Of a stretch of 64,000 nt of DNA, positions 1-64,000 are shown piece by piece. A program made the translations under genes and the position numbers. The notes below the pieces were generated by a model. It searched no databases, was not told where the DNA came from, and saw only the letters and a list, made by a program, of their open reading frames with translations. The DNA lies in assembly GCF_024171925.1 (NCBI RefSeq), contig NZ_JAMTCO010000005.1, positions 124,001 to 188,000 on the forward strand, in the 5' to 3' direction. This DNA is from Actinokineospora diospyrosa (GTDB taxonomy: Bacteria > Actinomycetota > Actinomycetes > Mycobacteriales > Pseudonocardiaceae). Position 1 is the stretch's first letter, and every line of letters begins with the position of its first letter.

Positions 1-750
1 CGCCTGAGCGCTCTCGAACGCCGACGGTTCAACCTTCGCCCCGCCGCTATAGGGGTTCTGCAACTGGTGAGTGGCGAACAACAGCAGCGACAACGTCCCC
101 GCCAGAATCGACACGATGAAGATGTGGGTCACCGGCCGAGGCCCGCCGAACAACAACGGCAAGGCCACCGACATGACGCTGCCGACGATCAGCGCGAACC
201 ACAGCACGTCGCTGATTCCGTTGCCCGCCGCGTTCAGTCTTTCCTGTCGTGCCTGGTAGACGTCCCAGAGCTTGTTTGCCGCATCGATCTTCTGGTTGTT
301 CTGCCAGTCGTCGTTCGCGGGGGCCTTGGCCACCGCCGCGCGCATCCGCTCCAGCATCGACCACCCGTCACCGGAGACGTCGTCGTTGCCCGCCGCCATG
401 TCCGGCCACTCCTGCTCGGCAACCGTGGTCACGTAGTCCGCGCTCAGCGTCCGCACCTCGGCCGCGGTCTGCTCGCCGAGCGAGTCGGTGGCCCAACGCG
501 CCGCGATCAGGTTCTCCGCCTCCCGGTAGGAGGTGTCCTCGGCCGCGCTGGTGGCGTCGAACAGCGAGATCAGCACGAAGGCGAGCAGGACGGCGTGCAG
601 GCCCCCCACGATCGTGAACACCTGGCCCGCGGCCTCGTTGTTGTCCACCGTGCCCTGCGTCTCGCCGATGCGGCGGATCAGGTACGCCACCCCCGCGGTG
701 ACGATGGCCGCGCCGAAGACCCAGATCAGCCCGGAGAGGTAGATGTTCAT
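1..750 (-). CDS. DUF4239-family membrane protein, C-terminus cut by window edge
   Basis: The frame is open from an ATG at 750 down to base 1, so 250 codons are present and the end is missing. Four hydrophobic segments are visible, near residues 5-25, 43-65, 183-202 and 208-228. A charged, probably coiled extramembrane region (about 70-180, rich in Glu and Ala) lies between the two pairs. This two-plus-two layout is that of the DUF4239 (bestrophin-like) family, whose function is not established. It is transcribed away from the DUF2252 gene at 1200 and has no visible operon partner. No strong ribosome binding site is visible before the ATG. Family assignment is from layout and general resemblance only. 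Confidence 0.7.
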   Translation of the reverse strand, partial: MNIYLSGLIWVFGAAIVTAGVAYLIRRIGETQGTVDNNEAAGQVFTIVGGLHAVLLAFVLISLFDATSAAEDTSYREAENLIAARWATDSLGEQTAAEVRTLSADYVTTVAEQEWPDMAAGNDDVSGDGWSMLERMRAAVAKAPANDDWQNNQKIDAANKLWDVYQARQERLNAAGNGISDVLWFALIVGSVMSVALPLLFGGPRPVTHIFIVSILAGTLSLLLFATHQLQNPYSGGAKVEPSAFESAQA

Positions 751-1199
751 CGCAGCTTCAGGTGCCCTTTCCGCAACAACATTCGCGAAATGACCGCAAC
801 GGGTCCGTGCCGGTGCAACTGTGCCGGAAGGACGGTCGGCGATGCGCGGTGAGCGTGACCGATCTACTCGATCGGATTACCTGCCATCGTGATTTCCGGG
901 TTACCCGCGAGTCCACAAGGTAGTGACCCGGTCGCTAACGCCACAAGGGCGCCCGGCGAAAGCCCTCATTCGTTGCTCCTGAATGACCGAATAGCGGCAT
1001 GCTGGCCCGGTTGAGCGCACGCAGGCGAGATCACGCCCACCCGTCGTGGGACTTGATCGGCCGACGGGGTGATGGGAATCTCTGCCGGGGTGACCACCCG
1101 TGCTCGCCGGGCCGGTCGGAGCTCCCTCCACTGTGGAGCAGCCGCCCGGTTGGGCGCGTCGGTGCTCACCCGCGGCAGTTCACCCTCCGAGGAGCACCC
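751..1199. other. Intergenic region between divergent genes, nothing recognised
   Basis: About 450 bases separate the divergent DUF4239 and DUF2252 genes. Short open frames exist on both strands but have no plausible ribosome binding site and no recognisable product. Promoters for both genes must lie here, but I could not identify convincing -35/-10 pairs. No repeats or strong hairpins are seen. Confidence 0.5.
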
Positions 1200-2510
1200 A
1201 TGAGCGACGACCGTCGCCAGCGCATCGTGTCCGTCCTGCACGCGGCCTTCGCCGACCTGATGGCCGCCGACCCCACCGCCTTCCGCAGCAAGTTCCGCAA
1301 GATGGCCGCCGAGCCGTTCGCCTTCTACCGGGGCAGTGCCTGCCTGTTCTACGCCGACATGCTGGACGAACCGGACGAATGGTCCGACCCGCGCACCGCC
1401 CGGGTCTGGATCCAGGGCGACCTGCACGCGGAGAACTTCGGCACCTACATGGACGCCGAGGGCACCCTGGTCTTCGACGTCAACGACTTCGACGAGGCCT
1501 ACCTGGGCGCTTTCACCTGGGACGTGCGCCGCTTCGCCGCGAGCATGGCGCTGCTGGGCTGGCGCAAGGCCTTCCCGGACGAGGCGATCACCCGCCTGGT
1601 GCGCAGCTACACCGAGGCCTACGTGCACCAGGTCCGCGAGTTCGCCGCCAAGTCCGGCGACGAGCTGTTCAGCCTGCGCCTGGACAACACCGAGGGCGCC
1701 ATCAACCAGGTGCTGCTGCAGGCCAGGCTCGCGACCCGGGTCGGCCTGCTCAACGAGACCACCAGCGTCCGCGACTTCGACCGGGTCTTCCGCGTCGGCC
1801 CCGGCGTGCGCAAGCTCGAAGAGGACGAGCGCGCGAAGGTTGAGGCTGCCTTCGAGCAGTACCTCGACACCATCCCTAGCGGTAAGCGCGCCGCGAGCAG
1901 CCTCAGCTACAAGGTGAAAGACGTGGTGGGGCGCAGCGGCTTCGGAATCGGCTCGGCAGGGCTACCGGCTTACAACGTCCTCGTCGAAGGCCGTTCGCAG
2001 GCACTCGAGAACGACGTGGTGCTGTCTATGAAGCAGGCCAATGTCGCCGCGCCCAGTCGGGTGGTCGACGACGAGAAGATCCGCTCCTACTTCCACCACC
2101 ACGGCCACCGGACCGCGGTCTCGCAGCGAGCACTGCAGGCGCACGCCGACCCGTGGTTGGGCTACACGGAGCTCGACGGCACCGGCTTCGTAGTGGCCGA
2201 GTTGTCCCCGTATGTCACCGACCTCGACTGGTCCGACCTGACCGAACCGGGCGACATCCTTCCGGTCGTCGAGTATCTCGGTAGGGCAAGCGCTAAGGCG
2301 CACTGCGTGTCGGACTCCGACTCGGAGCAGACCCTGGTCGACTTCCAGGTGGAGGAGGCCATCGCGGGTGCCATCGGCGACCGGGAGGCCCCGTTCGTCG
2401 ACTCGGTGGTCGAGTTCGCGCACCGCTACGCCGAGCAGACCCGCCTCGACCACCGGCTCTTCGTCGAGGCGTTCCGCGGTGGTGAGATCAAGGGCGTCGA
2501 ATCCGTGTGA
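1200..2510 (+). CDS. DUF2252 family protein
   Basis: The 436-residue product carries the hallmarks of DUF2252: GDLHAENFG at residues 73-81 and DVNDFDEA at 93-100. The family has a kinase/phosphotransferase-like fold, with these motifs resembling the catalytic and metal-binding loops, but its substrate is not known. The frame is open upstream to 999. The ATG at 1200 was chosen because GAGGAG precedes it at proper spacing and the upstream extension is Arg/Pro-rich noise. The PhoD-like gene follows 50 bases downstream on the same strand, so the two are probably co-transcribed. A role in phosphate chemistry is inference only. Confidence 0.85.
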   Translation: MSDDRRQRIVSVLHAAFADLMAADPTAFRSKFRKMAAEPFAFYRGSACLFYADMLDEPDEWSDPRTARVWIQGDLHAENFGTYMDAEGTLVFDVNDFDEAYLGAFTWDVRRFAASMALLGWRKAFPDEAITRLVRSYTEAYVHQVREFAAKSGDELFSLRLDNTEGAINQVLLQARLATRVGLLNETTSVRDFDRVFRVGPGVRKLEEDERAKVEAAFEQYLDTIPSGKRAASSLSYKVKDVVGRSGFGIGSAGLPAYNVLVEGRSQALENDVVLSMKQANVAAPSRVVDDEKIRSYFHHHGHRTAVSQRALQAHADPWLGYTELDGTGFVVAELSPYVTDLDWSDLTEPGDILPVVEYLGRASAKAHCVSDSDSEQTLVDFQVEEAIAGAIGDREAPFVDSVVEFAHRYAEQTRLDHRLFVEAFRGGEIKGVESV

Positions 2511-2560
2511 GGATTCACCGGATCGGGGTACGTAGGGCCGGGCGGAGACGAGGAGGACCC

Positions 2561-4192
2561 ATGCCTGATCTGCTGCTCGGTCCGGTGCTGCGGCACGTCG
2601 ATTCGACCTCGGCGACGCTGTGGGTGGAGACCGACGCGGCCTGCGACGTCACCGTCGCGGGCCGCGCGACGCACACCTTCGAGGTGGCCGGGCACCACTA
2701 CGCGCTGGTGGTGCTCACCGACCTGGAGCCGGGATCGGCCCTCGAGTACGACGTGCGCCTCGACGGCGCCGTCCGCTGGCCCGAGCCAGGCGACGACCTG
2801 CCGTCGAGCCGGATCCGGACGCTGCCCGAGGGCGGCGACTCCGACTTCCTGCTGCTGTTCGGCTCCTGCCGCAAGCCCGAGAGCGACGACCCCAAGGAGC
2901 ACAAGCTCTGGGGCACCGACGCGCTGGCCGCCTACGCGCAGCGGATGATCACCGAGGAGGAGCTGCGCTGGCCGGACTCGCTGGTGCTGCTCGGTGACCA
3001 GGTGTACGCGGACGAGACCAGCAAGGCCACCCAGCAGTGGATCAAGGGGCGGCGGGACGCGAGCAAGCCGCCGGGTACCGAGGTCGCCGACTTCACCGAG
3101 TACGTCCGGCTCTACCACGAGTCCTGGTCGACCCGGCTGGTCCGCTGGTTGTTCGCCACCGTCCCGGTCTCGATGGTCTTCGACGACCACGACGTGCGCG
3201 ATGACTGGAACACCTCGCAGACCTGGCGCGATGAGATCGAGCGCACCGATTGGTGGGCGGCCCGTGAGCGCGCCGCGGTCGTGACGTACTGGATCTATCA
3301 GCACATCGGCAACCTGTCGCCGGGCGAGCTCGCCGAGGACGAGACGTTCCGCAAGGTCACCGCTGCGGGTGGCGACGCGACGCCGATCCTCAGCGACTTC
3401 GCCGATGTCGCCACCCGGGAGTACAACGGGCGCAAGGGCACCCGGTGGAGCTACCGGCGCGACTTCGGCAACGTGCGGCTGCTGGTCATCGACACCCGGT
3501 CCGGTCGCATCCTCAAGGACGGTCACCGCTCGATGGTCGGTGACGGCGAGTTCGAGTGGATCGAGGAGAACGCCGACGGCGACTACGACCACCTGCTCAT
3601 CGGCTCGTCGCTGCCCTGGCTCATGCCGCACGTCATCGCGCACGTGCAGTCCATGAACGAGGTCGCTTGCAGACGGACCGACTGGCGCGGTCGGCTCGCG
3701 GAGAAGCTGCGCCAGGCCGCGGACCTGGAGCACTGGCCGTCGTTCCGCAAATCCTCCGACAGGCTCACCCGGCTGATCCGGCGCATCGCGGAAGGCGAGG
3801 CTGCCACGGTGTGCGTCCTCTCCGGCGACGTTCACCATGTTTACGCTGCCGAGGCCACCTTCGACCGCCCGGTCAACGCACGGGTCTATCAGCTCACCTG
3901 CTCGCCGCTGCACAACGCCGTCGAGCGCTATATGCGGCCGTTGTTCCGGTTGGGCTGGTGGCAGCCTCTAGCGGGAGTCCTGCGCCGGTGGATGTACCGG
4001 TCGCCGGAGATCGAGCCACTGCCGGTGGACTGGGAAAAGGTCGCGGGCCCGTACTTCGGCAACGCCGTCGCCACGCTGCGTGTTCGCGGGCGGGACGCGG
4101 AGGTGGTCATCGAGCAGGCGGGGGACGGGCCGGACGGACCGCGGCTGCGGCCGCTGCCGAGCGTCGCGCTCACGGCGGGCCGCCCGCGCTGA
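2561..4192 (+). CDS. PhoD-type alkaline phosphatase/phosphodiesterase family protein
   Basis: The 543-residue protein has the PhoD metallophosphatase pattern: GSCRKPE near 101-107, GDQVYADE at 145-152, FDDHDVRDDW at 207-216 and SGDVHHVYAAE near residue 425. These provide Asp, His and Asn metal ligands. An N-terminal Ig-like (Fn3-like) domain of about 90 residues precedes the catalytic domain, as in other PhoD proteins. No signal peptide or Tat motif is visible, so a cytoplasmic or cell-associated location is likely, unlike classical secreted PhoD. The ATG at 2561 follows GAGGAGG; an in-frame GTG at 2507 would add 18 Arg-rich residues. Probable operon with the DUF2252 gene. Confidence 0.85.
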   Translation: MPDLLLGPVLRHVDSTSATLWVETDAACDVTVAGRATHTFEVAGHHYALVVLTDLEPGSALEYDVRLDGAVRWPEPGDDLPSSRIRTLPEGGDSDFLLLFGSCRKPESDDPKEHKLWGTDALAAYAQRMITEEELRWPDSLVLLGDQVYADETSKATQQWIKGRRDASKPPGTEVADFTEYVRLYHESWSTRLVRWLFATVPVSMVFDDHDVRDDWNTSQTWRDEIERTDWWAARERAAVVTYWIYQHIGNLSPGELAEDETFRKVTAAGGDATPILSDFADVATREYNGRKGTRWSYRRDFGNVRLLVIDTRSGRILKDGHRSMVGDGEFEWIEENADGDYDHLLIGSSLPWLMPHVIAHVQSMNEVACRRTDWRGRLAEKLRQAADLEHWPSFRKSSDRLTRLIRRIAEGEAATVCVLSGDVHHVYAAEATFDRPVNARVYQLTCSPLHNAVERYMRPLFRLGWWQPLAGVLRRWMYRSPEIEPLPVDWEKVAGPYFGNAVATLRVRGRDAEVVIEQAGDGPDGPRLRPLPSVALTAGRPR

Positions 4193-4221
4193 GCCGATCG
4201 GCCGCTCCTAGACTTCCCGAC

Positions 4222-5277
4222 GTGGAATACCAGCTCACCGCCGACGTGAACCCGCCGTCGGACACCGACCTCGACCCGCTGCAGCGGCACGGTGTCGCCG
4301 CCCTGCTCGATGAGCAGTTGGACCTGCTCGCGGGCATCGAGGGACCCGACGGCGTCGAGGTCGAGCCGCTGGACCACCGGGTCGTCGTGCACCCGACCGG
4401 GGCGGTCATCACCTGGGTGCTCGACGCGCCTGCGCTCTCCTTCGCCGAGGAGGCGGCCCGGCACGTGCTCACCGAGCTGCTGGCCACCAGCGAGCTGCTG
4501 GAGGGCTGGACGGTCGGCCGCTGCGAGGTCATCGCCTCCGACGACGACCTCGCCGCCGCGCTCGGCCAGGACCAGCCCGAGCTCGAGGACGAGGACGACG
4601 ACGCCGAGCTGACCGAGGAGGAGGTCGCCGCCCTGCGCGACGAGCTGCTCGTCTCGGCCGACACCCTGCGCGCCTTCGGCCCCGAGGCGTTCGGCCACAA
4701 CCCGGCCGACCCCGACTCCCCGGTGTCGGCCGAGGCCGCCCGCCTGGTCGCCGGTGCCCTGGTCCAGGCCATGGAGATCCTCACCGACGAGCTGTTCGCC
4801 GACGTGCAGGAGCTGGAGGACGCCGAGGGCGCCGCCAGCGACGTCGAGGCGCTCAGCGTGCTCAACCAGCTCCCGCTGCGCTACGCCGAGCACTACGGCG
4901 CGCTGTTCGCCAAGCAGTTCCTGGTCATCACCTCGATCCTGGGCTACCGCCTCGCCCAGCCCGGCTGGACCCCGCCGCTGTGCACCGCCGAGGCGCTGGC
5001 CCTGCACGTGCTCAAGGCCGAGGCGGGCGTCCAGCTCGACCTGGCTGGCCTGCTCGACGAGCTGCCGCTCAAGCAGATCTACGCCGCCTTCGACGAGCAC
5101 GCCTTCGCCGACCTGGACCACGAGCGCCTCTACGACCTGGACGAGGAGTCCGGCGAGGACGAGATCGACCTCCTCGGCACCCCCGGCCTCGACATCGACG
5201 AGTGGTTCCTCCCCAAGGGCGTCGAGGTCCTGCACCCATACCTGGCCGCAGAGCACTCGGCCAGTCACGCCGAGTAG
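4222..5277 (+). CDS. Acidic conserved hypothetical protein
   Basis: A 351-residue very acidic protein starting at a GTG 29 bases after the PhoD-like gene. An Asp/Glu-rich linker spans about residues 115-135. The C-terminal half is mostly predicted helix, with acidic Asp/Glu/Leu/Tyr clusters near 300-325. There is no signal peptide, membrane segment or catalytic motif that I recognise. Codon use is typical of the genome, so it is very probably a real gene. The longer open frame upstream is the out-of-frame shadow of the PhoD-like gene. Function unknown. Confidence 0.75.
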   Translation: MEYQLTADVNPPSDTDLDPLQRHGVAALLDEQLDLLAGIEGPDGVEVEPLDHRVVVHPTGAVITWVLDAPALSFAEEAARHVLTELLATSELLEGWTVGRCEVIASDDDLAAALGQDQPELEDEDDDAELTEEEVAALRDELLVSADTLRAFGPEAFGHNPADPDSPVSAEAARLVAGALVQAMEILTDELFADVQELEDAEGAASDVEALSVLNQLPLRYAEHYGALFAKQFLVITSILGYRLAQPGWTPPLCTAEALALHVLKAEAGVQLDLAGLLDELPLKQIYAAFDEHAFADLDHERLYDLDEESGEDEIDLLGTPGLDIDEWFLPKGVEVLHPYLAAEHSASHAE

Positions 5278-5332
5278 TCCCACCCTCCGGACGCCGTTGA
5301 CCAGCGAACCCCCGGCTGGTCGACTAATTGCC

Positions 5333-5827
5333 GTGCGTCCCTCACCGGTCACCACGGGTACTGACCCGGCTCGTGTCACCCTCACCGTGCACGTGACCGC
5401 CGAGGCCGACCGCATCCCGGAACTGACCGCGGGCTTGGTCAACGCGCTCAAAACCCTGGGCCGCGACGAGCTCGCGGTAACAGTCGACGGACCGGTCGCC
5501 CCGGTGGTCTCGCTGCCCCGCCGCACCGCACCGCTGGTCGTTCAAGCGGACGCCAGGCGGGTGCTGTGGCAGGGCCGCGAGGTCGTCCTCACCCGGCTCG
5601 AGTTCGACCTGCTGCTGTACCTGGCCACCCACCCAACCCGCGTCCACCGCCGCCGCGCCCTGATGACACAGGTCTGGCGCACGACGTACGTGAGCGAGCG
5701 AACCGTCGACGTCCACGTGCGGCGGTTGCGGGGGAAGATCGGCGTGGGGGAGGAACTGATCCGGACCGTACGGGGGGTCGGGTATCAGTTCGCGGACGCA
5801 GGGCTCGTGGTCGTGGAACGGGGCTAA
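5333..5827 (+). CDS. Winged-helix DNA-binding protein (OmpR/PhoB-type C-terminal domain, no receiver)
   Basis: A 164-residue protein whose residues about 75-155 match the winged-helix effector domain of OmpR/PhoB response regulators: LTRLEFDLLLYL, then RTVDVHVRRLRGKIG and IRTVRGVGYQF. The N-terminal ~70 residues are not a receiver domain (no acidic pocket or phosphoacceptor Asp pattern) and look like a small alpha/beta domain of unknown role. Phosphorylation control is therefore unlikely. The GTG at 5333 was chosen; an in-frame TTG at 5297 is the alternative. It is a stand-alone regulator; its targets cannot be read from context. Confidence 0.8.
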   Translation: MRPSPVTTGTDPARVTLTVHVTAEADRIPELTAGLVNALKTLGRDELAVTVDGPVAPVVSLPRRTAPLVVQADARRVLWQGREVVLTRLEFDLLLYLATHPTRVHRRRALMTQVWRTTYVSERTVDVHVRRLRGKIGVGEELIRTVRGVGYQFADAGLVVVERG

Positions 5828-5863
5828 CGACCGCTCGCGCTTGTTGCTTGCGCACCGCCTCGG

Positions 5864-6019
5864 TTGTCCACAACCCCTTCTGTTATCCACAGCCGCTGAT
5901 TGCTGCTCTCGTTCTGTCGGGTCGCGTCGGTAGGCTGTGTATTTGGGGCTCTTGTGGCGGATGATCTTGTGCGCGCGTTTGCGGTGATGGTTTATCCACA
6001 ACGGTTCTGGCTGTCCACA
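5864..6019 (-). promoter_or_regulatory. DnaA-box-like cluster, copy A
   Basis: Four 9-mers match DnaA-box patterns: TTGTCCACA at 5864-5872 (exact actinobacterial consensus), TTATCCACA at 5883-5891 and 5992-6000 (E. coli-type consensus), and CTGTCCACA at 6011-6019. They sit at equivalent places in two ~128-bp repeat units. Binding by DnaA is inferred, not shown. Confidence 0.5.
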
Positions 6020-6237
6020 GGTTGCGTTCGCCGCTTCCGGTTTGTCGGCGTGTCTCGGTAGGCTGTGTATTTGGGGGCTTTCGATCAGGTTGATCTTGGC
6101 GTAGGCCCGGGCTGGGGATGCGGGGTAAGGGGTTCGGTGGCTTCGGGTCGGCTCGCCTGCGGCATCGCGACCCGGGATCGGACGGCCTCGTCGCCTGGCG
6201 GCGACCTCGGCGTCTGATCCGCGATTTTCGAGCTTTG

Positions 6238-6380
6238 CTCGATGGGGTGGACCTGTTTTGTGCGGGGCCCCTACGACACCCGTGGCAGAACCGCAAAGCA
6301 GGGGCCGAAAAGACTGGCCCTGCCGCGCGGAAACGCTACGGGTGCCGTCCCCCCACACAAAACAGGTCCACCCCATCGAG
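6238..6380. repeat. Long palindrome, copy A
   Basis: The outermost 25 bases are perfectly self-complementary (6238-6262 with 6356-6380). An interrupted middle stem and an inner stem around a short A/T-containing loop follow. The differences from copies B-D in the outer arm are compensated on the other arm, so pairing is preserved. It may form a cruciform in DNA or a long hairpin in RNA. Confidence 0.85.
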
Positions 6381-6714
6381 CAGTTGGCACCAGCGACTCC
6401 GACTGTCCAGGCGCTGAGCAGGTGGGCTGGGGCGGACCTGACGGGGTGCGGGTTGGCACCGGCGGGTCCGAGTGTCCAGGCGCTGAGTTAGTGGGTCGGG
6501 GTGGACCTGGCGGGGGTTGGGTTGGCACCGCTGGGTTCGAGTGGCCGGTGGTTGGCCGGGTGGGTTGGGCGGACCTAACGGAAGCCGAGAGCTGGCGTCT
6601 CGGCTTCCGGGTGTCCGGGGCTGGCTACGCGGTCGGTGTAGAGGGGGGATCTAGCGCCGCTGGTGCGAGGGCTAACTGGTTGGGCAATGGTGGGGCGGGG
6701 TGACTGGGGGATTT

Positions 6715-7041
6715 CTAGTTGCCTGGAGGTGTTGCAGGGCCCTGTTGGCCGGGCTTGCGGCCGGTTTCCTGTTCCCACTTGGAGAGTTGCTGCTCCAGCG
6801 CCTTCATGATCTCGAATACCTGCGACGGGGGGATTCGTACGCGGGAGACGATGCGGGCGGGGGTGGCGATGAAGGTGTCGCCGTTGTCGTCTTGGGTGGG
6901 GTGGTTGGGGCCCACCACGGTGGCGAAGTCGAGGACGAAGGATTCTTTGTCGTGCCAGACGACGGCGAAGGAGGCGTAATGGCCTACTTCTTGTTCTGTG
7001 GGCAGGTTGACCATGAAGCGGGCTTCGAGTGGTTGGTCCAT
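6715..7041 (-). CDS. DUF3467 domain protein
   Basis: A 108-residue protein matching DUF3467: EARFMVNL near the start, then VGHYASFAVVWHDKESFVLDF and an AARIV-like segment before RIPPSQVFEIMKAL. The C-terminal ~20 residues are Gly/Pro-rich. The family is small, soluble and of unknown function. The ATG at 7041 is the natural family start. It lies 35 bases downstream of the glxA-like regulator on the same strand, so the two may be co-transcribed. Confidence 0.85.
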   Translation of the reverse strand: MDQPLEARFMVNLPTEQEVGHYASFAVVWHDKESFVLDFATVVGPNHPTQDDNGDTFIATPARIVSRVRIPPSQVFEIMKALEQQLSKWEQETGRKPGQQGPATPPGN

Positions 7042-7076
7042 GTGGTGGTCCTCCCCGGGGTAGGTGGTCCCCGATG

Positions 7077-8012
7077 CTAGCGGCGTTCCTGGAAGGCGCG
7101 GCGGTAGGCGGAGGGGGAGGTGCGCATGGCGCGGGTGAAGTGGTGGCGGTAGGTCACCGGCGATTCGAAGCCGACGGCGGCGGCGATGGCGGGGATGGGG
7201 TGGGTGCCGGTCTCCAGCAGCGCCAGGCTGGCTTGCACGCGTTGGGTGATCAGCCAGCGGATCGGGCTGGTGCCGGTGGTCTGCTTGAAGCGCCGCAGGT
7301 AGGTGCGGGGGGACAGGTGGGAGCGGCGGGCGAGTGACTCGACGGTGATGGGTTCGGCCAGGTTCGCCAGGGCCCAGGTCATGCTGTCGGCCACCGCGTC
7401 CGCCGAGACGGCCTGGACGGGGGCCTCGATGAACTGCGCTTGCCCGCCTTCGCGGTGCGGGGCGACCACCAGGCGGCGGGCTACGGCGTTGGCGACGGTG
7501 GCGCCGTGGTCGGTGCGGACCAGGTGCACGCACAGGTCGATGCCCGCCGCGCTCCCGGCGCTGGTGAGGATGTCGCCGTCGTCGACGTAGAGGACGTCGG
7601 CGTCCACCTCGACGCCGGGGTGGCGTTCGGCCAGCAACGGTGCGTAGCGCCAGTGGGTCGCTGCGCGCCTGCCCTCCAGCAAGCCCGCGGCGGCGAGGGC
7701 GAACGCACCGCTGCAGATCGAGACCAGGCGTGCGCCGCGGGTGTGCGCGGATCGCAACGCCGCGACGACCGGCGCCGGGACCGGGGCGCGCACGTCGGCG
7801 ACGCCGGGGATGATCACGGTGTCGGCCGCGGCCAGCGCGGCCAAGTCGTTCTCGGCGTGCATCATCGCGCCGCCAACCACCCGGACCGGGCCGTCGGCGC
7901 AGATCAGCAGCCGGTACCAGTCGATGTCGAGTTCGGGGCGGTGCAGGCCGAAGACCTCGGTCACGATGCCGAGTTCGAACGGTGACATGCCGTCGTAGGC
8001 CAGGACGCTCAC
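7077..8012 (-). CDS. GlxA-family transcriptional regulator (DJ-1/PfpI + AraC HTH)
   Basis: A 311-residue protein with two domains. Residues 1-165 form a DJ-1/PfpI (class I glutamine amidotransferase-like) domain with the conserved nucleophile-type Cys100 in SICSGAF. Residues about 210-311 form an AraC/XylS double helix-turn-helix, with SPRTYLRRFKQTTGTSP and a VGFESPVTYRHHF second motif. GlxA-type proteins activate or repress adjacent genes in response to small metabolites. It starts at a GTG at 8012 and is divergent from the rhodanese gene at 8093, with only 80 bases between. Control of that gene is the simplest inference. Confidence 0.88.
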   Translation of the reverse strand: MSVLAYDGMSPFELGIVTEVFGLHRPELDIDWYRLLICADGPVRVVGGAMMHAENDLAALAAADTVIIPGVADVRAPVPAPVVAALRSAHTRGARLVSICSGAFALAAAGLLEGRRAATHWRYAPLLAERHPGVEVDADVLYVDDGDILTSAGSAAGIDLCVHLVRTDHGATVANAVARRLVVAPHREGGQAQFIEAPVQAVSADAVADSMTWALANLAEPITVESLARRSHLSPRTYLRRFKQTTGTSPIRWLITQRVQASLALLETGTHPIPAIAAAVGFESPVTYRHHFTRAMRTSPSAYRRAFQERR

Positions 8013-8092
8013 GGTGTGGATGGCGAGATGTTAGCGCATGGCGGCGTTGGCGCCACTTCCTCGATGACCCGGGGGGACGCAGGATCACAGCC

Positions 8093-8494
8093 ATGGACGC
8101 CATCACCCACTTCTCCACCCGGCTCGCCTTCGAGACCGACGCCAGCGACGTGCACGCCGACATGGCGGTGGGCGCGCTGCTCCTGGTCGACACCCGCTCC
8201 GCCGAGGCGTGGGCGCAGGGGCACGTGCTCGGTGCTGTCCACCTGCCCACCCGCGACATCGCCGCCCGCGCCGCCGAGGTCGTGCCCGCGGGCGCCGAGG
8301 TGGTCACCTACTGCTGGGGGCCGGGGTGCAACGGTGCTACCAAGGCGGCGCTGGAGTTCGCCAAGCTCGGTTACCCGGTGCGCGAGATGCTCGGCGGCTT
8401 CGAGTACTGGGCCCGCGAGGGGTTCCCGGTCGAGGGCCGCTCGGTGCCGATCGACCCGCTGGTCACCGTGGTCACCGGGGGGTGCGGCTGCTGA
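8093..8494 (+). CDS. Rhodanese-like domain protein
   Basis: A 133-residue single-domain rhodanese. It has the LVDTRSAEAWAQGHVLGAVHLP core (residues 31-52, split by the usual loop) and the active-site loop YCWGPGCN (73-80) with Cys74 as the expected persulfide-carrying residue. The C-terminus ends in GGCGC, giving two extra cysteines. It is divergent from a GlxA-type regulator, a common arrangement in actinobacteria. Sulfur-transfer or detoxification activity is inferred from the family. Confidence 0.85.
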   Translation: MDAITHFSTRLAFETDASDVHADMAVGALLLVDTRSAEAWAQGHVLGAVHLPTRDIAARAAEVVPAGAEVVTYCWGPGCNGATKAALEFAKLGYPVREMLGGFEYWAREGFPVEGRSVPIDPLVTVVTGGCGC

Positions 8495-8511
8495 CGCTCC
8501 ACAGTGGACGT

Positions 8512-8531
8512 GTTGGGCCCAATGGCCCAAC
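8512..8531 (+). terminator. Hairpin after rhodanese gene
   Basis: An 8-bp perfect stem (GTTGGGCC with GGCCCAAC) and a CAAT loop lie 17 bases after the stop codon. There is no U-tract, as is usual for high-GC actinobacterial terminators. Confidence 0.55.
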
Positions 8532-8608
8532 GCGCGCCGAAACCGTTTCACGCCCCGACGAGCAGGGTAACTACCCGGCATCACGCGATGTCCGGGAAGG
8601 AGAACCCG

Positions 8609-9244
8609 ATGTCAACAGGCGCGATTATCGGCATCGTCGTCGCGGTCGTCGTCGTAGTGGCCTTGATCGCGGTGGCGTTGCGGGCCCAAGCGCGCAGCAG
8701 ACACCTGCGGGATCGGTTCGGCGGTGAGTACGAGCGGGCGGTGCACGCCAGCTCCAAGCGCGATGCCGAGCGCGAGCTGCTCGAGCGCGAGCGCCGCCAC
8801 GCCGAACTCGACATCCGGCCGCTGTCGGCGGCCAAGCGGGAGAGCTACACGGCGCGGTGGTCCTTGGTGCAGGCCAAGTTCGTCGACCAGCCGGGTGCCG
8901 CCCTCGAGGACGCCGACCAGCTGGTGAGCGCGGTCATGGCCGAGCGCGGCTACCCGGTCGACGGCGACCACGACCAGCGCGTCGCCGACCTCTCGGTCCG
9001 CCACTCGTCCACTGTGGAGCACTACCGGCTGGCCCGTTCGGTGCGCACCAAGCACACCGGTGACGGCGAGGCCTCGACCGAGGAGCTGCGCGAGGCGATC
9101 GTGCGCTACCGCTCGCTGTTCGACGAGCTGATCAACGACGGGCTCGACAAGTCCGACGTGGACGGTCAGGTCGACGGCAGGGCGCACCACGCGCCCCGGC
9201 GCGACACGGCCACCGACACCGCCACCCGCCCCGCCGCGCAGTGA
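8609..9244 (+). CDS. Membrane-anchored hypothetical protein, paralogue of the next gene
   Basis: A 211-residue protein with an N-terminal membrane anchor (about residues 5-25, a Val/Ile/Ala run) followed by a charged helical region. The segment at about 73-115 contains W-x3-Q-x2-FVD-x-P-x2-A-x3-AD-x-LV-x2-VM, and the C-terminal part has LREAIVRYRSLFDEL. Both motifs recur in the next gene, so the two proteins share a domain. The tail (about 185-211) is His/Arg/Thr-rich and disordered. The ATG at 8609 follows GGAAGGAG. Function unknown. Confidence 0.8.
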   Translation: MSTGAIIGIVVAVVVVVALIAVALRAQARSRHLRDRFGGEYERAVHASSKRDAERELLERERRHAELDIRPLSAAKRESYTARWSLVQAKFVDQPGAALEDADQLVSAVMAERGYPVDGDHDQRVADLSVRHSSTVEHYRLARSVRTKHTGDGEASTEELREAIVRYRSLFDELINDGLDKSDVDGQVDGRAHHAPRRDTATDTATRPAAQ

Positions 9245-9284
9245 ACCAGTGAGCCAACCACCAGTCCCCACGGAAGGCCCAGCC

Positions 9285-10034
9285 GTGACCAAGCCAGACA
9301 ACGACCGCAGGCTCCAGACCGAGGACCTGCTGGTCACCCCCGACCCCGACCCCGCGACCACCGGTGCGGCCAGAACACCCTCGGACGACGCCGACGCACC
9401 CGCGCGCGACGAGGTCTACCGCGACGGTGAGGACGTCCGCGGCACCGACGCCAGACACGACACCGCGTCCGGCGACTCGCCCTACCGCGACACCGCTTAC
9501 ACCGAATCCGGTTACCACGACAGCGGCGTCGACCGGACCGACCCGCCCACCACGCTGACCGGCAGCGAGCACGCCGACAGCGACCTGCACGACCGGGAGC
9601 GGACCGACCAAGACCTGGACCGCGACCTCGACGGCGACCGCGATGGCGCCGTCGAAGCGGACCATGACCCCGAGTACACCGAGAACGCGCCGACCCAGGC
9701 GATCCCGGAGCAGCAGGCCGTGCGCGAGTCCGGTGTCCCGGTCGCGACCGACGCCGAGGAACCGGGCGCGCAGCTGTTCACCGACACCGAGGTCGAGCGC
9801 TTCCGCGGCCAGTGGCAGGCCATCCAGACCACCTTCGTCGACGACCCGCGCGACGCCGTGCGGGGCGCCGACCACCTGGTGGCCGAGGTGATGCAGGCGC
9901 TCGCGGCGACCTTCACCGAGCACAAGCGCGGCCTCGAGGAGCAGTGGCAGCACGGCGAGGAGGCCCAGACCGAGGACCTGCGGCAGGCGCTGCGCCGGTA
10001 CCGGTCGTTCTTCAACCAACTGCTGCACACCTGA
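9285..10034 (+). CDS. Acidic hypothetical protein sharing a C-terminal domain with the preceding gene
   Basis: A 249-residue protein. The first ~160 residues are Asp/Thr/Glu-rich and low in complexity, probably disordered, with DRD/DLD repeats. The C-terminal ~85 residues contain RGQWQAIQTTFVDDPRDA, ADHLVAEVMQAL and LRQALRRYRSFFNQLL, matching the same domain in the gene at 8609. There is no signal peptide or membrane segment. The GTG at 9285 is chosen for its GGAAGG site; the in-frame GTG at 9249 is possible. The gene follows closely on 8609, so the pair is likely an operon and may interact. Confidence 0.75.
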   Translation: MTKPDNDRRLQTEDLLVTPDPDPATTGAARTPSDDADAPARDEVYRDGEDVRGTDARHDTASGDSPYRDTAYTESGYHDSGVDRTDPPTTLTGSEHADSDLHDRERTDQDLDRDLDGDRDGAVEADHDPEYTENAPTQAIPEQQAVRESGVPVATDAEEPGAQLFTDTEVERFRGQWQAIQTTFVDDPRDAVRGADHLVAEVMQALAATFTEHKRGLEEQWQHGEEAQTEDLRQALRRYRSFFNQLLHT

Positions 10035-10040
10035 GCTGTC

Positions 10041-10086
10041 CCGAGGTCCCCGCTTCCGGCACACTGGCTGGTCGCGGGGACCTCGG
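10041..10086 (+). terminator. Hairpin between 9285 gene and ogt-like gene
   Basis: A perfect 13-bp stem (10041-10053 with 10074-10086) and a 20-base loop sit directly after the stop codon at 10034 and just before the start region of the next gene at 10107. Terminator or attenuator. Confidence 0.6.
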
Positions 10087-10106
10087 CATGTCTGGAGGCG
10101 TTCGGT

Positions 10107-10634
10107 TTGGGCGGGTACGCACTGTTCGACACGGCGATCGGCCGCTGCGGCGTCGCGTGGGGCGACAACGGGATCACCGCGGTCCAGCTCCCCGAGCGCA
10201 CTGAGACCGCGACCGTCGCCCGCCTGCGCCGCTACGGCACCGCCGCCGAACCGCCCGCCACCGTCACCACCGCGATCACCCGGATGACCGCGCTGTTGGC
10301 GGGCGAGCGCGACGACCTCACCGACATCGCCGTCGACCCCGAGGGCATCCCCGAGTTCGACGGCCGCGTCTACGAGATCGCCCGCGCCATCCCGCCCGGC
10401 GAGACCCTCACCTACGGCGAGGTCGCCACTCGCCTCGGCCTGCCCGGTTCCGCGCAGGCCGTCGGCGGGGCCCTCGGCCGCAACCCGTACCCGATCGTCG
10501 TGCCGTGCCACCGGGTCCTCGGCGCGAATGGCAAGGTCGGCGGCTTCTCGGCGGGCGAGGGCGCGGTGACCAAGCTGCGGATCCTGGGGATCGAGGGCGC
10601 CGCGCCCGGCGGTCAACCGTCCCTCTTCGACTGA
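10107..10634 (+). CDS. ogt: Methylated-DNA--protein-cysteine methyltransferase
   Basis: A 175-residue suicide DNA-repair enzyme that removes alkyl groups from O6-alkylguanine to its own cysteine. The active-site motif PCHRV is at 133-137 (Cys134). The preceding winged-helix part (about 85-120) contains IPPGETLTYGEVA and the Arg-finger region NPYPIVV. The TTG start at 10107 is supported by GGAGG eight bases upstream. The HTH-like gene begins two bases after its stop, implying translational coupling. Confidence 0.9.
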   Translation: MGGYALFDTAIGRCGVAWGDNGITAVQLPERTETATVARLRRYGTAAEPPATVTTAITRMTALLAGERDDLTDIAVDPEGIPEFDGRVYEIARAIPPGETLTYGEVATRLGLPGSAQAVGGALGRNPYPIVVPCHRVLGANGKVGGFSAGEGAVTKLRILGIEGAAPGGQPSLFD

Positions 10635-10635
10635 C

Positions 10636-11550
10636 ATGTCCGAGCAGGCCCGGCTGCGCGAAGCCCTGACGACGGGGCCCTTCAGCCTCGCGTTGCGGTT
10701 GGCGTTGCGCGCGAGCGGGCTCAGCCTCGACCGGGTGCAATACCGGCTGCGCGAACGCGACGTGCCGGTGAGCAAGACGGCGCTGAGCAACTGGCAGAGC
10801 GGCCGCACACAGCCCGAGCGCACGGAATCATTGCGCGCCTTAGCCGTTCTCGAGGAGATCCTCGGACTGCCCAACGGCGCGTTGTCGGTGTTGTTAGGCC
10901 CACCGCGACCACGGGGGCGATGGCTGACCCGGGCGCCGAACGACATGCGCGCAGACCAGGCTTGGGCACGTCCCGACGGCTTATTGCGCACTTTGGACAG
11001 CTTGGGCACAACGTTGTCTGCCGTCGACCGGTTGTCGAAGGTGGCACTGCAGGTGACCTGCGATGTTGGCCCGGACCGGGTCTTACGCCGCATCGAACAT
11101 CTCGTGGTCCTTCGGGCAGAGCAAGAAGGCGTGGATCGCTACACCGTTGCGTACCGCAGCGACCTGGGGCAGCCGGAGATCACCGAGACGATGGGCTGCA
11201 GGCAGGGGCGGCGGCGCGGTGACCACGAAACCGGGTTCTCCACGTTCGAATTGCTGCTCGACAACGGGCTGCGCGCCGGTGAGCTGATCACCCTGCGGTA
11301 CACGATCAAGCCCGGCTCACCCGAGGTCTACCACTCGCAGCGCGTCGGCGCCTCCACCCGGGTGTACGGGGTGCAGGTCCAATTCCACGCGGAGGCCTTA
11401 CCGGTGCGCGTCTACCGCCGCTTCCAGTCCTCGGTGAGCGAGACCGGTTGCGCGGAGATCGACGTCCGGCTGGGCACGACCTTCACCGCCCAGTACGCCG
11501 CGACCGATCCGCCGCCCGGCATCTACCGCATCGGCTGGGACTGGGACTAA
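10636..11550 (+). CDS. Helix-turn-helix-like hypothetical protein, rich in TTA codons
   Basis: A 304-residue protein. Residues about 20-80 look like an XRE-type HTH (GLSLDRVQYRLRERDVPVSK then LSNWQSGRTQPERTESLRAL). The rest is a beta-rich domain of unknown type, with aromatic and Arg-rich strands and a closing PPGIYRIGWDWD. It contains five TTA leucine codons, a high count for this genome; in Streptomyces such genes depend on the bldA tRNA. The ATG is two bases after the ogt stop. No membrane segment. Function unknown; regulator is the best guess. Confidence 0.78.
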   Translation: MSEQARLREALTTGPFSLALRLALRASGLSLDRVQYRLRERDVPVSKTALSNWQSGRTQPERTESLRALAVLEEILGLPNGALSVLLGPPRPRGRWLTRAPNDMRADQAWARPDGLLRTLDSLGTTLSAVDRLSKVALQVTCDVGPDRVLRRIEHLVVLRAEQEGVDRYTVAYRSDLGQPEITETMGCRQGRRRGDHETGFSTFELLLDNGLRAGELITLRYTIKPGSPEVYHSQRVGASTRVYGVQVQFHAEALPVRVYRRFQSSVSETGCAEIDVRLGTTFTAQYAATDPPPGIYRIGWDWD

Positions 11551-11558
11551 GTGTCGAT

Positions 11559-12251
11559 CTAGCCCCGCGCGGCGCTGATCCGGTGCCGCAGTGGCGCGTA
11601 GTGGGCCGCCACCGCCTTGGTGAAGCCCGCCAGGTCCTCCGCGCGGGCCGCGTCGATGATCCCCCGGTGCAGCGCGACGGTGTCGTGCTCGTCGATCGGC
11701 AGGCCGAGGTGCGGCGCGACGGTGGTGTAGACGTCCCAGAACGCGTCGGTGAGCTGGCAGACCAGTTCGTTGCCCAGCGGGTGCACCAGCATCGAGTGGA
11801 ACGCGCGGTCGGCGCCCGCGGTGTCCTCGCCGCGGTCCATCCGGTCCACGAGCTCGTCCAGACCGGCCAACTGCTCGGTGTCCAGCGCGCCGAGGATCCG
11901 CTCGGCGTTGCCGCGCTCGAACAGCTCGCGGACCTCGACCAGCTCCGAGAGCACCGCGAACTCGTCGTCCGGGCTGAGCAGGCCGCGGAAGGTCAGCCCC
12001 TCCACCAGCGCGGACAGGCTGAGCTCGCCGACGTAGGTGCCGTGCCCGTGGCGCACCTCGACGATGTCGAGCGCGTCCAGGGTCTTGATCGCCTCGCGGA
12101 CGCTCGAGCGGGAGGCACCCAGCGCCGCGCACAGCTCGTTCTCCGTGGGCAGCGGGGCACCGGGGCGCAGGCGGTTGTCGAGGATGTAGCGCTTGATGCG
12201 CTCGCTGACCTCCTCGCGCAGCAGCGACCGGCCGACCCGTTCGTTGGACAC
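11559..12251 (-). CDS. FadR/GntR-family transcriptional regulator
   Basis: A 230-residue repressor-type protein with an N-terminal GntR winged helix (LREEVSERIKRYIL, LPTENELCAALGASRSSVREAIKTL) and a C-terminal all-helical FCD ligand-binding domain with metal-binding-type Arg/His residues. It is divergent from edd and ends convergently with the HTH gene at 11550. Control of the Entner-Doudoroff genes, with a sugar-acid ligand, is the natural inference. The GTG at 12251 is preferred; in-frame TTG at 12263 and GTG at 12293 would lengthen it by 4 or 14 residues. Confidence 0.88.
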   Translation of the reverse strand: MSNERVGRSLLREEVSERIKRYILDNRLRPGAPLPTENELCAALGASRSSVREAIKTLDALDIVEVRHGHGTYVGELSLSALVEGLTFRGLLSPDDEFAVLSELVEVRELFERGNAERILGALDTEQLAGLDELVDRMDRGEDTAGADRAFHSMLVHPLGNELVCQLTDAFWDVYTTVAPHLGLPIDEHDTVALHRGIIDAARAEDLAGFTKAVAAHYAPLRHRISAARG

Positions 12252-12378
12252 CAACTCCGGCAACCCCTTCCCTCGACTGCGACACCCTCTCACGGTCGGC
12301 TGTGCGGCAGCGGTGAGCGTCGCGATGGCGCTGGCCTGGCCGGGTCATGACGGGCGGGTGGACGGTGCTGAATCGATT

Positions 12379-12408
12379 TTGACACCCGCTCCGACCGGTC
12401 TGTAGCGT
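12379..12408 (+). promoter_or_regulatory. Promoter for edd with embedded palindrome
   Basis: TTGACA at 12379-12384 and TAGCGT at 12403-12408 are 18 bases apart, a good housekeeping-sigma promoter. The perfect palindrome GACCGGTC (12393-12400) lies between them, and GACCG...CGGTC arms flank the -10. This suits repression by the divergent GntR protein. Confidence 0.5.
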
Positions 12409-12480
12409 CGGTCCCACGGTGCACGCCAGTGTCGTCGTTCGCCCGGGGGAAGATCACCGACGATGCCGGAGAGAGTGACG

Positions 12481-14334
12481 ATGAGCGTGCCGTTGAACCC
12501 GGTCGTGGCCGAGGTGACCGCCAGGATCGCCGCCCGCAGCGCCACCAGCCGGTCCGCCTACCTGGACCGCATGGCGGCCGCCGTGCCGTCCCGGCCGATG
12601 CGCGCCGGACTCGGTTGCAGCAACCTCGCGCACGGCTTCGCCGCCTGCGCGGGCCCGGACCGCCTGGCCGTCAAGGGGGTCAGCGTCCCCGGCGTGGCGA
12701 TCGTGTCCGCCTACAACGACATGCTCTCCGCGCACCAGCCGTTCCTCGAGTTCCCGGCGTGGATCAAGGACGCCACCCGCCAGGCGGGCGGCGTCGCCCA
12801 GTTCGCGGGCGGCGTGCCCGCCATGTGCGACGGCATCACCCAGGGCCGCGCGGGCATGGAGCTGTCGCTGTTCAGCCGCGAGGTCATCGCCATGGCGACC
12901 GGCGTCGCCCTGGCGCACGACATGTTCGACGGCGCGCTGCTGCTCGGCGTGTGCGACAAGATCGTCCCCGGCCTGCTGATCGGCGCGCTCGCCTTCGGCC
13001 ACCTGCCCGCGATCCTGGTGCCCGCCGGTCCGATGGCCTCCGGTCTGCCCAACGCCGAGAAGGCCCGGGTGCGCCAGGCGTTCGCCGAGGGCAAGGCCAC
13101 CCGCGACGACCTGCTCGCCGCCGAGTCGGCCTCCTACCACTCGCCGGGCACCTGCACGTTCTACGGCACCGCGAACTCCAACCAGCTCGTGGTCGAGGTC
13201 ATGGGCCTGCACCTGCCCGGCGCGAGCTTCATCCCCCCGGGCACCCCGCTGCGCCGCGCGGTCACCGAGGCGGCCGCCCGCCGCGTCGTGGAGATCACCG
13301 CCCAGGGCGACCAGTACACCCCGATCGCCCAGGTCGTCGACGAGAAGTCGGTGGTCAACGGCGTGATCGCGCTGCTGGCCACCGGCGGGTCGACCAACCA
13401 CACGCTGCACCTGGTCGCCATCGCCGCCGCCGCGGGCATCCAGCTGACCTGGGACGACTTCTCCGACCTGTCGGCCGTCGTGCCGCTGATGGCCAGGGTC
13501 TACCCCAACGGCTCCGCCGACATCAACCACTTCGTCGCCGCCGGGGGCGTGCAGTTCCTCATCGCCGAGCTGCTGGCCGCGGGCCTGCTGCACGGTGATG
13601 TGTCCACTGTGGCCGGACCGGGGTTGGACCGGTACCGGCAGGAGCCGGTGTTGGACAACGGCGTCCTGCGCTGGCGAGACGGCCTGAGCCAGTCCGGTGA
13701 CCTGGACGTGCTCAGGCCGTTCGCCGACCCGTTCGCCGCCGATGGTGGGCTGCGGATGCTCGCGGGCAACCTGGGTCGCGCGGTGATCAAGGTGTCCGCC
13801 GTCGCCGCCGAACACCGCGTCGTCGAGGCGCCCGCCCGGGTGTTCACCACCCAGGAGGCCGTCGCCGAGGCGTTCCGCGCGGGCGAACTCGACCGCGACG
13901 TGGTGATCGTGCTGCGCCAGCAGGGGCCGCGGGCGAACGGCATGCCGGAACTGCACGGGCTCACCCCGTCGCTGAGCGCGGTGATGAGCCGGGGGTACAG
14001 CGTCGCCCTGGTCACCGACGGCCGGATGTCCGGCGCCTCCGGCAAGATCCCGGCCGCCATCCACTGCACCCCCGAGGCCGCCGCGGGCGGCCCCATCGCG
14101 CTCATCCAGGACGGTGATCTGGTCCGCCTGGACGCCGAGGCGGGGCGGGTCGACGTGCTGGTCGACCCCGATGTCCTGGCCGCGCGCCTCCCGGTTGACG
14201 CGCCTGCGCTGGACTCGGAGTGGACCGGCACCGGCCGTGACCTCTTCGCCGCACTCCGTCGGTCGGTGGGCCCCGCCGACCACGGCGCAAGCGTTTTCGG
14301 CCCGGCCGTCCCCGACCTGGTCCCCGCTTCGTAG
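12481..14334 (+). CDS. edd: Phosphogluconate dehydratase
   Basis: A 617-residue IlvD/Edd-family Fe-S dehydratase converting 6-phosphogluconate to 2-keto-3-deoxy-6-phosphogluconate, the first step of the Entner-Doudoroff pathway. Cluster-ligand and signature motifs are present: [18 protein letters not shown] and [15 protein letters not shown], the latter typical of Edd rather than IlvD, plus [13 protein letters not shown] near the C-terminus. The ATG at 12481 follows GGAGAGAG; an in-frame ATG at 12463 is possible. The eda gene lies 212 bases downstream, and a GntR regulator is divergent. Confidence 0.95.
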
Positions 14335-14378
14335 CTGTATTCCCCTGGTTGCCTCCTCCCTGGTCCTGCCCGCGGCTG

Positions 14379-14402
14379 CGCCCCACCGCGCGCCGTGGGG
14401 CG
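14379..14402 (+). terminator. Hairpin after edd
   Basis: CGCCCCAC pairs with GTGGGGCG around an 8-base GC-rich loop, about 45 bases after the edd stop. It may terminate or attenuate transcription before eda. A lone DnaA-box-like TTGTGGATAA lies further on at about 14505. Confidence 0.45.
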
Positions 14403-14546
14403 GACCACTGATTTCTCGTTCGGACAATGCCCGCGCACTGCCAAGGTACGACGGATCCGGGCTTGTCAACGGGGGCTCCGGTCGACTGTGGATGGTCGCG
14501 GGGATTGTGGATAACTTTGGTGGGCCTGAGCGGACTGGAGTGGAGA

Positions 14547-15143
14547 ATGAGCCTGCTTGACCTGTCGCCGGTGGTGCCGGTGGTGGTGCTCGAAGACGCG
14601 GCGGACGCGGTGCCGCTGGCGCTGGCGCTGGTGCGCGGCGGGGTGCGGATCATCGAGGTGACCTTGCGGACCCCGGCGGCGCTGGAGTCGATCCGGCGGA
14701 TCGCGGCGGAGGTCCCGGACGCCGTTGTCGGTGCGGGAACGGTGACCGCGCCGGAACACGCGGTAGCCGCGGCGGAGGCGGGCGCGCGGTTCCTGGTCAC
14801 CCCCGGCACCACGGAGCGGGTCTTGGGCGCCGCCGCTGACACCGGCCTGCCGGTCCTCCCCGGGGCCGCGACCGTGTCCGAGGCCATGCGCCTGGCCGAA
14901 TTGGGTTACGCGGAGCTGAAGTTCTTCCCCGCGGAGGCGTCCGGCGGCATCGGGTTCCTCAAGTCGATCGCGGGCCCGCTGCCCGGCCTGCGCTTCTGTC
15001 CGACCGGTGGCATCAGCGCCACCACCGCCCCCGCCTACCTGGCTCTCCCCAACGTCGGTTGCGTCGGCGGCAGCTGGCTCACGGCCAACCCGACGGACCT
15101 CGCGGGCGTCGAGCGGCTCGCGCGGGAGGCGTCCGCCCGCTAA
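14547..15143 (+). CDS. eda: KDPG aldolase
   Basis: A 198-residue aldolase cleaving 2-keto-3-deoxy-6-phosphogluconate to pyruvate and glyceraldehyde 3-phosphate. It shows the class I KDPG aldolase pattern: the EVTLRTPAALE and GAGTV segments, FLVTPGTTE, and the Schiff-base lysine in ELKFFPAE, followed by the phosphate loop FCPTGGIS and a GGSWL near the end. The ATG at 14547 follows GGAGTGGAGA. Together with edd it completes the pathway. Confidence 0.93.
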   Translation: MSLLDLSPVVPVVVLEDAADAVPLALALVRGGVRIIEVTLRTPAALESIRRIAAEVPDAVVGAGTVTAPEHAVAAAEAGARFLVTPGTTERVLGAAADTGLPVLPGAATVSEAMRLAELGYAELKFFPAEASGGIGFLKSIAGPLPGLRFCPTGGISATTAPAYLALPNVGCVGGSWLTANPTDLAGVERLAREASAR

Positions 15144-15159
15144 ATTGGTAGAGACCACT
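15144..15159 (+). promoter_or_regulatory. DasR-like (dre) operator candidate
   Basis: The 16-base ATTGGTAGAGACCACT matches the Streptomyces DasR site consensus ACTGGTCTAGACCACT at 13 of 16 positions, including both TGGT/ACCA half-sites. It lies 78 bases before the SIS-domain gene and directly after the eda stop. DasR-type GntR/HutC regulators control amino-sugar genes, which agrees with the operon content. The regulator itself is not in this window. Confidence 0.6.
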
Positions 15160-15236
15160 TCCGCGAACGGCTGCTACTCTTGCGCACAGCTGCATGATGA
15201 GAGCTGTTAGCGCGCAGGTGTGAGCAGGAGGTGGGC

Positions 15237-16088
15237 ATGTCGTTCGTCGCCGAGGAGATCGCGGGCCAGCCTGCGTGCTGGGAGCGGGCGGTTGGCGAGC
15301 CCTTTGCCCCGGGCGAGCGGATCGCGGTCGTCGGCTGCGGGACGTCCTGGTTCGTCGCGATGGCCTACGCGGCGCTGCGGCAGGCCACAGGGCAGTGGAC
15401 CGACGCTTTCGCGGCCTCAGAGGCTCTCGTTGATCGCGGCTACGACCGCGTTGTTGCGATTACCCGGTCCGGGACGACGACCGAGGTTGTCGACCTCTTA
15501 GCGCGCGTAGCGGTGCCGACGACGGTCATCACGGGCGTGGCAGGGTCACCGGCGACTGCGCGCGCTACCGAGACCGTGCTGCTCGACTTCGCCGATGAGC
15601 GGTCCGTGGTCCAGACGCAGTTCGCGACTACGGCGTTGGCCTACCTAAGGTCCTCCCTTGGCGAGGACCTCACTAAAGCCATTGCCGACGCGCGCACCGT
15701 TCTCGACCAAGACCTCGGCGACTTGGACGCAGCTGAGCAGTTCACCTTCTTAGGCCAAGGTTGGACGGTCGGACTAGCGCATGAGGCCGCTCTTAAGCTG
15801 CGCGAAGCGGCAGGCCTATGGACCGAGTCTTACCCAGCTATGGAGTATCGACACGGTCCAATCAGCATCGCCCAACCTGGTCGCGTCACGTGGGTCTTAG
15901 GCCAAGCGCCCGACGGACTGCAGAGCGATGTAGAGAGCACCGGCGCGCGTTATATCGACAGCGGCAACCTTGACCCCATGGCGCACTTAGTGCTCGCCCA
16001 ACGGGTTGCCGTCGCGGCGGCACTACGACGTGGTCTCGACCCGGACCGGCCGCGCAACCTCACCCGATCCGTCATTCTCGGCGCCTGA
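15237..16088 (+). CDS. SIS-domain sugar-phosphate isomerase/deaminase (AgaS-like)
   Basis: A 283-residue protein with two SIS domains, as in GlmS isomerase domains and AgaS/FrlB. AVVGCGTSWF (res. 32-41) and ITRSGTTTEV mark the first sugar-phosphate-binding site, and KLREAAGLWTESYPAMEYRHGP marks the second. It likely isomerises or deaminates an amino-sugar phosphate. The ATG at 15237 has AGGAGG five bases upstream. It carries four TTA codons and more A/T-ending codons than its neighbours. The aldolase follows at once, so this is the first gene of a three-gene operon. Confidence 0.83.
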   Translation: MSFVAEEIAGQPACWERAVGEPFAPGERIAVVGCGTSWFVAMAYAALRQATGQWTDAFAASEALVDRGYDRVVAITRSGTTTEVVDLLARVAVPTTVITGVAGSPATARATETVLLDFADERSVVQTQFATTALAYLRSSLGEDLTKAIADARTVLDQDLGDLDAAEQFTFLGQGWTVGLAHEAALKLREAAGLWTESYPAMEYRHGPISIAQPGRVTWVLGQAPDGLQSDVESTGARYIDSGNLDPMAHLVLAQRVAVAAALRRGLDPDRPRNLTRSVILGA

Positions 16089-16089
16089 C

Positions 16090-16944
16090 ATGCCACTGGT
16101 CCCCACCGCCGCACTCCTCTCCGCGTCCGCGGGCCACGGCGTCGGCGCGTTCAACGTGATCCAGATCGAGCACGCCCAGGCCATCGTCGCTGGTGCCGCA
16201 GCCGCTGGTGCCGCGGTCGTGCTGCAGATCAGCGAGAACTGCGTGCGCTACCACGGCGACCTCGAACCGATCACCGCCGCGACGCTCGCGGTGGCGCGCC
16301 GCGCCGACGTGCCGGTCGCGGTCCACCTCGACCACATCCAGACCCCCGAGTTGGTCGACGAGGGCATCCGCCTCGGCGTCGGCTCGATCATGTTCGACGC
16401 GTCCGCGCTGCCGTACGACTCGAACGTGGCCCAGACCGCCGCTGTCGTCCGCCGCTGCCACGACGCGGGCGTGCTGGTCGAGGCCGAGCTGGGGGAGATC
16501 GGCGGGAAGGACGGCGTCCACGCCCCGGGCGCGCGCACGGATCCCGGCGAGGCGGCCGATTTCGTCGCCGCCACCGGGGTGGACGCGCTGGCCGTCGCGG
16601 TCGGGACCTCGCACGCCATGCTGACCCGGGACGCGCGGTTGGACCTCGACCTGATCGCCGCCATCCGCGCCGCCACCGCCGTACCGCTGGTGCTGCACGG
16701 TTCCTCCGGGGTCGCCGACGACGCGCTGACCGCCGCCGTGCGCGCGGGCATCACCAAGGTCAACATCGCCACCCACCTCAACGCGGTGTTCACCGCTGCG
16801 GTGCGCGCCGGGCTGGCCGATGAGTCCCTTGTGGACACCAGGAAGTACCTCGGACCGGCCCGCGCCGCGGTCGCCGCCGAGGTGGCCAGGTTGCTGGGCG
16901 TGCTGCGCGCGATCCCGGCGTGGAAGATCGGGACCCCGGCATGA
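16090..16944 (+). CDS. Class II ketose-bisphosphate aldolase (GatY/KbaY/FbaA family)
   Basis: A 284-residue zinc-dependent aldolase. HLDH at 79-82 and EAELGEIGG at 131-139 give zinc and catalytic residues; LHGSSG and KVNIATHLN are the phosphate-binding loops. The length fits tagatose-1,6-bisphosphate aldolase (GatY/KbaY) better than the longer actinobacterial FbaA (about 340 residues). It begins one base after the SIS gene stop and overlaps the kinase gene by ATGA at 16941-16944, showing tight coupling. Substrate is inferred as tagatose- or fructose-bisphosphate. Confidence 0.87.
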   Translation: MPLVPTAALLSASAGHGVGAFNVIQIEHAQAIVAGAAAAGAAVVLQISENCVRYHGDLEPITAATLAVARRADVPVAVHLDHIQTPELVDEGIRLGVGSIMFDASALPYDSNVAQTAAVVRRCHDAGVLVEAELGEIGGKDGVHAPGARTDPGEAADFVAATGVDALAVAVGTSHAMLTRDARLDLDLIAAIRAATAVPLVLHGSSGVADDALTAAVRAGITKVNIATHLNAVFTAAVRAGLADESLVDTRKYLGPARAAVAAEVARLLGVLRAIPAWKIGTPA

Positions 16945-17846
16945 TCCTCACCGTCACCGCCAACCCCGCCCTCGACGTCAGCTACCGCGTCGACCGGCTG
17001 CGCCCCGGCCACACCCACCGCATCGGTGCGGTGTTCGAACGCGCGGGCGGCAAGGGCTTCAACGTCAGCCGCGTATTGCACGACCAAGGCATCCCCACCC
17101 GAGCCCTCGGCCCCGTCGGCGGCATCCTCGGTGACTCACTACGCGCCGACCTCCTCGACGCAGGCCTCCCGCACGACCTCCTCCCGGTCGCCGCCGCAAC
17201 ACGCATGACGATTGCTGTTGTCGCGGATGAGGCCACTATGTTCAACGAACCTGGCGGGCCATTGTCGGCTCTTGACTGGTCGCGCTTGCAGGACCTTGTT
17301 GGGTCTTACTTGCCCCGCACTGAGGTTCTTGTCTGTTCGGGGAGCTTGCCGCTTGATGCACCTGACTCCTCTTACGCTGACTTCGTCTCTTTGGCTGCCG
17401 CACATGGCGTCCCAACTGTGGTCGACGTCGGCGGAGCTCCTCTTCGCGCCGCTGCAGAAGCTGGCGTCGCTATCGTGAAGCCGAATGCCGAGGAGTTGGC
17501 TGCGGCTGTTGGCGAGGGCGATCCTCTTACCGGCGCTCGGCAGTTGCATTCTCTTGGCGCTGGGGCAGTAGTTGTCTCGCTGGGTCCCGATGGCCTCTTA
17601 GCCGTAACAGCCGATGGTGAGTGGCGGGCAACTCTGCCTCAGCCAGTCGTAGGTAACCCGACCGGCGCAGGCGACGCCGCCGTAGCCGCCCTCGCAGACG
17701 GCCTCCGCCGCGACCTCCCGTGGCCAGACCGCCTCCGCCTCGCAGTCACCTGGGCAGGCGCCGCCGTAGCCGCCCCCGTAGCAGGCAGCGTCGACCCTGA
17801 CGTCTTGACAGAGCTGCACGACCAGGTGACCATCACCGCCCTCTGA
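16941..17846 (+). CDS. PfkB-family hexose kinase (1-phosphofructokinase/tagatose-6-phosphate kinase type)
   Basis: A 301-residue ribokinase-fold kinase of the FruK/LacC type: TANPALDVSY at the start, GGKGFNVSRVL at about 35-45 and the catalytic GNPTGAGDAAV near 244-254 with the general-base Asp. It phosphorylates a sugar phosphate to the bisphosphate used by the upstream aldolase. The start overlaps the aldolase stop. The middle third (about 17216-17640) has noticeably more T-ending codons and one TTA, unlike the flanks of the same gene. With SIS and aldolase it makes a galactosamine-type catabolic module. Confidence 0.87.
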   Translation: MILTVTANPALDVSYRVDRLRPGHTHRIGAVFERAGGKGFNVSRVLHDQGIPTRALGPVGGILGDSLRADLLDAGLPHDLLPVAAATRMTIAVVADEATMFNEPGGPLSALDWSRLQDLVGSYLPRTEVLVCSGSLPLDAPDSSYADFVSLAAAHGVPTVVDVGGAPLRAAAEAGVAIVKPNAEELAAAVGEGDPLTGARQLHSLGAGAVVVSLGPDGLLAVTADGEWRATLPQPVVGNPTGAGDAAVAALADGLRRDLPWPDRLRLAVTWAGAAVAAPVAGSVDPDVLTELHDQVTITAL

Positions 17847-17993
17847 CAACCAGATCGCTGCTGGGCTTGGCGTTTTGCCCGCTGGTCCCAGCCGCTGGAC
17901 CCTCGGACCCGGCGGTGCCAACTGGCCTTCCGTCAGGTCCGCCTCAGCCCACCTGATCAGCGCGTGGACAGTCGGACTCGCTGGTGCCAAATG

Positions 17994-18135
17994 CTCGATG
18001 GGGCGGACTTGTTTTGCGTGGGGGGACAACACCCGTAGCGTTTCCGCGCGGCAGGGCCTGCTTTTGGGCCCCTGCTTTGCGGTTCTGCGTCGGGTGTTGT
18101 AGGGGCCCCGCGCAAAACAAGTTCGCCCCATCGAG
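17994..18135. repeat. Long palindrome, copy B
   Basis: A 142-bp imperfect palindrome. Outer arms of 25 bases pair with one G-T wobble, the middle GACAACACCC/GGGTGTTGT arms pair fully, and an inner GCAGGGCC/GGCCCCTGC-type hairpin closes the structure. Near-identical to copies C and D; copy A differs by paired substitutions. Confidence 0.88.
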
Positions 18136-18330
18136 CTCGTCGCATTGTCGCGTTTCCCGCCGATGTTGCCGCCAGGCGACGAGGCGTTTCCCGGAGCCGA
18201 AGGCGGAGGCCCGAATCCCTTGCCCCGCATCTCCAACCCCGGGCATGCGTCAAGATCAACCTGATCGAAAGCCCCCAAATACACAGCTTACCGCGCGGCA
18301 CCGACAAACCGGGAGCAGCGAGCAGCAGCC

Positions 18331-18620
18331 TGTGGACAACCAGAACCGTTGTGGATAAACCGTCACCGCAACGCATGCACGCACAAGATCATCTGCCGCA
18401 AGAGCCCCCGATATATAGCCTACCGAGGGGGTCCGACAAAACGGGAGCGGCAAAAGGAGCCTGTGGACAATCGAAGTCGTTGAGGACAACTAGCCACCGC
18501 GAAGCCGCCTGCCATGATCAACAGAATTGAAAACCCCCAAATAAACAGCTTACCGAGAGAAGTCGACACAACGGCAGTGCCGACCGGTGTCCTGTGGACA
18601 ACTGGCGGCCATTGTGGACA
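18331..18620 (-). promoter_or_regulatory. DnaA-box-like cluster, copy B
   Basis: TGTGGACAA (complement of the actinobacterial DnaA box TTGTCCACA) occurs at 18331-18339, 18462-18470 and 18593-18601, exactly 131 bases apart. TTGTGGATAA (18349), TGAGGACAA (18481) and TTGTGGACA (18612) lie beside them, one per repeat unit. Six sites in 290 bases. Confidence 0.5.
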
Positions 18621-18709
18621 GCTTAGGTGCTCGTCGTCGGGGGCTGGGTGACCTGCGCGCACGTCATGAGTTCGCCTCACCTACCATGCGCACGAAAGGC
18701 GGTGTTCCG

Positions 18710-19054
18710 ATGCCTGATGTGCCTGGCGATGAGCCTGACTACCGGTTCACGCTTGCCAATGAGCGGACCTTCCTTGCCTGGGTGCGGACCGCCCTTGCGT
18801 TGGTTGCTGGTGGGGTGGCTGTTTGGCAGTACCTGCCCGACATGGGTTTGCCGGTGTTGAGGTCGGCCATTGGTATCGGGTTGGTGGTGCTTGGCACCGT
18901 CTTGGCGGCTCTTAGTCACCACCGGTGGCGGATCACGCAGCGGGCGATGCGGTTGGGGCGGCCGTTGCCTGTGGGGCCGCAGGTGCCGCTCGTGGCGGTC
19001 GGGGTCACTGTGGTGGCCGTGGCGGTGCTCGTGCTGGTCGTGGTCGGTCGGTGA
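18710..19054 (+). CDS. DUF202 (YidH-type) membrane protein
   Basis: A 114-residue membrane protein with DUF202 features: RFTLANERTFLAWVRTALALVAGGVAV (split over residues 11-37) forming the first membrane helix, then two further helices (about 48-68 and 92-112). The family is small, three-helix and of unknown function. The ATG at 18710 follows AAAGGCGG; an ATG at 18686 is possible. It overlaps the next DUF202 gene by four bases. Confidence 0.88.
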   Translation: MPDVPGDEPDYRFTLANERTFLAWVRTALALVAGGVAVWQYLPDMGLPVLRSAIGIGLVVLGTVLAALSHHRWRITQRAMRLGRPLPVGPQVPLVAVGVTVVAVAVLVLVVVGR

Positions 19055-19317
19055 CGGACCGGGGGTTGCAGGCTGAGCGGACGCGGTTGGCTTGGTCGCG
19101 GACCGCGTTGGCGTGTGCGGCGGTGGGGGCGCTGCTGCTGCACGGGGCCGAGGGGGCGAGCGGGCTCGTCGCGGGGGCGGTGATCTTGTTGTGCGCGGTC
19201 GGCATGGTCCTGTGTGGAGCGCGCCGCTACCGGGGGGCCGGGGGGTTGCCCGCCTGGGTGGGGGTGCTGGCGGTGGCGCCGGGGGTGGTGGCGGCGGTCG
19301 CGCTGGTGCTGAGGTGA
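19051..19317 (+). CDS. DUF202 membrane protein
   Basis: An 88-residue, three-helix membrane protein with the shorter DUF202 signature GLQAERTRLAWSRTALA at the N-terminus. The GTG start overlaps the TGA of the previous gene (GTGA), so the two are translationally coupled. Paired long and short DUF202 genes are common in actinobacteria. Function unknown. Confidence 0.87.
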   Translation: MTDRGLQAERTRLAWSRTALACAAVGALLLHGAEGASGLVAGAVILLCAVGMVLCGARRYRGAGGLPAWVGVLAVAPGVVAAVALVLR

Positions 19318-19349
19318 CCCGGGGCCGGTGCGGCACCACCGGCCCCGGG
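19318..19349 (+). terminator. Strong hairpin after DUF202 pair
   Basis: A perfect 13-bp GC-only-rich stem with a 6-base loop begins immediately after the stop codon. Likely the operon terminator. The rest of the gap to 19660 shows no gene or repeat I can support; the promoter of the following gene must lie there. Confidence 0.75.
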
Positions 19350-19660
19350 TTCGCACTCGCTCGGACCCGCCCCGCCGAAGGAGGGGGGCGGCGGGCCTCG
19401 ACGCGGGTCCGTGAGCCTGGTGCTCGGGGCAGTATCCGCTGGTACCCGGGAGGCGGTCCAGCCCTACCGGGCGGTAGTCGAATAGCGGAACAGCGGGTAC
19501 GCAGGGTGTAGTTCACCCGGTGTGGGCTCACTCGATGGTGGAACAGTCCGCTCGCGCGGGGTGCGCCGAAAGCAAATGTGCGTAACGTGACAGCAATCGG
19601 GGAAACCCCAGGTCAGCGCGCTGTCACCGACAGGGCCTCCACACGGGACGGGGGAAGGGC

Positions 19661-20209
19661 ATGGACGGTGTCGCCTACCAGCGCGCGCTGGGCCGCGAGC
19701 TGCAGCAGCTGCGCATGCGACGCAGGTGGACGCGCGCCCAGCTGGTGCAACGGCTGCCCAACGAGCTGTCCGCGCAAGCGCTCGCCTCTTACGAGACCGG
19801 CACCCGGTCCTGCACCGTGGTCCGGTTCGTGCAGTTGTGCACCGCCCTCGAGGCCTCGCCGCACGACCTGCTGGAGCGGGTGCACGACCAGGTCAGCCAC
19901 GAGGAGTACCCGGCCTCGCTGAAGGTCGACCTGACCGAGTTGGCCATCGACCCCCGGTCCGAGCTCGCCCCGGCCCGGCGGTGGGCGGCCACCGAGGTCG
20001 CCAGGCACGCGGCGAGCACCCGCGACCTGGACATCGGCGCCCTCGAGTCGCTCGCCGCCCTGTGTGGACAGTCCACTGTCGAACTGGTCCGGATGCTGCG
20101 CTCCGGCGGCAAGGCCGAGCAGGGGGCGGCCGTCGAGCAGGCCGCGGTGATCGAGCAGGCGTCAGCCGTCGAGCACAAGGCAGTGGTCGGAACACAAAGC
20201 AGTGGTTGA
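19661..20209 (+). CDS. XRE-family HTH protein with a frameshifted hexapeptide-repeat tail
   Basis: A 182-residue protein. Residues about 7-70 are an XRE helix-turn-helix (ALGRELQQLRMRRRWTRAQL, then ALASYETGTRSCTVVRFVQLC). A helical region (about 90-145) follows, and then imperfect VEQAAV/IEQASA/VEHKAV hexapeptide repeats. The annotated stop at 20207-20209 falls inside the repeat: one G fewer at 20189-20190 would continue the same hexapeptide for 22 more codons to a TAG at 20274-20276, just before the next gene. The tail is therefore probably shortened by a frameshift or a sequencing error. DNA targets unknown. Confidence 0.83.
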   Translation: MDGVAYQRALGRELQQLRMRRRWTRAQLVQRLPNELSAQALASYETGTRSCTVVRFVQLCTALEASPHDLLERVHDQVSHEEYPASLKVDLTELAIDPRSELAPARRWAATEVARHAASTRDLDIGALESLAALCGQSTVELVRMLRSGGKAEQGAAVEQAAVIEQASAVEHKAVVGTQSSG

Positions 20210-20273
20210 TCACAAAGCAGCGGTCGAGCACACGGCAGTGGTTGAACACAGCGCAGTCGTCGAGCGGCGGCGG
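20130..20273 (+). repeat. 18-bp tandem repeat coding for a hexapeptide
   Basis: About eight degenerate 18-base units of the type GCAGTGGTCGAGCACAAA span the end of the XRE gene and the intergenic gap. At protein level each unit encodes AVVEHK-like hexapeptides, in two frames before and after a one-base slip near 20189. Confidence 0.7.
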
Positions 20274-20289
20274 TAGCAGACTGGGGTGC

Positions 20290-21495
20290 GTGGAATCACG
20301 CATCGGGGTCATCGGGTTCGGGATGCGGTCGACGCTGATCGACCACGCGCACCGGCCGGGGGAGGGCAGTCGGGTGGTCGCCGTGTGCGACCCCCGGCCC
20401 GAGCGGCGCGCCGAGGCCGCCCGCAGGTACCAGGCGGCCACCTACGCCACCGCCGACGAGCTGCTGCGCCACGAGCTGGACGCCGTGTTCGTGCTGTCGC
20501 CCGACCACCTGCACGTCGAGCACGCCGTCGCGGTGCTGGAGTCCGGGCGGGCGGCGTACGTGGAGAAGCCGCTGGCGATCACCGTCGAGGGCTGCGACCG
20601 GGTCCTGGAGACGGCCGTGCGCACCGGCAGCAGGCTCTACGTCGGCCACAACATGCGGCACATGCCGGTGGTCACCACCATGCGCGATCTGATCGCCTCA
20701 GGGGCCATCGGGACGGTCACCGCCATCTGGTGCAGGCACTTCGTCGGCCACGGCGGCGACTACTACTTCAAGGACTGGCACGCCGAGCGCGCCAAGGGCA
20801 CCGGGCTGCTGCTGCAGAAGGGCGCCCACGACATCGACGTCATCCACTGGCTCGCGGGCGGCTACTCCCGCACCGTCACCGCCATGGGCGCGCTGACGCT
20901 CTACGGCGACATTGCCGACAGGCGAACGGAACCCGACTACAAGGTGGCCTTCGACCACGACACCTGGCCGCCGTCGGCGCACACCGGGCTCAACCCGGTG
21001 GTGGACGTCGAGGACCTGTCCATGGTCACCATGGCGCTCGACAACGGCGCGTTCGCCACATATCAGCAGTGCCATTACACGCCGGACTACTGGCGGAACT
21101 ACACCGTGATCGGTACAGAGGGCAGGCTGGAGAACTTCGGCGACGGTCCGGGGGCGCTGGTGCGGGTCTGGAACCGCCGCCACCGCGGTTACGCCGCCGA
21201 GGGCGACCGGGTCGTGCGGATCGGCCAATCCGCCGCGGCGGAAGCGGGCCACGGCGGTGCCGACCCGGCGATTGTCGCCGAATTCGTCCGCTTCGCCCGC
21301 GTGGGCGGGCCGACCGCGACCTCCCCGGTGGCCGCCCGCCAGGCGGTGGCCACCGCCTGTGCCGCAACGGATTCGCTGCGTGCCGGGGGTACGGCCACGG
21401 CGGTGCCGGGGTTGGCCGAGGACCTGCGCGGGTACTTCGAGGCAAATGCGGACCCAGGTCCAACCGAAAACGTTGCCCGCGGTCCGCGACCGTGA
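20290..21495 (+). CDS. Gfo/Idh/MocA-family oxidoreductase
   Basis: A 401-residue NAD(P)-dependent oxidoreductase. The N-terminal Rossmann domain has GVIGFGMR (res. 5-12) and the family motif EKPLAI near 96-101. The C-terminal substrate domain includes HNMRHMPVV, GLLLQKGAHDIDVIHWLAGG and FATYQQCHYTPDYWRNYTVIG, typical of the sugar/inositol-dehydrogenase-like group. Substrate unknown. The GTG at 20290 lies just after the repeat tail of the upstream HTH gene, so co-transcription is likely. Confidence 0.87.
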   Translation: MESRIGVIGFGMRSTLIDHAHRPGEGSRVVAVCDPRPERRAEAARRYQAATYATADELLRHELDAVFVLSPDHLHVEHAVAVLESGRAAYVEKPLAITVEGCDRVLETAVRTGSRLYVGHNMRHMPVVTTMRDLIASGAIGTVTAIWCRHFVGHGGDYYFKDWHAERAKGTGLLLQKGAHDIDVIHWLAGGYSRTVTAMGALTLYGDIADRRTEPDYKVAFDHDTWPPSAHTGLNPVVDVEDLSMVTMALDNGAFATYQQCHYTPDYWRNYTVIGTEGRLENFGDGPGALVRVWNRRHRGYAAEGDRVVRIGQSAAAEAGHGGADPAIVAEFVRFARVGGPTATSPVAARQAVATACAATDSLRAGGTATAVPGLAEDLRGYFEANADPGPTENVARGPRP

Positions 21496-21746
21496 CCGGA
21501 TCGGCACACAGCGTTCCGGTTTACAGCCTTTACCGCCACCTGTGGTGGTGATTTTCCGCCAAGTGTCGTGATCTATAGCGCTTAAAGCGTTACGCGTGGT
21601 TCCCGAGTTGTGACAATTCGTTGCCCGTCGTCCGGCGTGAGGGTGATCGCAACCGGGGCGTCGTGCTGGATTTTTCTCCCGTACATCCGGAAACCAGACG
21701 ATTCGCACTACACGTCGGGGTGTACCAGTTCGATGGGAGAAACCCG

Positions 21747-22100
21747 ATGGCGATCGCCCGCTTCCAGATCTACAGATCCGCCGATGACGCGGTGACGTGG
21801 CGGTTCCTCTCCGCCAACAACCGCAGCCTCGGTCAGGCCGCGGATCGCTTCGTCGACGCCGACGCCTGTTCCCGGGCACTGCTGGAACTGCGCACCCGGC
21901 TCACCGAGATGTCGGCCACCACCGCCAGGGAGACCCCCTCCCAGCTGTGGTCTTGGCGGGTTCGGCTGGCCGGGACCGATCTCGCGGTGTCCAGCCGCAA
22001 GTACCACCGCCGGGTGCAGGCGCAGTACGCCTGCCGCAGTTTCCTCGGCCTCGTCGCCAACTCCACGGTCGCGGACCTCCCGCGAGTGGTGCATTTCTGA
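21747..22100 (+). CDS. DUF1508 (YegP-like) domain protein
   Basis: A 117-residue protein with two imperfect copies of the YegP/DUF1508 beta-beta-alpha motif: ARFQIYRSADDAVTWRFLSANNRSLGQAAD (res. 4-33, split by the loop) and a second, weaker one from SWRVRLAGTDLAVSSRKYHRR. The ATG at 21747 follows GGGAGA. Many relatives are small stress-related proteins without a defined role. An imperfect palindrome around 21571-21592 upstream may be an operator or the end of the preceding transcript. Confidence 0.72.
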   Translation: MAIARFQIYRSADDAVTWRFLSANNRSLGQAADRFVDADACSRALLELRTRLTEMSATTARETPSQLWSWRVRLAGTDLAVSSRKYHRRVQAQYACRSFLGLVANSTVADLPRVVHF

Positions 22101-22163
22101 TGCTCGCATCCGCCTATTCCAGGCGCTGCCATTCGGCCCATGCCGACGGCGAAATGCAAACCC

Positions 22164-22185
22164 GTTCGTTCGTTGTTCACATCGG
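22164..22185 (+). promoter_or_regulatory. PHO-box-like direct repeat upstream of pstC
   Basis: Two adjacent 11-base units, GTTCGTTCGTT and GTTCACATCGG, resemble the direct-repeat units of the Streptomyces PhoP box (GTTCA-type 11-mers). They lie about 75 bases before the pstC start. The match is partial, especially in the first unit. Confidence 0.35.
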
Positions 22186-22257
22186 CATCCGACCTCGGCC
22201 AACTGGCCCGGCTTGGCTTGCGCGCGTAACGCAACCGTGGATCCGGAGCAACCCCAG

Positions 22258-23280
22258 ATGACCCAGTTGATGAGCGCGCCCGACCCGGTGGTCGCCGGGC
22301 CGCCGGACGCGCCGCGCAGGCGGGTGTCGCCCTCCGGCGGCATGGACCGGGTGTTCCGCGCGGTGCTGCGCGGCGCGGGGCTCACCGTGCTCGCGCTGAT
22401 GGTGACCGTCGGCGTCTTCCTGCTCATCCGCGGCCTCAGCGCCTTCTCGGTCGCCGGGTTCGGCTTCTTCACCACCGAGACCTGGCAGCCCGACTCGAAG
22501 AACTTCGGCATCGCCGCGGTGCTCGTCGGCACGCTGCTGATCGCCTCGGTCGCCCTGGTGGTGGCCTTCCCGCTGGCGCTGGGCATGGCGCTCTACATCT
22601 CCGAGTACGCGCCGCGGCGGATCAAGCGCGCGCTCACCAGCATGATCGACCTGATGGCCGCGGTGCCCAGCGTGGTCTACGGCCTGTTCGGCTCGACCCT
22701 GCTGCAGTGGCAGGGCACCGACATCCCGCGCTGGCTGTCCATCCAGTTCGGCTGGATCCCGTTCCTCTCGGTGCCCGAGGCCGACCCGGACAACCCGCTC
22801 TCGCCCAACGGCGTCTACATGACCTCGACCTTCTGGGCTGGCCTGGTGGTCGGGTTCATGATCATGCCGTTCATCTGCTCGGTGATGCGCGAGTCGTTCA
22901 CCCAGGCGCCGCAGGGCGAGCGGGAGGGCGCCTACGCGCTCGGCTCGACCCGCTGGGGCATGATCCGCAGCGTCGTGCTGCCCTTCGGCCGCTCCGGCAT
23001 GATCGGCGGCACCATGCTCGGCCTCGGCCGCGCGCTCGGCGAGACGATCGCCGTGGCCATGATCATCTCGCCGGTGTTCGTCATCCAGCCGCACATCCTG
23101 GGCTCCGGCGCCAACTCGGTGTCCGCGCTCATCGCCCAGCAGTGGGGCTCGGCGAGCCCGTTCGGCCTCGGCGCGCTGATGGCCGCGGGCCTGGCCCTCT
23201 TCACGCTCACCCTCGTGGTCAACTTCGCCGCCTCCGCGGTGATCGCCCGCAGTCGATCCGGCCAGGGGAGTGACGCCTGA
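22258..23280 (+). CDS. pstC: Phosphate ABC transporter permease
   Basis: A 340-residue inner-membrane permease with six predicted membrane helices and the PstC pattern: ALYISEYAPRR after helix 2, LMAAVPSVVYGLFG, and the EAA coupling loop GAYALGSTRWGMIRSVVLPFGRSG (split near residues 220-245) followed by LGRALGETIAVAMI. It pairs with PstA to move phosphate through the membrane. The ATG at 22258 follows GGAG; the upstream frame to 22213 is ignored. The pstA start overlaps its stop. It opens the 15-kb cluster that ends with pstB. Confidence 0.93.
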   Translation: MTQLMSAPDPVVAGPPDAPRRRVSPSGGMDRVFRAVLRGAGLTVLALMVTVGVFLLIRGLSAFSVAGFGFFTTETWQPDSKNFGIAAVLVGTLLIASVALVVAFPLALGMALYISEYAPRRIKRALTSMIDLMAAVPSVVYGLFGSTLLQWQGTDIPRWLSIQFGWIPFLSVPEADPDNPLSPNGVYMTSTFWAGLVVGFMIMPFICSVMRESFTQAPQGEREGAYALGSTRWGMIRSVVLPFGRSGMIGGTMLGLGRALGETIAVAMIISPVFVIQPHILGSGANSVSALIAQQWGSASPFGLGALMAAGLALFTLTLVVNFAASAVIARSRSGQGSDA

Positions 23281-24620
23281 TGTCCACAGTGGAACCAACC
23301 GTGGCCCGGCCGGTGCCGGAGCTCGCCGAGACCACCCAGCAGATCCCGCAGCCGACCGAGCGGCTGGCCCAACCGCAGCCGCACCGGTTGCCGCTGCCGG
23401 TCCCCGGTCGGCACCGCGCCGCGCCCGCGCCCGAGGTGCGCCGCGACACCCGCTCGATCCGCCGCGCCGACATCGTCGCGCTGCTCGGCGCGCTCGTCGC
23501 CGCGGCCGCGCTCACCGGGGTGCTCTTCGACCAGATCGCCCCGTTCTCCGGCGTGGTCGGTTTCATCGCGATCGCCTACCCGCTGTTCCTCGCCATCTAC
23601 GCGCTGCTGGTGTCGCTGGAGGAGAACGCGCTGACCGTGCGCGACAAGCTGGTCTCCGCGCTGGTGCACAGCGTCGCGGTGCTGGCCGTCGGCGCGCTCA
23701 TCGTGATCATCTCCTACCCGGTGGTCGAGGGCTGGCCCGCGCTGGCGCACCTCAACTTCTTCACCGAGGACATGGCCGACGCGGGCACCCTGGACCCGCT
23801 GGAGTTCGGCGGGATCCTGCACGCCATCGTCGGCACGCTCGAGCAGATCAGCATCGCGCTGGTCATCACCGTCCCGCTCGGCCTGGCCACCGCGGTGTTC
23901 CTCAACGAGACCAGGGGCGCGTTCACCCGCCTGGTGCGCACCGTCGTCGAGGCGATGACCGCGCTGCCCTCGATCGTCGCGGGCCTGTTCATCTACGCCT
24001 CGCTGATCCTGCTGCTGGGCTTCCAGCGCTCCGGGTTCGCCGCTGGCGCCGCGATCAGCATCATGATGCTGCCGATCATGATCCGGGCCGCGGACGTGGT
24101 GCTGCGGTTGGTACCCAGCTCGCTGCGCGAGGCGTCGCTGGCGCTGGGCGCCGGGCAGCTGCGCACCGTGTGGCACGTGGTGCTGCCGACCGCGCGCTCC
24201 GGCCTGACCACCAGCGTCCTGCTGGCCACCGCGCGCGGCGTCGGCGAGACCTCGCCGGTGCTCATCGCCGCGGGCTTCACCCCGTACCTCAACGCCAACC
24301 CGTTCGTCGACGCGCAGGTCTCGCTGCCGCTGGCCACCTACCAGATGGTGGCCTCCTCGGAGGAGACCATGCAGACCCGCGCGTTCGGCGCCGCTTCGGT
24401 GCTGATCCTTCTGGTGCTGATCCTGTTCGTCCTCGCTCGGGTGCTCGGCGGGCGGGAGGCGGGCGCCCTGTCGGCGGGCCAACAACGCCGCAGGGCCAAG
24501 GCATCCGCTCGCGACCGCGAGCGCTTCATCGCCGCGACGGGCCACTCTGCCTCACCCCCGCCCGCCCAGCCCCTGGCAGGCCCACCCCTGACCGATCCGC
24601 AGCAAGGAGTCCAGCTATGA
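23280..24620 (+). CDS. pstA: Phosphate ABC transporter permease with long N-terminal extension
   Basis: A 446-residue PstA-type permease. The first ~60 residues form a Pro/Gln/Arg-rich cytoplasmic extension not usual in PstA (commonly about 280-300 residues). Two extra hydrophobic segments (about 70-115) precede the conserved permease core, which includes LGLATAVFLNET, ALPSIVAGLFIY and the EAA loop REASLALGAGQLRTVWHVVLP. It overlaps pstC by one base and pstS by four (ATGA). The C-terminal ~45 residues are charged and Pro-rich. Confidence 0.92.
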   Translation: MSTVEPTVARPVPELAETTQQIPQPTERLAQPQPHRLPLPVPGRHRAAPAPEVRRDTRSIRRADIVALLGALVAAAALTGVLFDQIAPFSGVVGFIAIAYPLFLAIYALLVSLEENALTVRDKLVSALVHSVAVLAVGALIVIISYPVVEGWPALAHLNFFTEDMADAGTLDPLEFGGILHAIVGTLEQISIALVITVPLGLATAVFLNETRGAFTRLVRTVVEAMTALPSIVAGLFIYASLILLLGFQRSGFAAGAAISIMMLPIMIRAADVVLRLVPSSLREASLALGAGQLRTVWHVVLPTARSGLTTSVLLATARGVGETSPVLIAAGFTPYLNANPFVDAQVSLPLATYQMVASSEETMQTRAFGAASVLILLVLILFVLARVLGGREAGALSAGQQRRRAKASARDRERFIAATGHSASPPPAQPLAGPPLTDPQQGVQL

Positions 24621-26185
24621 CCCCCCAGGGACGCGCGCGCGGGGTTGGCCTGCTGGCCACCCTCGTCGTGCTCGCCACCGCCGCGGTCGGGTTCGCCCCG
24701 ACCGCCTCCGCCCAGGGCTACGTGCCGATCAGCGGATCGGGGTCGACCTGGAGCTTCAACGCGCTCGACCAGTGGCGCAAGAACGTCCAGCAGTTCGGCA
24801 TCCGGATCAACTTCTCCGGTACGGGCTCCACCGACGGCCGCAACCAGTTCAAGGCCGGTCAGGTCGACTTCGCGGTGTCGGAGATCCCCTACGGCCTCAC
24901 CGACGCCGGGGTCCGCGACATCCCGCCGCCGGACGGCAAGTTCGCCTACATGCCGATCGTCGCCGGTGGCACGTCGCTGATGTACAACCTCAACATCGCG
25001 GGCAAGCGGGTGACCAACCTGCGGCTCTCCGGCGACACCGTCACCAAGATCTTCACCCGCAAGATCACCATGTGGAACGACGCGGCGATCGCGGCGGACA
25101 ACCCGGCGCTGACCCTGCCCGCCCGCCAGATCGTGCCGGTGGTGCGCAGCGACGGCTCCGGCTCGACCGCGCAGTTCACCAGCTACCTCGCCGACCAGCA
25201 CGGCGCGGACTGGGACGACTTCTGCCACAAGGCGGGCCGCGTGCAGACCCCGTGCGGGTTCACCTCGAACTTCCCGTCCTACCAGGGGATCGTCGGCCAG
25301 GTCGGCTCGATCGGCGTGGCGAACTACGTGCGGCAGGCGCAGAGCGACGGCGCCATCACCTACGTCGAGTACTCCTACGCCAAGAACGCCGGGTTCCCGG
25401 TCGCCAAGCTGCTCAACAAGAGCGGCTTCTACATCGCCCCGACCGCCCAGGCCGTCGCCGTCGGGCTGCTCAAGGCCGAGATCGACCCGAACGACCTGAC
25501 CCAGAAGCTGCAGGGCGTCTACAACTCGACCGACGACCGCACCTACCCGATGTCCAGCTACAGCTACATGATCCTGCCGACGGCGATCAAGGGCACCTTC
25601 AACGAGCTCAAGGGCAAGACGCTCTCGGACTTCTCGTACTACTTCCTGTGCGAGGGCCAGCAGCAGGCCGAGCGGCTCGGGTTCTCCCCGCTGCCGATCA
25701 ACCTGGTGCAGGCCGGGCTCAAGCAGGTGGAGCGGATCCCCGGCTCGACCAAGAAGCCCACCGACATCTCCAAGTGCAACAACCCGACCTTCTCCACCAA
25801 CGGCACCAACACCCTCGCCCAGACCGCGCCGCACCCGCAGGAGTGCGACAAGAAGGGCTCGACGGTCCAGTGCGACGCCAGCGGCAAGGCCGTCACCAAG
25901 AAGGGCGCCGTCAAGACCACCGCGGCGGCCAAGCCCGGTGAGACCGCGCCCGGCGCCGCGGAGACCCCCGGGACCGATCCGGGAGCCGCCACCGAGGGCG
26001 AGGGCGCCGCGACGGGGGACACCGCCGCGGAGGAGAGCACCGAGGGCGGCCTGTCCGCCGTCCCGGTCTCGGTCGACCTGCCCCAGGACGACGGCACGCT
26101 GCTGGTCGTCGTCGCCGCGGTGCTCATGGTCGTGCTCGTCGCGGGTCCGCCGCTGGTGGCCCGGCTGATGCGGGGCAAGGGGTGA
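24617..26185 (+). CDS. pstS: Membrane-anchored phosphate-binding protein
   Basis: A 522-residue periplasmic-binding-type protein. Signal peptide about 1-33 (AxA before QGYVP). Phosphate-contacting motifs of PstS are intact: SGSGSTWSF at the N-terminus, FSGTGSTDGRNQF, and RSDGSGSTAQF. After the binding domain (to about 400) comes a Ser/Thr/Ala/Glu linker (about 430-485), then a C-terminal membrane helix (LLVVVAAVLMVVLVAGPPLVA) and a short RGKG tail. It is thus anchored by a C-terminal helix rather than by a lipobox. It overlaps both neighbours by four bases. Confidence 0.92.
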   Translation: MTPQGRARGVGLLATLVVLATAAVGFAPTASAQGYVPISGSGSTWSFNALDQWRKNVQQFGIRINFSGTGSTDGRNQFKAGQVDFAVSEIPYGLTDAGVRDIPPPDGKFAYMPIVAGGTSLMYNLNIAGKRVTNLRLSGDTVTKIFTRKITMWNDAAIAADNPALTLPARQIVPVVRSDGSGSTAQFTSYLADQHGADWDDFCHKAGRVQTPCGFTSNFPSYQGIVGQVGSIGVANYVRQAQSDGAITYVEYSYAKNAGFPVAKLLNKSGFYIAPTAQAVAVGLLKAEIDPNDLTQKLQGVYNSTDDRTYPMSSYSYMILPTAIKGTFNELKGKTLSDFSYYFLCEGQQQAERLGFSPLPINLVQAGLKQVERIPGSTKKPTDISKCNNPTFSTNGTNTLAQTAPHPQECDKKGSTVQCDASGKAVTKKGAVKTTAAAKPGETAPGAAETPGTDPGAATEGEGAATGDTAAEESTEGGLSAVPVSVDLPQDDGTLLVVVAAVLMVVLVAGPPLVARLMRGKG

Positions 26186-28665
26186 ACATGGCCATCAACG
26201 ACCGGCTACCGCGCCTGCTGCTCGTGGTGCTGATGCTGGCCACCGGCGGGGTGCTGCTGGTGCCGAGCCCGGCCGCCGCCCAGGCGCCAGCGGGCTCCGC
26301 GGTGACCGTGCGCGGCGCGGGCGAGTTCGCCACCACGGAGTTCACCATCTCCCAGACCCGGGGGCTGATCAACCAGACCGTCCACCTGAGCTGGGCGGGC
26401 GCCGCCCCGACCGACACCGGTCGCGGTTACAACTACCTGCAGATCATGCAGTGCTGGGGCGACGACGAGGCCGGGCCGCAGCGCGAGCAGTGCCAGTACG
26501 GCACACCGCTGCAGGGCTCCTACAACTCCGACGCGCTGTGGTCGCGCTCGCTGCCGGTGAAGCCGCCCAAGCTGCCCAACGGGCAAGACCCGCAGCCCGA
26601 CGGCAGGCTCATCGACCCGCTCGAGACCACGCCGCAGCAGACCGCGAAGCCCGGTGCGGCCACCTACCTGCCGTTCGTCCCGGTGCCCGCCTCCGGTCCG
26701 CCGACCACGTCGAGCGAACCGGGCTACGGCCTGTACTTCGACGCCAGCACCACCAACGAGGTGCAGGTCGGCGTCACCCGCGAGGACGGCAAGGGCGAGC
26801 TCGACTTCGAGATCCAGACCACCCTCGAGGCGCCCGGTCTCGACTGCGGCCGGGTCCGCACCAGCGGCGCCGACGCGGGCAAGGCGCGGCACTGCTGGCT
26901 GGTCGTGGTGCCGCGCGGCACCAAGGAGGTCAACGGCAAGAGCGTCACCGTGCCGACCGACCAGGGCGGGCACATCCACGGCTACCTCGACTCGTCCCCG
27001 CTGAGCCAGTCCAACTGGGACAAGCGGTTGCCGCCGATCCGGCTCGACTTCGAGCCGGTCGGCGACTCGTGCCCGCTGGGCAAGGCCGAGCGCGCGCTCA
27101 GCGGCAACGAGTTCGTCGTCGACGCGGTGCTGCGCTGGCAACCGGCGCTGTGCGCCAACAACGGCCCGGTGTTCGGCTTCGTCCAGGTGCCCGACCGGCA
27201 GGCCCGCGACCTGCTCGGCGGCGAGGACCCGGGCATGGTCTTCCTGGCCAAGCCGGCGGCCAAGGGATCGATGATCGACGACCGGGCGCTGGTGTACGCG
27301 CCGGTGTCGGTCTCGGCCTACACCGTGGCGTTCATCATGGAGCGCCAGCCGAGGATCGACGCGCCGGACAGCGTCAAGGTCAAGGACGGCCAGCCGATCG
27401 AGGAGCTCAAGCTCACCCCGCGGTTGGTGGCCAAGCTGCTCACCCAGTCCTACTCGGGCGCGGTCCCCGGGCTGCAGGACTACCTCAAGGACAACCCGAC
27501 CCGGTTGAGCCAGGACGAGGAGTTCCTCCAGCTCAACCCGGAGTTCCGCGACCACGCCTCGCTGAGCATGCTCACCGTGGACGCGCTTGCGTCCTCTGTG
27601 GACATGGACGCCACCGAGTCGCTGTGGGAGTGGATCAACTCCGACGCCGAGGCGAAGGCCTGGCTCGGCGGCAGCCCCGACCAGTACGGGATGAAGGTCA
27701 ACAAGAACTTCGTCGGGTTGCCCATGCCCGCGCAGAACTTCCCCAAGGCCGACCTGACCTGCGTCCCGCAGAAGATCCTGAACATGATCGCCGACATGTG
27801 CGCTGGCACCAGGCGCCCGCTGGCGGCCGACCTGCACGAGGCGGGCCGCGCGGTCAACCGCGGCGACAGCCTCGGCCGCGAACCCAACGGCCAGCGCGAC
27901 CCGCTCGACCAGACCAAGCCCGCCTTCTCCCGGGTCGGCCGCTCGGTGGTCGGCAAGCGCGCCATGCTCGCGGTCGTCGACACCGCGACCGCCAAGCGCT
28001 ACGGCCTGTCCGTGGCGAAGCTGCGCAACGCGGCCGGGCAGTTCGTCGCCCCGACCGACGAGGCGGTCCTCGCCGGTGTCGCCGAGATGACCGCGACCGA
28101 CACCCCCGGGGTGAAGGCCACCAACCCCAAGGCGGTCGCGGCCAACGCCTACCCGCTGCCCGCGGTGAGCTACGCGGCGACCGCGCCGTCCATGCTGACC
28201 CGCGACTCGGGCAAGGACTACGCAGGCCTGCTGCGCTACGTCACCTCCGCGGGCCAGGTCCCCGGTGAGGGCGTCGGCAAGCTCCCGGCCGGGTACATCC
28301 CGCTGCCGCAGCCGATGCGCGAGCAGGCCGAGGCGAGCGCGAAGGTGATCGAGCGCGACGCGGGCATCAAGCCGCCCGTCGCGCCGGAACCGGCCGAGGA
28401 GCAGGAGACCGGCGCCGAGGACGAGACCCCGGCCGCCGATCCCGACCCGGCCCCCGCGCCGCAGCCCGCCCCGGCGCCCGCGCCCGCTGCCCCCGAGACC
28501 CCGGCGGCGCGCAGCACCCCGGTCGCGCAGAGCAAGACGACGCAGGCGACCCCGGTCGCCTGGGTGCTGCGGTACCTGATGGCCGGACTGCTCGTCGCCG
28601 GTGGCCTGGCCACCGCCGCGGGCCCCGTGCTGACCCGGCTCGGGGCGCGGGCGAGGATTCGATGA
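26182..28665 (+). CDS. Large membrane-anchored, divergent substrate-binding-like protein
   Basis: An 827-residue exported protein: signal peptide about 1-34, a long beta-rich N-terminal part with several Cys (CWGD, CQYG, LDCGR, RHCWL, DSCPLG, ALCANN), then a region (about 370-620) whose LTPRLVAKLLTQSYSG, LNPEFR and VSVSAYTVAF segments recall PstS-like type II binding domains. The PstS phosphate loops are absent. A Pro/Ala/Glu linker (about 725-785) leads to a C-terminal membrane helix and Arg-rich tail. The GTG overlaps the pstS stop; ATG at 26188 is the alternative. It likely binds another ligand or partner. Confidence 0.82.
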   Translation: MNMAINDRLPRLLLVVLMLATGGVLLVPSPAAAQAPAGSAVTVRGAGEFATTEFTISQTRGLINQTVHLSWAGAAPTDTGRGYNYLQIMQCWGDDEAGPQREQCQYGTPLQGSYNSDALWSRSLPVKPPKLPNGQDPQPDGRLIDPLETTPQQTAKPGAATYLPFVPVPASGPPTTSSEPGYGLYFDASTTNEVQVGVTREDGKGELDFEIQTTLEAPGLDCGRVRTSGADAGKARHCWLVVVPRGTKEVNGKSVTVPTDQGGHIHGYLDSSPLSQSNWDKRLPPIRLDFEPVGDSCPLGKAERALSGNEFVVDAVLRWQPALCANNGPVFGFVQVPDRQARDLLGGEDPGMVFLAKPAAKGSMIDDRALVYAPVSVSAYTVAFIMERQPRIDAPDSVKVKDGQPIEELKLTPRLVAKLLTQSYSGAVPGLQDYLKDNPTRLSQDEEFLQLNPEFRDHASLSMLTVDALASSVDMDATESLWEWINSDAEAKAWLGGSPDQYGMKVNKNFVGLPMPAQNFPKADLTCVPQKILNMIADMCAGTRRPLAADLHEAGRAVNRGDSLGREPNGQRDPLDQTKPAFSRVGRSVVGKRAMLAVVDTATAKRYGLSVAKLRNAAGQFVAPTDEAVLAGVAEMTATDTPGVKATNPKAVAANAYPLPAVSYAATAPSMLTRDSGKDYAGLLRYVTSAGQVPGEGVGKLPAGYIPLPQPMREQAEASAKVIERDAGIKPPVAPEPAEEQETGAEDETPAADPDPAPAPQPAPAPAPAAPETPAARSTPVAQSKTTQATPVAWVLRYLMAGLLVAGGLATAAGPVLTRLGARARIR

Positions 28666-29297
28666 CCCTTGCCCCAGCGCGCGGCACCGTCGCCGCGCCC
28701 CGCCTGCTGAGCGCTGCCCGGGCACGGGTGCTCACTGCCGTTCACCACAGCACTGCCGTTCACCACAGCGCCGTCGTTCACCACAGCGCTCCCGGTCGCC
28801 ACAGCACGGTCGTTCACCACACCGCGGGCTGCCACAGCACTGGTCACCACGGTGCTGGCTGCCACAGCGCTGGCCAGAACGCGGGCCACCACTGGGCTCC
28901 CACAGCATGGGAAACCGTTGGCGGGCCTGCCTCACCGGCGCTCACGGTCGGCGACGGGGTCGTCACCGCGGGCGCGGGTGGCGTCTTCCGCCGGTCCGCT
29001 GAGCACCCGCCGCGCGCGGGTGCGACCGGTCGTACCCGCGGCGTCACCGGCGCACCCCGCCGTGCCGACGCCGCCCAGGATCCCGTTGTCCGCGCGGTGC
29101 GTAGTCCACCCGTCACTGTCCAGACAGGACAGTCTGTTGCGAACGCGCTGTTCGCCGTCCGGTCATGTACCGGTGCCGGGGCCGACAACTTGGCCGCGAT
29201 ACACCCGATGAGCGGTAGTTCCGGCGGCGGGTCCGAGCCGCTGGCAAGCCCGCGCGACGGGTCGGACGAGGGGGTGATGCGCCCGACCGGCCTGTGA
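28662..29297 (+). CDS. Doubtful His-rich open reading frame over a tandem repeat
   Basis: A 211-codon frame whose ATG overlaps the preceding stop (ATGA), the coupling seen throughout this operon. Residues about 28-70 repeat the hexapeptide AVVHHS/TAVHHS; the remainder is low-complexity Arg/Gly/Ala with no recognisable domain. Third-position GC is lower than in neighbours. It may be a fast-evolving metal-binding protein, but a non-coding repeat region is at least as likely. Confidence 0.3.
   Translation: MTLAPARGTVAAPRLLSAARARVLTAVHHSTAVHHSAVVHHSAPGRHSTVVHHTAGCHSTGHHGAGCHSAGQNAGHHWAPTAWETVGGPASPALTVGDGVVTAGAGGVFRRSAEHPPRAGATGRTRGVTGAPRRADAAQDPVVRAVRSPPVTVQTGQSVANALFAVRSCTGAGADNLAAIHPMSGSSGGGSEPLASPRDGSDEGVMRPTGL
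28740..28866 (+). repeat. 18-bp tandem repeat with GTTCACC cores
   Basis: GTTCACC occurs at 28740, 28758, 28776 and 28812, with GGTCGCC in register at 28794, all 18 bases apart, followed by more degenerate units with CACAGC. GTTCACC is the core heptamer of Streptomyces PhoP boxes, though those use 11-base spacing. The array lies between two substrate-binding-like genes of the Pst cluster. Confidence 0.7.
29115..29133. promoter_or_regulatory. Inverted repeat upstream of the 29431 gene
   Basis: ACTGTCC and GGACAGT, perfectly complementary, flank AGACA. It sits about 300 bases before the substrate-binding-like gene in a stretch with no convincing coding content, so it is a possible operator. 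Confidence 0.3.
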
Positions 29298-29298
29298 G

Positions 29299-29316
29299 GG
29301 GGAGTCGCCACTCCCC
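29299..29316 (+). terminator. Hairpin before the 29431 gene
   Basis: GGGGAGT pairs with ACTCCCC around CGCC, two bases after the stop of the doubtful reading frame. It may end the pstC-pstA-pstS transcript, implying a separate promoter for the downstream surface genes. Confidence 0.5.
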
Positions 29317-29430
29317 GCCACAGACCGGACGGACAGATGCGTGGCCCGGTGGTCACGGCGTGGACCAGCCCACCGGGGGCGTGCTCGGACAACCAGTCCG
29401 CGCACCACTGCGAAGAAAAGGATACAGGTA

Positions 29431-30408
29431 GTGAGCAAGAAGCAGCGTTTGATCGTTGTGGCCTCCGCCGCGCTCGCCCTGGCGGGCGTGTTCGCGGGCA
29501 CGGCCCAGGCGGACCCGACCGGTGCGCCGACCTACCGCGAGCTGGCCGGTACCGGCTCCGACACCACCCAGACGGTGTTGAACGGCCTCTCCGAGGCCAT
29601 CACCATCAACGGCACCAAGGTGCTGGGCTCGTACGACGCGCGTGGTTCCGCCCAGATCACCACCAAGGACGCCAACCCCGCCTGCACCATCAACCGGCCG
29701 GAGAACTCCGCTGGTGGCGTCACCGCGCTGAAGGCCAGCGTGGCCGCCAACAACGGTTGCCTCCAGTTCGCCCGCTCCTCGTCGAACTCGGCGGCGGCGA
29801 ACACGGACCTCAAGTTCATCCCGTTCGCGATCGACGCGCTGACCTACGCGGTCCGCAGCGACAGCGCGGTGCCGAAGAAGCTCACCAAGGCCCAGTTGAC
29901 CGCGATCTACACCTGCGCCAACACCGCGTTCAAGCCGCTGGCCCCGCAGTTCGGCTCCGGCACCCGCTCGTTCTTCGTCCGGTCGATCATGCCCGCGGGC
30001 ACCGTCGACTCGGCGAACCTGTTCGGCCCGACCGGCCAGTACGCCTGCGTCAACGACAAGGACGCGGCCAACGAGCCGATCCAGGAGCACGTCGGCACCT
30101 ACCTGACCGACACCCGCCACCTGCTGCCCTACTCGATCGCGGTCTACAACTCGCAGGTCTACGGCAACGCCCCCGCGGCACAGGGCAAGGCTGTTCTCGG
30201 CACCGTCGACAACATCCAGCCGACCAACCTGAACACCTCCTCGGTGTTCAAGCGCGACGTCTACAACGTGATCCCGGCCGACAAGCTCGAGGTCGCCCCG
30301 TTCAGCACCGTGTTCGTCGGCGCCAACTCGGCCGTCTGCCAGCGCGGCGACGTCATCACCCGCTACGGCTTCGGCATCGCGCCCAACTGCGGCGTCCCGG
30401 TCCAGTAG
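29431..30408 (+). CDS. Secreted PstS-like substrate-binding protein lacking phosphate loops
   Basis: A 325-residue exported protein with a clear signal peptide (res. 1-27, GTAQA cleavage) and a type II binding-protein layout: YRELAGTGSDTTQTVLNGL at the start, FARSSSN, LKFIPFAIDALTYAV (hinge-like) and LTKAQLTAIYTC. It keeps the overall PstS order but has SFFVRSIMPAG where PstS has RSDGSGT, so phosphate is not obviously its ligand. There is no lipobox or C-terminal helix; it is probably free or held by neighbours. The GTG at 29431 follows AAAAGGA. Confidence 0.83.
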   Translation: MSKKQRLIVVASAALALAGVFAGTAQADPTGAPTYRELAGTGSDTTQTVLNGLSEAITINGTKVLGSYDARGSAQITTKDANPACTINRPENSAGGVTALKASVAANNGCLQFARSSSNSAAANTDLKFIPFAIDALTYAVRSDSAVPKKLTKAQLTAIYTCANTAFKPLAPQFGSGTRSFFVRSIMPAGTVDSANLFGPTGQYACVNDKDAANEPIQEHVGTYLTDTRHLLPYSIAVYNSQVYGNAPAAQGKAVLGTVDNIQPTNLNTSSVFKRDVYNVIPADKLEVAPFSTVFVGANSAVCQRGDVITRYGFGIAPNCGVPVQ

Positions 30409-30465
30409 TCCGGCAGTCCTCCCCTTCTTCTTCGCCACACCTGATCACGGAAGGTTTGCACACCA

Positions 30466-32040
30466 GTGCGCACAAACGTCTTCACCCGCAGGCTGGTCGG
30501 CGGGGCCATCGCCTTCGCGGCCGCCACCGCTGCCACCCTCGGCGCGGCGGGCATCGCCGCCGCCGCGGCGCCCCCCGGGAACCTGGGTTCGCTGAGCATC
30601 AACAAGACCTCCGGTCTTGACACCGACGCCCCCACCTTCACCACCTCCGCGGGCTGCACCCCGGACTCCGACGGCTACAGCCTGTTCGTCTACGGGCCGG
30701 GTGCGTGGGACGCGGGCTTCACCGCGACCCCCGTCACCGACGTCGGCTTCTCGCAGAGCGGCGGCTTCCCGATCGTGCAGGGCCTGTCCTTCAAGGACAT
30801 CGCGGTGGACAACGCCACCACGATCGTCCCGGGCAAGTACACCGTCGCGGCCTACTGCGTCGACCAGTTCGCCGCCGAGAACAAGGGCGCGTTCACCCGC
30901 GACATCTGGTTCACCTCCGCCACCGCGTGGCGCGACAGCGACCCGGCCGTGCAGAACCCCAGCACCACCGCGCTCTCGGTCACCCCGGCCGCCCCGGTCG
31001 TCTCGGGCACCAACGTGACCCTGACCGCCAACGTCACCCCGGCCACCGCCGTGGGCTCCGTCCAGTTCAAGGACGGCGCCAACAACCTCGGTGCCCCGGT
31101 GACCGTGGTCAACGGTGTCGCGACCCTCTCCACCACCGCGCTGCCCACCGGCGCGCGTTCGCTGACCGCCTCCTTCTCGGGCGCCGGCTACGTCACCTCC
31201 ACCTCGTCGGCCGTGTCGTACCAGGTCAACGCGCCTGCCGCCGCCCCGACCACGACCGCCCTCGCGGTCACCCCGAGCGGTACCGCCGCCGCGTACTCGC
31301 CCGTCACCCTCTCCGCCACCGTGAACCCGGGTGCGGCCGCTGGTGCGGTGCAGTTCTTCGACGGTGCCAACGCCCTGGGCAACCCGGTCGCCGTGTCCGC
31401 CGGTTCGGCCACGCTGACCACCTCCACCCTCGCGGTGGGCGCGCACAACTTCACCGCGCGCTTCGTCCCGAGCAACGCCGCCGCCTACGAGCCCTCGGTC
31501 TCGGTCGGCGTCGCCCTCGAGGTCACCCCGTTCGCCGGTGTGACCGCGTCGCAGAACATCACCACCACCGTGCTCGCCGGTGAGCTGCTGATCAGCGTCG
31601 CCAACCAGAACGTGGTCCTGCCCTCCCCGGTCATGGCCGCCGACGGTTCGCTGCTGACCACCGCTGGCTCGCTCAACCCGATCAAGGTCACCGACACCCG
31701 CGCGGGTAACCCGGGCTGGAACGTCTCGGGTCAGGTGTCCGACTTCATCAACGGCGCCAACGCCATCAACGGCGCGAACCTGGGCTGGACCCCGAAGCTC
31801 GTCGACAAGTCCGCCCCCCAGGTCATCACCGTCGGTGCGCAGGTCAACCCGGCCAACGCCATCGCCCCGGGTGCCTCGGCCCCCAACGGCCTCGGCCTGG
31901 CCGCCGCCCGCGTCCTCGCCACCGCCGCCGCCCTCGGCGGCAACGGCACCGCGAACCTGTCGGCCGACCTGGCCCTCAACGTCCCCACCTCCACCGTGGC
32001 GGGCACCTACTCGGCGCTGCTGACCCTCACCGCCATCTGA
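30466..32040 (+). CDS. Secreted Ig-like repeat protein with WxL-like C-terminal domain
   Basis: A 524-residue exported protein. Signal peptide about 1-36. Residues about 38-155 are an extracellular domain that recurs in the genes at 33150 and 33928 (SLSINKTSGLDTDAPTF, DGYSLFVYGPG, LSFKDIAVDNATTI). Two bacterial Ig-like repeats follow (about 163-252 and 255-348). The last ~170 residues, with GWNVSGQVSDF, LGWTPKLVD and AGTYSALLTLTAI, resemble WxL cell-wall-binding domains of Firmicutes. No membrane anchor is present, so wall attachment through this domain is inferred. GTG start after GGAAGG. Confidence 0.8.
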   Translation: MRTNVFTRRLVGGAIAFAAATAATLGAAGIAAAAAPPGNLGSLSINKTSGLDTDAPTFTTSAGCTPDSDGYSLFVYGPGAWDAGFTATPVTDVGFSQSGGFPIVQGLSFKDIAVDNATTIVPGKYTVAAYCVDQFAAENKGAFTRDIWFTSATAWRDSDPAVQNPSTTALSVTPAAPVVSGTNVTLTANVTPATAVGSVQFKDGANNLGAPVTVVNGVATLSTTALPTGARSLTASFSGAGYVTSTSSAVSYQVNAPAAAPTTTALAVTPSGTAAAYSPVTLSATVNPGAAAGAVQFFDGANALGNPVAVSAGSATLTTSTLAVGAHNFTARFVPSNAAAYEPSVSVGVALEVTPFAGVTASQNITTTVLAGELLISVANQNVVLPSPVMAADGSLLTTAGSLNPIKVTDTRAGNPGWNVSGQVSDFINGANAINGANLGWTPKLVDKSAPQVITVGAQVNPANAIAPGASAPNGLGLAAARVLATAAALGGNGTANLSADLALNVPTSTVAGTYSALLTLTAI

Positions 32041-32078
32041 GGTAAGCCCGAGACCGGCTGATCGAGTCGATCAAGCCA

Positions 32079-32115
32079 GTGGGGCGGGCCGGGCCAGGTA
32101 CCCGGCCCGCCCCAC
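32079..32115 (+). terminator. Strong hairpin inside the surface-gene cluster
   Basis: A perfect 15-bp stem (32079-32093 with 32101-32115) and a 7-base loop lie 39 bases after the Ig-like gene stop and before the DUF916-like gene. It should separate high expression of upstream genes from downstream ones. Confidence 0.75.
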
Positions 32116-32143
32116 ACCTCGACCTTCTACTAAGGACTTGACC

Positions 32144-33160
32144 ATGAAGCGGATCTGGCGCCACGCCGCGCTTTCCGGTCTGCTCGCGCTGCTGGCCACC
32201 GGGCTGACCGGCCTGGCGCCCGCGCAGGCCGCTGCGGCCGCTCCCGCCACCTTCGGCGTGCGCCCGGCCACCGCCCAGGCGCCGGACAACCGCCCGAACT
32301 TCAGCTACAGCGCGACACCCGGCGCGGTCGTGGTCGACTACGTCGCGGTGTCGAACGTGTCCAACGACCCGCTGTCGCTCAAGCTCTACCCGAACGACGC
32401 CTTCAACACCCCCGACGGCGGGTTCGACCTGCTGGCCTCCAACGCCAAGTCGGTCGACGTCGGCGCCTGGGTCACCGTGGACTCCGGCCAGGTCGAGGTC
32501 CCCGGCCGCACCACCAAGATCGTGCCGTTCCGGCTGAGCATCCCGCCGAACGCGACCCCCGGCGACCACGTCGGCGGCATCGTGGCCGCCCTGGTCACCG
32601 AGGCCACCAACGCCGAGGGGCAGCGCGTCGCCGTCGAGCAGCGCGTGGGTGCCCGGGTGTACCTGCGCATCTCCGGTGACCTCGTGCCGAAGCTGAGCAT
32701 CGAGGACCTGACCGCCGACTACGAGCACTCGCTGTTCGGCTCGGGCGACACCGTCGTCGAGTACACCGTGCGCAACTCCGGCAACGTCCGCCTCGGCGGC
32801 AAGCAGACGGTCACCGTCGAGACCCCCTGGGGCTCCGGGACCTCCGCGCCGAACCTGGCCGACCTGCCCGAACTGCTGCCGGGCAACACCTTCCGCGTGC
32901 GCACCACCGTCCCCGGCGTGCTGCCCGCGGGCTGGCTCGACGCGCTCGTGCACATCGACCCGGTCGCCCCACCCGGCCCGCAGCCGCAGGCGCCAGCCGT
33001 CGACGCGAGCGTCACCGCCATCGCGGTCCCGTGGCTGTTGCTGATCATCGTGCTCCTGGTCGTCGCGCTGGTGCTGTTCCTGTTGTGGCGCAGGCGAAAG
33101 CGCCGCGCCCGGCCCGCGGTCGCGCCGGATCCGTTGCCGGAGGTGGAACATGCGGTCTAG
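32144..33160 (+). CDS. DUF916-like membrane-anchored surface protein
   Basis: A 338-residue protein with a signal peptide (about 1-30), an extracytoplasmic beta-sandwich region and a C-terminal membrane helix (about 290-315) followed by a basic tail. The order FSYSATPGAVVVDYVAVSNVSNDPLSL, then a PG-RTTKIVPFRLSIPPNATPGDHVGGIVA segment (both interrupted), matches DUF916, the partner of WxL proteins in Gram-positives. Its position next to the WxL-like protein supports that. The ATG at 32144 follows AAGGA. The next gene overlaps its end by 11 bases. Confidence 0.8.
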   Translation: MKRIWRHAALSGLLALLATGLTGLAPAQAAAAAPATFGVRPATAQAPDNRPNFSYSATPGAVVVDYVAVSNVSNDPLSLKLYPNDAFNTPDGGFDLLASNAKSVDVGAWVTVDSGQVEVPGRTTKIVPFRLSIPPNATPGDHVGGIVAALVTEATNAEGQRVAVEQRVGARVYLRISGDLVPKLSIEDLTADYEHSLFGSGDTVVEYTVRNSGNVRLGGKQTVTVETPWGSGTSAPNLADLPELLPGNTFRVRTTVPGVLPAGWLDALVHIDPVAPPGPQPQAPAVDASVTAIAVPWLLLIIVLLVVALVLFLLWRRRKRRARPAVAPDPLPEVEHAV

Positions 33161-33884
33161 TCGCTACCTGCTCGCCGCGGTCGTCGCGGTCCTGCTCGGG
33201 CTGTCCTTACCCGCGACCGCGTCGGCGGACCGGATCGGCGGCCTGCTGGTCACCCCCGGCGAGAGCGTCGACGAGGTCCCGGTGCGGCTCAACACCGAGA
33301 AGGGCTGCCCGCAGGGCGCCACCGGCTACATCGCGACCATGAAGGGCCACGGCCTGGACAACGTCGTCGTGGTGCCGACCTCGGACGTGCTGATGTCGCA
33401 CGACAAGGGGTTCATGGTCCCGGTCGCCAACACCTTCCGCGACTACGCCAAGGACAACAACACCACGCTGCAGGGCCGCTACGAGATCACGCTCAGCTGC
33501 GTCGACGCGTTCTCCCAGCAGAACTTCGGCGACTTCACCGCCTCGATCGACATCCCGGCCGCCGGTCGCTACGCGGCGGTCGGCCCGGCCAAGGGCCCGG
33601 CGCGCAACACCGACCCGATCGTCCCGCCCGAGTTGGGGCTCGACGGCGGGCAGCAGGACACCGCGCCCGCGCCGCAGCAGCAACCCGGGCAGCAGCAGCC
33701 CGCCGACGTCGCGCAGCCGGGCACCGCGCCGGTCGACGCCGCCGAGCCCGACCACTCCGGCTCGAGCTCCAAGACCTTCCTCTACCTGGGTGGTGGCGTG
33801 GCGGTGCTGGTCGTGGCCGCGGCCATCGGCGCCCGGATCCGCAGGCGGGGCAGTGAGACCACCACCGAGTCCGAAACCGAGTGA
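33150..33884 (+). CDS. Membrane-anchored single-domain surface protein
   Basis: A 244-residue exported protein: signal peptide 1-26 (ASA), one copy of the repeated extracellular domain (about 30-145: GLLVTPG, GCPQGATGYIATMKGHG, FRDYAKDNNTTLQGRYEITLSCVDAF), a Gln/Pro/Ala linker (about 160-205) and a C-terminal membrane helix followed by RIRRRGSE. It overlaps the DUF916-like gene. The signal peptide region contains one TTA codon. Confidence 0.78.
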   Translation: MRSSRYLLAAVVAVLLGLSLPATASADRIGGLLVTPGESVDEVPVRLNTEKGCPQGATGYIATMKGHGLDNVVVVPTSDVLMSHDKGFMVPVANTFRDYAKDNNTTLQGRYEITLSCVDAFSQQNFGDFTASIDIPAAGRYAAVGPAKGPARNTDPIVPPELGLDGGQQDTAPAPQQQPGQQQPADVAQPGTAPVDAAEPDHSGSSSKTFLYLGGGVAVLVVAAAIGARIRRRGSETTTESETE

Positions 33885-33927
33885 CGCCGAACCCGGCCGC
33901 AGCTCACGAACTGGAGGCAGTGAAGTC

Positions 33928-35508
33928 ATGCGTAAGCGCCAACTGATCGCGGCAGGCGCGGCGGTCCTCACCACGGTCACGGCGGGCATCCTGCTCGCCG
34001 CCACCACCAGCCAGGCGGAACCGCCGACGGCCACCTTAGGGACGCTGACCGTCAGCAAGCAGTCCGGCCTGGACACCGACGCGCCGACCTGGACCACCGA
34101 GGGGCCGTGCACCGCGGACTCCGACGGCTACACGCTGTGGGTCTACGGCCCGGGCGGGTTCGCCAAGGGCCTGGTCGGCGCCCCGATCTCGGACGTGGGC
34201 TTCTCCACCACGGACCCGATCAGCGTCACCCAGGGCCTGACCTTCAAGGACATCGCGGTGGAGAACAGCACCACGATCCAGGCGGGCGAGTTCACCGCGG
34301 TCGTGTTCTGCCGCGACGGCTTCGGTGGCGTCGACACCGGCACGTTCACCAAGAAGTTCTACTTCGTGGACCCGACGCACTGGCAGGTGCGCAACCCGGC
34401 GGACCCCACCACCACGTCGTCGACCACCACGACGACCACGACCGCGCCGACCACCACCACGACCACCACCACGGTGTCGCCGACGACCACGACCACGACG
34501 GTCGAGCCGACGACGACCACCACGACGGTCGAGCCCACCACCACGACGACCACGGTCGAGCCCACGACGACGACCACCACTGTCGCCCCGACCACGACGA
34601 CGACGACGGTCGAGCCCACCACCACGACCACGACGGTCCAGCCGACGACCACCACGACGACGGTCCAGCCGACGACGACCACCACCACGGTGGCCCCGAC
34701 GACGACCACGACCACGACGACGATCAAGCCGACCACGACGACCACCACGGTCCAGCCGACGACCACCACCACGTCGGTCCAGCCGACGACGACCACCACG
34801 ACCTCGGGTGGGGCCACCACCACGACCCCGTCCGGCCCGCCCCGGCTCGGCGCGCTGACCCCCAGCAAGACCAGCGGTGGCGCCAACGAGACCCCGCCGA
34901 CCTACTTCACCGACGGCCCCTGCCCGAAGTTGACCAAGGAATACCTGATCAACGTCAAGGGCCCGGGTGACTGGCTCAAGGGCTTCGCGGGCGCGGTCGC
35001 GACCGAGAGCGACGTGTCCCTCAGCGACCCCTTCACCGGCACGCAGACCTGGGGCTTCGCCGACATCGCCAAGGACAACAGCGTCACGATCAAGCCGGGC
35101 ACCTACACCGTCGAACTGCGCTGCGTCGACGCCTTCGGCCAGCTCGACCTGGGCTACTTCGACCTCAAGCTGGAGTTCTTCAACGACACCGCGGGCGCGG
35201 TGCGCTGGAAGGTCGCGCAGGGGACCGGCACGACGACCACCACCCCGGCGTCCACCACGACCCAGCCCGGTGGCGGCACGACCACCACCGCGGGCGGCAC
35301 CGTCGACCCGACGACCACCACCGTCGCGCCCGCGCCGCAGGGCAGTTCCGGGACCGGCTCCGGCGGTGGCCTCGCCAGCACCGGTGCCTCCGTGGGGCTC
35401 GCACTGCTCGCCGGTACCGCGCTGATCGGCTTCGGTGGCCTCGCGCTCGTCGCGACCCGCCGCCGCCGCGCCGCGGGCACGCCGACCGAGTGGCCGACCC
35501 AGAGCTGA
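33928..35508 (+). CDS. Thr-stalk surface protein with LASTG sorting signal
   Basis: A 526-residue exported protein. Signal peptide about 1-32; first extracellular domain (about 38-155); a low-complexity stalk of ten or so TTTTTTVEP/TVQP units (about 158-300); a second copy of the domain (about 308-430); a Thr/Gly linker; then LASTG at 482-486, a membrane helix and RRRR tail. LAxTG is the recognition motif of class E sortases. The stalk is probably O-glycosylated. The ATG at 33928 follows GGAGG. One TTA codon near the signal peptide. It lies directly before a sortase-fold gene that lacks catalytic residues. Confidence 0.85.
   Translation: MRKRQLIAAGAAVLTTVTAGILLAATTSQAEPPTATLGTLTVSKQSGLDTDAPTWTTEGPCTADSDGYTLWVYGPGGFAKGLVGAPISDVGFSTTDPISVTQGLTFKDIAVENSTTIQAGEFTAVVFCRDGFGGVDTGTFTKKFYFVDPTHWQVRNPADPTTTSSTTTTTTTAPTTTTTTTTVSPTTTTTTVEPTTTTTTVEPTTTTTTVEPTTTTTTVAPTTTTTTVEPTTTTTTVQPTTTTTTVQPTTTTTTVAPTTTTTTTTIKPTTTTTTVQPTTTTTSVQPTTTTTTSGGATTTTPSGPPRLGALTPSKTSGGANETPPTYFTDGPCPKLTKEYLINVKGPGDWLKGFAGAVATESDVSLSDPFTGTQTWGFADIAKDNSVTIKPGTYTVELRCVDAFGQLDLGYFDLKLEFFNDTAGAVRWKVAQGTGTTTTTPASTTTQPGGGTTTTAGGTVDPTTTTVAPAPQGSSGTGSGGGLASTGASVGLALLAGTALIGFGGLALVATRRRRAAGTPTEWPTQS
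34410..34830 (+). repeat. Threonine-coding low-complexity tandem repeat
   Basis: ACC/ACG runs interrupted by GTC-GAG/CAG-CC(G/C) give about ten 27-base units. The frame stays open throughout, so it is a true coding repeat; unit number may vary between strains and be hard to assemble. Confidence 0.8.
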
Positions 35509-35520
35509 TGACCGACTGAC

Positions 35521-35557
35521 CGGTGTGCGCCGCGGGTCCCGCCCGCGGCGCACACCG
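35521..35557 (+). terminator. Strong hairpin before the sortase-like gene
   Basis: A perfect 16-bp stem (35521-35536 with 35542-35557) around a 5-base loop, 12 bases after the stop of the LASTG protein and just before the next gene's leader. Terminator of the surface-gene unit. Confidence 0.75.
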
Positions 35558-35579
35558 GTTCCCCAGAGAGGACACCAGG

Positions 35580-36491
35580 GTGACCGTGCTCGACAAACCC
35601 CAACCGGCCCCGGCCCCACCGGGCGTCCCGGAGCCGCGGTACCGGCCGGAACGGCCCGCGCTGCTGCTGGCCGGGCAGATGGTCGCCATCCTCGGCGCGG
35701 TGCTGTTGTGCTTCGTCGCCCAACTCGTCTTCCTCGGCGCGCTCAAGCACGAGCGCGACCAGAACTCCGCTTACAACGCCCTGCGCGCCGACCTGGCCAA
35801 GGCGACCGCGCCGGTGTCCGGGCTGACCGAGGACGGCAGGCTGCTCGACAGCGGCACCCCGGTCGCGATCATCGAGATCCCGCGGCTGCGGCTGCAGGAG
35901 GTCGTGCTCGAGGGCACCTCGTCGCGCACCCTGAAGTCCGGGCCGGGGCACGTGCGCAACACGCCGCTGCCCGGGCAGTCCGGCACGAGCACGATCTACG
36001 GCCGCAAGGCCGCTTACGGCGGGCCGTTCGCCCAGATCGACAAGCTGCGCCAGGGCGACGAGATCGTGGTGACCACCGGCCAGGGCGAGCACCGCTACAT
36101 GGTGCAGGGCGTGCGCAGGGTCAACGACAAGGAGCGGGTCGCCCCCGCAGGCGAGGGGCGGCTGACGCTGGCCACCGCCGACGGGTCCTACTTCCTGCCC
36201 ACCGACGTCATCCGGGTCGACGCCCGGCTGGTCTCGGAGGTGCAGGCCAAGACCAGGCAGCTGCCCGCGTTCGCGGTGCCCGACAACGAGCGCGCCATGG
36301 CGGGCGACCGCTCCGCGCTGGTGCCGATCGCGCTGTGGACGCTGATCCTGGCCGCCGCCGGGGTCGGCGCGGTGTACGTGCGCCAACGGGTCGGCCGCTG
36401 GCAGGCCTGGGTGATCGGGGTGCCGGTCGTCGGCGCCGTCGCGCTCACCCTCGCCGACCACTCCGCCGCCCTGCTGCCCAACCTGATGTGA
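35580..36491 (+). CDS. Sortase-fold membrane protein with substituted catalytic His and Cys (pseudosortase)
   Basis: A 303-residue protein with an N-terminal membrane helix (about 28-52), a class E-like sortase domain (about 93-220) and two C-terminal membrane helices (about 245-300). Landmarks of the fold are all there: VAIIEIPRL, GPGHVRNTPLPGQSGTSTI, PFAQIDKLRQGDEI, LTLATADGSYF and IRVDARLV. Where active enzymes have GH(R) and TLxTC, it reads GR at 141-142 (CGC at 36003) and TLATA at 196-200 (GCC at 36177). Both nucleophile and general acid are missing, and the frame is intact around them. A binding, not transpeptidase, role is inferred. GTG start after GAGAGGA. Confidence 0.85.
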   Translation: MTVLDKPQPAPAPPGVPEPRYRPERPALLLAGQMVAILGAVLLCFVAQLVFLGALKHERDQNSAYNALRADLAKATAPVSGLTEDGRLLDSGTPVAIIEIPRLRLQEVVLEGTSSRTLKSGPGHVRNTPLPGQSGTSTIYGRKAAYGGPFAQIDKLRQGDEIVVTTGQGEHRYMVQGVRRVNDKERVAPAGEGRLTLATADGSYFLPTDVIRVDARLVSEVQAKTRQLPAFAVPDNERAMAGDRSALVPIALWTLILAAAGVGAVYVRQRVGRWQAWVIGVPVVGAVALTLADHSAALLPNLM

Positions 36492-36506
36492 CCGGAAGGA
36501 CCCCCG

Positions 36507-37325
36507 ATGACCAGCGTGATGACCAGCCCCCACCCCGTGCCGGGCGCCGAGCAGGCCAGCATCGACGCGCGCGCGGTCTCCGCCTGGTTCGGTGACCGCA
36601 AGGTCCTCGACCGGGTGTCGCTGCTGATGCCGGGCGGCTCGGTGACCGCGCTGATCGGCCCGTCCGGCTGCGGCAAGTCGACCTTCCTGCGCACCCTCAA
36701 CCGGATGCACGAGCTGATCCCCGGCGCCTCGCTCGCGGGCGAGGTCCTGCTCTCCGGGGTCGACATCTACGACCCGACCCGCAAGCTCACCGACGCCCGC
36801 AAGCAGATCGGGATGGTCTTCCAGAAGCCCAACCCGTTCCCGGCGATGTCCATCTACGACAACGTGATCGCGGGCCTGAAGCTCACCGGGCTCAAGGCGG
36901 GCCGCTCCGAGCGCGACGACCTCGTCGAGCAGTGCCTGACCAAGGCCGGTCTGTGGGTCGAGGTCCGCGACCGGCTCCGCCAGCCCGGCGGCGCGCTCTC
37001 CGGCGGTCAGCAGCAGCGGCTGTGCATCGCCCGCTCGCTCGCGGTGCGGCCCAAGGTGTTGCTGATGGACGAGCCGTGCTCGGCGCTGGACCCGACCTCG
37101 ACCCGGCGCATCGAGCAGACCATCGCCGAGCTCGGCCACGAGGTGACGATCATCATCGTGACGCACAACATGCAGCAGGCGGCCCGGGTCTCGCAGCAGT
37201 GCGCGTTCTTCCTCGCCGAGCAGGGCACCCCCGGGGTGATCGTCGAGGCGGGGCCGACGCAGCAGATCTTCACCGCGCCCAACGACCAGCGCACCGCCGA
37301 CTACGTCAACGGCCGGTTCGGCTGA
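36507..37325 (+). CDS. pstB: Phosphate ABC transporter ATPase
   Basis: A 272-residue ABC ATPase with Walker [10 protein letters not shown], PstB-typical [10 protein letters not shown] and [11 protein letters not shown], signature [10 protein letters not shown], Walker [17 protein letters not shown] and switch His in VTHNM. It energises phosphate import by PstC/PstA. It is intact but lies about 12 kb downstream of pstA, separated by the surface genes, which is unusual since pstSCAB are normally contiguous. It begins 15 bases after the pseudosortase gene. Confidence 0.93.
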
Positions 37326-37401
37326 TCAACCCGTTCGTGGGTCGTCGCGGGTCGCCCGACGCGGGTAGCGTGGGAGTCCGGCACGGTTTCGCGGTGGGGG
37401 T

Positions 37402-37734
37402 GTGGTGGATCTTCGGTTGGACCCGGCCCCGGCCCCCGGGGTCGTCCTGGTCGCGATCGGCGGGGAGGTCGACCTCGTCGCGGCGGGCATCCTGGAGCGG
37501 TTCCTGCTCGGCGCGGTCGCCGAGCAGCGCAGCAGCAAGCCGGGGCTCATCGTCGACCTGTCGGACGCGCAGTTCTTCGGCTGCGCGGGGCTCAACGCCC
37601 TGCTGGCCGCCCAGCGCAGGCTCGAGCGCACCGGCGGCTGGCTGCGGTTGGTCGACGTCTCCCCGGCGGTGTCGCGCGTGCTGGACGCCAACGGCATGAA
37701 CACCCACCTCAAAGTCACCACCTCCGGAGGCTGA
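37402..37734 (+). CDS. STAS-domain protein, phosphorylation-site serine replaced
   Basis: A 110-residue STAS domain of the anti-sigma-factor-antagonist type (SpoIIAA-like): VVLVAIGGEVDLVAA at the first strand and LIVDLSDAQFFGCAGLNAL around the usual regulatory loop. Active antagonists have D-S-S-G-L there; this one has G-C-A-G-L, so neither serine is present and classical kinase control is unlikely. No cognate kinase or sigma factor is adjacent. The ankyrin-like gene starts four bases downstream. Confidence 0.8.
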   Translation: MVDLRLDPAPAPGVVLVAIGGEVDLVAAGILERFLLGAVAEQRSSKPGLIVDLSDAQFFGCAGLNALLAAQRRLERTGGWLRLVDVSPAVSRVLDANGMNTHLKVTTSGG

Positions 37735-37738
37735 CCCC

Positions 37739-38563
37739 GTGCCGACCCCAGCCGACCCCGCAGCGCGCTCCCCGCACCGGGTCACCGCCTTCGCCGACCC
37801 CGCCGCCGAGTTCCTCGCCCACGCCTGCCTGACCTACGGCGCCGACGGGCCGGAGCGGATCGCCCACGCGTCGCGGATCCTGGTCGACCACCCGTCGATC
37901 GTCGACGCGTCGTTCGCGGTGCCGGTGGTGCTGGGCGACCCCGAGCGGGTGCGCGAGTGGCTGGCCCGCGACCGGGGCGCGGCGCTCGCGCAGACCGGTC
38001 CGTTCGACTGGGAACCGTTGCTGTACCTGACTTACGGCCGCCTCGGGGTGGGGGACCCGGTCGGGGTCGCCCAGCAGTTGCTCGACGCGGGGGCCGACCC
38101 GGACACGGGGTACCTCTGGGAGGGCCTCGCGTCGCCGTTCACCGCGCTGACCGGCTGTTTCGGCCGGGGCGAAGGGGATCAGCCGCCGCACCCGTCGGGG
38201 CTCGCCCTGGCCCGGGTGCTGCTGGCGGCGGGGGCCAGCCCGAACGACAGCCAGACGCTGTACAACTGCCAGTTCCGGTCGGATGACGCGCACCTGCGGC
38301 TGCTGTTCGAGTTCGGGCTCGGGCAGGGGGAGCCGCCGTGGACGATGGCGCCCCCGACGCGGCGGATGCTGCACGACGTGTTGCTGTGGGCGGCTTCCAC
38401 CGGGCAGCGGGACCGGGTGGCGCTGCTGCTCGAGCACGGGGTCGAGGCGGATCCGGGGATCGAGGGTCACCCGATTCACCGGGGGCTCTCGCCGGTCGAA
38501 CTCGCTCAGCACAACGGGCACCCCGAGGTGGCCGCACTGCTCCTCGCGTCCTCTGTGGACTGA
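37739..38563 (+). CDS. Ankyrin-repeat-like protein
   Basis: A 274-residue soluble protein with ankyrin-type helical hairpins: VAQQLLDAGADPDTG, ARVLLAAGASPND, VALLLEHGVEADPG and SPVELAQHNGHPEVAALLLA. It probably acts in protein-protein binding. The GTG at 37739 is close behind the STAS gene, and the two are likely co-transcribed. Partner unknown. Confidence 0.8.
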   Translation: MPTPADPAARSPHRVTAFADPAAEFLAHACLTYGADGPERIAHASRILVDHPSIVDASFAVPVVLGDPERVREWLARDRGAALAQTGPFDWEPLLYLTYGRLGVGDPVGVAQQLLDAGADPDTGYLWEGLASPFTALTGCFGRGEGDQPPHPSGLALARVLLAAGASPNDSQTLYNCQFRSDDAHLRLLFEFGLGQGEPPWTMAPPTRRMLHDVLLWAASTGQRDRVALLLEHGVEADPGIEGHPIHRGLSPVELAQHNGHPEVAALLLASSVD

Positions 38564-38720
38564 TCGCGCAGGGTCGTTGACTGATCACGTGGAGTCGCGT
38601 TTTCGCGCTGGGTAGCCCCTTCGGGTGGGTCCGGTATCCGCCGTATGGCCGGAGGGGTTGCGCTAGGGACTACGGTCTGAGCCCGAACCCAACGCGAATA
38701 ACCTTCCGCGGAGGCCAGCC

Positions 38721-39641
38721 GTGCGACCGACCGACCCCAGCGACGCCGACGTCGCCGTGCGCGCGACCCCGGCCGACCCGACGGCGTTTGCCCAGCTCGC
38801 GCACTTCCTGGACCGGTTCGTCGGCGACCGCGACCTGGCCGAGGCGCTCGCCAGGCGGGCGGTCGACGGCGCGCTTTCGCGCCGCCCCAGGCGAACGCGG
38901 GCGTGGTTGTACCGCACCGCGTACCGGGGTGCGCTGAATCACATCCGCCCCGACGTCCCCATGGTCGAGCTCCCCGACCTCTTCGCCGACGACCACCGGG
39001 CCGACCACAGCAGCGCCGTCGAGGCCACCCAACTCGTCTGGGACGCCGCCGCGACCCTGGACCCGCGCACCCTCGCCATCCTCGAACTGACCCTGCGCGA
39101 CGGCCTCACCACCCGCGACCTCTCCCACGCCCTCGCCGTCAGCCCCCTGCAGGCTGCCCGCCTTGCCCGCCGCGCACGCGAAGCCCTGATCTCCGCTGTC
39201 CGCACCCAGCTGATCGCCCGCGCTTCTTGCCCCCGCCTGGCGGCCACATCCCCCGCCGCAGTCGACCGCCACCTCCACCGCTGCCCCGACTGCCGCGAAC
39301 TGACCAGCCGCCTCACCGCCCCCCTCGCGGTCTTCGCCGTCCTCCTCACCGACCCCCAACCCCCCGTGGACGACCCCGCCTGGGCCCCCGTCGACCCGCG
39401 GCGCCACTTACTCCTCAAGACCGCGTTGACCATGGCCCTAACCCTCGGCCTAACCGCCGTCTTATCCCTCGTCCCCCACGACGCCATCCCCCCAGAATCC
39501 GCCGTCCCCGCCACCACGACCGAACTCCCCGCAATCACAACGTCCGCCCCCACCACCCCGACCAAACCACCCCCACCCTCAATAGCCACCGACCCCCTCG
39601 TCGGCGGCCCCGAAACCCACCCCATCTCCATCGACCGCTAA
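38721..39641 (+). CDS. Sigma-70-like protein fused to zinc-finger and membrane segment
   Basis: A 306-residue protein. Residues about 20-165 resemble ECF sigma regions 2 and 4 (FLDRFVGDRDLAEALARRAVDG, RTRAWLYRTAYRGALNHI, LDPRTLAILELTLRDGLTTRDLSHALAVSPLQAARLARRAR). Then comes HLHRCPDC (H-x3-C-x2-C), the anti-sigma zinc-finger (zf-HC2/ZAS) motif, a membrane helix (about 232-252) and a Pro/Thr-rich outer tail. Sigma-like and anti-sigma-like parts are thus in one chain. GTG start after GGAGG. Two TTA codons. Region 2 is poorly conserved, so it may not be a functional sigma. Confidence 0.7.
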   Translation: MRPTDPSDADVAVRATPADPTAFAQLAHFLDRFVGDRDLAEALARRAVDGALSRRPRRTRAWLYRTAYRGALNHIRPDVPMVELPDLFADDHRADHSSAVEATQLVWDAAATLDPRTLAILELTLRDGLTTRDLSHALAVSPLQAARLARRAREALISAVRTQLIARASCPRLAATSPAAVDRHLHRCPDCRELTSRLTAPLAVFAVLLTDPQPPVDDPAWAPVDPRRHLLLKTALTMALTLGLTAVLSLVPHDAIPPESAVPATTTELPAITTSAPTTPTKPPPPSIATDPLVGGPETHPISIDR

Positions 39642-40111
39642 CCCCACCCACCCCGGCGACTGTCGTCCCGCCCTGCCCCCTGCACAGCCCAAACCCCTGA
39701 TGCTGAGCCAAGTCCGACGCGAATCAGCCCTAGCCGCTAGCCAGCCATCGGACCCTCGGCAACCGCTGGCGCCATCCCAACCCTCGTCAGGTCCAGCCCG
39801 AACCCACCTGACCAGCCCCTATCCACTCGCAACCTGCGGTGTCATCCCCGCCCGCCCGAGTCAGCCCAGCCCAGCCCCTGGCCACCCGGCCCCAGCGATG
39901 CCACCCCAGCCCCCGTCCGGGTCCGCTCCACCCCACAGTGCCGGCCCCTGGACACTCGGAAGATGTGGTGCGAGGCCAGCCCGCCCTCGTCGGCCCTGCC
40001 AGCCCAGCCCCTGGACACTCGGACCCTGCGGTGCCAACTGGCCTTCCGTCAGGTCCGCCCCAGCCCGCCTTCCCAGCGCCTGGACAGTCGGAGTCGCTGG
40101 TGCCAGGCTGG

Positions 40112-40253
40112 CTCGATGGGGCGGACTTGTTTTGCGTGGGGGGACAACACCCGTAGCGTTTCCGCGCGGCAGGGCCTGCTTTTGGGCCCCTGCTTTGCGG
40201 TTCTGCGTCGGGTGTTGTAGGGGCCCCGCGCAAAATAAGTTCGCCCCATCGAG
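40112..40253. repeat. Long palindrome, copy C
   Basis: Nearly identical to copy B; the right outer arm has one extra C-to-T change that turns a G-C pair into a G-T wobble, leaving pairing possible. Confidence 0.87.
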
Positions 40254-40448
40254 CTTGTCGCATTGTCGCGTTTCCCGCCGATGTTGCCGCCAGGCGACGA
40301 GGCGTTTCCCGGAGCCGAAGGCGGAGGCCCGAATCCCTTGCCACGCACACCCAACCACGGCCCACGCCAAGATCAACCTGACCGAAAGCCCCCAAATACA
40401 CAGCCTACCGCGCAGCACCGACAAACCGGGGCCAGCAACCAACGCCCT

Positions 40449-40707
40449 GTGGACAACTGAACCCGTTGTGGACAACCCGCCACCACAACGCATTCGCAAG
40501 ATCATCCGCCGAAAGACCCCCGATATACAGCTTACCGAGCAGGGCCGACAAAACGCGGGCGTCAACCGCAGCCTGTGGACAACCAGACCCCTTGTGGATA
40601 AACAACCGCAACCATCCACGCAAGATCATCTGTCGCAAGAGCCCCCAATGCCCAGCCCGCCAAGCAGCACCGACAAATCGGGAGCGGCAGCCGATGCCTG
40701 TGCACAA
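40449..40707 (-). promoter_or_regulatory. DnaA-box-like cluster, copy C
   Basis: TGTGGACAA at 40449-40457, 40468-40476 and 40574-40582, TTGTGGATAA at 40592-40601, and a TGTGCACAA variant at about 40699. Same relative positions in the ~128-bp units as in copy B. Confidence 0.5.
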
Positions 40708-40783
40708 CCAAGGCCACCCACCCCAGCCTCGCCGCGCACAGGATCAACTATCCAGGCTTAGCCCAACAAACCAAGAGCAGCAA

Positions 40784-43117
40784 TCACCCCTTATACCCAG
40801 CCCGCCGCAAGGCATCCGCCAATGACCCGCTAGCTGCAGGAGCAAGCTTCCCCTGGCCTCCCTGCGCCCGGTTTCCCTGTGCTCGATTGGCGCGCGGCTT
40901 GTCTCGTCGCTGCTGCCCAGAATCTCCAGGCGTAGGAAGCTCGTCGTCCAGGCGGAGGGTCAGGGAGATCCGCTTGCGGGGGATGTCGACCTCCAGGACC
41001 TTGACCCGCACCACGTCGCCGGACTTGACCACCTCGCGGGGGTCTTTCACGAAGTTCTTCGACAGGGCCGAGACGTGCACCAGGCCGTCTTGGTGGACGC
41101 CGATGTCGACGAAGGCGCCGAAGGCGGCGACGTTGGTGACGACGCCTTCGAGGGTCATGCCGGGGCGTAGGTCGCCGAGTTTTTCGACGCCGTCGGCGAA
41201 GGTGGCGGTTTTGAACTCGGGGCGCGGGTCGCGGCCGGGCTTGTCCAGTTCGGCGATGATGTCGGTGACGGTGGGCAGGCCGAAGGTGTCGTCGATGAAG
41301 TCCTGCGGGCGCAGGGCGCGCAGCTTCGGGGTGTTGCCGATCAGCGCGGGCAGGTCGCCGCCGGTGCTGGCCAGGATGCGGCGGACGACCGGGTACGCCT
41401 CGGGGTGCACGCTGGAGGAGTCCAGCGGGTCGTCGCCCGACGGGATGCGCAAGAAGCCCGCGCACTGCTCGAACGCCTTCGCGCCGAGGCGGGCCACGTC
41501 CTTGAGGCCCTTGCGGCTGCGGAACGGCCCGTTCGCGTCCCGGTGCGCCACGATGTTCTCCGCCAGCGTCGCGCCGATGCCCGACACCCGGGTCAGCAGC
41601 GGCGCCGAGGCGGTGTTGACGTCCACGCCGACGCCGTTCACGCAGTCCTCGACCACCGCGTCGAGCGAGCGCGACAGCTTCACCTCGGACAGGTCGTGCT
41701 GGTACTGCCCGACGCCGATTGACTTGGGGTCGATCTTCACCAGTTCGGCGAGCGGGTCCTGCAGCCTGCGCGCGATCGACACCGCGCCGCGCAGCGACAC
41801 GTCCATGCCGGGCAGTTCCTGCGAGGCGTACGCCGACGCCGAGTACACCGACGCGCCCGCCTCGGACACCACGACCTTGGTCAGCCGCAACTCCGCGTGC
41901 TTCTTGATCAGCTCGCCCGCCAGCTTGTCGGTCTCCCGCGAGGCGGTGCCGTTGCCGATCGCGATCAGCTCGACCTTGTGCTCGGCCGCCAGCCGCGCCA
42001 GCTTCGCCAGCGACTCGTCCCAGCGCTGCTGCGGCACGTGCGGGTAGATCACATCCGTCGCGACGACCTTGCCGGTCGCGTCGACCACGGCGACCTTCAC
42101 GCCGGTGCGGAAGCCCGGGTCCAGGCCCATGGTCGCCCGGGTACCGGCAGGCGCGGCGAGCAGCAGGTCGCGCAGGTTCATCGCGAACACCCGCACCGCC
42201 TCGTCCTCGGCGTTCTGCCGCAGCCGCGACCGCAGATCAATGCCCAGGTGCACCAGGATCCGGGTGCGCCACGCCCAGCGCACCGCGTCGGAGAGCCACT
42301 TGTCGCCGGGACGGCCCTGGTCGGACACCTGGAACTTGGCGGCGATGGCGATCTCGTAGTCGCTGCGCACCAGCGGCGAGGAGTCGGCGTCGGGGTCCGG
42401 CTCCAGGCCGAGGTCGAGCACCTCCTCCTTCTCACCGCGCAGCATCGCCAGGATCCGGTGCGAGGGCAGCCGCTCGAACGGCTCGGAGAACTCGAAGTAG
42501 TCGGCGAACTTCGCGCCCTCCTCCTCCTTGCCCTCGCGGACCTTCGAGGCCAGCACGCCGCGCTTCCACATCCGCTCGCGCAGCTCACCGATCAGGTCGG
42601 CGTCCTCGGCGAAGCGCTCGACCAGGATCGACCGCGCCCCCTCCAACGCCGCGGCCACGTCGGCGACGCCCTTGTCCGCGTCGACGAACCCGGCGGCCAC
42701 CTCGCGCGGGTCCTGCGTCGGGTCGCCGAGGAGCTGCTCGGCCAGCGGCTCCAGCCCGGCCTCGCGGGCGATCTGCGCCTTGGTGCGCCGCTTGGGCTTG
42801 TACGGCAGGTAGATGTCCTCCAGCCGCGCCTTCGAGTCGGCCGCCATGATCTGCGCGGTGAGCGCGTCGTCGAGCTTGCCCTGCTCGCGGATGGAATCGA
42901 GGATCGCGGTCCGCCGCTCCTCCAGCTCGCGCAGGTACCGCAGCCGCTCCTCCAGGGTGCGCAGCTGGGTGTCGTCGAGCGCCCCGGTGACCTCCTTGCG
43001 GTACCGGGCGATGAACGGCACCGTCGCGCCCCCGTCGAGCAACTCGACGGCGGAGGTCACCTGCCGCTCGCGCACCCCGAGTTCCTCGGCGATGCGCTGG
43101 TGGATTGGTGCGGTCAT
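40784..43117 (-). CDS. tex: Tex family RNA-binding transcription accessory protein
   Basis: A 777-residue protein with full Tex architecture: N-terminal helical domain ([30 protein letters not shown], split), YqgF-like RNase H fold (about 330-450, with [17 protein letters not shown]), helix-hairpin-helix (about 490-560) and a C-terminal S1 domain ([22 protein letters not shown], split by turns). Tex binds nucleic acid and affects transcription in diverse bacteria. The ATG at 43117 gives the usual start; the frame upstream to 43564 overlaps the divergent lutA and is spurious. Confidence 0.95.
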
Positions 43118-43271
43118 CGCGTCTCTCGCTCCCACGTGTTGCCGGTCACTGCCCGTACGCCATTCTGGCGGACCGGTGGTGGGCGCGGGTGGCTGGGGCG
43201 CGCGCTGTGGGCGAACCCGGGGGTTGTGGACAACTCGGGTGTCCAGCGTCCCCCGCACTGCCGTGAAGACT

Positions 43272-43355
43272 GTGCTGTGACGTCTGTGCCGTGCAGGCTG
43301 TGCGGTGCAGGCAGTGCGAGAGAGACTGTGCGAGAGAGGCTGTGCGGTACAGGCG
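43272..43355 (+). repeat. 14-bp tandem repeat in tex-lutA intergenic region
   Basis: Six 14-base units starting GTGC (43272, 43286, 43300, 43314, 43328, 43342), with consensus GTGCGGTGCAGGCT and a GAGAGAG variant in two units. It lies just before the lutA ribosome binding site. A DnaA-box-like TTGTGGACAA is at 43224. Confidence 0.75.
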
Positions 43356-43382
43356 GGTGCGATGAGGGCCGGAGGAGGGCGC

Positions 43383-44072
43383 ATGCGGGTCGGGCTGTTC
43401 CTCACCTGCCTCAACGACGCGCTGTTCCCCGCGGCGGGCAAGGCCGTGGTGCGGGTGCTGGAGCGGCTCGGGCACGAGGTGGTGTTCCCGGCCGGGCAGA
43501 CCTGCTGCGGCCAGGCGCACTTCAACACCGGGTACCGCCGCGAGTGCGTCCCGCTGGCGCGCAAGTTCGTCGCCGACTTCGCGGGTCTGGACCACGTGGT
43601 GTCCCCGTCGGCGTCCTGCGTGGCGATGGTCCGGGAGAACTACCGGGAGCTGGCGGGGCAGTCACCGCCGGTGTTCGAGTTCACCGAGTTCCTGGTCGAC
43701 GTCCTCGGCGTGACCGACGTCGGCGCCGCATTCCCGCACCGGGTCACCTACCACCCCACCTGCCACGGCCTGCGCCTGCTCGATCTGGGCGACCGGCCGA
43801 CGACCCTGCTGCGCGCCGTCCGTGGCCTGCGCCTGCTCGACCTCCCCGACGCCGCGCACTGCTGCGGGTTCGGCGGGACGTTCGCGGTGAAGAACGCCGA
43901 CACCTCGGTGGCCATGGGCACGGACAAGGCGCGGCACGTGCTCTCGACCGGCGCCGAGGTCCTGGCCGCGGTGGACAACTCCTGCCTGATGCACGTGGGC
44001 GGCCTGCTCTCGCGCTGGCGGTCGGGTACCCGGGTCATGCACGTCGCCGAGATCCTGGCGAGCGACCCGTGA
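43383..44072 (+). CDS. lutA: Lactate-utilisation Fe-S oxidoreductase subunit
   Basis: A 229-residue protein with two CCG-type cysteine motifs, [11 protein letters not shown] (about 38-48) and [14 protein letters not shown] (about 158-171), as in LutA/YkgE and GlcF/HdrB subunits, where they bind Fe-S clusters. With LutB and LutC it oxidises L-lactate to pyruvate. The ATG at 43383 follows GGAGGAGGG. lutB overlaps by four bases (GTGA). Confidence 0.93.
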
Positions 44073-45466
44073 GCACCTGGCTGGGGATGCCGCCGTTCCC
44101 CGAGGCCGCCCGCGAAGCGTTGGCCGACACCCAGTTGCGGGCGAACCTGCGCGCCGCGACCGCCACCATCCGGGCGAAGCGGGCCGCGGTCGTGGCCGAG
44201 CGGGCGGACTGGGAGCAGTTGCGCGAGGCGGGTCGGGCGATCAAGGACCGGGCGTTGCGCGACCTCGACACGCACCTGCTGCGGCTGGAGGAGCGCGTGA
44301 TCGCGGCGGGAGGCACCGTGCACTGGGCGCGCGACGCCGCCGAGGCGAACCGGATCGTGATCGGGCTGGTGGACGCGGCCGGGGCCGATGAGGTCGTCAA
44401 GGTCAAGTCCATGGCGACGCAGGAGATCGAGCTCAACGAGGCGCTCGCCGCCGCCGGGATCACCGCGGTGGAGACCGACCTCGCCGAGCTGATCGTCCAA
44501 TTGGGACACGACAGGCCGTCGCACATCCTGGTGCCCGCCATCCACCGCAACCGCGCCCAGATCCGCGACCTGTTCCGCCGCGAGATGCCCGGCGCGGACC
44601 CCGAGCTGACCGACGACCCGGTCGAGCTCGCCTCGGCCGCCCGCGCGCACCTGCGGCGCAAGTTCCTCACCGCCCGGGTCGCGGTGTCCGGCGCGAACTT
44701 CGCGGTGGCCGAGACCGGGTCGCTGGTGGTCGTGGAGTCCGAGGGCAACGGGCGGATGTGCCTGACCCTGCCGGAGGTCCTGATCAGCGTGGTCGGCATC
44801 GAGAAGGTCGTCCCGACCGAGGCGGACCTGGAGGTGCTGCTGCAACTGCTCCCGCGCTCGGCCACCGGCGAGCGCATGAACCCCTACACCTCGCTCTGGC
44901 GCGGCACCACCCCCGGCGACGGTCCCCGCGAGTTCCACCTGGTGCTGCTCGACAACGGCCGCACCACCGCCCTCGCCGACGAGATCGGCCGCGACGCGCT
45001 GCGCTGCATCCGCTGCTCCGCCTGCCTCAACGTCTGCCCCGTCTACGAGCGCACCGGCGGCCACGCCTACGGGTCGGTGTACCCGGGCCCCATCGGTGCC
45101 ATCCTGACCCCGCAGCTGCGCGGCCCCGACCCGGTCGCCGACAGCCTCCCGTACGCCTCGACGCTGTGCGGGGCCTGCTTCGACGCCTGCCCTGTGAAGA
45201 TCGACATCCCGCGGGCGCTGGTGCACCTGCGGACCAAGGTCGCGCACGGGGCGGGGGAGCGGGCCGCGATGGGGGTGGCCGCGTGGACCATGGCCGGTCC
45301 GCGCAGATTCGCTCTAGGCCGCCGACTCGCCGCGATAGGCGTCCGGTTGGCCAGGCTCCCGGGTCCGTGGCGCAAGTGGACGGAGGCGCGGGATCTGCCG
45401 GTGCCATCGGGGGAGACGTTCCGGGAGTGGTGGGCGAACAGGGAGGGTCCCAGTGGACGCCCGTGA
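44069..45466 (+). CDS. lutB: Lactate-utilisation Fe-S protein
   Basis: A 465-residue LutB/YkgF protein. The N-terminal LUD domain (about 30-280) includes KVKSMATQEIELNEAL and GANFAVAETGSLVVVE. Two 4Fe-4S ferredoxin motifs follow, CIRCSACLNVCP (about 315-326) and LCGACFDACPVKI. The GTG start overlaps the lutA stop and lutC overlaps its end by 14 bases, so the three genes form one tightly coupled operon. Confidence 0.94.
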   Translation: MSTWLGMPPFPEAAREALADTQLRANLRAATATIRAKRAAVVAERADWEQLREAGRAIKDRALRDLDTHLLRLEERVIAAGGTVHWARDAAEANRIVIGLVDAAGADEVVKVKSMATQEIELNEALAAAGITAVETDLAELIVQLGHDRPSHILVPAIHRNRAQIRDLFRREMPGADPELTDDPVELASAARAHLRRKFLTARVAVSGANFAVAETGSLVVVESEGNGRMCLTLPEVLISVVGIEKVVPTEADLEVLLQLLPRSATGERMNPYTSLWRGTTPGDGPREFHLVLLDNGRTTALADEIGRDALRCIRCSACLNVCPVYERTGGHAYGSVYPGPIGAILTPQLRGPDPVADSLPYASTLCGACFDACPVKIDIPRALVHLRTKVAHGAGERAAMGVAAWTMAGPRRFALGRRLAAIGVRLARLPGPWRKWTEARDLPVPSGETFREWWANREGPSGRP

Positions 45467-46088
45467 AGAGGTGCTGGCGAGGATCCGCGCCGCGCTCGGT
45501 CCGCGTCGTGAGCGGGTCGAGGTGCCGCGCGACTACCACCGGCAGCCACCGGAGGGCACCGACGTGGTGGCCCTGTTCGCCGAGCGGGTCGCGGACTACC
45601 GGGCCGACGTCCGCCGCGTCACCGCGGCCTGCGGTGTTGCGGACGAGGTGGGACGGGTGGTGCGGGAGCTGGGGATCCGCTCCCTCGTGGTCCCGGTCGG
45701 CTTCCCCGACGCGTACCTGTCCGGTGTGGACGGCGACGGGGCGGGTGGGCGGGACCACGTCGAGCTCCGCCGCGACGATCCGCCGCTGAGCACGGCGCAG
45801 CTCGACGACAGCGACGCGGTGATCACCGAGTGCGCCGCGGCCGTGGCCGAGACCGGGACGCTGGTCCTGGGCCGCGACCAGGGTCGGCGGGCGCTCACCC
45901 TCGTCCCCGACCGGCACATCTGCGTCGTGCGGGCCGAGCGGGTCGTCGGCACCGTGCCCCAGCTCCCCGCCGTGCCGCCGCCCGCCACCTGGGTCAGCGG
46001 GCCGTCGGCGACCAGCGACATCGAACTCCACCGGGTGGAAGGTGTGCACGGGCCGCGCACCCTGGTGGTGCTCGTCGTGGGTTGCTGA
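45453..46088 (+). CDS. lutC: Lactate-utilisation protein C
   Basis: A 211-residue LUD-domain protein with the LutC features AVITECAAAVAETGTLVL and LTLVPDRHICVV, and PSATSDIELHRVEGVHGPR at the C-terminus. It is the third component of the lactate oxidation complex. GTG start inside the end of lutB. No regulator (LutR-type GntR) or lactate permease is adjacent. Confidence 0.92.
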   Translation: MDAREEVLARIRAALGPRRERVEVPRDYHRQPPEGTDVVALFAERVADYRADVRRVTAACGVADEVGRVVRELGIRSLVVPVGFPDAYLSGVDGDGAGGRDHVELRRDDPPLSTAQLDDSDAVITECAAAVAETGTLVLGRDQGRRALTLVPDRHICVVRAERVVGTVPQLPAVPPPATWVSGPSATSDIELHRVEGVHGPRTLVVLVVGC

Positions 46089-46321
46089 GCCCCTGACGTG
46101 ACTGCGCGTCGCACTGTCCACAGTGGTGCAGCCCGCTCGCTCGACGGGGCGGTCCACAATCGACCAGGTATGTACTGGGTGTGGGCCAGTGCGGCCGTTG
46201 AGTCACCCGATGGCCTGTGGGGTGATACCCGGAATGGTGGTCTGACCGTCTACCCATTGGCGGGCTGCCTGCGCCGCGCCCACGATCGGATGGGGGAAAC
46301 CGCCATCCGATAGGAGGACCT

Positions 46322-48232
46322 GTGCGCCTACTGCGAAACCCGGTCGGGAAACCGCTCGCGCTCGTGCTCGCCATCACCGCCGCCACAGCCGGACTCGCCG
46401 TCCCGGCGACGGCGGCGCCACCGGGTGTCGTGCCCTCCACAGTGGACGTCGTGCTCACCCCGGGCGGGTCGACGACCATCACCAAGGCCGTGACCACCCC
46501 GACGATCCCCTTCAACCCCGACGTGGTGTTCCTCGCCGACACCACCGGCAGCATGGGCGCGGCCATCGCCAACGTGCGCTCCAACATCGGCAGCATCACC
46601 GGCACCGTGCTCGCCGAGCAGCCGACCGCCCGCTTCGGCGTCGCGGAGTTCAAGGACATGAAGGACGCCGTCCCGTTCAAGGTCAACCAGCAGCTCACCG
46701 CGGACGTGGCGGCCGTGCAGGCCGGGACGACCCAGTGGGTCGCCGGTGGCGGCCTAGACTTCCCCGAGGACCAGATCAACGCGCTGTACCGGCTGGCCAA
46801 CGGCGCCATCAGCTTCCGGGCCAGCAGCACCCGGGTGATCGCCATGTTCGGCGACGCGCCGTCGCACGACCCCAGCGGCGGCTACACCCTCGACGACGCC
46901 ATCGCCGCGCTGCAGGCCGCCCGGGTCCGGGTGATCGCGGTGAACTCCTCCGGCCTCGACAGCAAGAAGCAGGCCACCGCGCTGGTCAACGCCACCGGCG
47001 GCGCCCTCATCAACAACGTCTCCTCGGCGGGCGTGCCGCAGGCGCTGCTCGACGGCCTGCGCGGCATCAAGGTGACCGTCAGCCCGACCGTCACCTCCTG
47101 CGCCCCGGAGCTGTCGGTCAGCACCACCCCGATCGGCAGCGCCACGGTCGCGGGCGGCCAGGTCGCCAGCTTCACCGAGACCATCACGGTCAGCCCCAGC
47201 GCGGGCCCGGGCAACTACACCTGCGTGGTCGACTACCTGGTCGACGGCGTCTCGCTCGGCTACACCCAGACCAGCACCATCCGGGTGCTCGGCCTGTCGA
47301 TCAACGACGTCACGGTTCAGGAGCCGACGCTGCTCAACGTCGGGTCGGCGGTCTTCACGGTGACCCTGAACGCGGCCTCGACCGCGCCGGTCACGGTCAA
47401 CTACGCGACCGCCGCGGGCACCGCCACGACCGCCGACTTCACCCCGGTCAGCGGCACGCTCACCTTCGCGCCGGGGGAGACCACGAAGACGATCGCGGTG
47501 CCGGTCCTGCCCGATCTGCTCGACGAACCGACCGAGACCTTCCAAGTCGTGCTGTCCGCGGCGACCGGCGCCGGGATCGTCAAGGCCACCGGGACGGCCA
47601 CCATCGCCGACGCCAACCGCAACGGCAGCTACTCCTGCCAGGCGACCGCGGCCAAGCTGGTCATCCTCAACGCCGTCGGCGTGACGGCCGCGCTGGCCAA
47701 CTCGGCCAACGACCCGTGCGCGGAGGAGACGAAGACGCTGATCAACGCCAGCCTGCCCAACGGCATCCTGACCGTGATCACCGGCGACGTCGACGCGACG
47801 ACCGACCTCATCCCGGACAACCAGCAGTCCGCACCCGCCGCGGGTGACGGGGCGCGCTCGACGGCCAACGTCAGCAGCACCACGATCAGCCTGCTCGGCG
47901 TGGCGAACATCCAGGTCGGGGCGGTGACCGCCACCGCGGGCTTCACCTGCACCGCGGGCGCGGGCGGCGTGCTCAGCCCGGTCTTCAGCGCCTCGTCGAA
48001 CGTGGCGTCGCTGCGGGTCAACGGGCTCACCGTCGCCGTCGGCAGCGGCACCCTGGTGATCCCGCTGGTCGTCGGTCAGCTGCGGATCAACGCGACCACG
48101 ACGGTCAACGGCGAGTACACCCGCCAGGCGTTCGCCCTGGACACCGCGCTCGGCACGGTCGTGCTCGGCGAGGCCAAGGTCGGCGTGAAGGGCACGGCGC
48201 TCAACAGCACCGGCAACCCCTGCGTCGCCTGA
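46322..48232 (+). CDS. Secreted vWA / Calx-beta protein
   Basis: A 636-residue exported protein. Signal peptide about 1-32. A von Willebrand A domain (about 65-260) has the MIDAS motif DTTGSM at 73-78. Next is an immunoglobulin-like segment with two Cys, then a Calx-beta domain (about 325-440, with VNYATAAGTATTADFTPVSG, split, and PGETTKTIAVPVL). The C-terminal ~190 residues are a Thr/Ser/Val-rich beta domain with four Cys. No wall or membrane anchor is visible. Likely calcium/magnesium-dependent adhesion or matrix protein. GTG start after GGAGGA. Confidence 0.85.
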   Translation: MRLLRNPVGKPLALVLAITAATAGLAVPATAAPPGVVPSTVDVVLTPGGSTTITKAVTTPTIPFNPDVVFLADTTGSMGAAIANVRSNIGSITGTVLAEQPTARFGVAEFKDMKDAVPFKVNQQLTADVAAVQAGTTQWVAGGGLDFPEDQINALYRLANGAISFRASSTRVIAMFGDAPSHDPSGGYTLDDAIAALQAARVRVIAVNSSGLDSKKQATALVNATGGALINNVSSAGVPQALLDGLRGIKVTVSPTVTSCAPELSVSTTPIGSATVAGGQVASFTETITVSPSAGPGNYTCVVDYLVDGVSLGYTQTSTIRVLGLSINDVTVQEPTLLNVGSAVFTVTLNAASTAPVTVNYATAAGTATTADFTPVSGTLTFAPGETTKTIAVPVLPDLLDEPTETFQVVLSAATGAGIVKATGTATIADANRNGSYSCQATAAKLVILNAVGVTAALANSANDPCAEETKTLINASLPNGILTVITGDVDATTDLIPDNQQSAPAAGDGARSTANVSSTTISLLGVANIQVGAVTATAGFTCTAGAGGVLSPVFSASSNVASLRVNGLTVAVGSGTLVIPLVVGQLRINATTTVNGEYTRQAFALDTALGTVVLGEAKVGVKGTALNSTGNPCVA

Positions 48233-48239
48233 CGCGCGA

Positions 48240-48271
48240 GGGCCCCGCTCCGGTGATCCGGAGCGGGGCCC
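48240..48271. terminator. Bidirectional terminator between vWA gene and cspA
   Basis: A near-perfect 13-14-bp stem (48240-48253 with 48258-48271) in the 55-base gap between convergent genes. It can serve both transcripts. Confidence 0.8.
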
Positions 48272-48287
48272 GTTCGGTCGTGATCGC

Positions 48288-48491
48288 TCAGACCGCGGTC
48301 ACGCCGGTGGCTTGCGGGCCCTTGGAGCCCTGACCGACCTCGTAGCGCACCTTCTGGTTCTCCTCCAGCGTCCGGAAACCGGCCGTCTGAATCTCCGAGT
48401 AGTGCACGAACACGTCGGCGCCGCCGTCGTCGGGGGCGATGAATCCGTACCCCTTCTCCGAGTTGAACCACTTGACGGTGCCCTGGGCCAT
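48288..48491 (-). CDS. cspA: Cold-shock protein
   Basis: A 67-residue CspA-family protein with RNP1 KGYGFIAP and RNP2 VFVHYS motifs, and the [11 protein letters not shown] start. Such proteins bind single-stranded RNA and DNA as chaperones. The ATG at 48491 follows TAGGAG. The long leader (to about 48600) is usual for this family. Confidence 0.96.
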
Positions 48492-48675
48492 GCTTATCTC
48501 CTAGCCGTCCTGCTGGAGGGTGACCGCTGGTGCGGACATCCCGGCCGCGCCCACCCCGCCGCTGTGACAACCGCGGACACCCCGGTGGGGCCCCGGTGTG
48601 TCACCGGCGCGATGCGGGCGACCACAGCCAGTCAACCACAACAGACCGACAACGGGGAGCAACCAAACGCCGCGA

Positions 48676-49065
48676 TCACCTACCCCGGCCCGGTTTCCCC
48701 GCGGCCAGCGCCGAGAGCGCGCACAGCCCGGCCCACGCCCCGGCCACGACCGCCGAGTTGCGCCGCGCCTCGGCGTCGGGCAGCCCGGTCCCGAACCCCA
48801 CCGCGTCCGCCACGTCGGCGGTCACCCGCACCGCGATCGCCGTGCGCAGCGGGGTCCCGGCGGGCGCGACCGCCATGGCCAGCCCGGTCGCCAGGTCCCG
48901 CACCCCGATGCTCCTGGTCAGCACCGCCACCCCGCGCGCGGGTTCACCGGTCGAGGTCACCAGCCCGGTCGGTCGCGCCATCAGGGCGGGCCGCACCGCC
49001 ACCGCGGCCCCGTACAGGGCGGTCGCGATCCCCAGCGCCCGCGGGATCCAGCTCAGGTTCGCCAT
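48676..49065 (-). CDS. Small membrane protein (DUF4267-like)
   Basis: A 129-residue hydrophobic protein with four likely membrane helices (about 8-28, 45-68, 74-92 and 102-122). RSIGVRDLATGLAMA and VRVTADVADAVGFG are typical of DUF4267-like proteins of unknown function. It is 30 bases downstream of the TetR gene on the same strand and may be a target or partner of it. Confidence 0.72.
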   Translation of the reverse strand: MANLSWIPRALGIATALYGAAVAVRPALMARPTGLVTSTGEPARGVAVLTRSIGVRDLATGLAMAVAPAGTPLRTAIAVRVTADVADAVGFGTGLPDAEARRNSAVVAGAWAGLCALSALAAGKPGRGR

Positions 49066-49095
49066 GGCGGGGAGGCTACCGACGAGGAGCGCCGG

Positions 49096-49659
49096 TCACC
49101 GCTCGAGAACGCCCCGCAGTGCCTCGGCGAACGACTCCCGGAAGGCATCGGCGTCCAACGGCGTCGCGCCCGCCCCGGCGATGCGGTCGAAGATCATGCC
49201 GTCGAGGAAGGCGACTAGGGCGCGGCCTTGTCGTTGCGGGTCTGAGGCGCCTGCGGCGGCGAGCAGGTCCGCCGCCAAGACCCTGTAGCGCTCGCCGACG
49301 GCTACTAGAGCCTCTCGCAGCTCCGGGCGCCTCGTCGCCTCTAGAGACAGTTCGTACCTGGCCACCATCCGGTCCCGGTTGACCGTCACTGACCGCTCCG
49401 CCATGCCCGCCATAAGCGCGGCCAGGTGCTCGGGGGAGATCCGCTCTGGGACCGGAGTGACCGGGGCGAGCTCATCTGCGTCCAGGTCGGCCAACCGCTC
49501 GACCGTTGCTGCCAACAGGGCGTGACGCGTGCGGAAGTAGTAGGAGCAAGAGCCCTCCGGCAGGCATGCCTCCCGGTCCACAGCGCGGTGGGTCAGCCCT
49601 CTGAGGCCCTCGCGGGCGAGTGTGGCGATCGCCGCATCGGTGATCTCGTTCCGTCGCAC
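49096..49659 (-). CDS. TetR-family regulator
   Basis: A 187-residue repressor with a TetR HTH at about 5-50 (ITDAAIATLAREGLRGLTHRAV, split, and LPEGSCSYYFRTRHALL) and a helical ligand domain. The GTG start at 49659 overlaps a palindromic operator shared with the divergent FAD-monooxygenase gene, so it likely represses both that gene and itself. Codon use in 49200-49480 includes more A-ending codons than the average here. Confidence 0.88.
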   Translation of the reverse strand: MRRNEITDAAIATLAREGLRGLTHRAVDREACLPEGSCSYYFRTRHALLAATVERLADLDADELAPVTPVPERISPEHLAALMAGMAERSVTVNRDRMVARYELSLEATRRPELREALVAVGERYRVLAADLLAAAGASDPQRQGRALVAFLDGMIFDRIAGAGATPLDADAFRESFAEALRGVLER

Positions 49660-49692
49660 TCTACAAGTGTAGAGTGCTCTACAGATGTAGAG
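49656..49692. promoter_or_regulatory. Twin TetR operators
   Basis: Two copies of CTCTACA-NN-TGTAGAG at 49659-49674 (extended to 10-bp arms, 49656-49677) and 49677-49692. Their centres are 18 bp apart, so two dimers could bind side by side, in the divergent promoter region of the TetR and monooxygenase genes. Confidence 0.75.
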
Positions 49693-49708
49693 GACTTGTG
49701 GAGGGGAC

Positions 49709-50779
49709 ATGCGGACAGCGGCGGTGGTGGGCGGCGGGATCGCGGGCCTGGCGACGGCGATCGGCCTGGCCGAGCGGGGGTGGCGCCCGGTGGTGTTCGA
49801 ACAGGCGGCGGGGTTCGCCGAGGTCGGGGCCGGGATCTCGCTGTGGCGCAACGCGCTGCGGGCCCTGGACGCGATCGGTGTCGGTTCGCAGGTTCGTGCC
49901 AGGGGGTCCAGTCCGGGCAGTGGTGGGCTGCGGGACAAGAACGGTCGCTGGTTGGCGCGGAGTTCGGCTGCGGACCTGGCGATGGTCCACCGCGCGGACC
50001 TGCTGGACGTCCTGCTCAGCGCGGTCCCACCTGGCGTCCTGCGACCCGGTACCCCGGTTCACGACCTGGCGATCGTCGACGGCAAGCCGGTCGTCAACGG
50101 CGAGCGGTTCGACCTGCTCATAGGCGCTGACGGCCTCCGCAGCACTGTCCGTGCCACCTTCTGGCCGGACGCCGAACCGCCCCGCCCTACCGGGCACACC
50201 GCATGGCGCATGGTCCTACCGGCGCGAGGCGTCTCTGCCAGCGAGACCTGGGGAGACCGCCAAGTCTTCGGCATCTTCCCGATGAGCAACGACCGGGTCT
50301 ATGCCTATGCCGCTGCGGTAGTCCCGCCGAACACCGTCTTCCCTAACGGCGACCTAGCCGAACTCCGCGAGCGCTTCGGTGACTGGCATGACCCAATCCC
50401 GGACCTCGTCAACCGTGCCGAAGGCGTACTAAGGCACGACCTCTACTACCTGCCTGAATTGTCTACCTACATACGAGGCCCAGTCGCTCTTGTCGGCGAC
50501 GCTGCTCACGCCATGACCCCCAACATGGGCCAAGGTGGCTGCCAGGCGCTAGAGGACGCGGTGACGCTGGCAGCCCTAGCGGATGATTTACCCCGCTACG
50601 ACGCCCTGCGCAGGCCCCGTTCGCAGTCCATCGCCCGCCGCTCCCTCAGCACCGGCAAGCTCGTCCACAGCGGAGCTCCGTGGCGCAACACCCTGGTCCG
50701 CCTGCTCCCGGCGGGCCTGCTCACCCGCGCCGTCGAACGGACACTTGACTGGTACCCGCCGGTCACGCCCCTCGGTTGA
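49709..50779 (+). CDS. FAD-dependent monooxygenase (PHBH-type)
   Basis: A 356-residue class A flavoprotein hydroxylase: GGGIAGLATA (res. 8-17) for ADP binding, GADGLRSTVR (about 139-148) for FAD/NADPH, and GDAAHAMTPNMGQGGCQALEDA (GD motif, near 264-285, with a break). It hydroxylates an aromatic or polyketide-like small molecule; the substrate is unknown. Control by the divergent TetR through the twin operators suggests an inducible detoxifying role, similar to TetX-like enzymes. One TTA codon near the C-terminus. ATG after GGAGGGG. Confidence 0.88.
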   Translation: MRTAAVVGGGIAGLATAIGLAERGWRPVVFEQAAGFAEVGAGISLWRNALRALDAIGVGSQVRARGSSPGSGGLRDKNGRWLARSSAADLAMVHRADLLDVLLSAVPPGVLRPGTPVHDLAIVDGKPVVNGERFDLLIGADGLRSTVRATFWPDAEPPRPTGHTAWRMVLPARGVSASETWGDRQVFGIFPMSNDRVYAYAAAVVPPNTVFPNGDLAELRERFGDWHDPIPDLVNRAEGVLRHDLYYLPELSTYIRGPVALVGDAAHAMTPNMGQGGCQALEDAVTLAALADDLPRYDALRRPRSQSIARRSLSTGKLVHSGAPWRNTLVRLLPAGLLTRAVERTLDWYPPVTPLG

Positions 50780-50793
50780 GGGAAGATCGGGGG

Positions 50794-51504
50794 GTGCACC
50801 CAGCCGCGACCAACGACCTCTGGCAGCAGATCTTCGGCGACCAGTGGGAACCACCGAACACGATGGTGCTGGTCACCGCCGGTATCGCCCTGGTGCTCGT
50901 CCTGGTCAACGCCTTCTGGCGGCCCGCCCGCAACGTGATCACCATCGTGCACGAGGCGGGCCACGCCCTGATCGCCGTACTGGCGGGCCGCCGCCTGGCC
51001 GGGATCCGGCTGCACTCCGACACCTCCGGCGTCACGGTCTCCCGAGGCAAACCAGAGGGCCCCGGGATGGTCTGCACCGCCCTGGCTGGCTACGTCGCGC
51101 CGTCCCTGCTCGGCCTGGCCTTCGCCGCCCTGCTGGGCACCGACCGCGTCACCGCCGTACTGGTGATCTGCGCGGTCCTGCTGTTCGCCGTCCTCATCAT
51201 GATCCGCAACGTCTACGGCATCTTCTCGATAGTGGCCACCGGCGCGGTCCTGTTCGCCGTCTCCTGGCTGGCCACCGACGAAATCCAAGGCGCCTTCGCC
51301 TACCTGATCGCCTGGTTCCTGCTCCTGGGTGGCCTGCGCCCCGTTTTCGAACTCCAAACCAAACGCCGCCGAGGCCAGGCCCGGGACTCGGACGCCGATG
51401 TGCTCGCCCGCCTCACCGGAGCACCCGGCTTCTTCTGGGTGGGCACCTTCGCCATGGTCAACTCCGGTTCCGTGCTCCTGGCCGCGGGCTGGCTCCTGCT
51501 CTAG
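50794..51504 (+). CDS. M50-type zinc metallopeptidase, membrane
   Basis: A 236-residue membrane protein with HEAGH at 53-57 (zinc-binding HExxH) inside or next to a membrane helix, and about five further helices. This is the M50B-like family found in actinobacteria; a substrate is not known. A second conserved motif (NxxPxxxxDG) of classical site-2 proteases is not evident. The GTG at 50794 is chosen; an in-frame TTG at 50776 is possible. 14 bases separate it from the monooxygenase gene. Confidence 0.8.
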   Translation: MHPAATNDLWQQIFGDQWEPPNTMVLVTAGIALVLVLVNAFWRPARNVITIVHEAGHALIAVLAGRRLAGIRLHSDTSGVTVSRGKPEGPGMVCTALAGYVAPSLLGLAFAALLGTDRVTAVLVICAVLLFAVLIMIRNVYGIFSIVATGAVLFAVSWLATDEIQGAFAYLIAWFLLLGGLRPVFELQTKRRRGQARDSDADVLARLTGAPGFFWVGTFAMVNSGSVLLAAGWLLL

Positions 51505-51620
51505 AGCCACTACCGGTCCCTCTGCTCCGACCACTCAAGCCCACGCCGAGGCGCCCATCGAATCCTCCCCACCCCTTCCCCCGTTGTGCTCCCTGAGACC
51601 CCCACCGAAAGGTCGACACC

Positions 51621-52244
51621 ATGACCGAGGCACAAGGGCGGCCCCAGCGACGCACCCAACGCGAACGCCGTGAAGCCACCGTCGGCAAACTCGTCGACGC
51701 GACCATCGCCGCCATCTCCGAGGTCGGCTACGCGAAGGCCTCCGTCCAGGAGATCTGCGGTCGGGCCGGTGTCTCCCACGGCGGTCTGTTCCGCCACTTC
51801 GAGACCCGCCTCGACCTCATCGTCACCGTGGCCGAGGCGGTCGGGCGCCGCCAGATCGAGAACTTCCTGGCCCGCGTGCACCCCTTCTTCACCGAAGGCA
51901 GCGACTTCCTCGAGGTCCTGCGCGCCATCCGTGAGGCGTCCCGGTCGCCGCTCAACATGGTGTGGTTCGAGTTGCTGCTCGCCGCGCGCACCGATGACGA
52001 GTTGCGGGCCCGGCTCGCGCCGACCATCGAGTCCTACTCCAAGGACATCTACCTGACCGCGCTGCGCATCCCGGCGATCGCCGCCCAGCCGGACGAGATC
52101 CGGCAGGTCGCGGTGTTCACCGGGCTGCACATGTTCGACGGGGAGACCTTCGTCAACGCCGTGTACCCGCGGCCGGACCTCGACGAGAAGCGGCTGCGGT
52201 TCGTCGCGGCGTTCTACTCCTCGACCGTGCGACCCGGCGGTTAG
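51621..52244 (+). CDS. TetR/AcrR-family regulator
   Basis: A 207-residue protein with a TetR HTH at about 20-65 (TVGKLVDATIAAISEVGYAKAS, split; VSHGGLFRHFETRLDLI). The C-terminal domain is helical with several aromatic residues. It is followed 66 bases later by the ProA-like gene on the same strand. Ligand unknown. Confidence 0.87.
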   Translation: MTEAQGRPQRRTQRERREATVGKLVDATIAAISEVGYAKASVQEICGRAGVSHGGLFRHFETRLDLIVTVAEAVGRRQIENFLARVHPFFTEGSDFLEVLRAIREASRSPLNMVWFELLLAARTDDELRARLAPTIESYSKDIYLTALRIPAIAAQPDEIRQVAVFTGLHMFDGETFVNAVYPRPDLDEKRLRFVAAFYSSTVRPGG

Positions 52245-52310
52245 CGCAGGTCGCCTGGGGCCATGCGGCAGACTGCACGCCTAGCTCCACCCCAGGCGAA
52301 AGGATCGACC

Positions 52311-53552
52311 GTGACCGACCAGCCCACCATCGGCGAGCTCGTCTCCGCGTGCGCGACCAGGGCGTTCGCCGCGGCGCCGGCGTTGGCAGGCGCGGATGAC
52401 GAGACGATCGACAACGCCATCGCGGAGATGGCCGCGCGGCTGTCCTCCGCCCGTGCCAGGGTGCTGGCCGCCAACGCCGAGGACGTCGCGGCCGCCGAGG
52501 CATCCGGTATGAGCGGCGGTCTCCTCGACCGGCTGCGCATCACCGACCAGCGGCTCACCGAGATGGCCGAGCAGTTGCGCCTGCTCGCGTCGGTGTCGCA
52601 CCCGCAGCGCTCCCGCCAGGTCGGGACCCTCGAAGGCGGCCTCAAGCTCGTCGAGCTGCGCCGCCCTGTTGGCGTTATCGGTGCCAACTACGAGGCCCGC
52701 CCCAACGTCACCGTTGACGTTGCCTCCCAGTTGGTGAAGTCCCGCAACGGGGGCGTCCTGCGCACCGGTTCCGCTGCCTTGCGCTCCGCGACCACCCTCA
52801 TCGAGCACGTCGTTGCCCCTGCCTTGTCCGACGCGGGTCTCGACCCCGATGCCATCCAGCTCGTCCCCAGCCCGGACCGTGAAGCTGCCGGTGCGCTGGT
52901 AGACCTACCGCACCTCGTTCCCCTCGTGATCCTGCGCGGCAGCGGCGAGAGCACCCGTGAACTCGGCCGCCGCGCCGCTGCTTCCGGTGTGCGCACGCTT
53001 GCGCACGCCGACGGCGGGGGAGTCCTCTATTACGACACCAAGGCAGACCCGACCGTCGCCGAGGACCTCATCACCCGCAGCCTCGACCGGCTCGGCGTCT
53101 GCAACCGGCTCAACCTGCTGCTGGTCCACCGCGACGTCTACGACTCCGCGCTGCCCGGCATCCAGGCCGCCCTGGCCGCGGCCGGGGTCACCGCCTCGCT
53201 GCCGCCGCACGACCACGCGATCGGGTACGAGTGGGCGCTGGACGCCGACCGCGAGGCCACGGTCACCATCGCCCAGGTCGACGACCTCCAGCACGCCGCG
53301 CGCGTCGCCAACACCGAGACCTCCGGGCTCGCCGCGGGCATCGTCACCGCGGACCGGGCCCGCGCCGACGAGTTCATCGCCGCGTACACCGGAACGGGTG
53401 TCTTCTGGAACGCCCCGACCCGCCTGCTGGACGGTTTCAAGCTGCTCGGCGTGCCGGAGACCGGGATCAACATCGACCGCGTCCCCGGCCCCCGCGGCCC
53501 GGTCACCTTCACCGACCTGACCTTGCGCCAGTACGCCGTGCTGCCGGTGTGA
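52311..53552 (+). CDS. Gamma-glutamyl-phosphate reductase-like aldehyde dehydrogenase
   Basis: A 413-residue ALDH-superfamily protein of ProA length. RRPVGVIGANYEARPNVTVD (117-136) and the catalytic Cys264 in LGVCNRLNLLL match ProA, as does the N-terminal region ASGMSGGLLDRL. It departs elsewhere: ProA's CHVYVD-type segment is GVLYYDTKAD and the C-terminal GLTTYKY segment is DLTLRQYAVL. It may be a proline-pathway enzyme or a paralogue with another acyl-phosphate substrate. proB is not adjacent. GTG start after AAAGGA. Confidence 0.78.
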   Translation: MTDQPTIGELVSACATRAFAAAPALAGADDETIDNAIAEMAARLSSARARVLAANAEDVAAAEASGMSGGLLDRLRITDQRLTEMAEQLRLLASVSHPQRSRQVGTLEGGLKLVELRRPVGVIGANYEARPNVTVDVASQLVKSRNGGVLRTGSAALRSATTLIEHVVAPALSDAGLDPDAIQLVPSPDREAAGALVDLPHLVPLVILRGSGESTRELGRRAAASGVRTLAHADGGGVLYYDTKADPTVAEDLITRSLDRLGVCNRLNLLLVHRDVYDSALPGIQAALAAAGVTASLPPHDHAIGYEWALDADREATVTIAQVDDLQHAARVANTETSGLAAGIVTADRARADEFIAAYTGTGVFWNAPTRLLDGFKLLGVPETGINIDRVPGPRGPVTFTDLTLRQYAVLPV

Positions 53553-53694
53553 GCTGGGCAACTGCTGATCGACAGTTGTCCACAGCACACCGTCCCCACC
53601 CGAGCCCGGGCCCACCGCCGGGGCTACGATCCCCCCAACGGGCCGTTCTGCCGGTCCGCCCGAGGACGCCCACCACCAGCAGCAGGAGGCAGGA

Positions 53695-55470
53695 GTGACG
53701 GCAGTAGCCCCGCAGCCGATCGCCACGCGGCCCTACCCGGCGCGCGAGACGGCCAAGGGTTCGTACCTGCTGCGGCTGTTCCGCACCACGGACCACAAGC
53801 AAATCGGCATCATGTACCTGGTCACCTCGTTCGCCTTCTTCATGGTGGGCGGCGCGATGGCCATGCTGATCCGGTCCGAGCTCGCCGTTCCCGGCCAGCA
53901 GTTCCTGTCGCAGGAGCAGTACAACCAGCTGTTCACCATGCACGGCACGATCATGCTGCTGCTGTACGCGACGCCGATCCTGTTCGGGTTCGCCAACTTC
54001 GTGCTGCCGCTGCAGATCGGCTCGCCGGACGTGGCGTTCCCCCGGTTGAACGCGTTCTCGTACTGGCTGTACCTCTTCGGCGGCATCATCGTCATGTTCG
54101 GGTTCCTCACCCCGGGCGGCGCCGCGGACTTCGGCTGGTTCGCCTACACCCCGCTGTCGGACAAGATCCACTCGCCCGGCGTCGGCGCCGACCTGTGGAT
54201 CACCGGTCTCGCGGTCGGTGGTCTCGGCACCATCCTCGGCGCGGTCAACATGCTGACCACCATCGTCTGCCTGCGCGCCCCCGGCATGACCATGTTCCGG
54301 ATGCCGATCTTCACCTGGAACATCCTGATCACCAGCGTGCTGGTCCTGCTGGCGTTCCCGATCCTCACCGCGGCCCTGTTCGGCCTGCTCGCGGATCGGC
54401 AGATCGGCGCGCACGTGTTCGACCCGGCCAACGGTGGCGTCATCCTCTGGCAGCACCTGTTCTGGTTCTTCGGCCATCCCGAGGTCTACATCGTCGCGTT
54501 GCCCTTCTTCGGCATCGTCTCGGAGATCTTCCCGGTCTTCAGCCGCAAGCCCCTCTTCGGCTACCGCGGCCTGGTTTACGCCACCTTGGGCATCGCGGCC
54601 CTGTCGGTCACCGTGTGGGCGCACCACATGTACGCCACCGGCGCTGTGCTGCTGCCGTTCTTCTCCTTCATGACCTTCCTCATCGCGGTGCCGACCGGCG
54701 TGAAGTTCTTCAACTGGATCGGCACGATGTGGAAGGGGCAGCTGACCTTCGAGACCCCGATGCTGTTCAGCGTCGGCTTCCTGGTCACGTTCCTCTTCGG
54801 CGGTCTCACCGGCGTGCTGCTCGCCGCCCCGGCGATCGACTTCCACGTGTCGGACACGTACTTCGTCGTCGCGCACTTCCACTACGTGCTCTACGGCACG
54901 ATCGTGTTCGCCACCTTCGCGGGCATCTACTTCTGGTTCCCGAAGATCACCGGCCGGTTCCTCGACGAGCCGCTGGGCAAGCTGCACTTCTGGACCACGT
55001 TCATCGGCTTCCACGGCACCTTCCTGGTGCAGCACTGGCTGGGCAACGAGGGCATGCCGCGCCGCTACGCCGACTACCTGCCGACCGACGGCTTCACCAC
55101 GCTGAACATGATCTCCACGATCGGCGCGTACATCCTCGGCGCCTCGACGCTGCCGTTCATCTACAACGTGTTCAAGAGCTACCGCTACGGCGAGATCGTC
55201 ACCGCCGACGACCCGTGGGGCTACGGCAACTCCCTGGAGTGGGCCACCAGCTCCCCGCCGCCGCGGCACAACTTCACCGAGTTGCCCCGGATCCGCTCCG
55301 AGCGGCCCGCGTTCGACCTGCACTACCCGCACATGCGGGAGGTGGCCGAGGCGGACAAGTACGTCGGGCTGATGGGTGGCCACGGCCACAAACCGGCCCC
55401 TTCCGAGGTGGTAGCGGAGAAGATGAACCCCGACGAGATCTCGAAGGGCGACCCCACGTTGCCCAATTGA
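53695..55470 (+). CDS. ctaD: Cytochrome c oxidase subunit I
   Basis: A 591-residue heme-copper oxidase catalytic subunit with 12 membrane helices. Heme and Cu ligands are present: MHGTIML (low-spin heme His), [12 protein letters not shown] (Cu-B His and cross-linked Tyr), WAHHMYATG (Cu-B His pair) and HFHYVLYG (heme a3 and low-spin heme). The C-terminal ~70 residues are a charged cytoplasmic tail, as in other actinobacteria. GTG start after AGGAGGCAGGA. Other subunits are not in the window, which is normal for actinobacterial aa3 oxidase. Confidence 0.97.
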
Positions 55471-57072
<1,602 letters not shown>

Positions 57073-57084
57073 CCGAGGTTGAGT

Positions 57085-57978
57085 TCAGTCCTGTGAGGAA
57101 CTTGGGCTCGGCGGTGGATCCTGCTGTCGAGATGCGGTCTCGCGGATGAAAGCCGCCAGTTCGGTGACTGCTGGATGGCTCGGCGGGTCGTTCCAGGCCA
57201 GGTGCAGCGGTAGTGCAGGAGCATCCGTCAGCGGCCTATAGACGACGCCGGGGAAGGGGTGGATTGTGGCTGTGGCGGCTGAGCTGACGCCTATTCCTTG
57301 GGCGGCGGCTATGGCTGCTAGCCAGTCGTCGGTGTTGTCTACCTCTAGGACTGTCGTGGGGCGGTGGGTGGTGTCCCAGAGGGCGATGGTGGTGGTGCCG
57401 GTGGTGGGGTTGACGATCACCGGGTGGCCTGCCAGGTCGGCGAGGGTGAGGGTGGGGTGTTCGGCCAGGGGGCTGTCGGCGGAGACGGCGGCTACGCGGG
57501 GTTCGTCATAGAGGTGGACACTGCGGACGCCGTTGCTGCGTACGGGATTGCGGACGAGGGCAGCGTCGACACGGCCGGAAGCGAGCCCGGCGGACCTATC
57601 GTCCATACGCAACAGTTCTAGGGGCATCTTGGGGTGGGCTCGTTGCCACAGCCGCATCACCGTCGCCGTGTGTTGACCCAAGGCAGACCAAGAGTGCCCC
57701 AAGCGAAGCGGCCAAGTGCCTGCCCTGGCCGGGTCTAGAGCCGCATCAACTGCTGCAACAGCGGTAGCTGCTCGAGCTCGGAAGTCCCGCCCGGCGTCAG
57801 TTAGTCGCAAGTGGTGCGTAGACCGGTCGACCAGTCGCACGCCCAAATGCGCCTCTAGCGCCTGCAACGTGCGCGACAACGCGGGCTGACCGGTGTGCAG
57901 CCGGGCCGCGGCGCGCGTGATGTTGCCTTCCTCGGCGATCACGAGGAAGGCCCGCAGGTGCCGCAACTCCACGGTCAT
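57085..57978 (-). CDS. LysR-family transcriptional regulator
   Basis: A 297-residue protein with a LysR winged helix (LRHLRAFLVIAEEGNITRAAARLHTGQPALSRTLQALE, spanning about 5-42 with a break) and a two-lobe effector domain. The ATG at 57978 gives the normal start. It is divergent from the EamA transporter gene at 58048, with 69 bases between, so it probably controls that exporter and itself. Convergent with serB at its 3' end. Confidence 0.9.
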   Translation of the reverse strand: MTVELRHLRAFLVIAEEGNITRAAARLHTGQPALSRTLQALEAHLGVRLVDRSTHHLRLTDAGRDFRARAATAVAAVDAALDPARAGTWPLRLGHSWSALGQHTATVMRLWQRAHPKMPLELLRMDDRSAGLASGRVDAALVRNPVRSNGVRSVHLYDEPRVAAVSADSPLAEHPTLTLADLAGHPVIVNPTTGTTTIALWDTTHRPTTVLEVDNTDDWLAAIAAAQGIGVSSAATATIHPFPGVVYRPLTDAPALPLHLAWNDPPSHPAVTELAAFIRETASRQQDPPPSPSSSQD

Positions 57979-58047
57979 GTCTGTAGAGCATAACCCCTGC
58001 TGAACTGGCATTTCACCCGCCGATCGAGCGGCCTTAGCGTCGTTGTC

Positions 58048-58953
58048 GTGACCAGTGAGCGAGGCGGGGACGCCGTGGGTGTGGGCATGGTGTTGGGGGC
58101 GTTGGTGGCCCAGATGATCGGTGCGGCCTTGGCCGCGCGCTTGTTCCCGCAGGCGGGGGCAGCGGGCATGGTCGCGCTGAGGCTCGGGCTGGGCGCCGTG
58201 TTGTTGTGCCTGGTGTGCAGGCCAAAAGTGCGCGGCTACAGCCGAGCGGACTGGCTCGTCGTCCTGGCGTTCGGTGCCGTACTCGCCTGCATGAACATGT
58301 GCTTCTACCAGGCGATCGCGCGCATCCCGCTCGGCGCCGCAGTCGCCCTTGAGGTGCTCGGCCCTCTTACGCTGTCAGTGGTCGCGGCGAAGCGAGCGAG
58401 TAGCTGGATGTGGGCCGCACTGGCCGCGGGCGGCGTCGCTCTCCTCGGCCGGGGTGGGTTCGACCGGCTAGACCCGATCGGAGTCGGCTTCGTGCTTGTC
58501 GCAGGCGTGCTCTGGGCCTGCTACATCCTGCTCGCCGCACGCTCCGGCAGCCGATTCCCCAAGGCCGACGGGCTCGCGCTTGCCCTCGCCGTCTCCGCCG
58601 CCTTCAGCCTGCCTATAGGACTGGCCGATGCGGGAGCCAGGTTGTTCAACCCGGTCGTCCTAGCCCTCGGTGTCGCCGTCGCCGTGCTCGCGTCAGTTCT
58701 GCCTTACACACTGGAACTCCTAGCGCTACGCAAGCTCACCCCGTCCACGTTCGCCGTCCTCACCAGCCTGGCACCGGCTCTTGCCGCCGCCGCGGGGTTC
58801 TTCCTGCTAGACCAGACCCTCGCGTTGACCGACATCGCCGCGATCGGGCTCGTGGTCGCCGCCTGCGCGGGCGCGGTGCGCACCGCCTCGCCGAAACCGG
58901 TTGTCCACAGGCCCCGCCTCGCGACCCCGGTTCCTGTCGGTGTGCCCGAGTAG
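58048..58953 (+). CDS. EamA-family (RhtA-like) exporter
   Basis: A 301-residue, ten-helix DMT-superfamily transporter with two EamA halves. QMIGAALAARLFPQAG and IARIPLGAAVALEVLGPL are typical of the RhtA threonine/homoserine-exporter branch. Its divergent LysR neighbour is the likely activator. GTG start. The C-terminal tail contains a chance DnaA-box-like TTGTCCACA at 58901. Confidence 0.88.
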   Translation: MTSERGGDAVGVGMVLGALVAQMIGAALAARLFPQAGAAGMVALRLGLGAVLLCLVCRPKVRGYSRADWLVVLAFGAVLACMNMCFYQAIARIPLGAAVALEVLGPLTLSVVAAKRASSWMWAALAAGGVALLGRGGFDRLDPIGVGFVLVAGVLWACYILLAARSGSRFPKADGLALALAVSAAFSLPIGLADAGARLFNPVVLALGVAVAVLASVLPYTLELLALRKLTPSTFAVLTSLAPALAAAAGFFLLDQTLALTDIAAIGLVVAACAGAVRTASPKPVVHRPRLATPVPVGVPE

Positions 58954-58992
58954 GCTGGTGGCACAGGCTTCCACGATCACTGGGGAACTCCG

Positions 58993-59766
58993 TTGAACAT
59001 CCTCGACCCCCTCGCCGCCCGGTACGCCACCTGGTTGCGCCTGCCCGCCGAGGCCACCAACGACACCGGCGACGAGGACCCGGCCCTGGTCCGCGCCATG
59101 CCGGTCGTCCTGCGCGTCGAGCGCGACCCCCAGCCCGCCCGCACCCCGCTGCTCGAAGCCGCCGCGGCCGCCGCCATCGCCGTCTGCCTCGACGACCGGG
59201 CGGCCACCCCGGACGGCCCGTGGCACGAGGACGTCGACACCTGGGTCCGCGGCCGGATCCGCAAGGTCGCCCGCCGCGCCAGGGGCGCGCACTGGGAGGC
59301 CGTGCAAGACCTGCCCGGCATCACCGTCTCCGTCGACGGTGCCGAGGCCCGCGCGCTCGTCCCCGGTCTGGTCGTCGAGTCGCCGAAAGTGTTGTCCCGC
59401 CTGCAGATCTCCGGCAGCGAACTACCCGAGGACACCCCGGGGCCGGTCCCAGCGGCCACCCCGGTCCTCTGGCTCAACCCGGACGTCGCGATGACCGTCG
59501 GCAAGGCTGCCGCCCAGGTCGGTCACGCGACGATGCTGCTCGCCGCCCTGCTGCACGCATCGGACCGCTCCGACGACCTCAAGTCCTGGTCCACCAACGA
59601 CTTCCGCTGCGCCGTCCGCACCCCGACCACGGCCCGCTGGCGTGAACTGCATCCCGGGTCGGACCCGGACACAGCGTGGCGCGAGCACGGCACCACAGCG
59701 GTTCGCGACGCCGGGTTCACCGAGGTCGCCCCGGGCACCGTCACCGTCATCGCCCAGTGGCCGTAA
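58993..59766 (+). CDS. Pth2-type peptidyl-tRNA hydrolase domain protein
   Basis: A 257-residue protein. The C-terminal ~100 residues carry the Pth2 signature GKAAAQVGHATMLLAALL (about 166-183), WSTNDFRCAV and AGFTEVAPGTVTVIA. The N-terminal ~140 residues are a separate, Ala/Arg-rich domain without a known motif. Pth2 enzymes release peptides from tRNA; in actinobacteria this family coexists with classical Pth. TTG start at 58993 (GGGGAA upstream). Confidence 0.78.
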   Translation: MNILDPLAARYATWLRLPAEATNDTGDEDPALVRAMPVVLRVERDPQPARTPLLEAAAAAAIAVCLDDRAATPDGPWHEDVDTWVRGRIRKVARRARGAHWEAVQDLPGITVSVDGAEARALVPGLVVESPKVLSRLQISGSELPEDTPGPVPAATPVLWLNPDVAMTVGKAAAQVGHATMLLAALLHASDRSDDLKSWSTNDFRCAVRTPTTARWRELHPGSDPDTAWREHGTTAVRDAGFTEVAPGTVTVIAQWP

Positions 59767-59790
59767 CCCACCCCGGGCGCCCGGTCACGC

Positions 59791-60135
59791 TCAGTCGCGC
59801 TGCCAGATGACGAACAGGCCGTCCTCGGTGGTGGTCATGGCCTCGATGAACGCGTCGTTGTCGAAGTTCGGCAGCGACTGCAGGCGCGCCATGAGGTCAT
59901 CGGCCGACGGGTGCCCGGCAGGCACCGCGCAGCCACCGCCGCCGGTGCGCATGAGCAGGAAGAACACGTCTTCCTTCCACGGCCCCTCCGGGGTGGTGCG
60001 GATGGCGACCTCGGCCAGGTCGGTCCAGCTCACCGCCTCCTCGGTGCCGTCGGCCAGCGTTCTGCGCACGCCGTTGTCGTCCACCGTGATGCCGCCGTCG
60101 GGCATGGCAGAGCCGTCGCCGGGAATGACTGACAC
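59791..60135 (-). CDS. Conserved hypothetical protein
   Basis: A 114-residue soluble protein with a beta-rich start (GGITVDDNGVRRTLADGTEE, then VSWTDLAEVAIRTTPEGPW) and a C-terminal FDNDAFIEAM-TTTEDGLFVIW segment. It has the look of small PH-like or immunity-like actinobacterial proteins, but I do not recognise the family. GTG at 60135 is chosen because GGAGGA precedes it; ATG at 60105 is an alternative. It lies 84 bases downstream of the DinG-like gene on the same strand. Confidence 0.68.
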   Translation of the reverse strand: MSVIPGDGSAMPDGGITVDDNGVRRTLADGTEEAVSWTDLAEVAIRTTPEGPWKEDVFFLLMRTGGGGCAVPAGHPSADDLMARLQSLPNFDNDAFIEAMTTTEDGLFVIWQRD

Positions 60136-60219
60136 GCGTCCTCCGCTGGGAATCTGGAACTGCACTGGATCTCGACGAGCGCTCGGCATCTCGACCGGCG
60201 CCCCGCATCTGGACTGCAC

Positions 60220-62244
60220 TCAGCTCGCCGCCGCCAGTCGGCGCAGCGCGGCCCGCACGACCTCGGGATCGGTCGTCGGCCAGAACGGGGGCAGCGACGC
60301 GCGCAGGAACCCACCGTAGCGGGCGGTGGCCAGCCGCGGGTCGAGCACCGCGACCACCCCCTTGTCGTCCATCGACCGCAGCAACCGGCCCGCGCCCTGG
60401 GCGAGCAGCAGCGCCGCGTGCGTGGCGGCGACCGTGAGGAACCCGTTGCCGCCCCTGGACTCCACCGCGCGTTGCCGCGCCGAGGCCAGCGGGTCGTCCG
60501 GGCGGGGGAACGGGATCCGGTCCATCACGACCAGCGTCAGCGACGGCCCCGGCACGTCCACCCCCTGCCACAGCGACAACGTGCCGAAAAGGCAGGTGGG
60601 CGGGTTTTCAGCGAACTTCTTGACCAGGAGCGCGGTCGAGTCGTCACCTTGGCACAAGATGTCCACGTCGACCTTGTCGCGCAGTTCGGCCGTGGCCTGC
60701 TTAGCGGCGCGCATGGACGAGAACAGCCCTAGCGTGCGGCCACCGGCAGCGGTAACCAGCTCGCGCAACTCCTCTAGGTACGCGGGCGGTAGCCCATCGC
60801 GTCCGGGAGGGGGTAGATGACGGGCGGTATAGAGGATGCCGGACCGTGGGTGGTCGAACGGGGAACCGACGTCCATACCGCTCCAGCGGATGTCGTCGGA
60901 GGGTTCCTTATCGCTCGCGGTTCCCTCTGCCTTGACGCCCACCCGCTGCTTGCCCGGCAGACCCCACTGCTTCGCCAAGGCGTCGAACGTGCCGCCGAGA
61001 GTTAGCGTCGCCGAGGTCAACACGGTGGTGTTCTCACCAAAGAGCTTCTCCCGCAAGAGCCCCGCCACGCCCAACGGCGCTACCCGCAGCGAAACCGGCC
61101 GGGGTCCAGCGGCGTTGATGTCTCCGCTCACCCACACGACATCGCGCAGTTTGGCATCCTCGGCGCCAAACGCCTCCAAGATGCGCACTGCGGTGTCGTG
61201 GACCTCCTCAAGCGCTGATAGCGCCAGCTTGCGCGAGGTGGCCGCCTCGGGGTCGTCTTTGCGATCCGGTCCGATCGCGATGACACAACCGTGCGCGGCG
61301 TCGCGGATCGCCTGCAAGGTGACCGCCACCGGCTCCGGCAGGTCGTCGACCCGGCCCGCGGGGGCCTCCGACAGGAGCATCGCCAGGCCCTCGCCTGCCT
61401 CGATCAGCCGGTCGGCGACCTCGTCGGTCACCAACTTCCCGGACCGCCGCGCGGCGATCGACACCGCCGTCGCCGACAGCTCGCCGGTCGCGACCGAGGT
61501 GACCCGGTCCACCAGGTCGTGCGCCTCGTCGATGATCACCACGTCGTGCTCGGGCAGCACCTGCGCGGTGCCGAGCGCGTCGATGGCCAGCAGCGCGTGG
61601 TTGGTGACCACCACATCGGCCTTGCCCGCCTCGGCCCGCGCCCGCTCGGCGAAGCAGTCGGTGCCGACCGGGCAGCGCGACACGCCGAGGCACTCGCGCG
61701 CCGACACCGACACCTGCCGCCACGACTGGTCCGACACGCCGGGCACCAGCTCGTCGCGGTCACCGAACTCGGTCTCGCTCGCCCACTCGCGCAGCCTGCC
61801 GACCTCGCGCCCGAGCCGCGACACCGCGAACGGGTCGAACAGCACCTGGTCGTCCGGCTCCTCGGCGGGCCCGTCCAGGCGGTGCAGGCACAGGTAGTTC
61901 CGCCTGCCCTTGAGGATCGCGAAGGTCGGGGTCCGCTTAAGCGGCTTGGTCAGTGCCTTAGCGAGCCGGGGCAGGTCGCGGTCGACCAGCTGACGTTGCA
62001 GCGCGATGGTGGCCGTGGAGATCACGACAGACTTACCGTTGGCGACCGCGTGTCGGATCGCGGGGACCAGGTAGGCCAAGGACTTGCCGGTACCGGTACC
62101 CGCCTGCACGGCGAGGTGGTCTCCGGTGCGGATGCTCGCGTGCACCGCCTCGGCCATCTCGACCTGGCCACTGCGCTCCGCCCCACCGACCGACTCGACC
62201 GCGGTGGCGAGCAGCTCGCGCAGCGAGGGCAGGGAGTCGGGCAT
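60220..62244 (-). CDS. DinG/XPD-like ATP-dependent DNA helicase
   Basis: A 674-residue superfamily 2 helicase: Walker A AGTGTGKS (48-55), DEAH box VVIIDEAHDL near 215-224, and C-terminal motifs LFSSMRAAKQ, LWQGVDVPG and QGAGRLLRS. Cysteines in the DEAH-upstream region (NYLCLHRLDG, ARECLGVSRCPVGTDCF) fit the four Fe-S ligands of DinG/XPD. Role in repair or R-loop removal is inferred from the family. ATG at 62244 is the start; the frame upstream is spurious. Confidence 0.92.
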   Translation of the reverse strand: MPDSLPSLRELLATAVESVGGAERSGQVEMAEAVHASIRTGDHLAVQAGTGTGKSLAYLVPAIRHAVANGKSVVISTATIALQRQLVDRDLPRLAKALTKPLKRTPTFAILKGRRNYLCLHRLDGPAEEPDDQVLFDPFAVSRLGREVGRLREWASETEFGDRDELVPGVSDQSWRQVSVSARECLGVSRCPVGTDCFAERARAEAGKADVVVTNHALLAIDALGTAQVLPEHDVVIIDEAHDLVDRVTSVATGELSATAVSIAARRSGKLVTDEVADRLIEAGEGLAMLLSEAPAGRVDDLPEPVAVTLQAIRDAAHGCVIAIGPDRKDDPEAATSRKLALSALEEVHDTAVRILEAFGAEDAKLRDVVWVSGDINAAGPRPVSLRVAPLGVAGLLREKLFGENTTVLTSATLTLGGTFDALAKQWGLPGKQRVGVKAEGTASDKEPSDDIRWSGMDVGSPFDHPRSGILYTARHLPPPGRDGLPPAYLEELRELVTAAGGRTLGLFSSMRAAKQATAELRDKVDVDILCQGDDSTALLVKKFAENPPTCLFGTLSLWQGVDVPGPSLTLVVMDRIPFPRPDDPLASARQRAVESRGGNGFLTVAATHAALLLAQGAGRLLRSMDDKGVVAVLDPRLATARYGGFLRASLPPFWPTTDPEVVRAALRRLAAAS

Positions 62245-62426
62245 GGCGGAGACGGTACCCGTGGGGCCCGTCAGTCCCGTTCCCAGTCCCACCCGGCCGC
62301 CGGTGTCCCCTGTCCGGGTGGCGGTCCGGTTCTCCCGGGTGACTCTGGCCGCCCGCGTGGCATCGGGCCCGCGCACGCGATCCACTCGGAACGAGAGGAT
62401 CGTTCACTTCGCGGAGGGAGTTCGAC

Positions 62427-63107
62427 ATGTCACCGGTCAGGGCACTGCGCACTGGCGTGTTGGCGGCGGCGACCGGCCTGCTCGCGTTCACGGCACCAGC
62501 CGAGGCCAGCGTTCCCGCCGACAGCAGCGGCACGGTCGGTGCGGCGATGGCACTCGTCGGCACCGAGGCGATCGACATCGGCCCGCTCGCCCCGTGCGCC
62601 GCGGGTGGTCCGGGCATCGGCACGACGACCGGCCAGAGCTCGGACAAGGGCCTGGTCAGCTACGGCCTGGGCAGCAGCACGTGTTCCTACGACCCGGCCA
62701 CCGGCTCGGCGTCGGCGACGGTCAACGGCCGCCAGTTCCAGCTCAACCGGGAGAACGTCGCGGGCGTCCCGGCGCTGAAGATCGCCACCTTCTCCGTCTC
62801 CTGCTCTACCAACGACGAGGGCGGCGTGACCAGCTCGGTGACCCTCGGCGGCGTCACCGGCCTGGAGATACCGGAGGAGATCCCCCCGAACCACACCATC
62901 CTGGTACCGGGCTTCTTCCCGGAGGACCCGCCGATCGCCAAGGTCGTGCTCAACGACGTCCTGGAGGCCGAAGCCCCGGACCGCTCGGTCACCGTCCACG
63001 CCGCCAAGATCTGGCTCTACCCGGACGCCGACCCGGCAGGCCCCCCGGCCCCCGGCAGCGGCTCGATCACCCTGGGGTCGGTGACGTGCAACCCAGCCCA
63101 TGACTAA
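62427..63107 (+). CDS. Secreted hypothetical protein
   Basis: A 226-residue exported protein with a signal peptide (about 1-28, AEA). The mature part is beta-rich with four Cys (LAPCAAG, SSTCSYD, VSCST, VTCNP) likely in two disulfides. It resembles choice-of-anchor-type actinobacterial surface proteins without an anchor. Function unknown. ATG after GGAGGGAG; it is divergent from the helicase gene. Confidence 0.78.
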   Translation: MSPVRALRTGVLAAATGLLAFTAPAEASVPADSSGTVGAAMALVGTEAIDIGPLAPCAAGGPGIGTTTGQSSDKGLVSYGLGSSTCSYDPATGSASATVNGRQFQLNRENVAGVPALKIATFSVSCSTNDEGGVTSSVTLGGVTGLEIPEEIPPNHTILVPGFFPEDPPIAKVVLNDVLEAEAPDRSVTVHAAKIWLYPDADPAGPPAPGSGSITLGSVTCNPAHD

Positions 63108-63273
63108 CGGGCACCCGCTTTGCTAGTGTCTTCGCCATGACTGCCGGGTCGGCCACGCGCCGCACACAGAACGGGCGCCCGGCCCTGGCTTGATCACCCC
63201 GCGGGCCCGCGGCCCGCCCCCTCCGCCACAGGTTCTCGACGGAATCGCTTGTGGCGGGAGGAGGTGAGAAACA

Positions 63274-63483
63274 ATGAGTTGGTCGAACTTCGAGTCCAAG
63301 CACAAGGTCGGCGACGTCATCGATGGCGTGGTCACCGGCACCGTGCCCTTCGGCTCCTGGGTCGAATACGCGGGCGTCACCGGTCTGGCCTACGAGCAGA
63401 CCCTGCCCGTGGGCACCACCGTGACGGTCCGAATCCTGGCGATCGACCCGCAACGGGAGCGGTTCAGCTTGGAACAGGTGTGA
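63274..63483 (+). CDS. Small S1-domain RNA-binding protein
   Basis: A 69-residue protein made of a single S1 (OB-fold) domain: HKVGDVIDGVVTGTVPFGSWVEY at residues 10-32 (split), GLAYEQTLPVGTTVTVRILAID and RERFSLEQV. ATG after GGAGGAGGTGAG. Stand-alone S1 proteins of this size probably bind RNA or ribosomes. Its own strong terminator follows six bases after the stop. Confidence 0.83.
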   Translation: MSWSNFESKHKVGDVIDGVVTGTVPFGSWVEYAGVTGLAYEQTLPVGTTVTVRILAIDPQRERFSLEQV

Positions 63484-63488
63484 GGTAG

Positions 63489-63527
63489 GCGCTGGTCCGG
63501 GGAAGGTGAGATTCCCCGGACCAGCGC
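63489..63527 (+). terminator. Very strong terminator after the S1 gene
   Basis: A perfect 16-bp stem (63489-63504 with 63512-63527) around a 7-base loop, starting six bases after the stop codon. Confidence 0.85.
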
Positions 63528-63649
63528 TGCTCATTACAGCACGCCTCCCCACACCTCCCCCGAAACTCAAACCCATCAGGCGGCTTCCCCCTGCCCGCTC
63601 AGCCACGGCCAACCCCTCGGCTCCCTGCGCGGCCCCTGAACCCCCGGAA

Positions 63650-64000
63650 GCCGAGACGCCAATCCGGCCCCGTCAGACTGCCCACCTGCTCAGCCCCGCG
63701 CCCCTCGGACCCATCGGTGCCATCCCAGCTGCCGTCAGGTCCGCCCCAACCCACCTTCCCAGCACCTGGACAGTCGGAGTCGCTGGTGCCAGGCCGGCTC
63801 GATGGGGCGGACTTGTTTTGCGTGGGGGGACGACACCCGTAGCGTCGTCAGCGGCAGGGCCTGCTTTTGGGCCCCTGCTTTGCGGTTCTGCGTCGGGTGT
63901 TGTAAGGGCCCCGCGCAAAATAAGTTCGCCCCATCGAGCTGCACGCATTGTCGCGTTTCCCGCCGATGTTGCCGCCAGGCGACGAGGCGTTTCCCGGAGC
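63650..64000 (+). repeat. Composite repeat element, copy D, cut by window edge
   Basis: Two degenerate ~69-bp units (about 63650-63797), the palindrome (63798-63938), and the first ~60 bases of the conserved spacer to the edge. Same orientation as B and C. The ~128-bp DnaA-box repeats would lie beyond the window. Between 63528 and 63650 nothing is recognised. Confidence 0.85.
63798..63938. repeat. Long palindrome, copy D
   Basis: Outer arms as in copy C, including the G-T wobble; the loop-proximal part differs by a short change (GTCGTCAGCGG in place of the GTTTCCGCGCGG of copies B and C) on one side. Pairing of the outer and middle stems is preserved. Confidence 0.85.

Follow-up and report, generated by a model that had tools for sequence, protein, structure and literature searches.

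What does a protein with a sortase fold do once both of its catalytic residues, the His and the Cys, have been lost? This question is raised by a gene of Actinokineospora diospyrosa found in a stretch of 64,000 nucleotides of contig NZ_JAMTCO010000005.1, hereafter called the window. The gene, whose product we refer to as a pseudosortase, lies between a gene for a wall protein and a gene for a PstB-type ATPase, in a run that also encodes permeases, binding proteins and further surface proteins (Table 1).

Table 1. Features of the pseudosortase locus, with positions counted from the first nucleotide of the window.
Feature	Position	Strand	Remarks
PstC permease	22213..23280	+	254.1 bits (curated cut-off 196.45); start codon uncertain
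PstA permease	23280..24620	+	216.9 bits (curated cut-off 193.45)
PstS-type binding protein	24617..26185	+	212.8 bits (curated cut-off 205); C-terminal membrane helix
Long PstS-like protein	26182..28665	+	827 aa; C-terminal membrane helix; PstS profile weakly matched
PBP_like_2 binding protein	29341..30408	+	start codon uncertain
Big_3_5 protein	30466..32040	+	sub-threshold WxL match
WxL-interacting protein peptidoglycan-binding domain (WxLIP_PGBD)	32138..33160	+	above cut-off
244-aa protein	33150..33884	+	hydrophobic stretch and basic residues at the end; no family above cut-off
Threonine-rich wall protein with a C-terminal sorting signal	33928..35508	+	LASTG at 35371-35385
Pseudosortase	35580..36491	+	303 aa; sortase domain at about residues 93-217, preceded by one membrane helix at the N-terminus and followed by two at the C-terminus (all predicted)
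Arg142 codon	36003..36005	+	position of the catalytic His
Shortened beta6/beta7 loop (residues 181-192)	36120..36155	+	12 residues in both structure models; 26 in SrtE1
Ala200 codon	36177..36179	+	position of the catalytic Cys
C-terminal membrane helix pair (residues 244-302)	36309..36485	+	predicted
PstB-type ATPase	36507..37325	+	338.8-339 bits, just under the cut-off of 343.2

By combining a profile search with structure prediction, we found in the window protein both a match to the PF04203 (Sortase) profile and a predicted sortase beta-barrel, which could be aligned structurally to SrtE1 of Streptomyces coelicolor (PDB 5cuw). By prediction, then, a sortase fold is framed by one membrane helix at the N-terminus and two at the C-terminus, in keeping with the initial annotation of this locus, which had reported intact fold landmarks and two extra helices at the C-terminus. 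The two residues P300 and N301 form a PN motif near the C-terminus that is invariant in 193/193 rows. All 26 members of A1 matched the class E profile of NCBIfam (E 1e-5 or better). The window protein itself scores 86.4 bits, below the cut-off of 160. Compared with the class E enzymes SrtE1 and SrtE of S. avermitilis (5go5), it is devoid of the His, the Cys and the class E Tyr, its beta6/beta7 loop is much shorter, and the C-terminal helix pair is an addition. Against the class D profile it scores 46.6 bits, with a cut-off of 165; the class D sortase of Clostridium perfringens (4d70) is an active enzyme.

The same annotation had noted the replacement of His by Arg and of Cys by Ala in the window protein. 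Both changes could be confirmed, and the loss of the two residues extends to the homologues. First, among 121 rows, that is the window protein and 120 listed homologues out of 434 found, the His position is held by Arg (120) or Lys (1), and the Cys position by Ala (70), Thr (46) or Ser (5), never by Cys. Second, an alignment of the window with 91 loci, in which the window gene is present three times (window, L004 and L086) and near-copies from the same organisms are included, has Arg at the His position in 92 rows out of 92, and Ala (81), Thr (5), Gly (4) or Ser (2) at the Cys position. Third, the Cys position of 193 close homologues is Ala in 136, Thr in 46, Ser in 7 and Gly in 4. For the active sortases, the Cys column was taken from the TLTTC motif rather than from the locus or profile-profile alignments, because the former slipped by one residue at this column or ended early and the latter stopped before it. 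A shifted alignment that would restore a catalytic Cys is ruled out, as 204 of the 205 dead rows have an ectodomain without any Cys. A local mutation or sequencing error is ruled out as well, since the same loss is seen in all the homologues read; none of them has a His or a Cys at the respective position. Thus, the loss of the catalytic His and Cys is a family trait, fixed in the homologues read.

A maximum-likelihood tree separates the dead rows (37) from the active sortases (18) by a single branch with a support of 100/99. The active sortases of this tree are only those that the dead-family profile could reach, L003 and L005 of the same genome being left out; row L137 is only 34% filled and L112 and L113 form long branches. 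Matches were obtained in 229 of 298 genomes; the weaker ones that we inspected (L106, L107 and L111) are active sortases, and among the matches listed, 38 in 34 genomes have an E value below 1e-36 (hand count). Genome contigs provided 80 loci (80 of 431 relatives found in genome contigs), which come from Actinokineospora, Saccharothrix, Amycolatopsis, Actinoplanes, Micromonospora, Streptomyces, Jiangella, Microbacterium and others. We also compared nine distant rows, one of which, the second ORF of L110, appears to be a chance reading frame. In the distant dead branch made of L102, L103, L104 and L105, His is replaced by Arg and Cys by Ser or Thr. These proteins constitute a conserved family of sortase pseudoenzymes, labelled as sortases wherever the sources listed for the homologues provide a name, and sortase counts in these genomes may include proteins incapable of cysteine transpeptidation. 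Our search of the open-access literature found no paper describing the family.

Among the neighbours of the pseudosortase, the steadiest partner is the PstB of a Pst-type locus, that is an importer gene and not a sorting substrate. In the 76 of 80 loci that could be scored (four are too short downstream), a PstB gene on the same strand follows at no more than 1.5 kb in 73, and in 71 the distance does not exceed 400 bp; only L016, L020 and L044 are devoid of it. The initial annotation was right to report a Pst transporter next to the window gene. The other importer components recur upstream. By examining the 66 loci with 9.5 kb of upstream sequence, we found a PstS-like protein in 62, the long PstS-like protein in 65 and the PBP in 65. 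The count was 49 for PstA and 31 for PstC; in many cases the flank stops close to these two genes. An active-type sortase gene, searched by motif, was nearby in only one of the 66. Two of the binding proteins typically carry a hydrophobic C-terminal helix: it was seen in 71 of 74 rows for the PstS partner and in 64 of 68 for the long PstS-like protein, as opposed to 2 of 76 for the PBP. The distant dead branch keeps comparable company, with L102, L103 and L105 beside PstC, PstA and PstB, and L104 without a Pst match within about 9 kb. In the first three, the dead sortase gene is on the opposite strand from the PstC-PstA-PstB-PstS run. The divergent loci L108, L109, L110, L112 and L113 have PstC, PstA and PstB too.

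Co-occurrence was measured by querying genomes with the 355-residue PBP of the window. Of 14 genomes of the genus, 8 contain this protein together with a pseudosortase-type match, and the other 6 contain neither; for five of the 8 (G299-G302 and G304), the presence of the pseudosortase was judged only from a sortase match that stops, like that of the window protein, at profile position 106-108. Among ten genomes outside the genus with a pseudosortase-type match, the PBP was clear in three (G118, G282 and G009), weak in one (G069) and not found in six, indicating that it is not an obligate part of the system.

The importer resembles PstSCAB in that PstC, PstA and PstS of the window pass the curated cut-offs, with PstB just short. 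It differs in that the PstB gene is detached from the others and comes after that of the pseudosortase, and in that two binding proteins have a C-terminal membrane helix. Moreover, the same genome encodes a separate canonical pstSCAB, with PstS, PstC, PstA and PstB in this order and no sortase match there. At the position aligned with the ligand-binding Asp of classical PstS, 58 of 65 rows of the partner PstS have Glu and 7 have Asp, so that the ligand of this Pst-type importer may differ from free phosphate, phosphate and related anions being the candidates. Searching for PHO boxes by consensus, we obtained 4 matches in the window for 4.6 expected, and none upstream of pstC in the 12 loci scanned; there is therefore no support for Pho regulation of the locus. 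We also considered a possible link to the Streptomyces gene SCO1906. PMC2267785 lists its product as a Tat-dependent secreted protein in a phosphate-starvation cluster, but nothing here connects it to the locus, and term searches of PMC7866108 and PMC7244524 gave no mention. In the former, a 2021 review on phosphate transport in Streptomyces and related Actinobacteria, a term search likewise gave no sortase, second pst, PstS-like or paralog.

Since the pseudosortase and PstB form the steadiest gene pair, since the pseudosortase has three predicted membrane helices and an invariant PN motif, and since a membrane tether is predicted for its partner receptors, we tentatively propose that it acts not as an enzyme but as a docking or accessory subunit, in the membrane, of a Pst-type importer with membrane-tethered receptors. 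According to this model, the three-helix pseudosortase would sit by the PstC-PstA permease, and its ectodomain would keep the tethered PstS-type receptors, and often a wall-attached protein as well, near the permease. The Arg-rich former active site could grip an acidic surface of a partner or an anionic ligand, and anchoring of the wall protein would fall to an active class E sortase whose gene lies elsewhere. If true, the sortase fold would have been reused as a transport accessory, and many Actinobacteria would possess an overlooked Pst-type system with membrane-tethered receptors.

The wall proteins of the locus offer other possibilities. A protein with an [LM][PAS]xTG motif, a membrane stretch and a basic tail is encoded within 3.5 kb upstream in 50 of the 66 loci, and directly upstream in 43, while the opposite strand has one in a single locus. 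The description of the window gene as a dead sortase beside an LASTG protein was right. The association is real and supports that the wall protein matters; because of its frequency, this protein may be the true partner. In the window, the LASTG protein contains long threonine-rich repeats (TTTTTTVxPT-like units, 34359-34886) ahead of a second domain. Active class E sortases with both His and Cys are encoded in the same genome (L001 and L002), and such sortases are the expected enzymes for the wall-protein substrates.

Given that a conserved neighbourhood can mean co-regulation only, the pseudosortase might instead organise the cell wall or the wall proteins on behalf of the surface proteins of the locus, its adjacency to pstB reflecting nothing more than co-regulation. 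Indeed, the window locus encodes WxL-like, WxLIP and LASTG proteins. WxL/WxLIP surface complexes of Firmicutes are known as csc clusters, and the window resembles them by having a WxLIP domain and a weak WxL match in one gene run with a sorting-signal protein. In contrast to these clusters, the genes of the window share their locus with a dead sortase and with an importer of the Pst type, and neither the WxL-like nor the WxLIP gene was found in every relative. Moreover, by using the window proteins as tblastn queries, we observed that the WxL-like and WxLIP genes were not found or were elsewhere in many loci, whereas PstB stays adjacent, and three of the four distant-branch loci retain PstCAB. 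These observations make the organiser role unlikely, albeit conceivable.

What has become of the former active site bears on the other explanations. Arg is found at R126 and R179 in 193 of 193 close homologues and at R142 in 192; it is less constant at R125 (153/193), R143 (123/193) and R180 (132/193). Given that R143 is common to active sortases (GHR), the sites counted as new are R125, R126, R142, R179 and R180. As judged by analogy with the published SrtE1 description (PMC5148588), these five arginines would bracket the former peptide groove. In the distant branch, L102, L104 and L105 lack R126 and R179. The groove might thus have been rebuilt as an Arg-lined anion site, the pseudosortase being a new kind of receptor or relay subunit of the importer that passes an anionic ligand between wall-bound and membrane-tethered binding proteins and the permease; the candidates would be phosphate or a related oxyanion, or else a phosphorylated polymer of the wall. 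We regard this more specific reading as rather unlikely.

The catalytic Arg of sortases, on strand beta8, gave a less uniform picture. In SrtE1, C320 and R329 are nine residues apart (PMC5148588), and this spacing puts the catalytic Arg of the window protein at residue 209, which is Asp in 142, Gly in 46, Asn in 3, Ser in 1 and Gln in 1 of 193 rows. The structural alignment to 5cuw ends at residue 222 of the model, matching residue 341 of the chain, which puts the Arg near residue 210 as estimated from the range ends only; residues 203-207 were modelled with low confidence. Three residues past 209, R212 is Arg in 172/193 rows. Hence, the catalytic Arg is probably lost, or it may survive as R212. 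A salt bridge between R142 and D209, as a swap of charges, was dropped because residue 209 is Gly in 46/193 rows and because the two models disagree on the beta7/beta8 turn.

The initial annotation had suggested that the protein binds sorting signals or acts as a scaffold. Only the second half of this proposal fits well with our data. If the dead groove bound the LASTG-type signal of its neighbour without cutting it, in order to pass it to an active sortase or to retain it in the membrane, the upstream position of sorting-signal genes and the sortase fold itself would be readily explained. According to PMC5148588, SrtE1 accommodates the leucine of the signal in a pocket held by its 26-residue beta6/beta7 loop, and Tyr229 of its GHY motif, in the beta3/beta4 loop, contacts the alanine of LAxTG. 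We therefore measured the distance between beta6 and the Cys motif, and found 16-21 residues in 205 dead rows versus 30-70 in 23 active ones, 25 of the 253 rows, including the distant branch L102-L105, having been left out as they fitted neither pattern. Likewise, the leucine-pocket motif occurs in 0/205 dead rows versus 23/23 active rows (31/33 in a looser count of active rows). The position of the class E Tyr (residue 125) is Arg in 153, Leu in 24, Val in 6, Gln in 4, Lys in 3, Glu in 2 and Ala in 1 of 193 homologues, and never Tyr. Among active rows, Tyr is present in 27 of 33 by the first PGH match and, within A2, in 9 of 10. With the loop cut, the pocket motif absent and the Tyr missing throughout, the data speak against binding of sorting signals in the known manner. 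In addition, the motif scan found no sorting-signal protein in 14 of the 66 loci despite the presence of the dead sortase, and the motifs of the neighbouring wall proteins vary from LA to LP to MA. Altogether, a role as sorting-signal receptor appears quite improbable. A weaker form of this idea is kept because of the 50 loci with a sorting-signal protein close upstream: the pseudosortase may bind another part of the wall protein.

Could the protein have acquired a new, Cys-independent chemistry, based for example on the Arg cluster and the invariant H124? H124, R126, R142 and R179 are each present in at least 192 of the 193 close homologues. However, H124 and its PGH motif also occur in active class E sortases, so this His may be structural, and the mixture of Ala, Thr, Ser and Gly at the Cys position means that no nucleophile is kept there. 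We hold such an enzyme to be very improbable. Finally, a decaying gene or a sequencing artefact, as two changed catalytic residues might suggest, can be practically dismissed, since the same loss is found in 120/120 listed homologues and in loci of many genera, the codon signal of the window gene is intact and its dN/dS against genus relatives is 0.18-0.55, below 1 in six comparisons out of six (two of them with the same gene), these values being rough because third positions are 97% GC.

Some genomes have more than one copy. Two pseudosortase-type matches apiece were present in G132, G192, G001 and G072. Also, a single contig of Streptomyces odonnellii carries two pseudosortase-PstB pairs (L023 and L071) about 13 kb apart with a PstC-PstA-PstS set between them, a layout that looks like a tandem arrangement.
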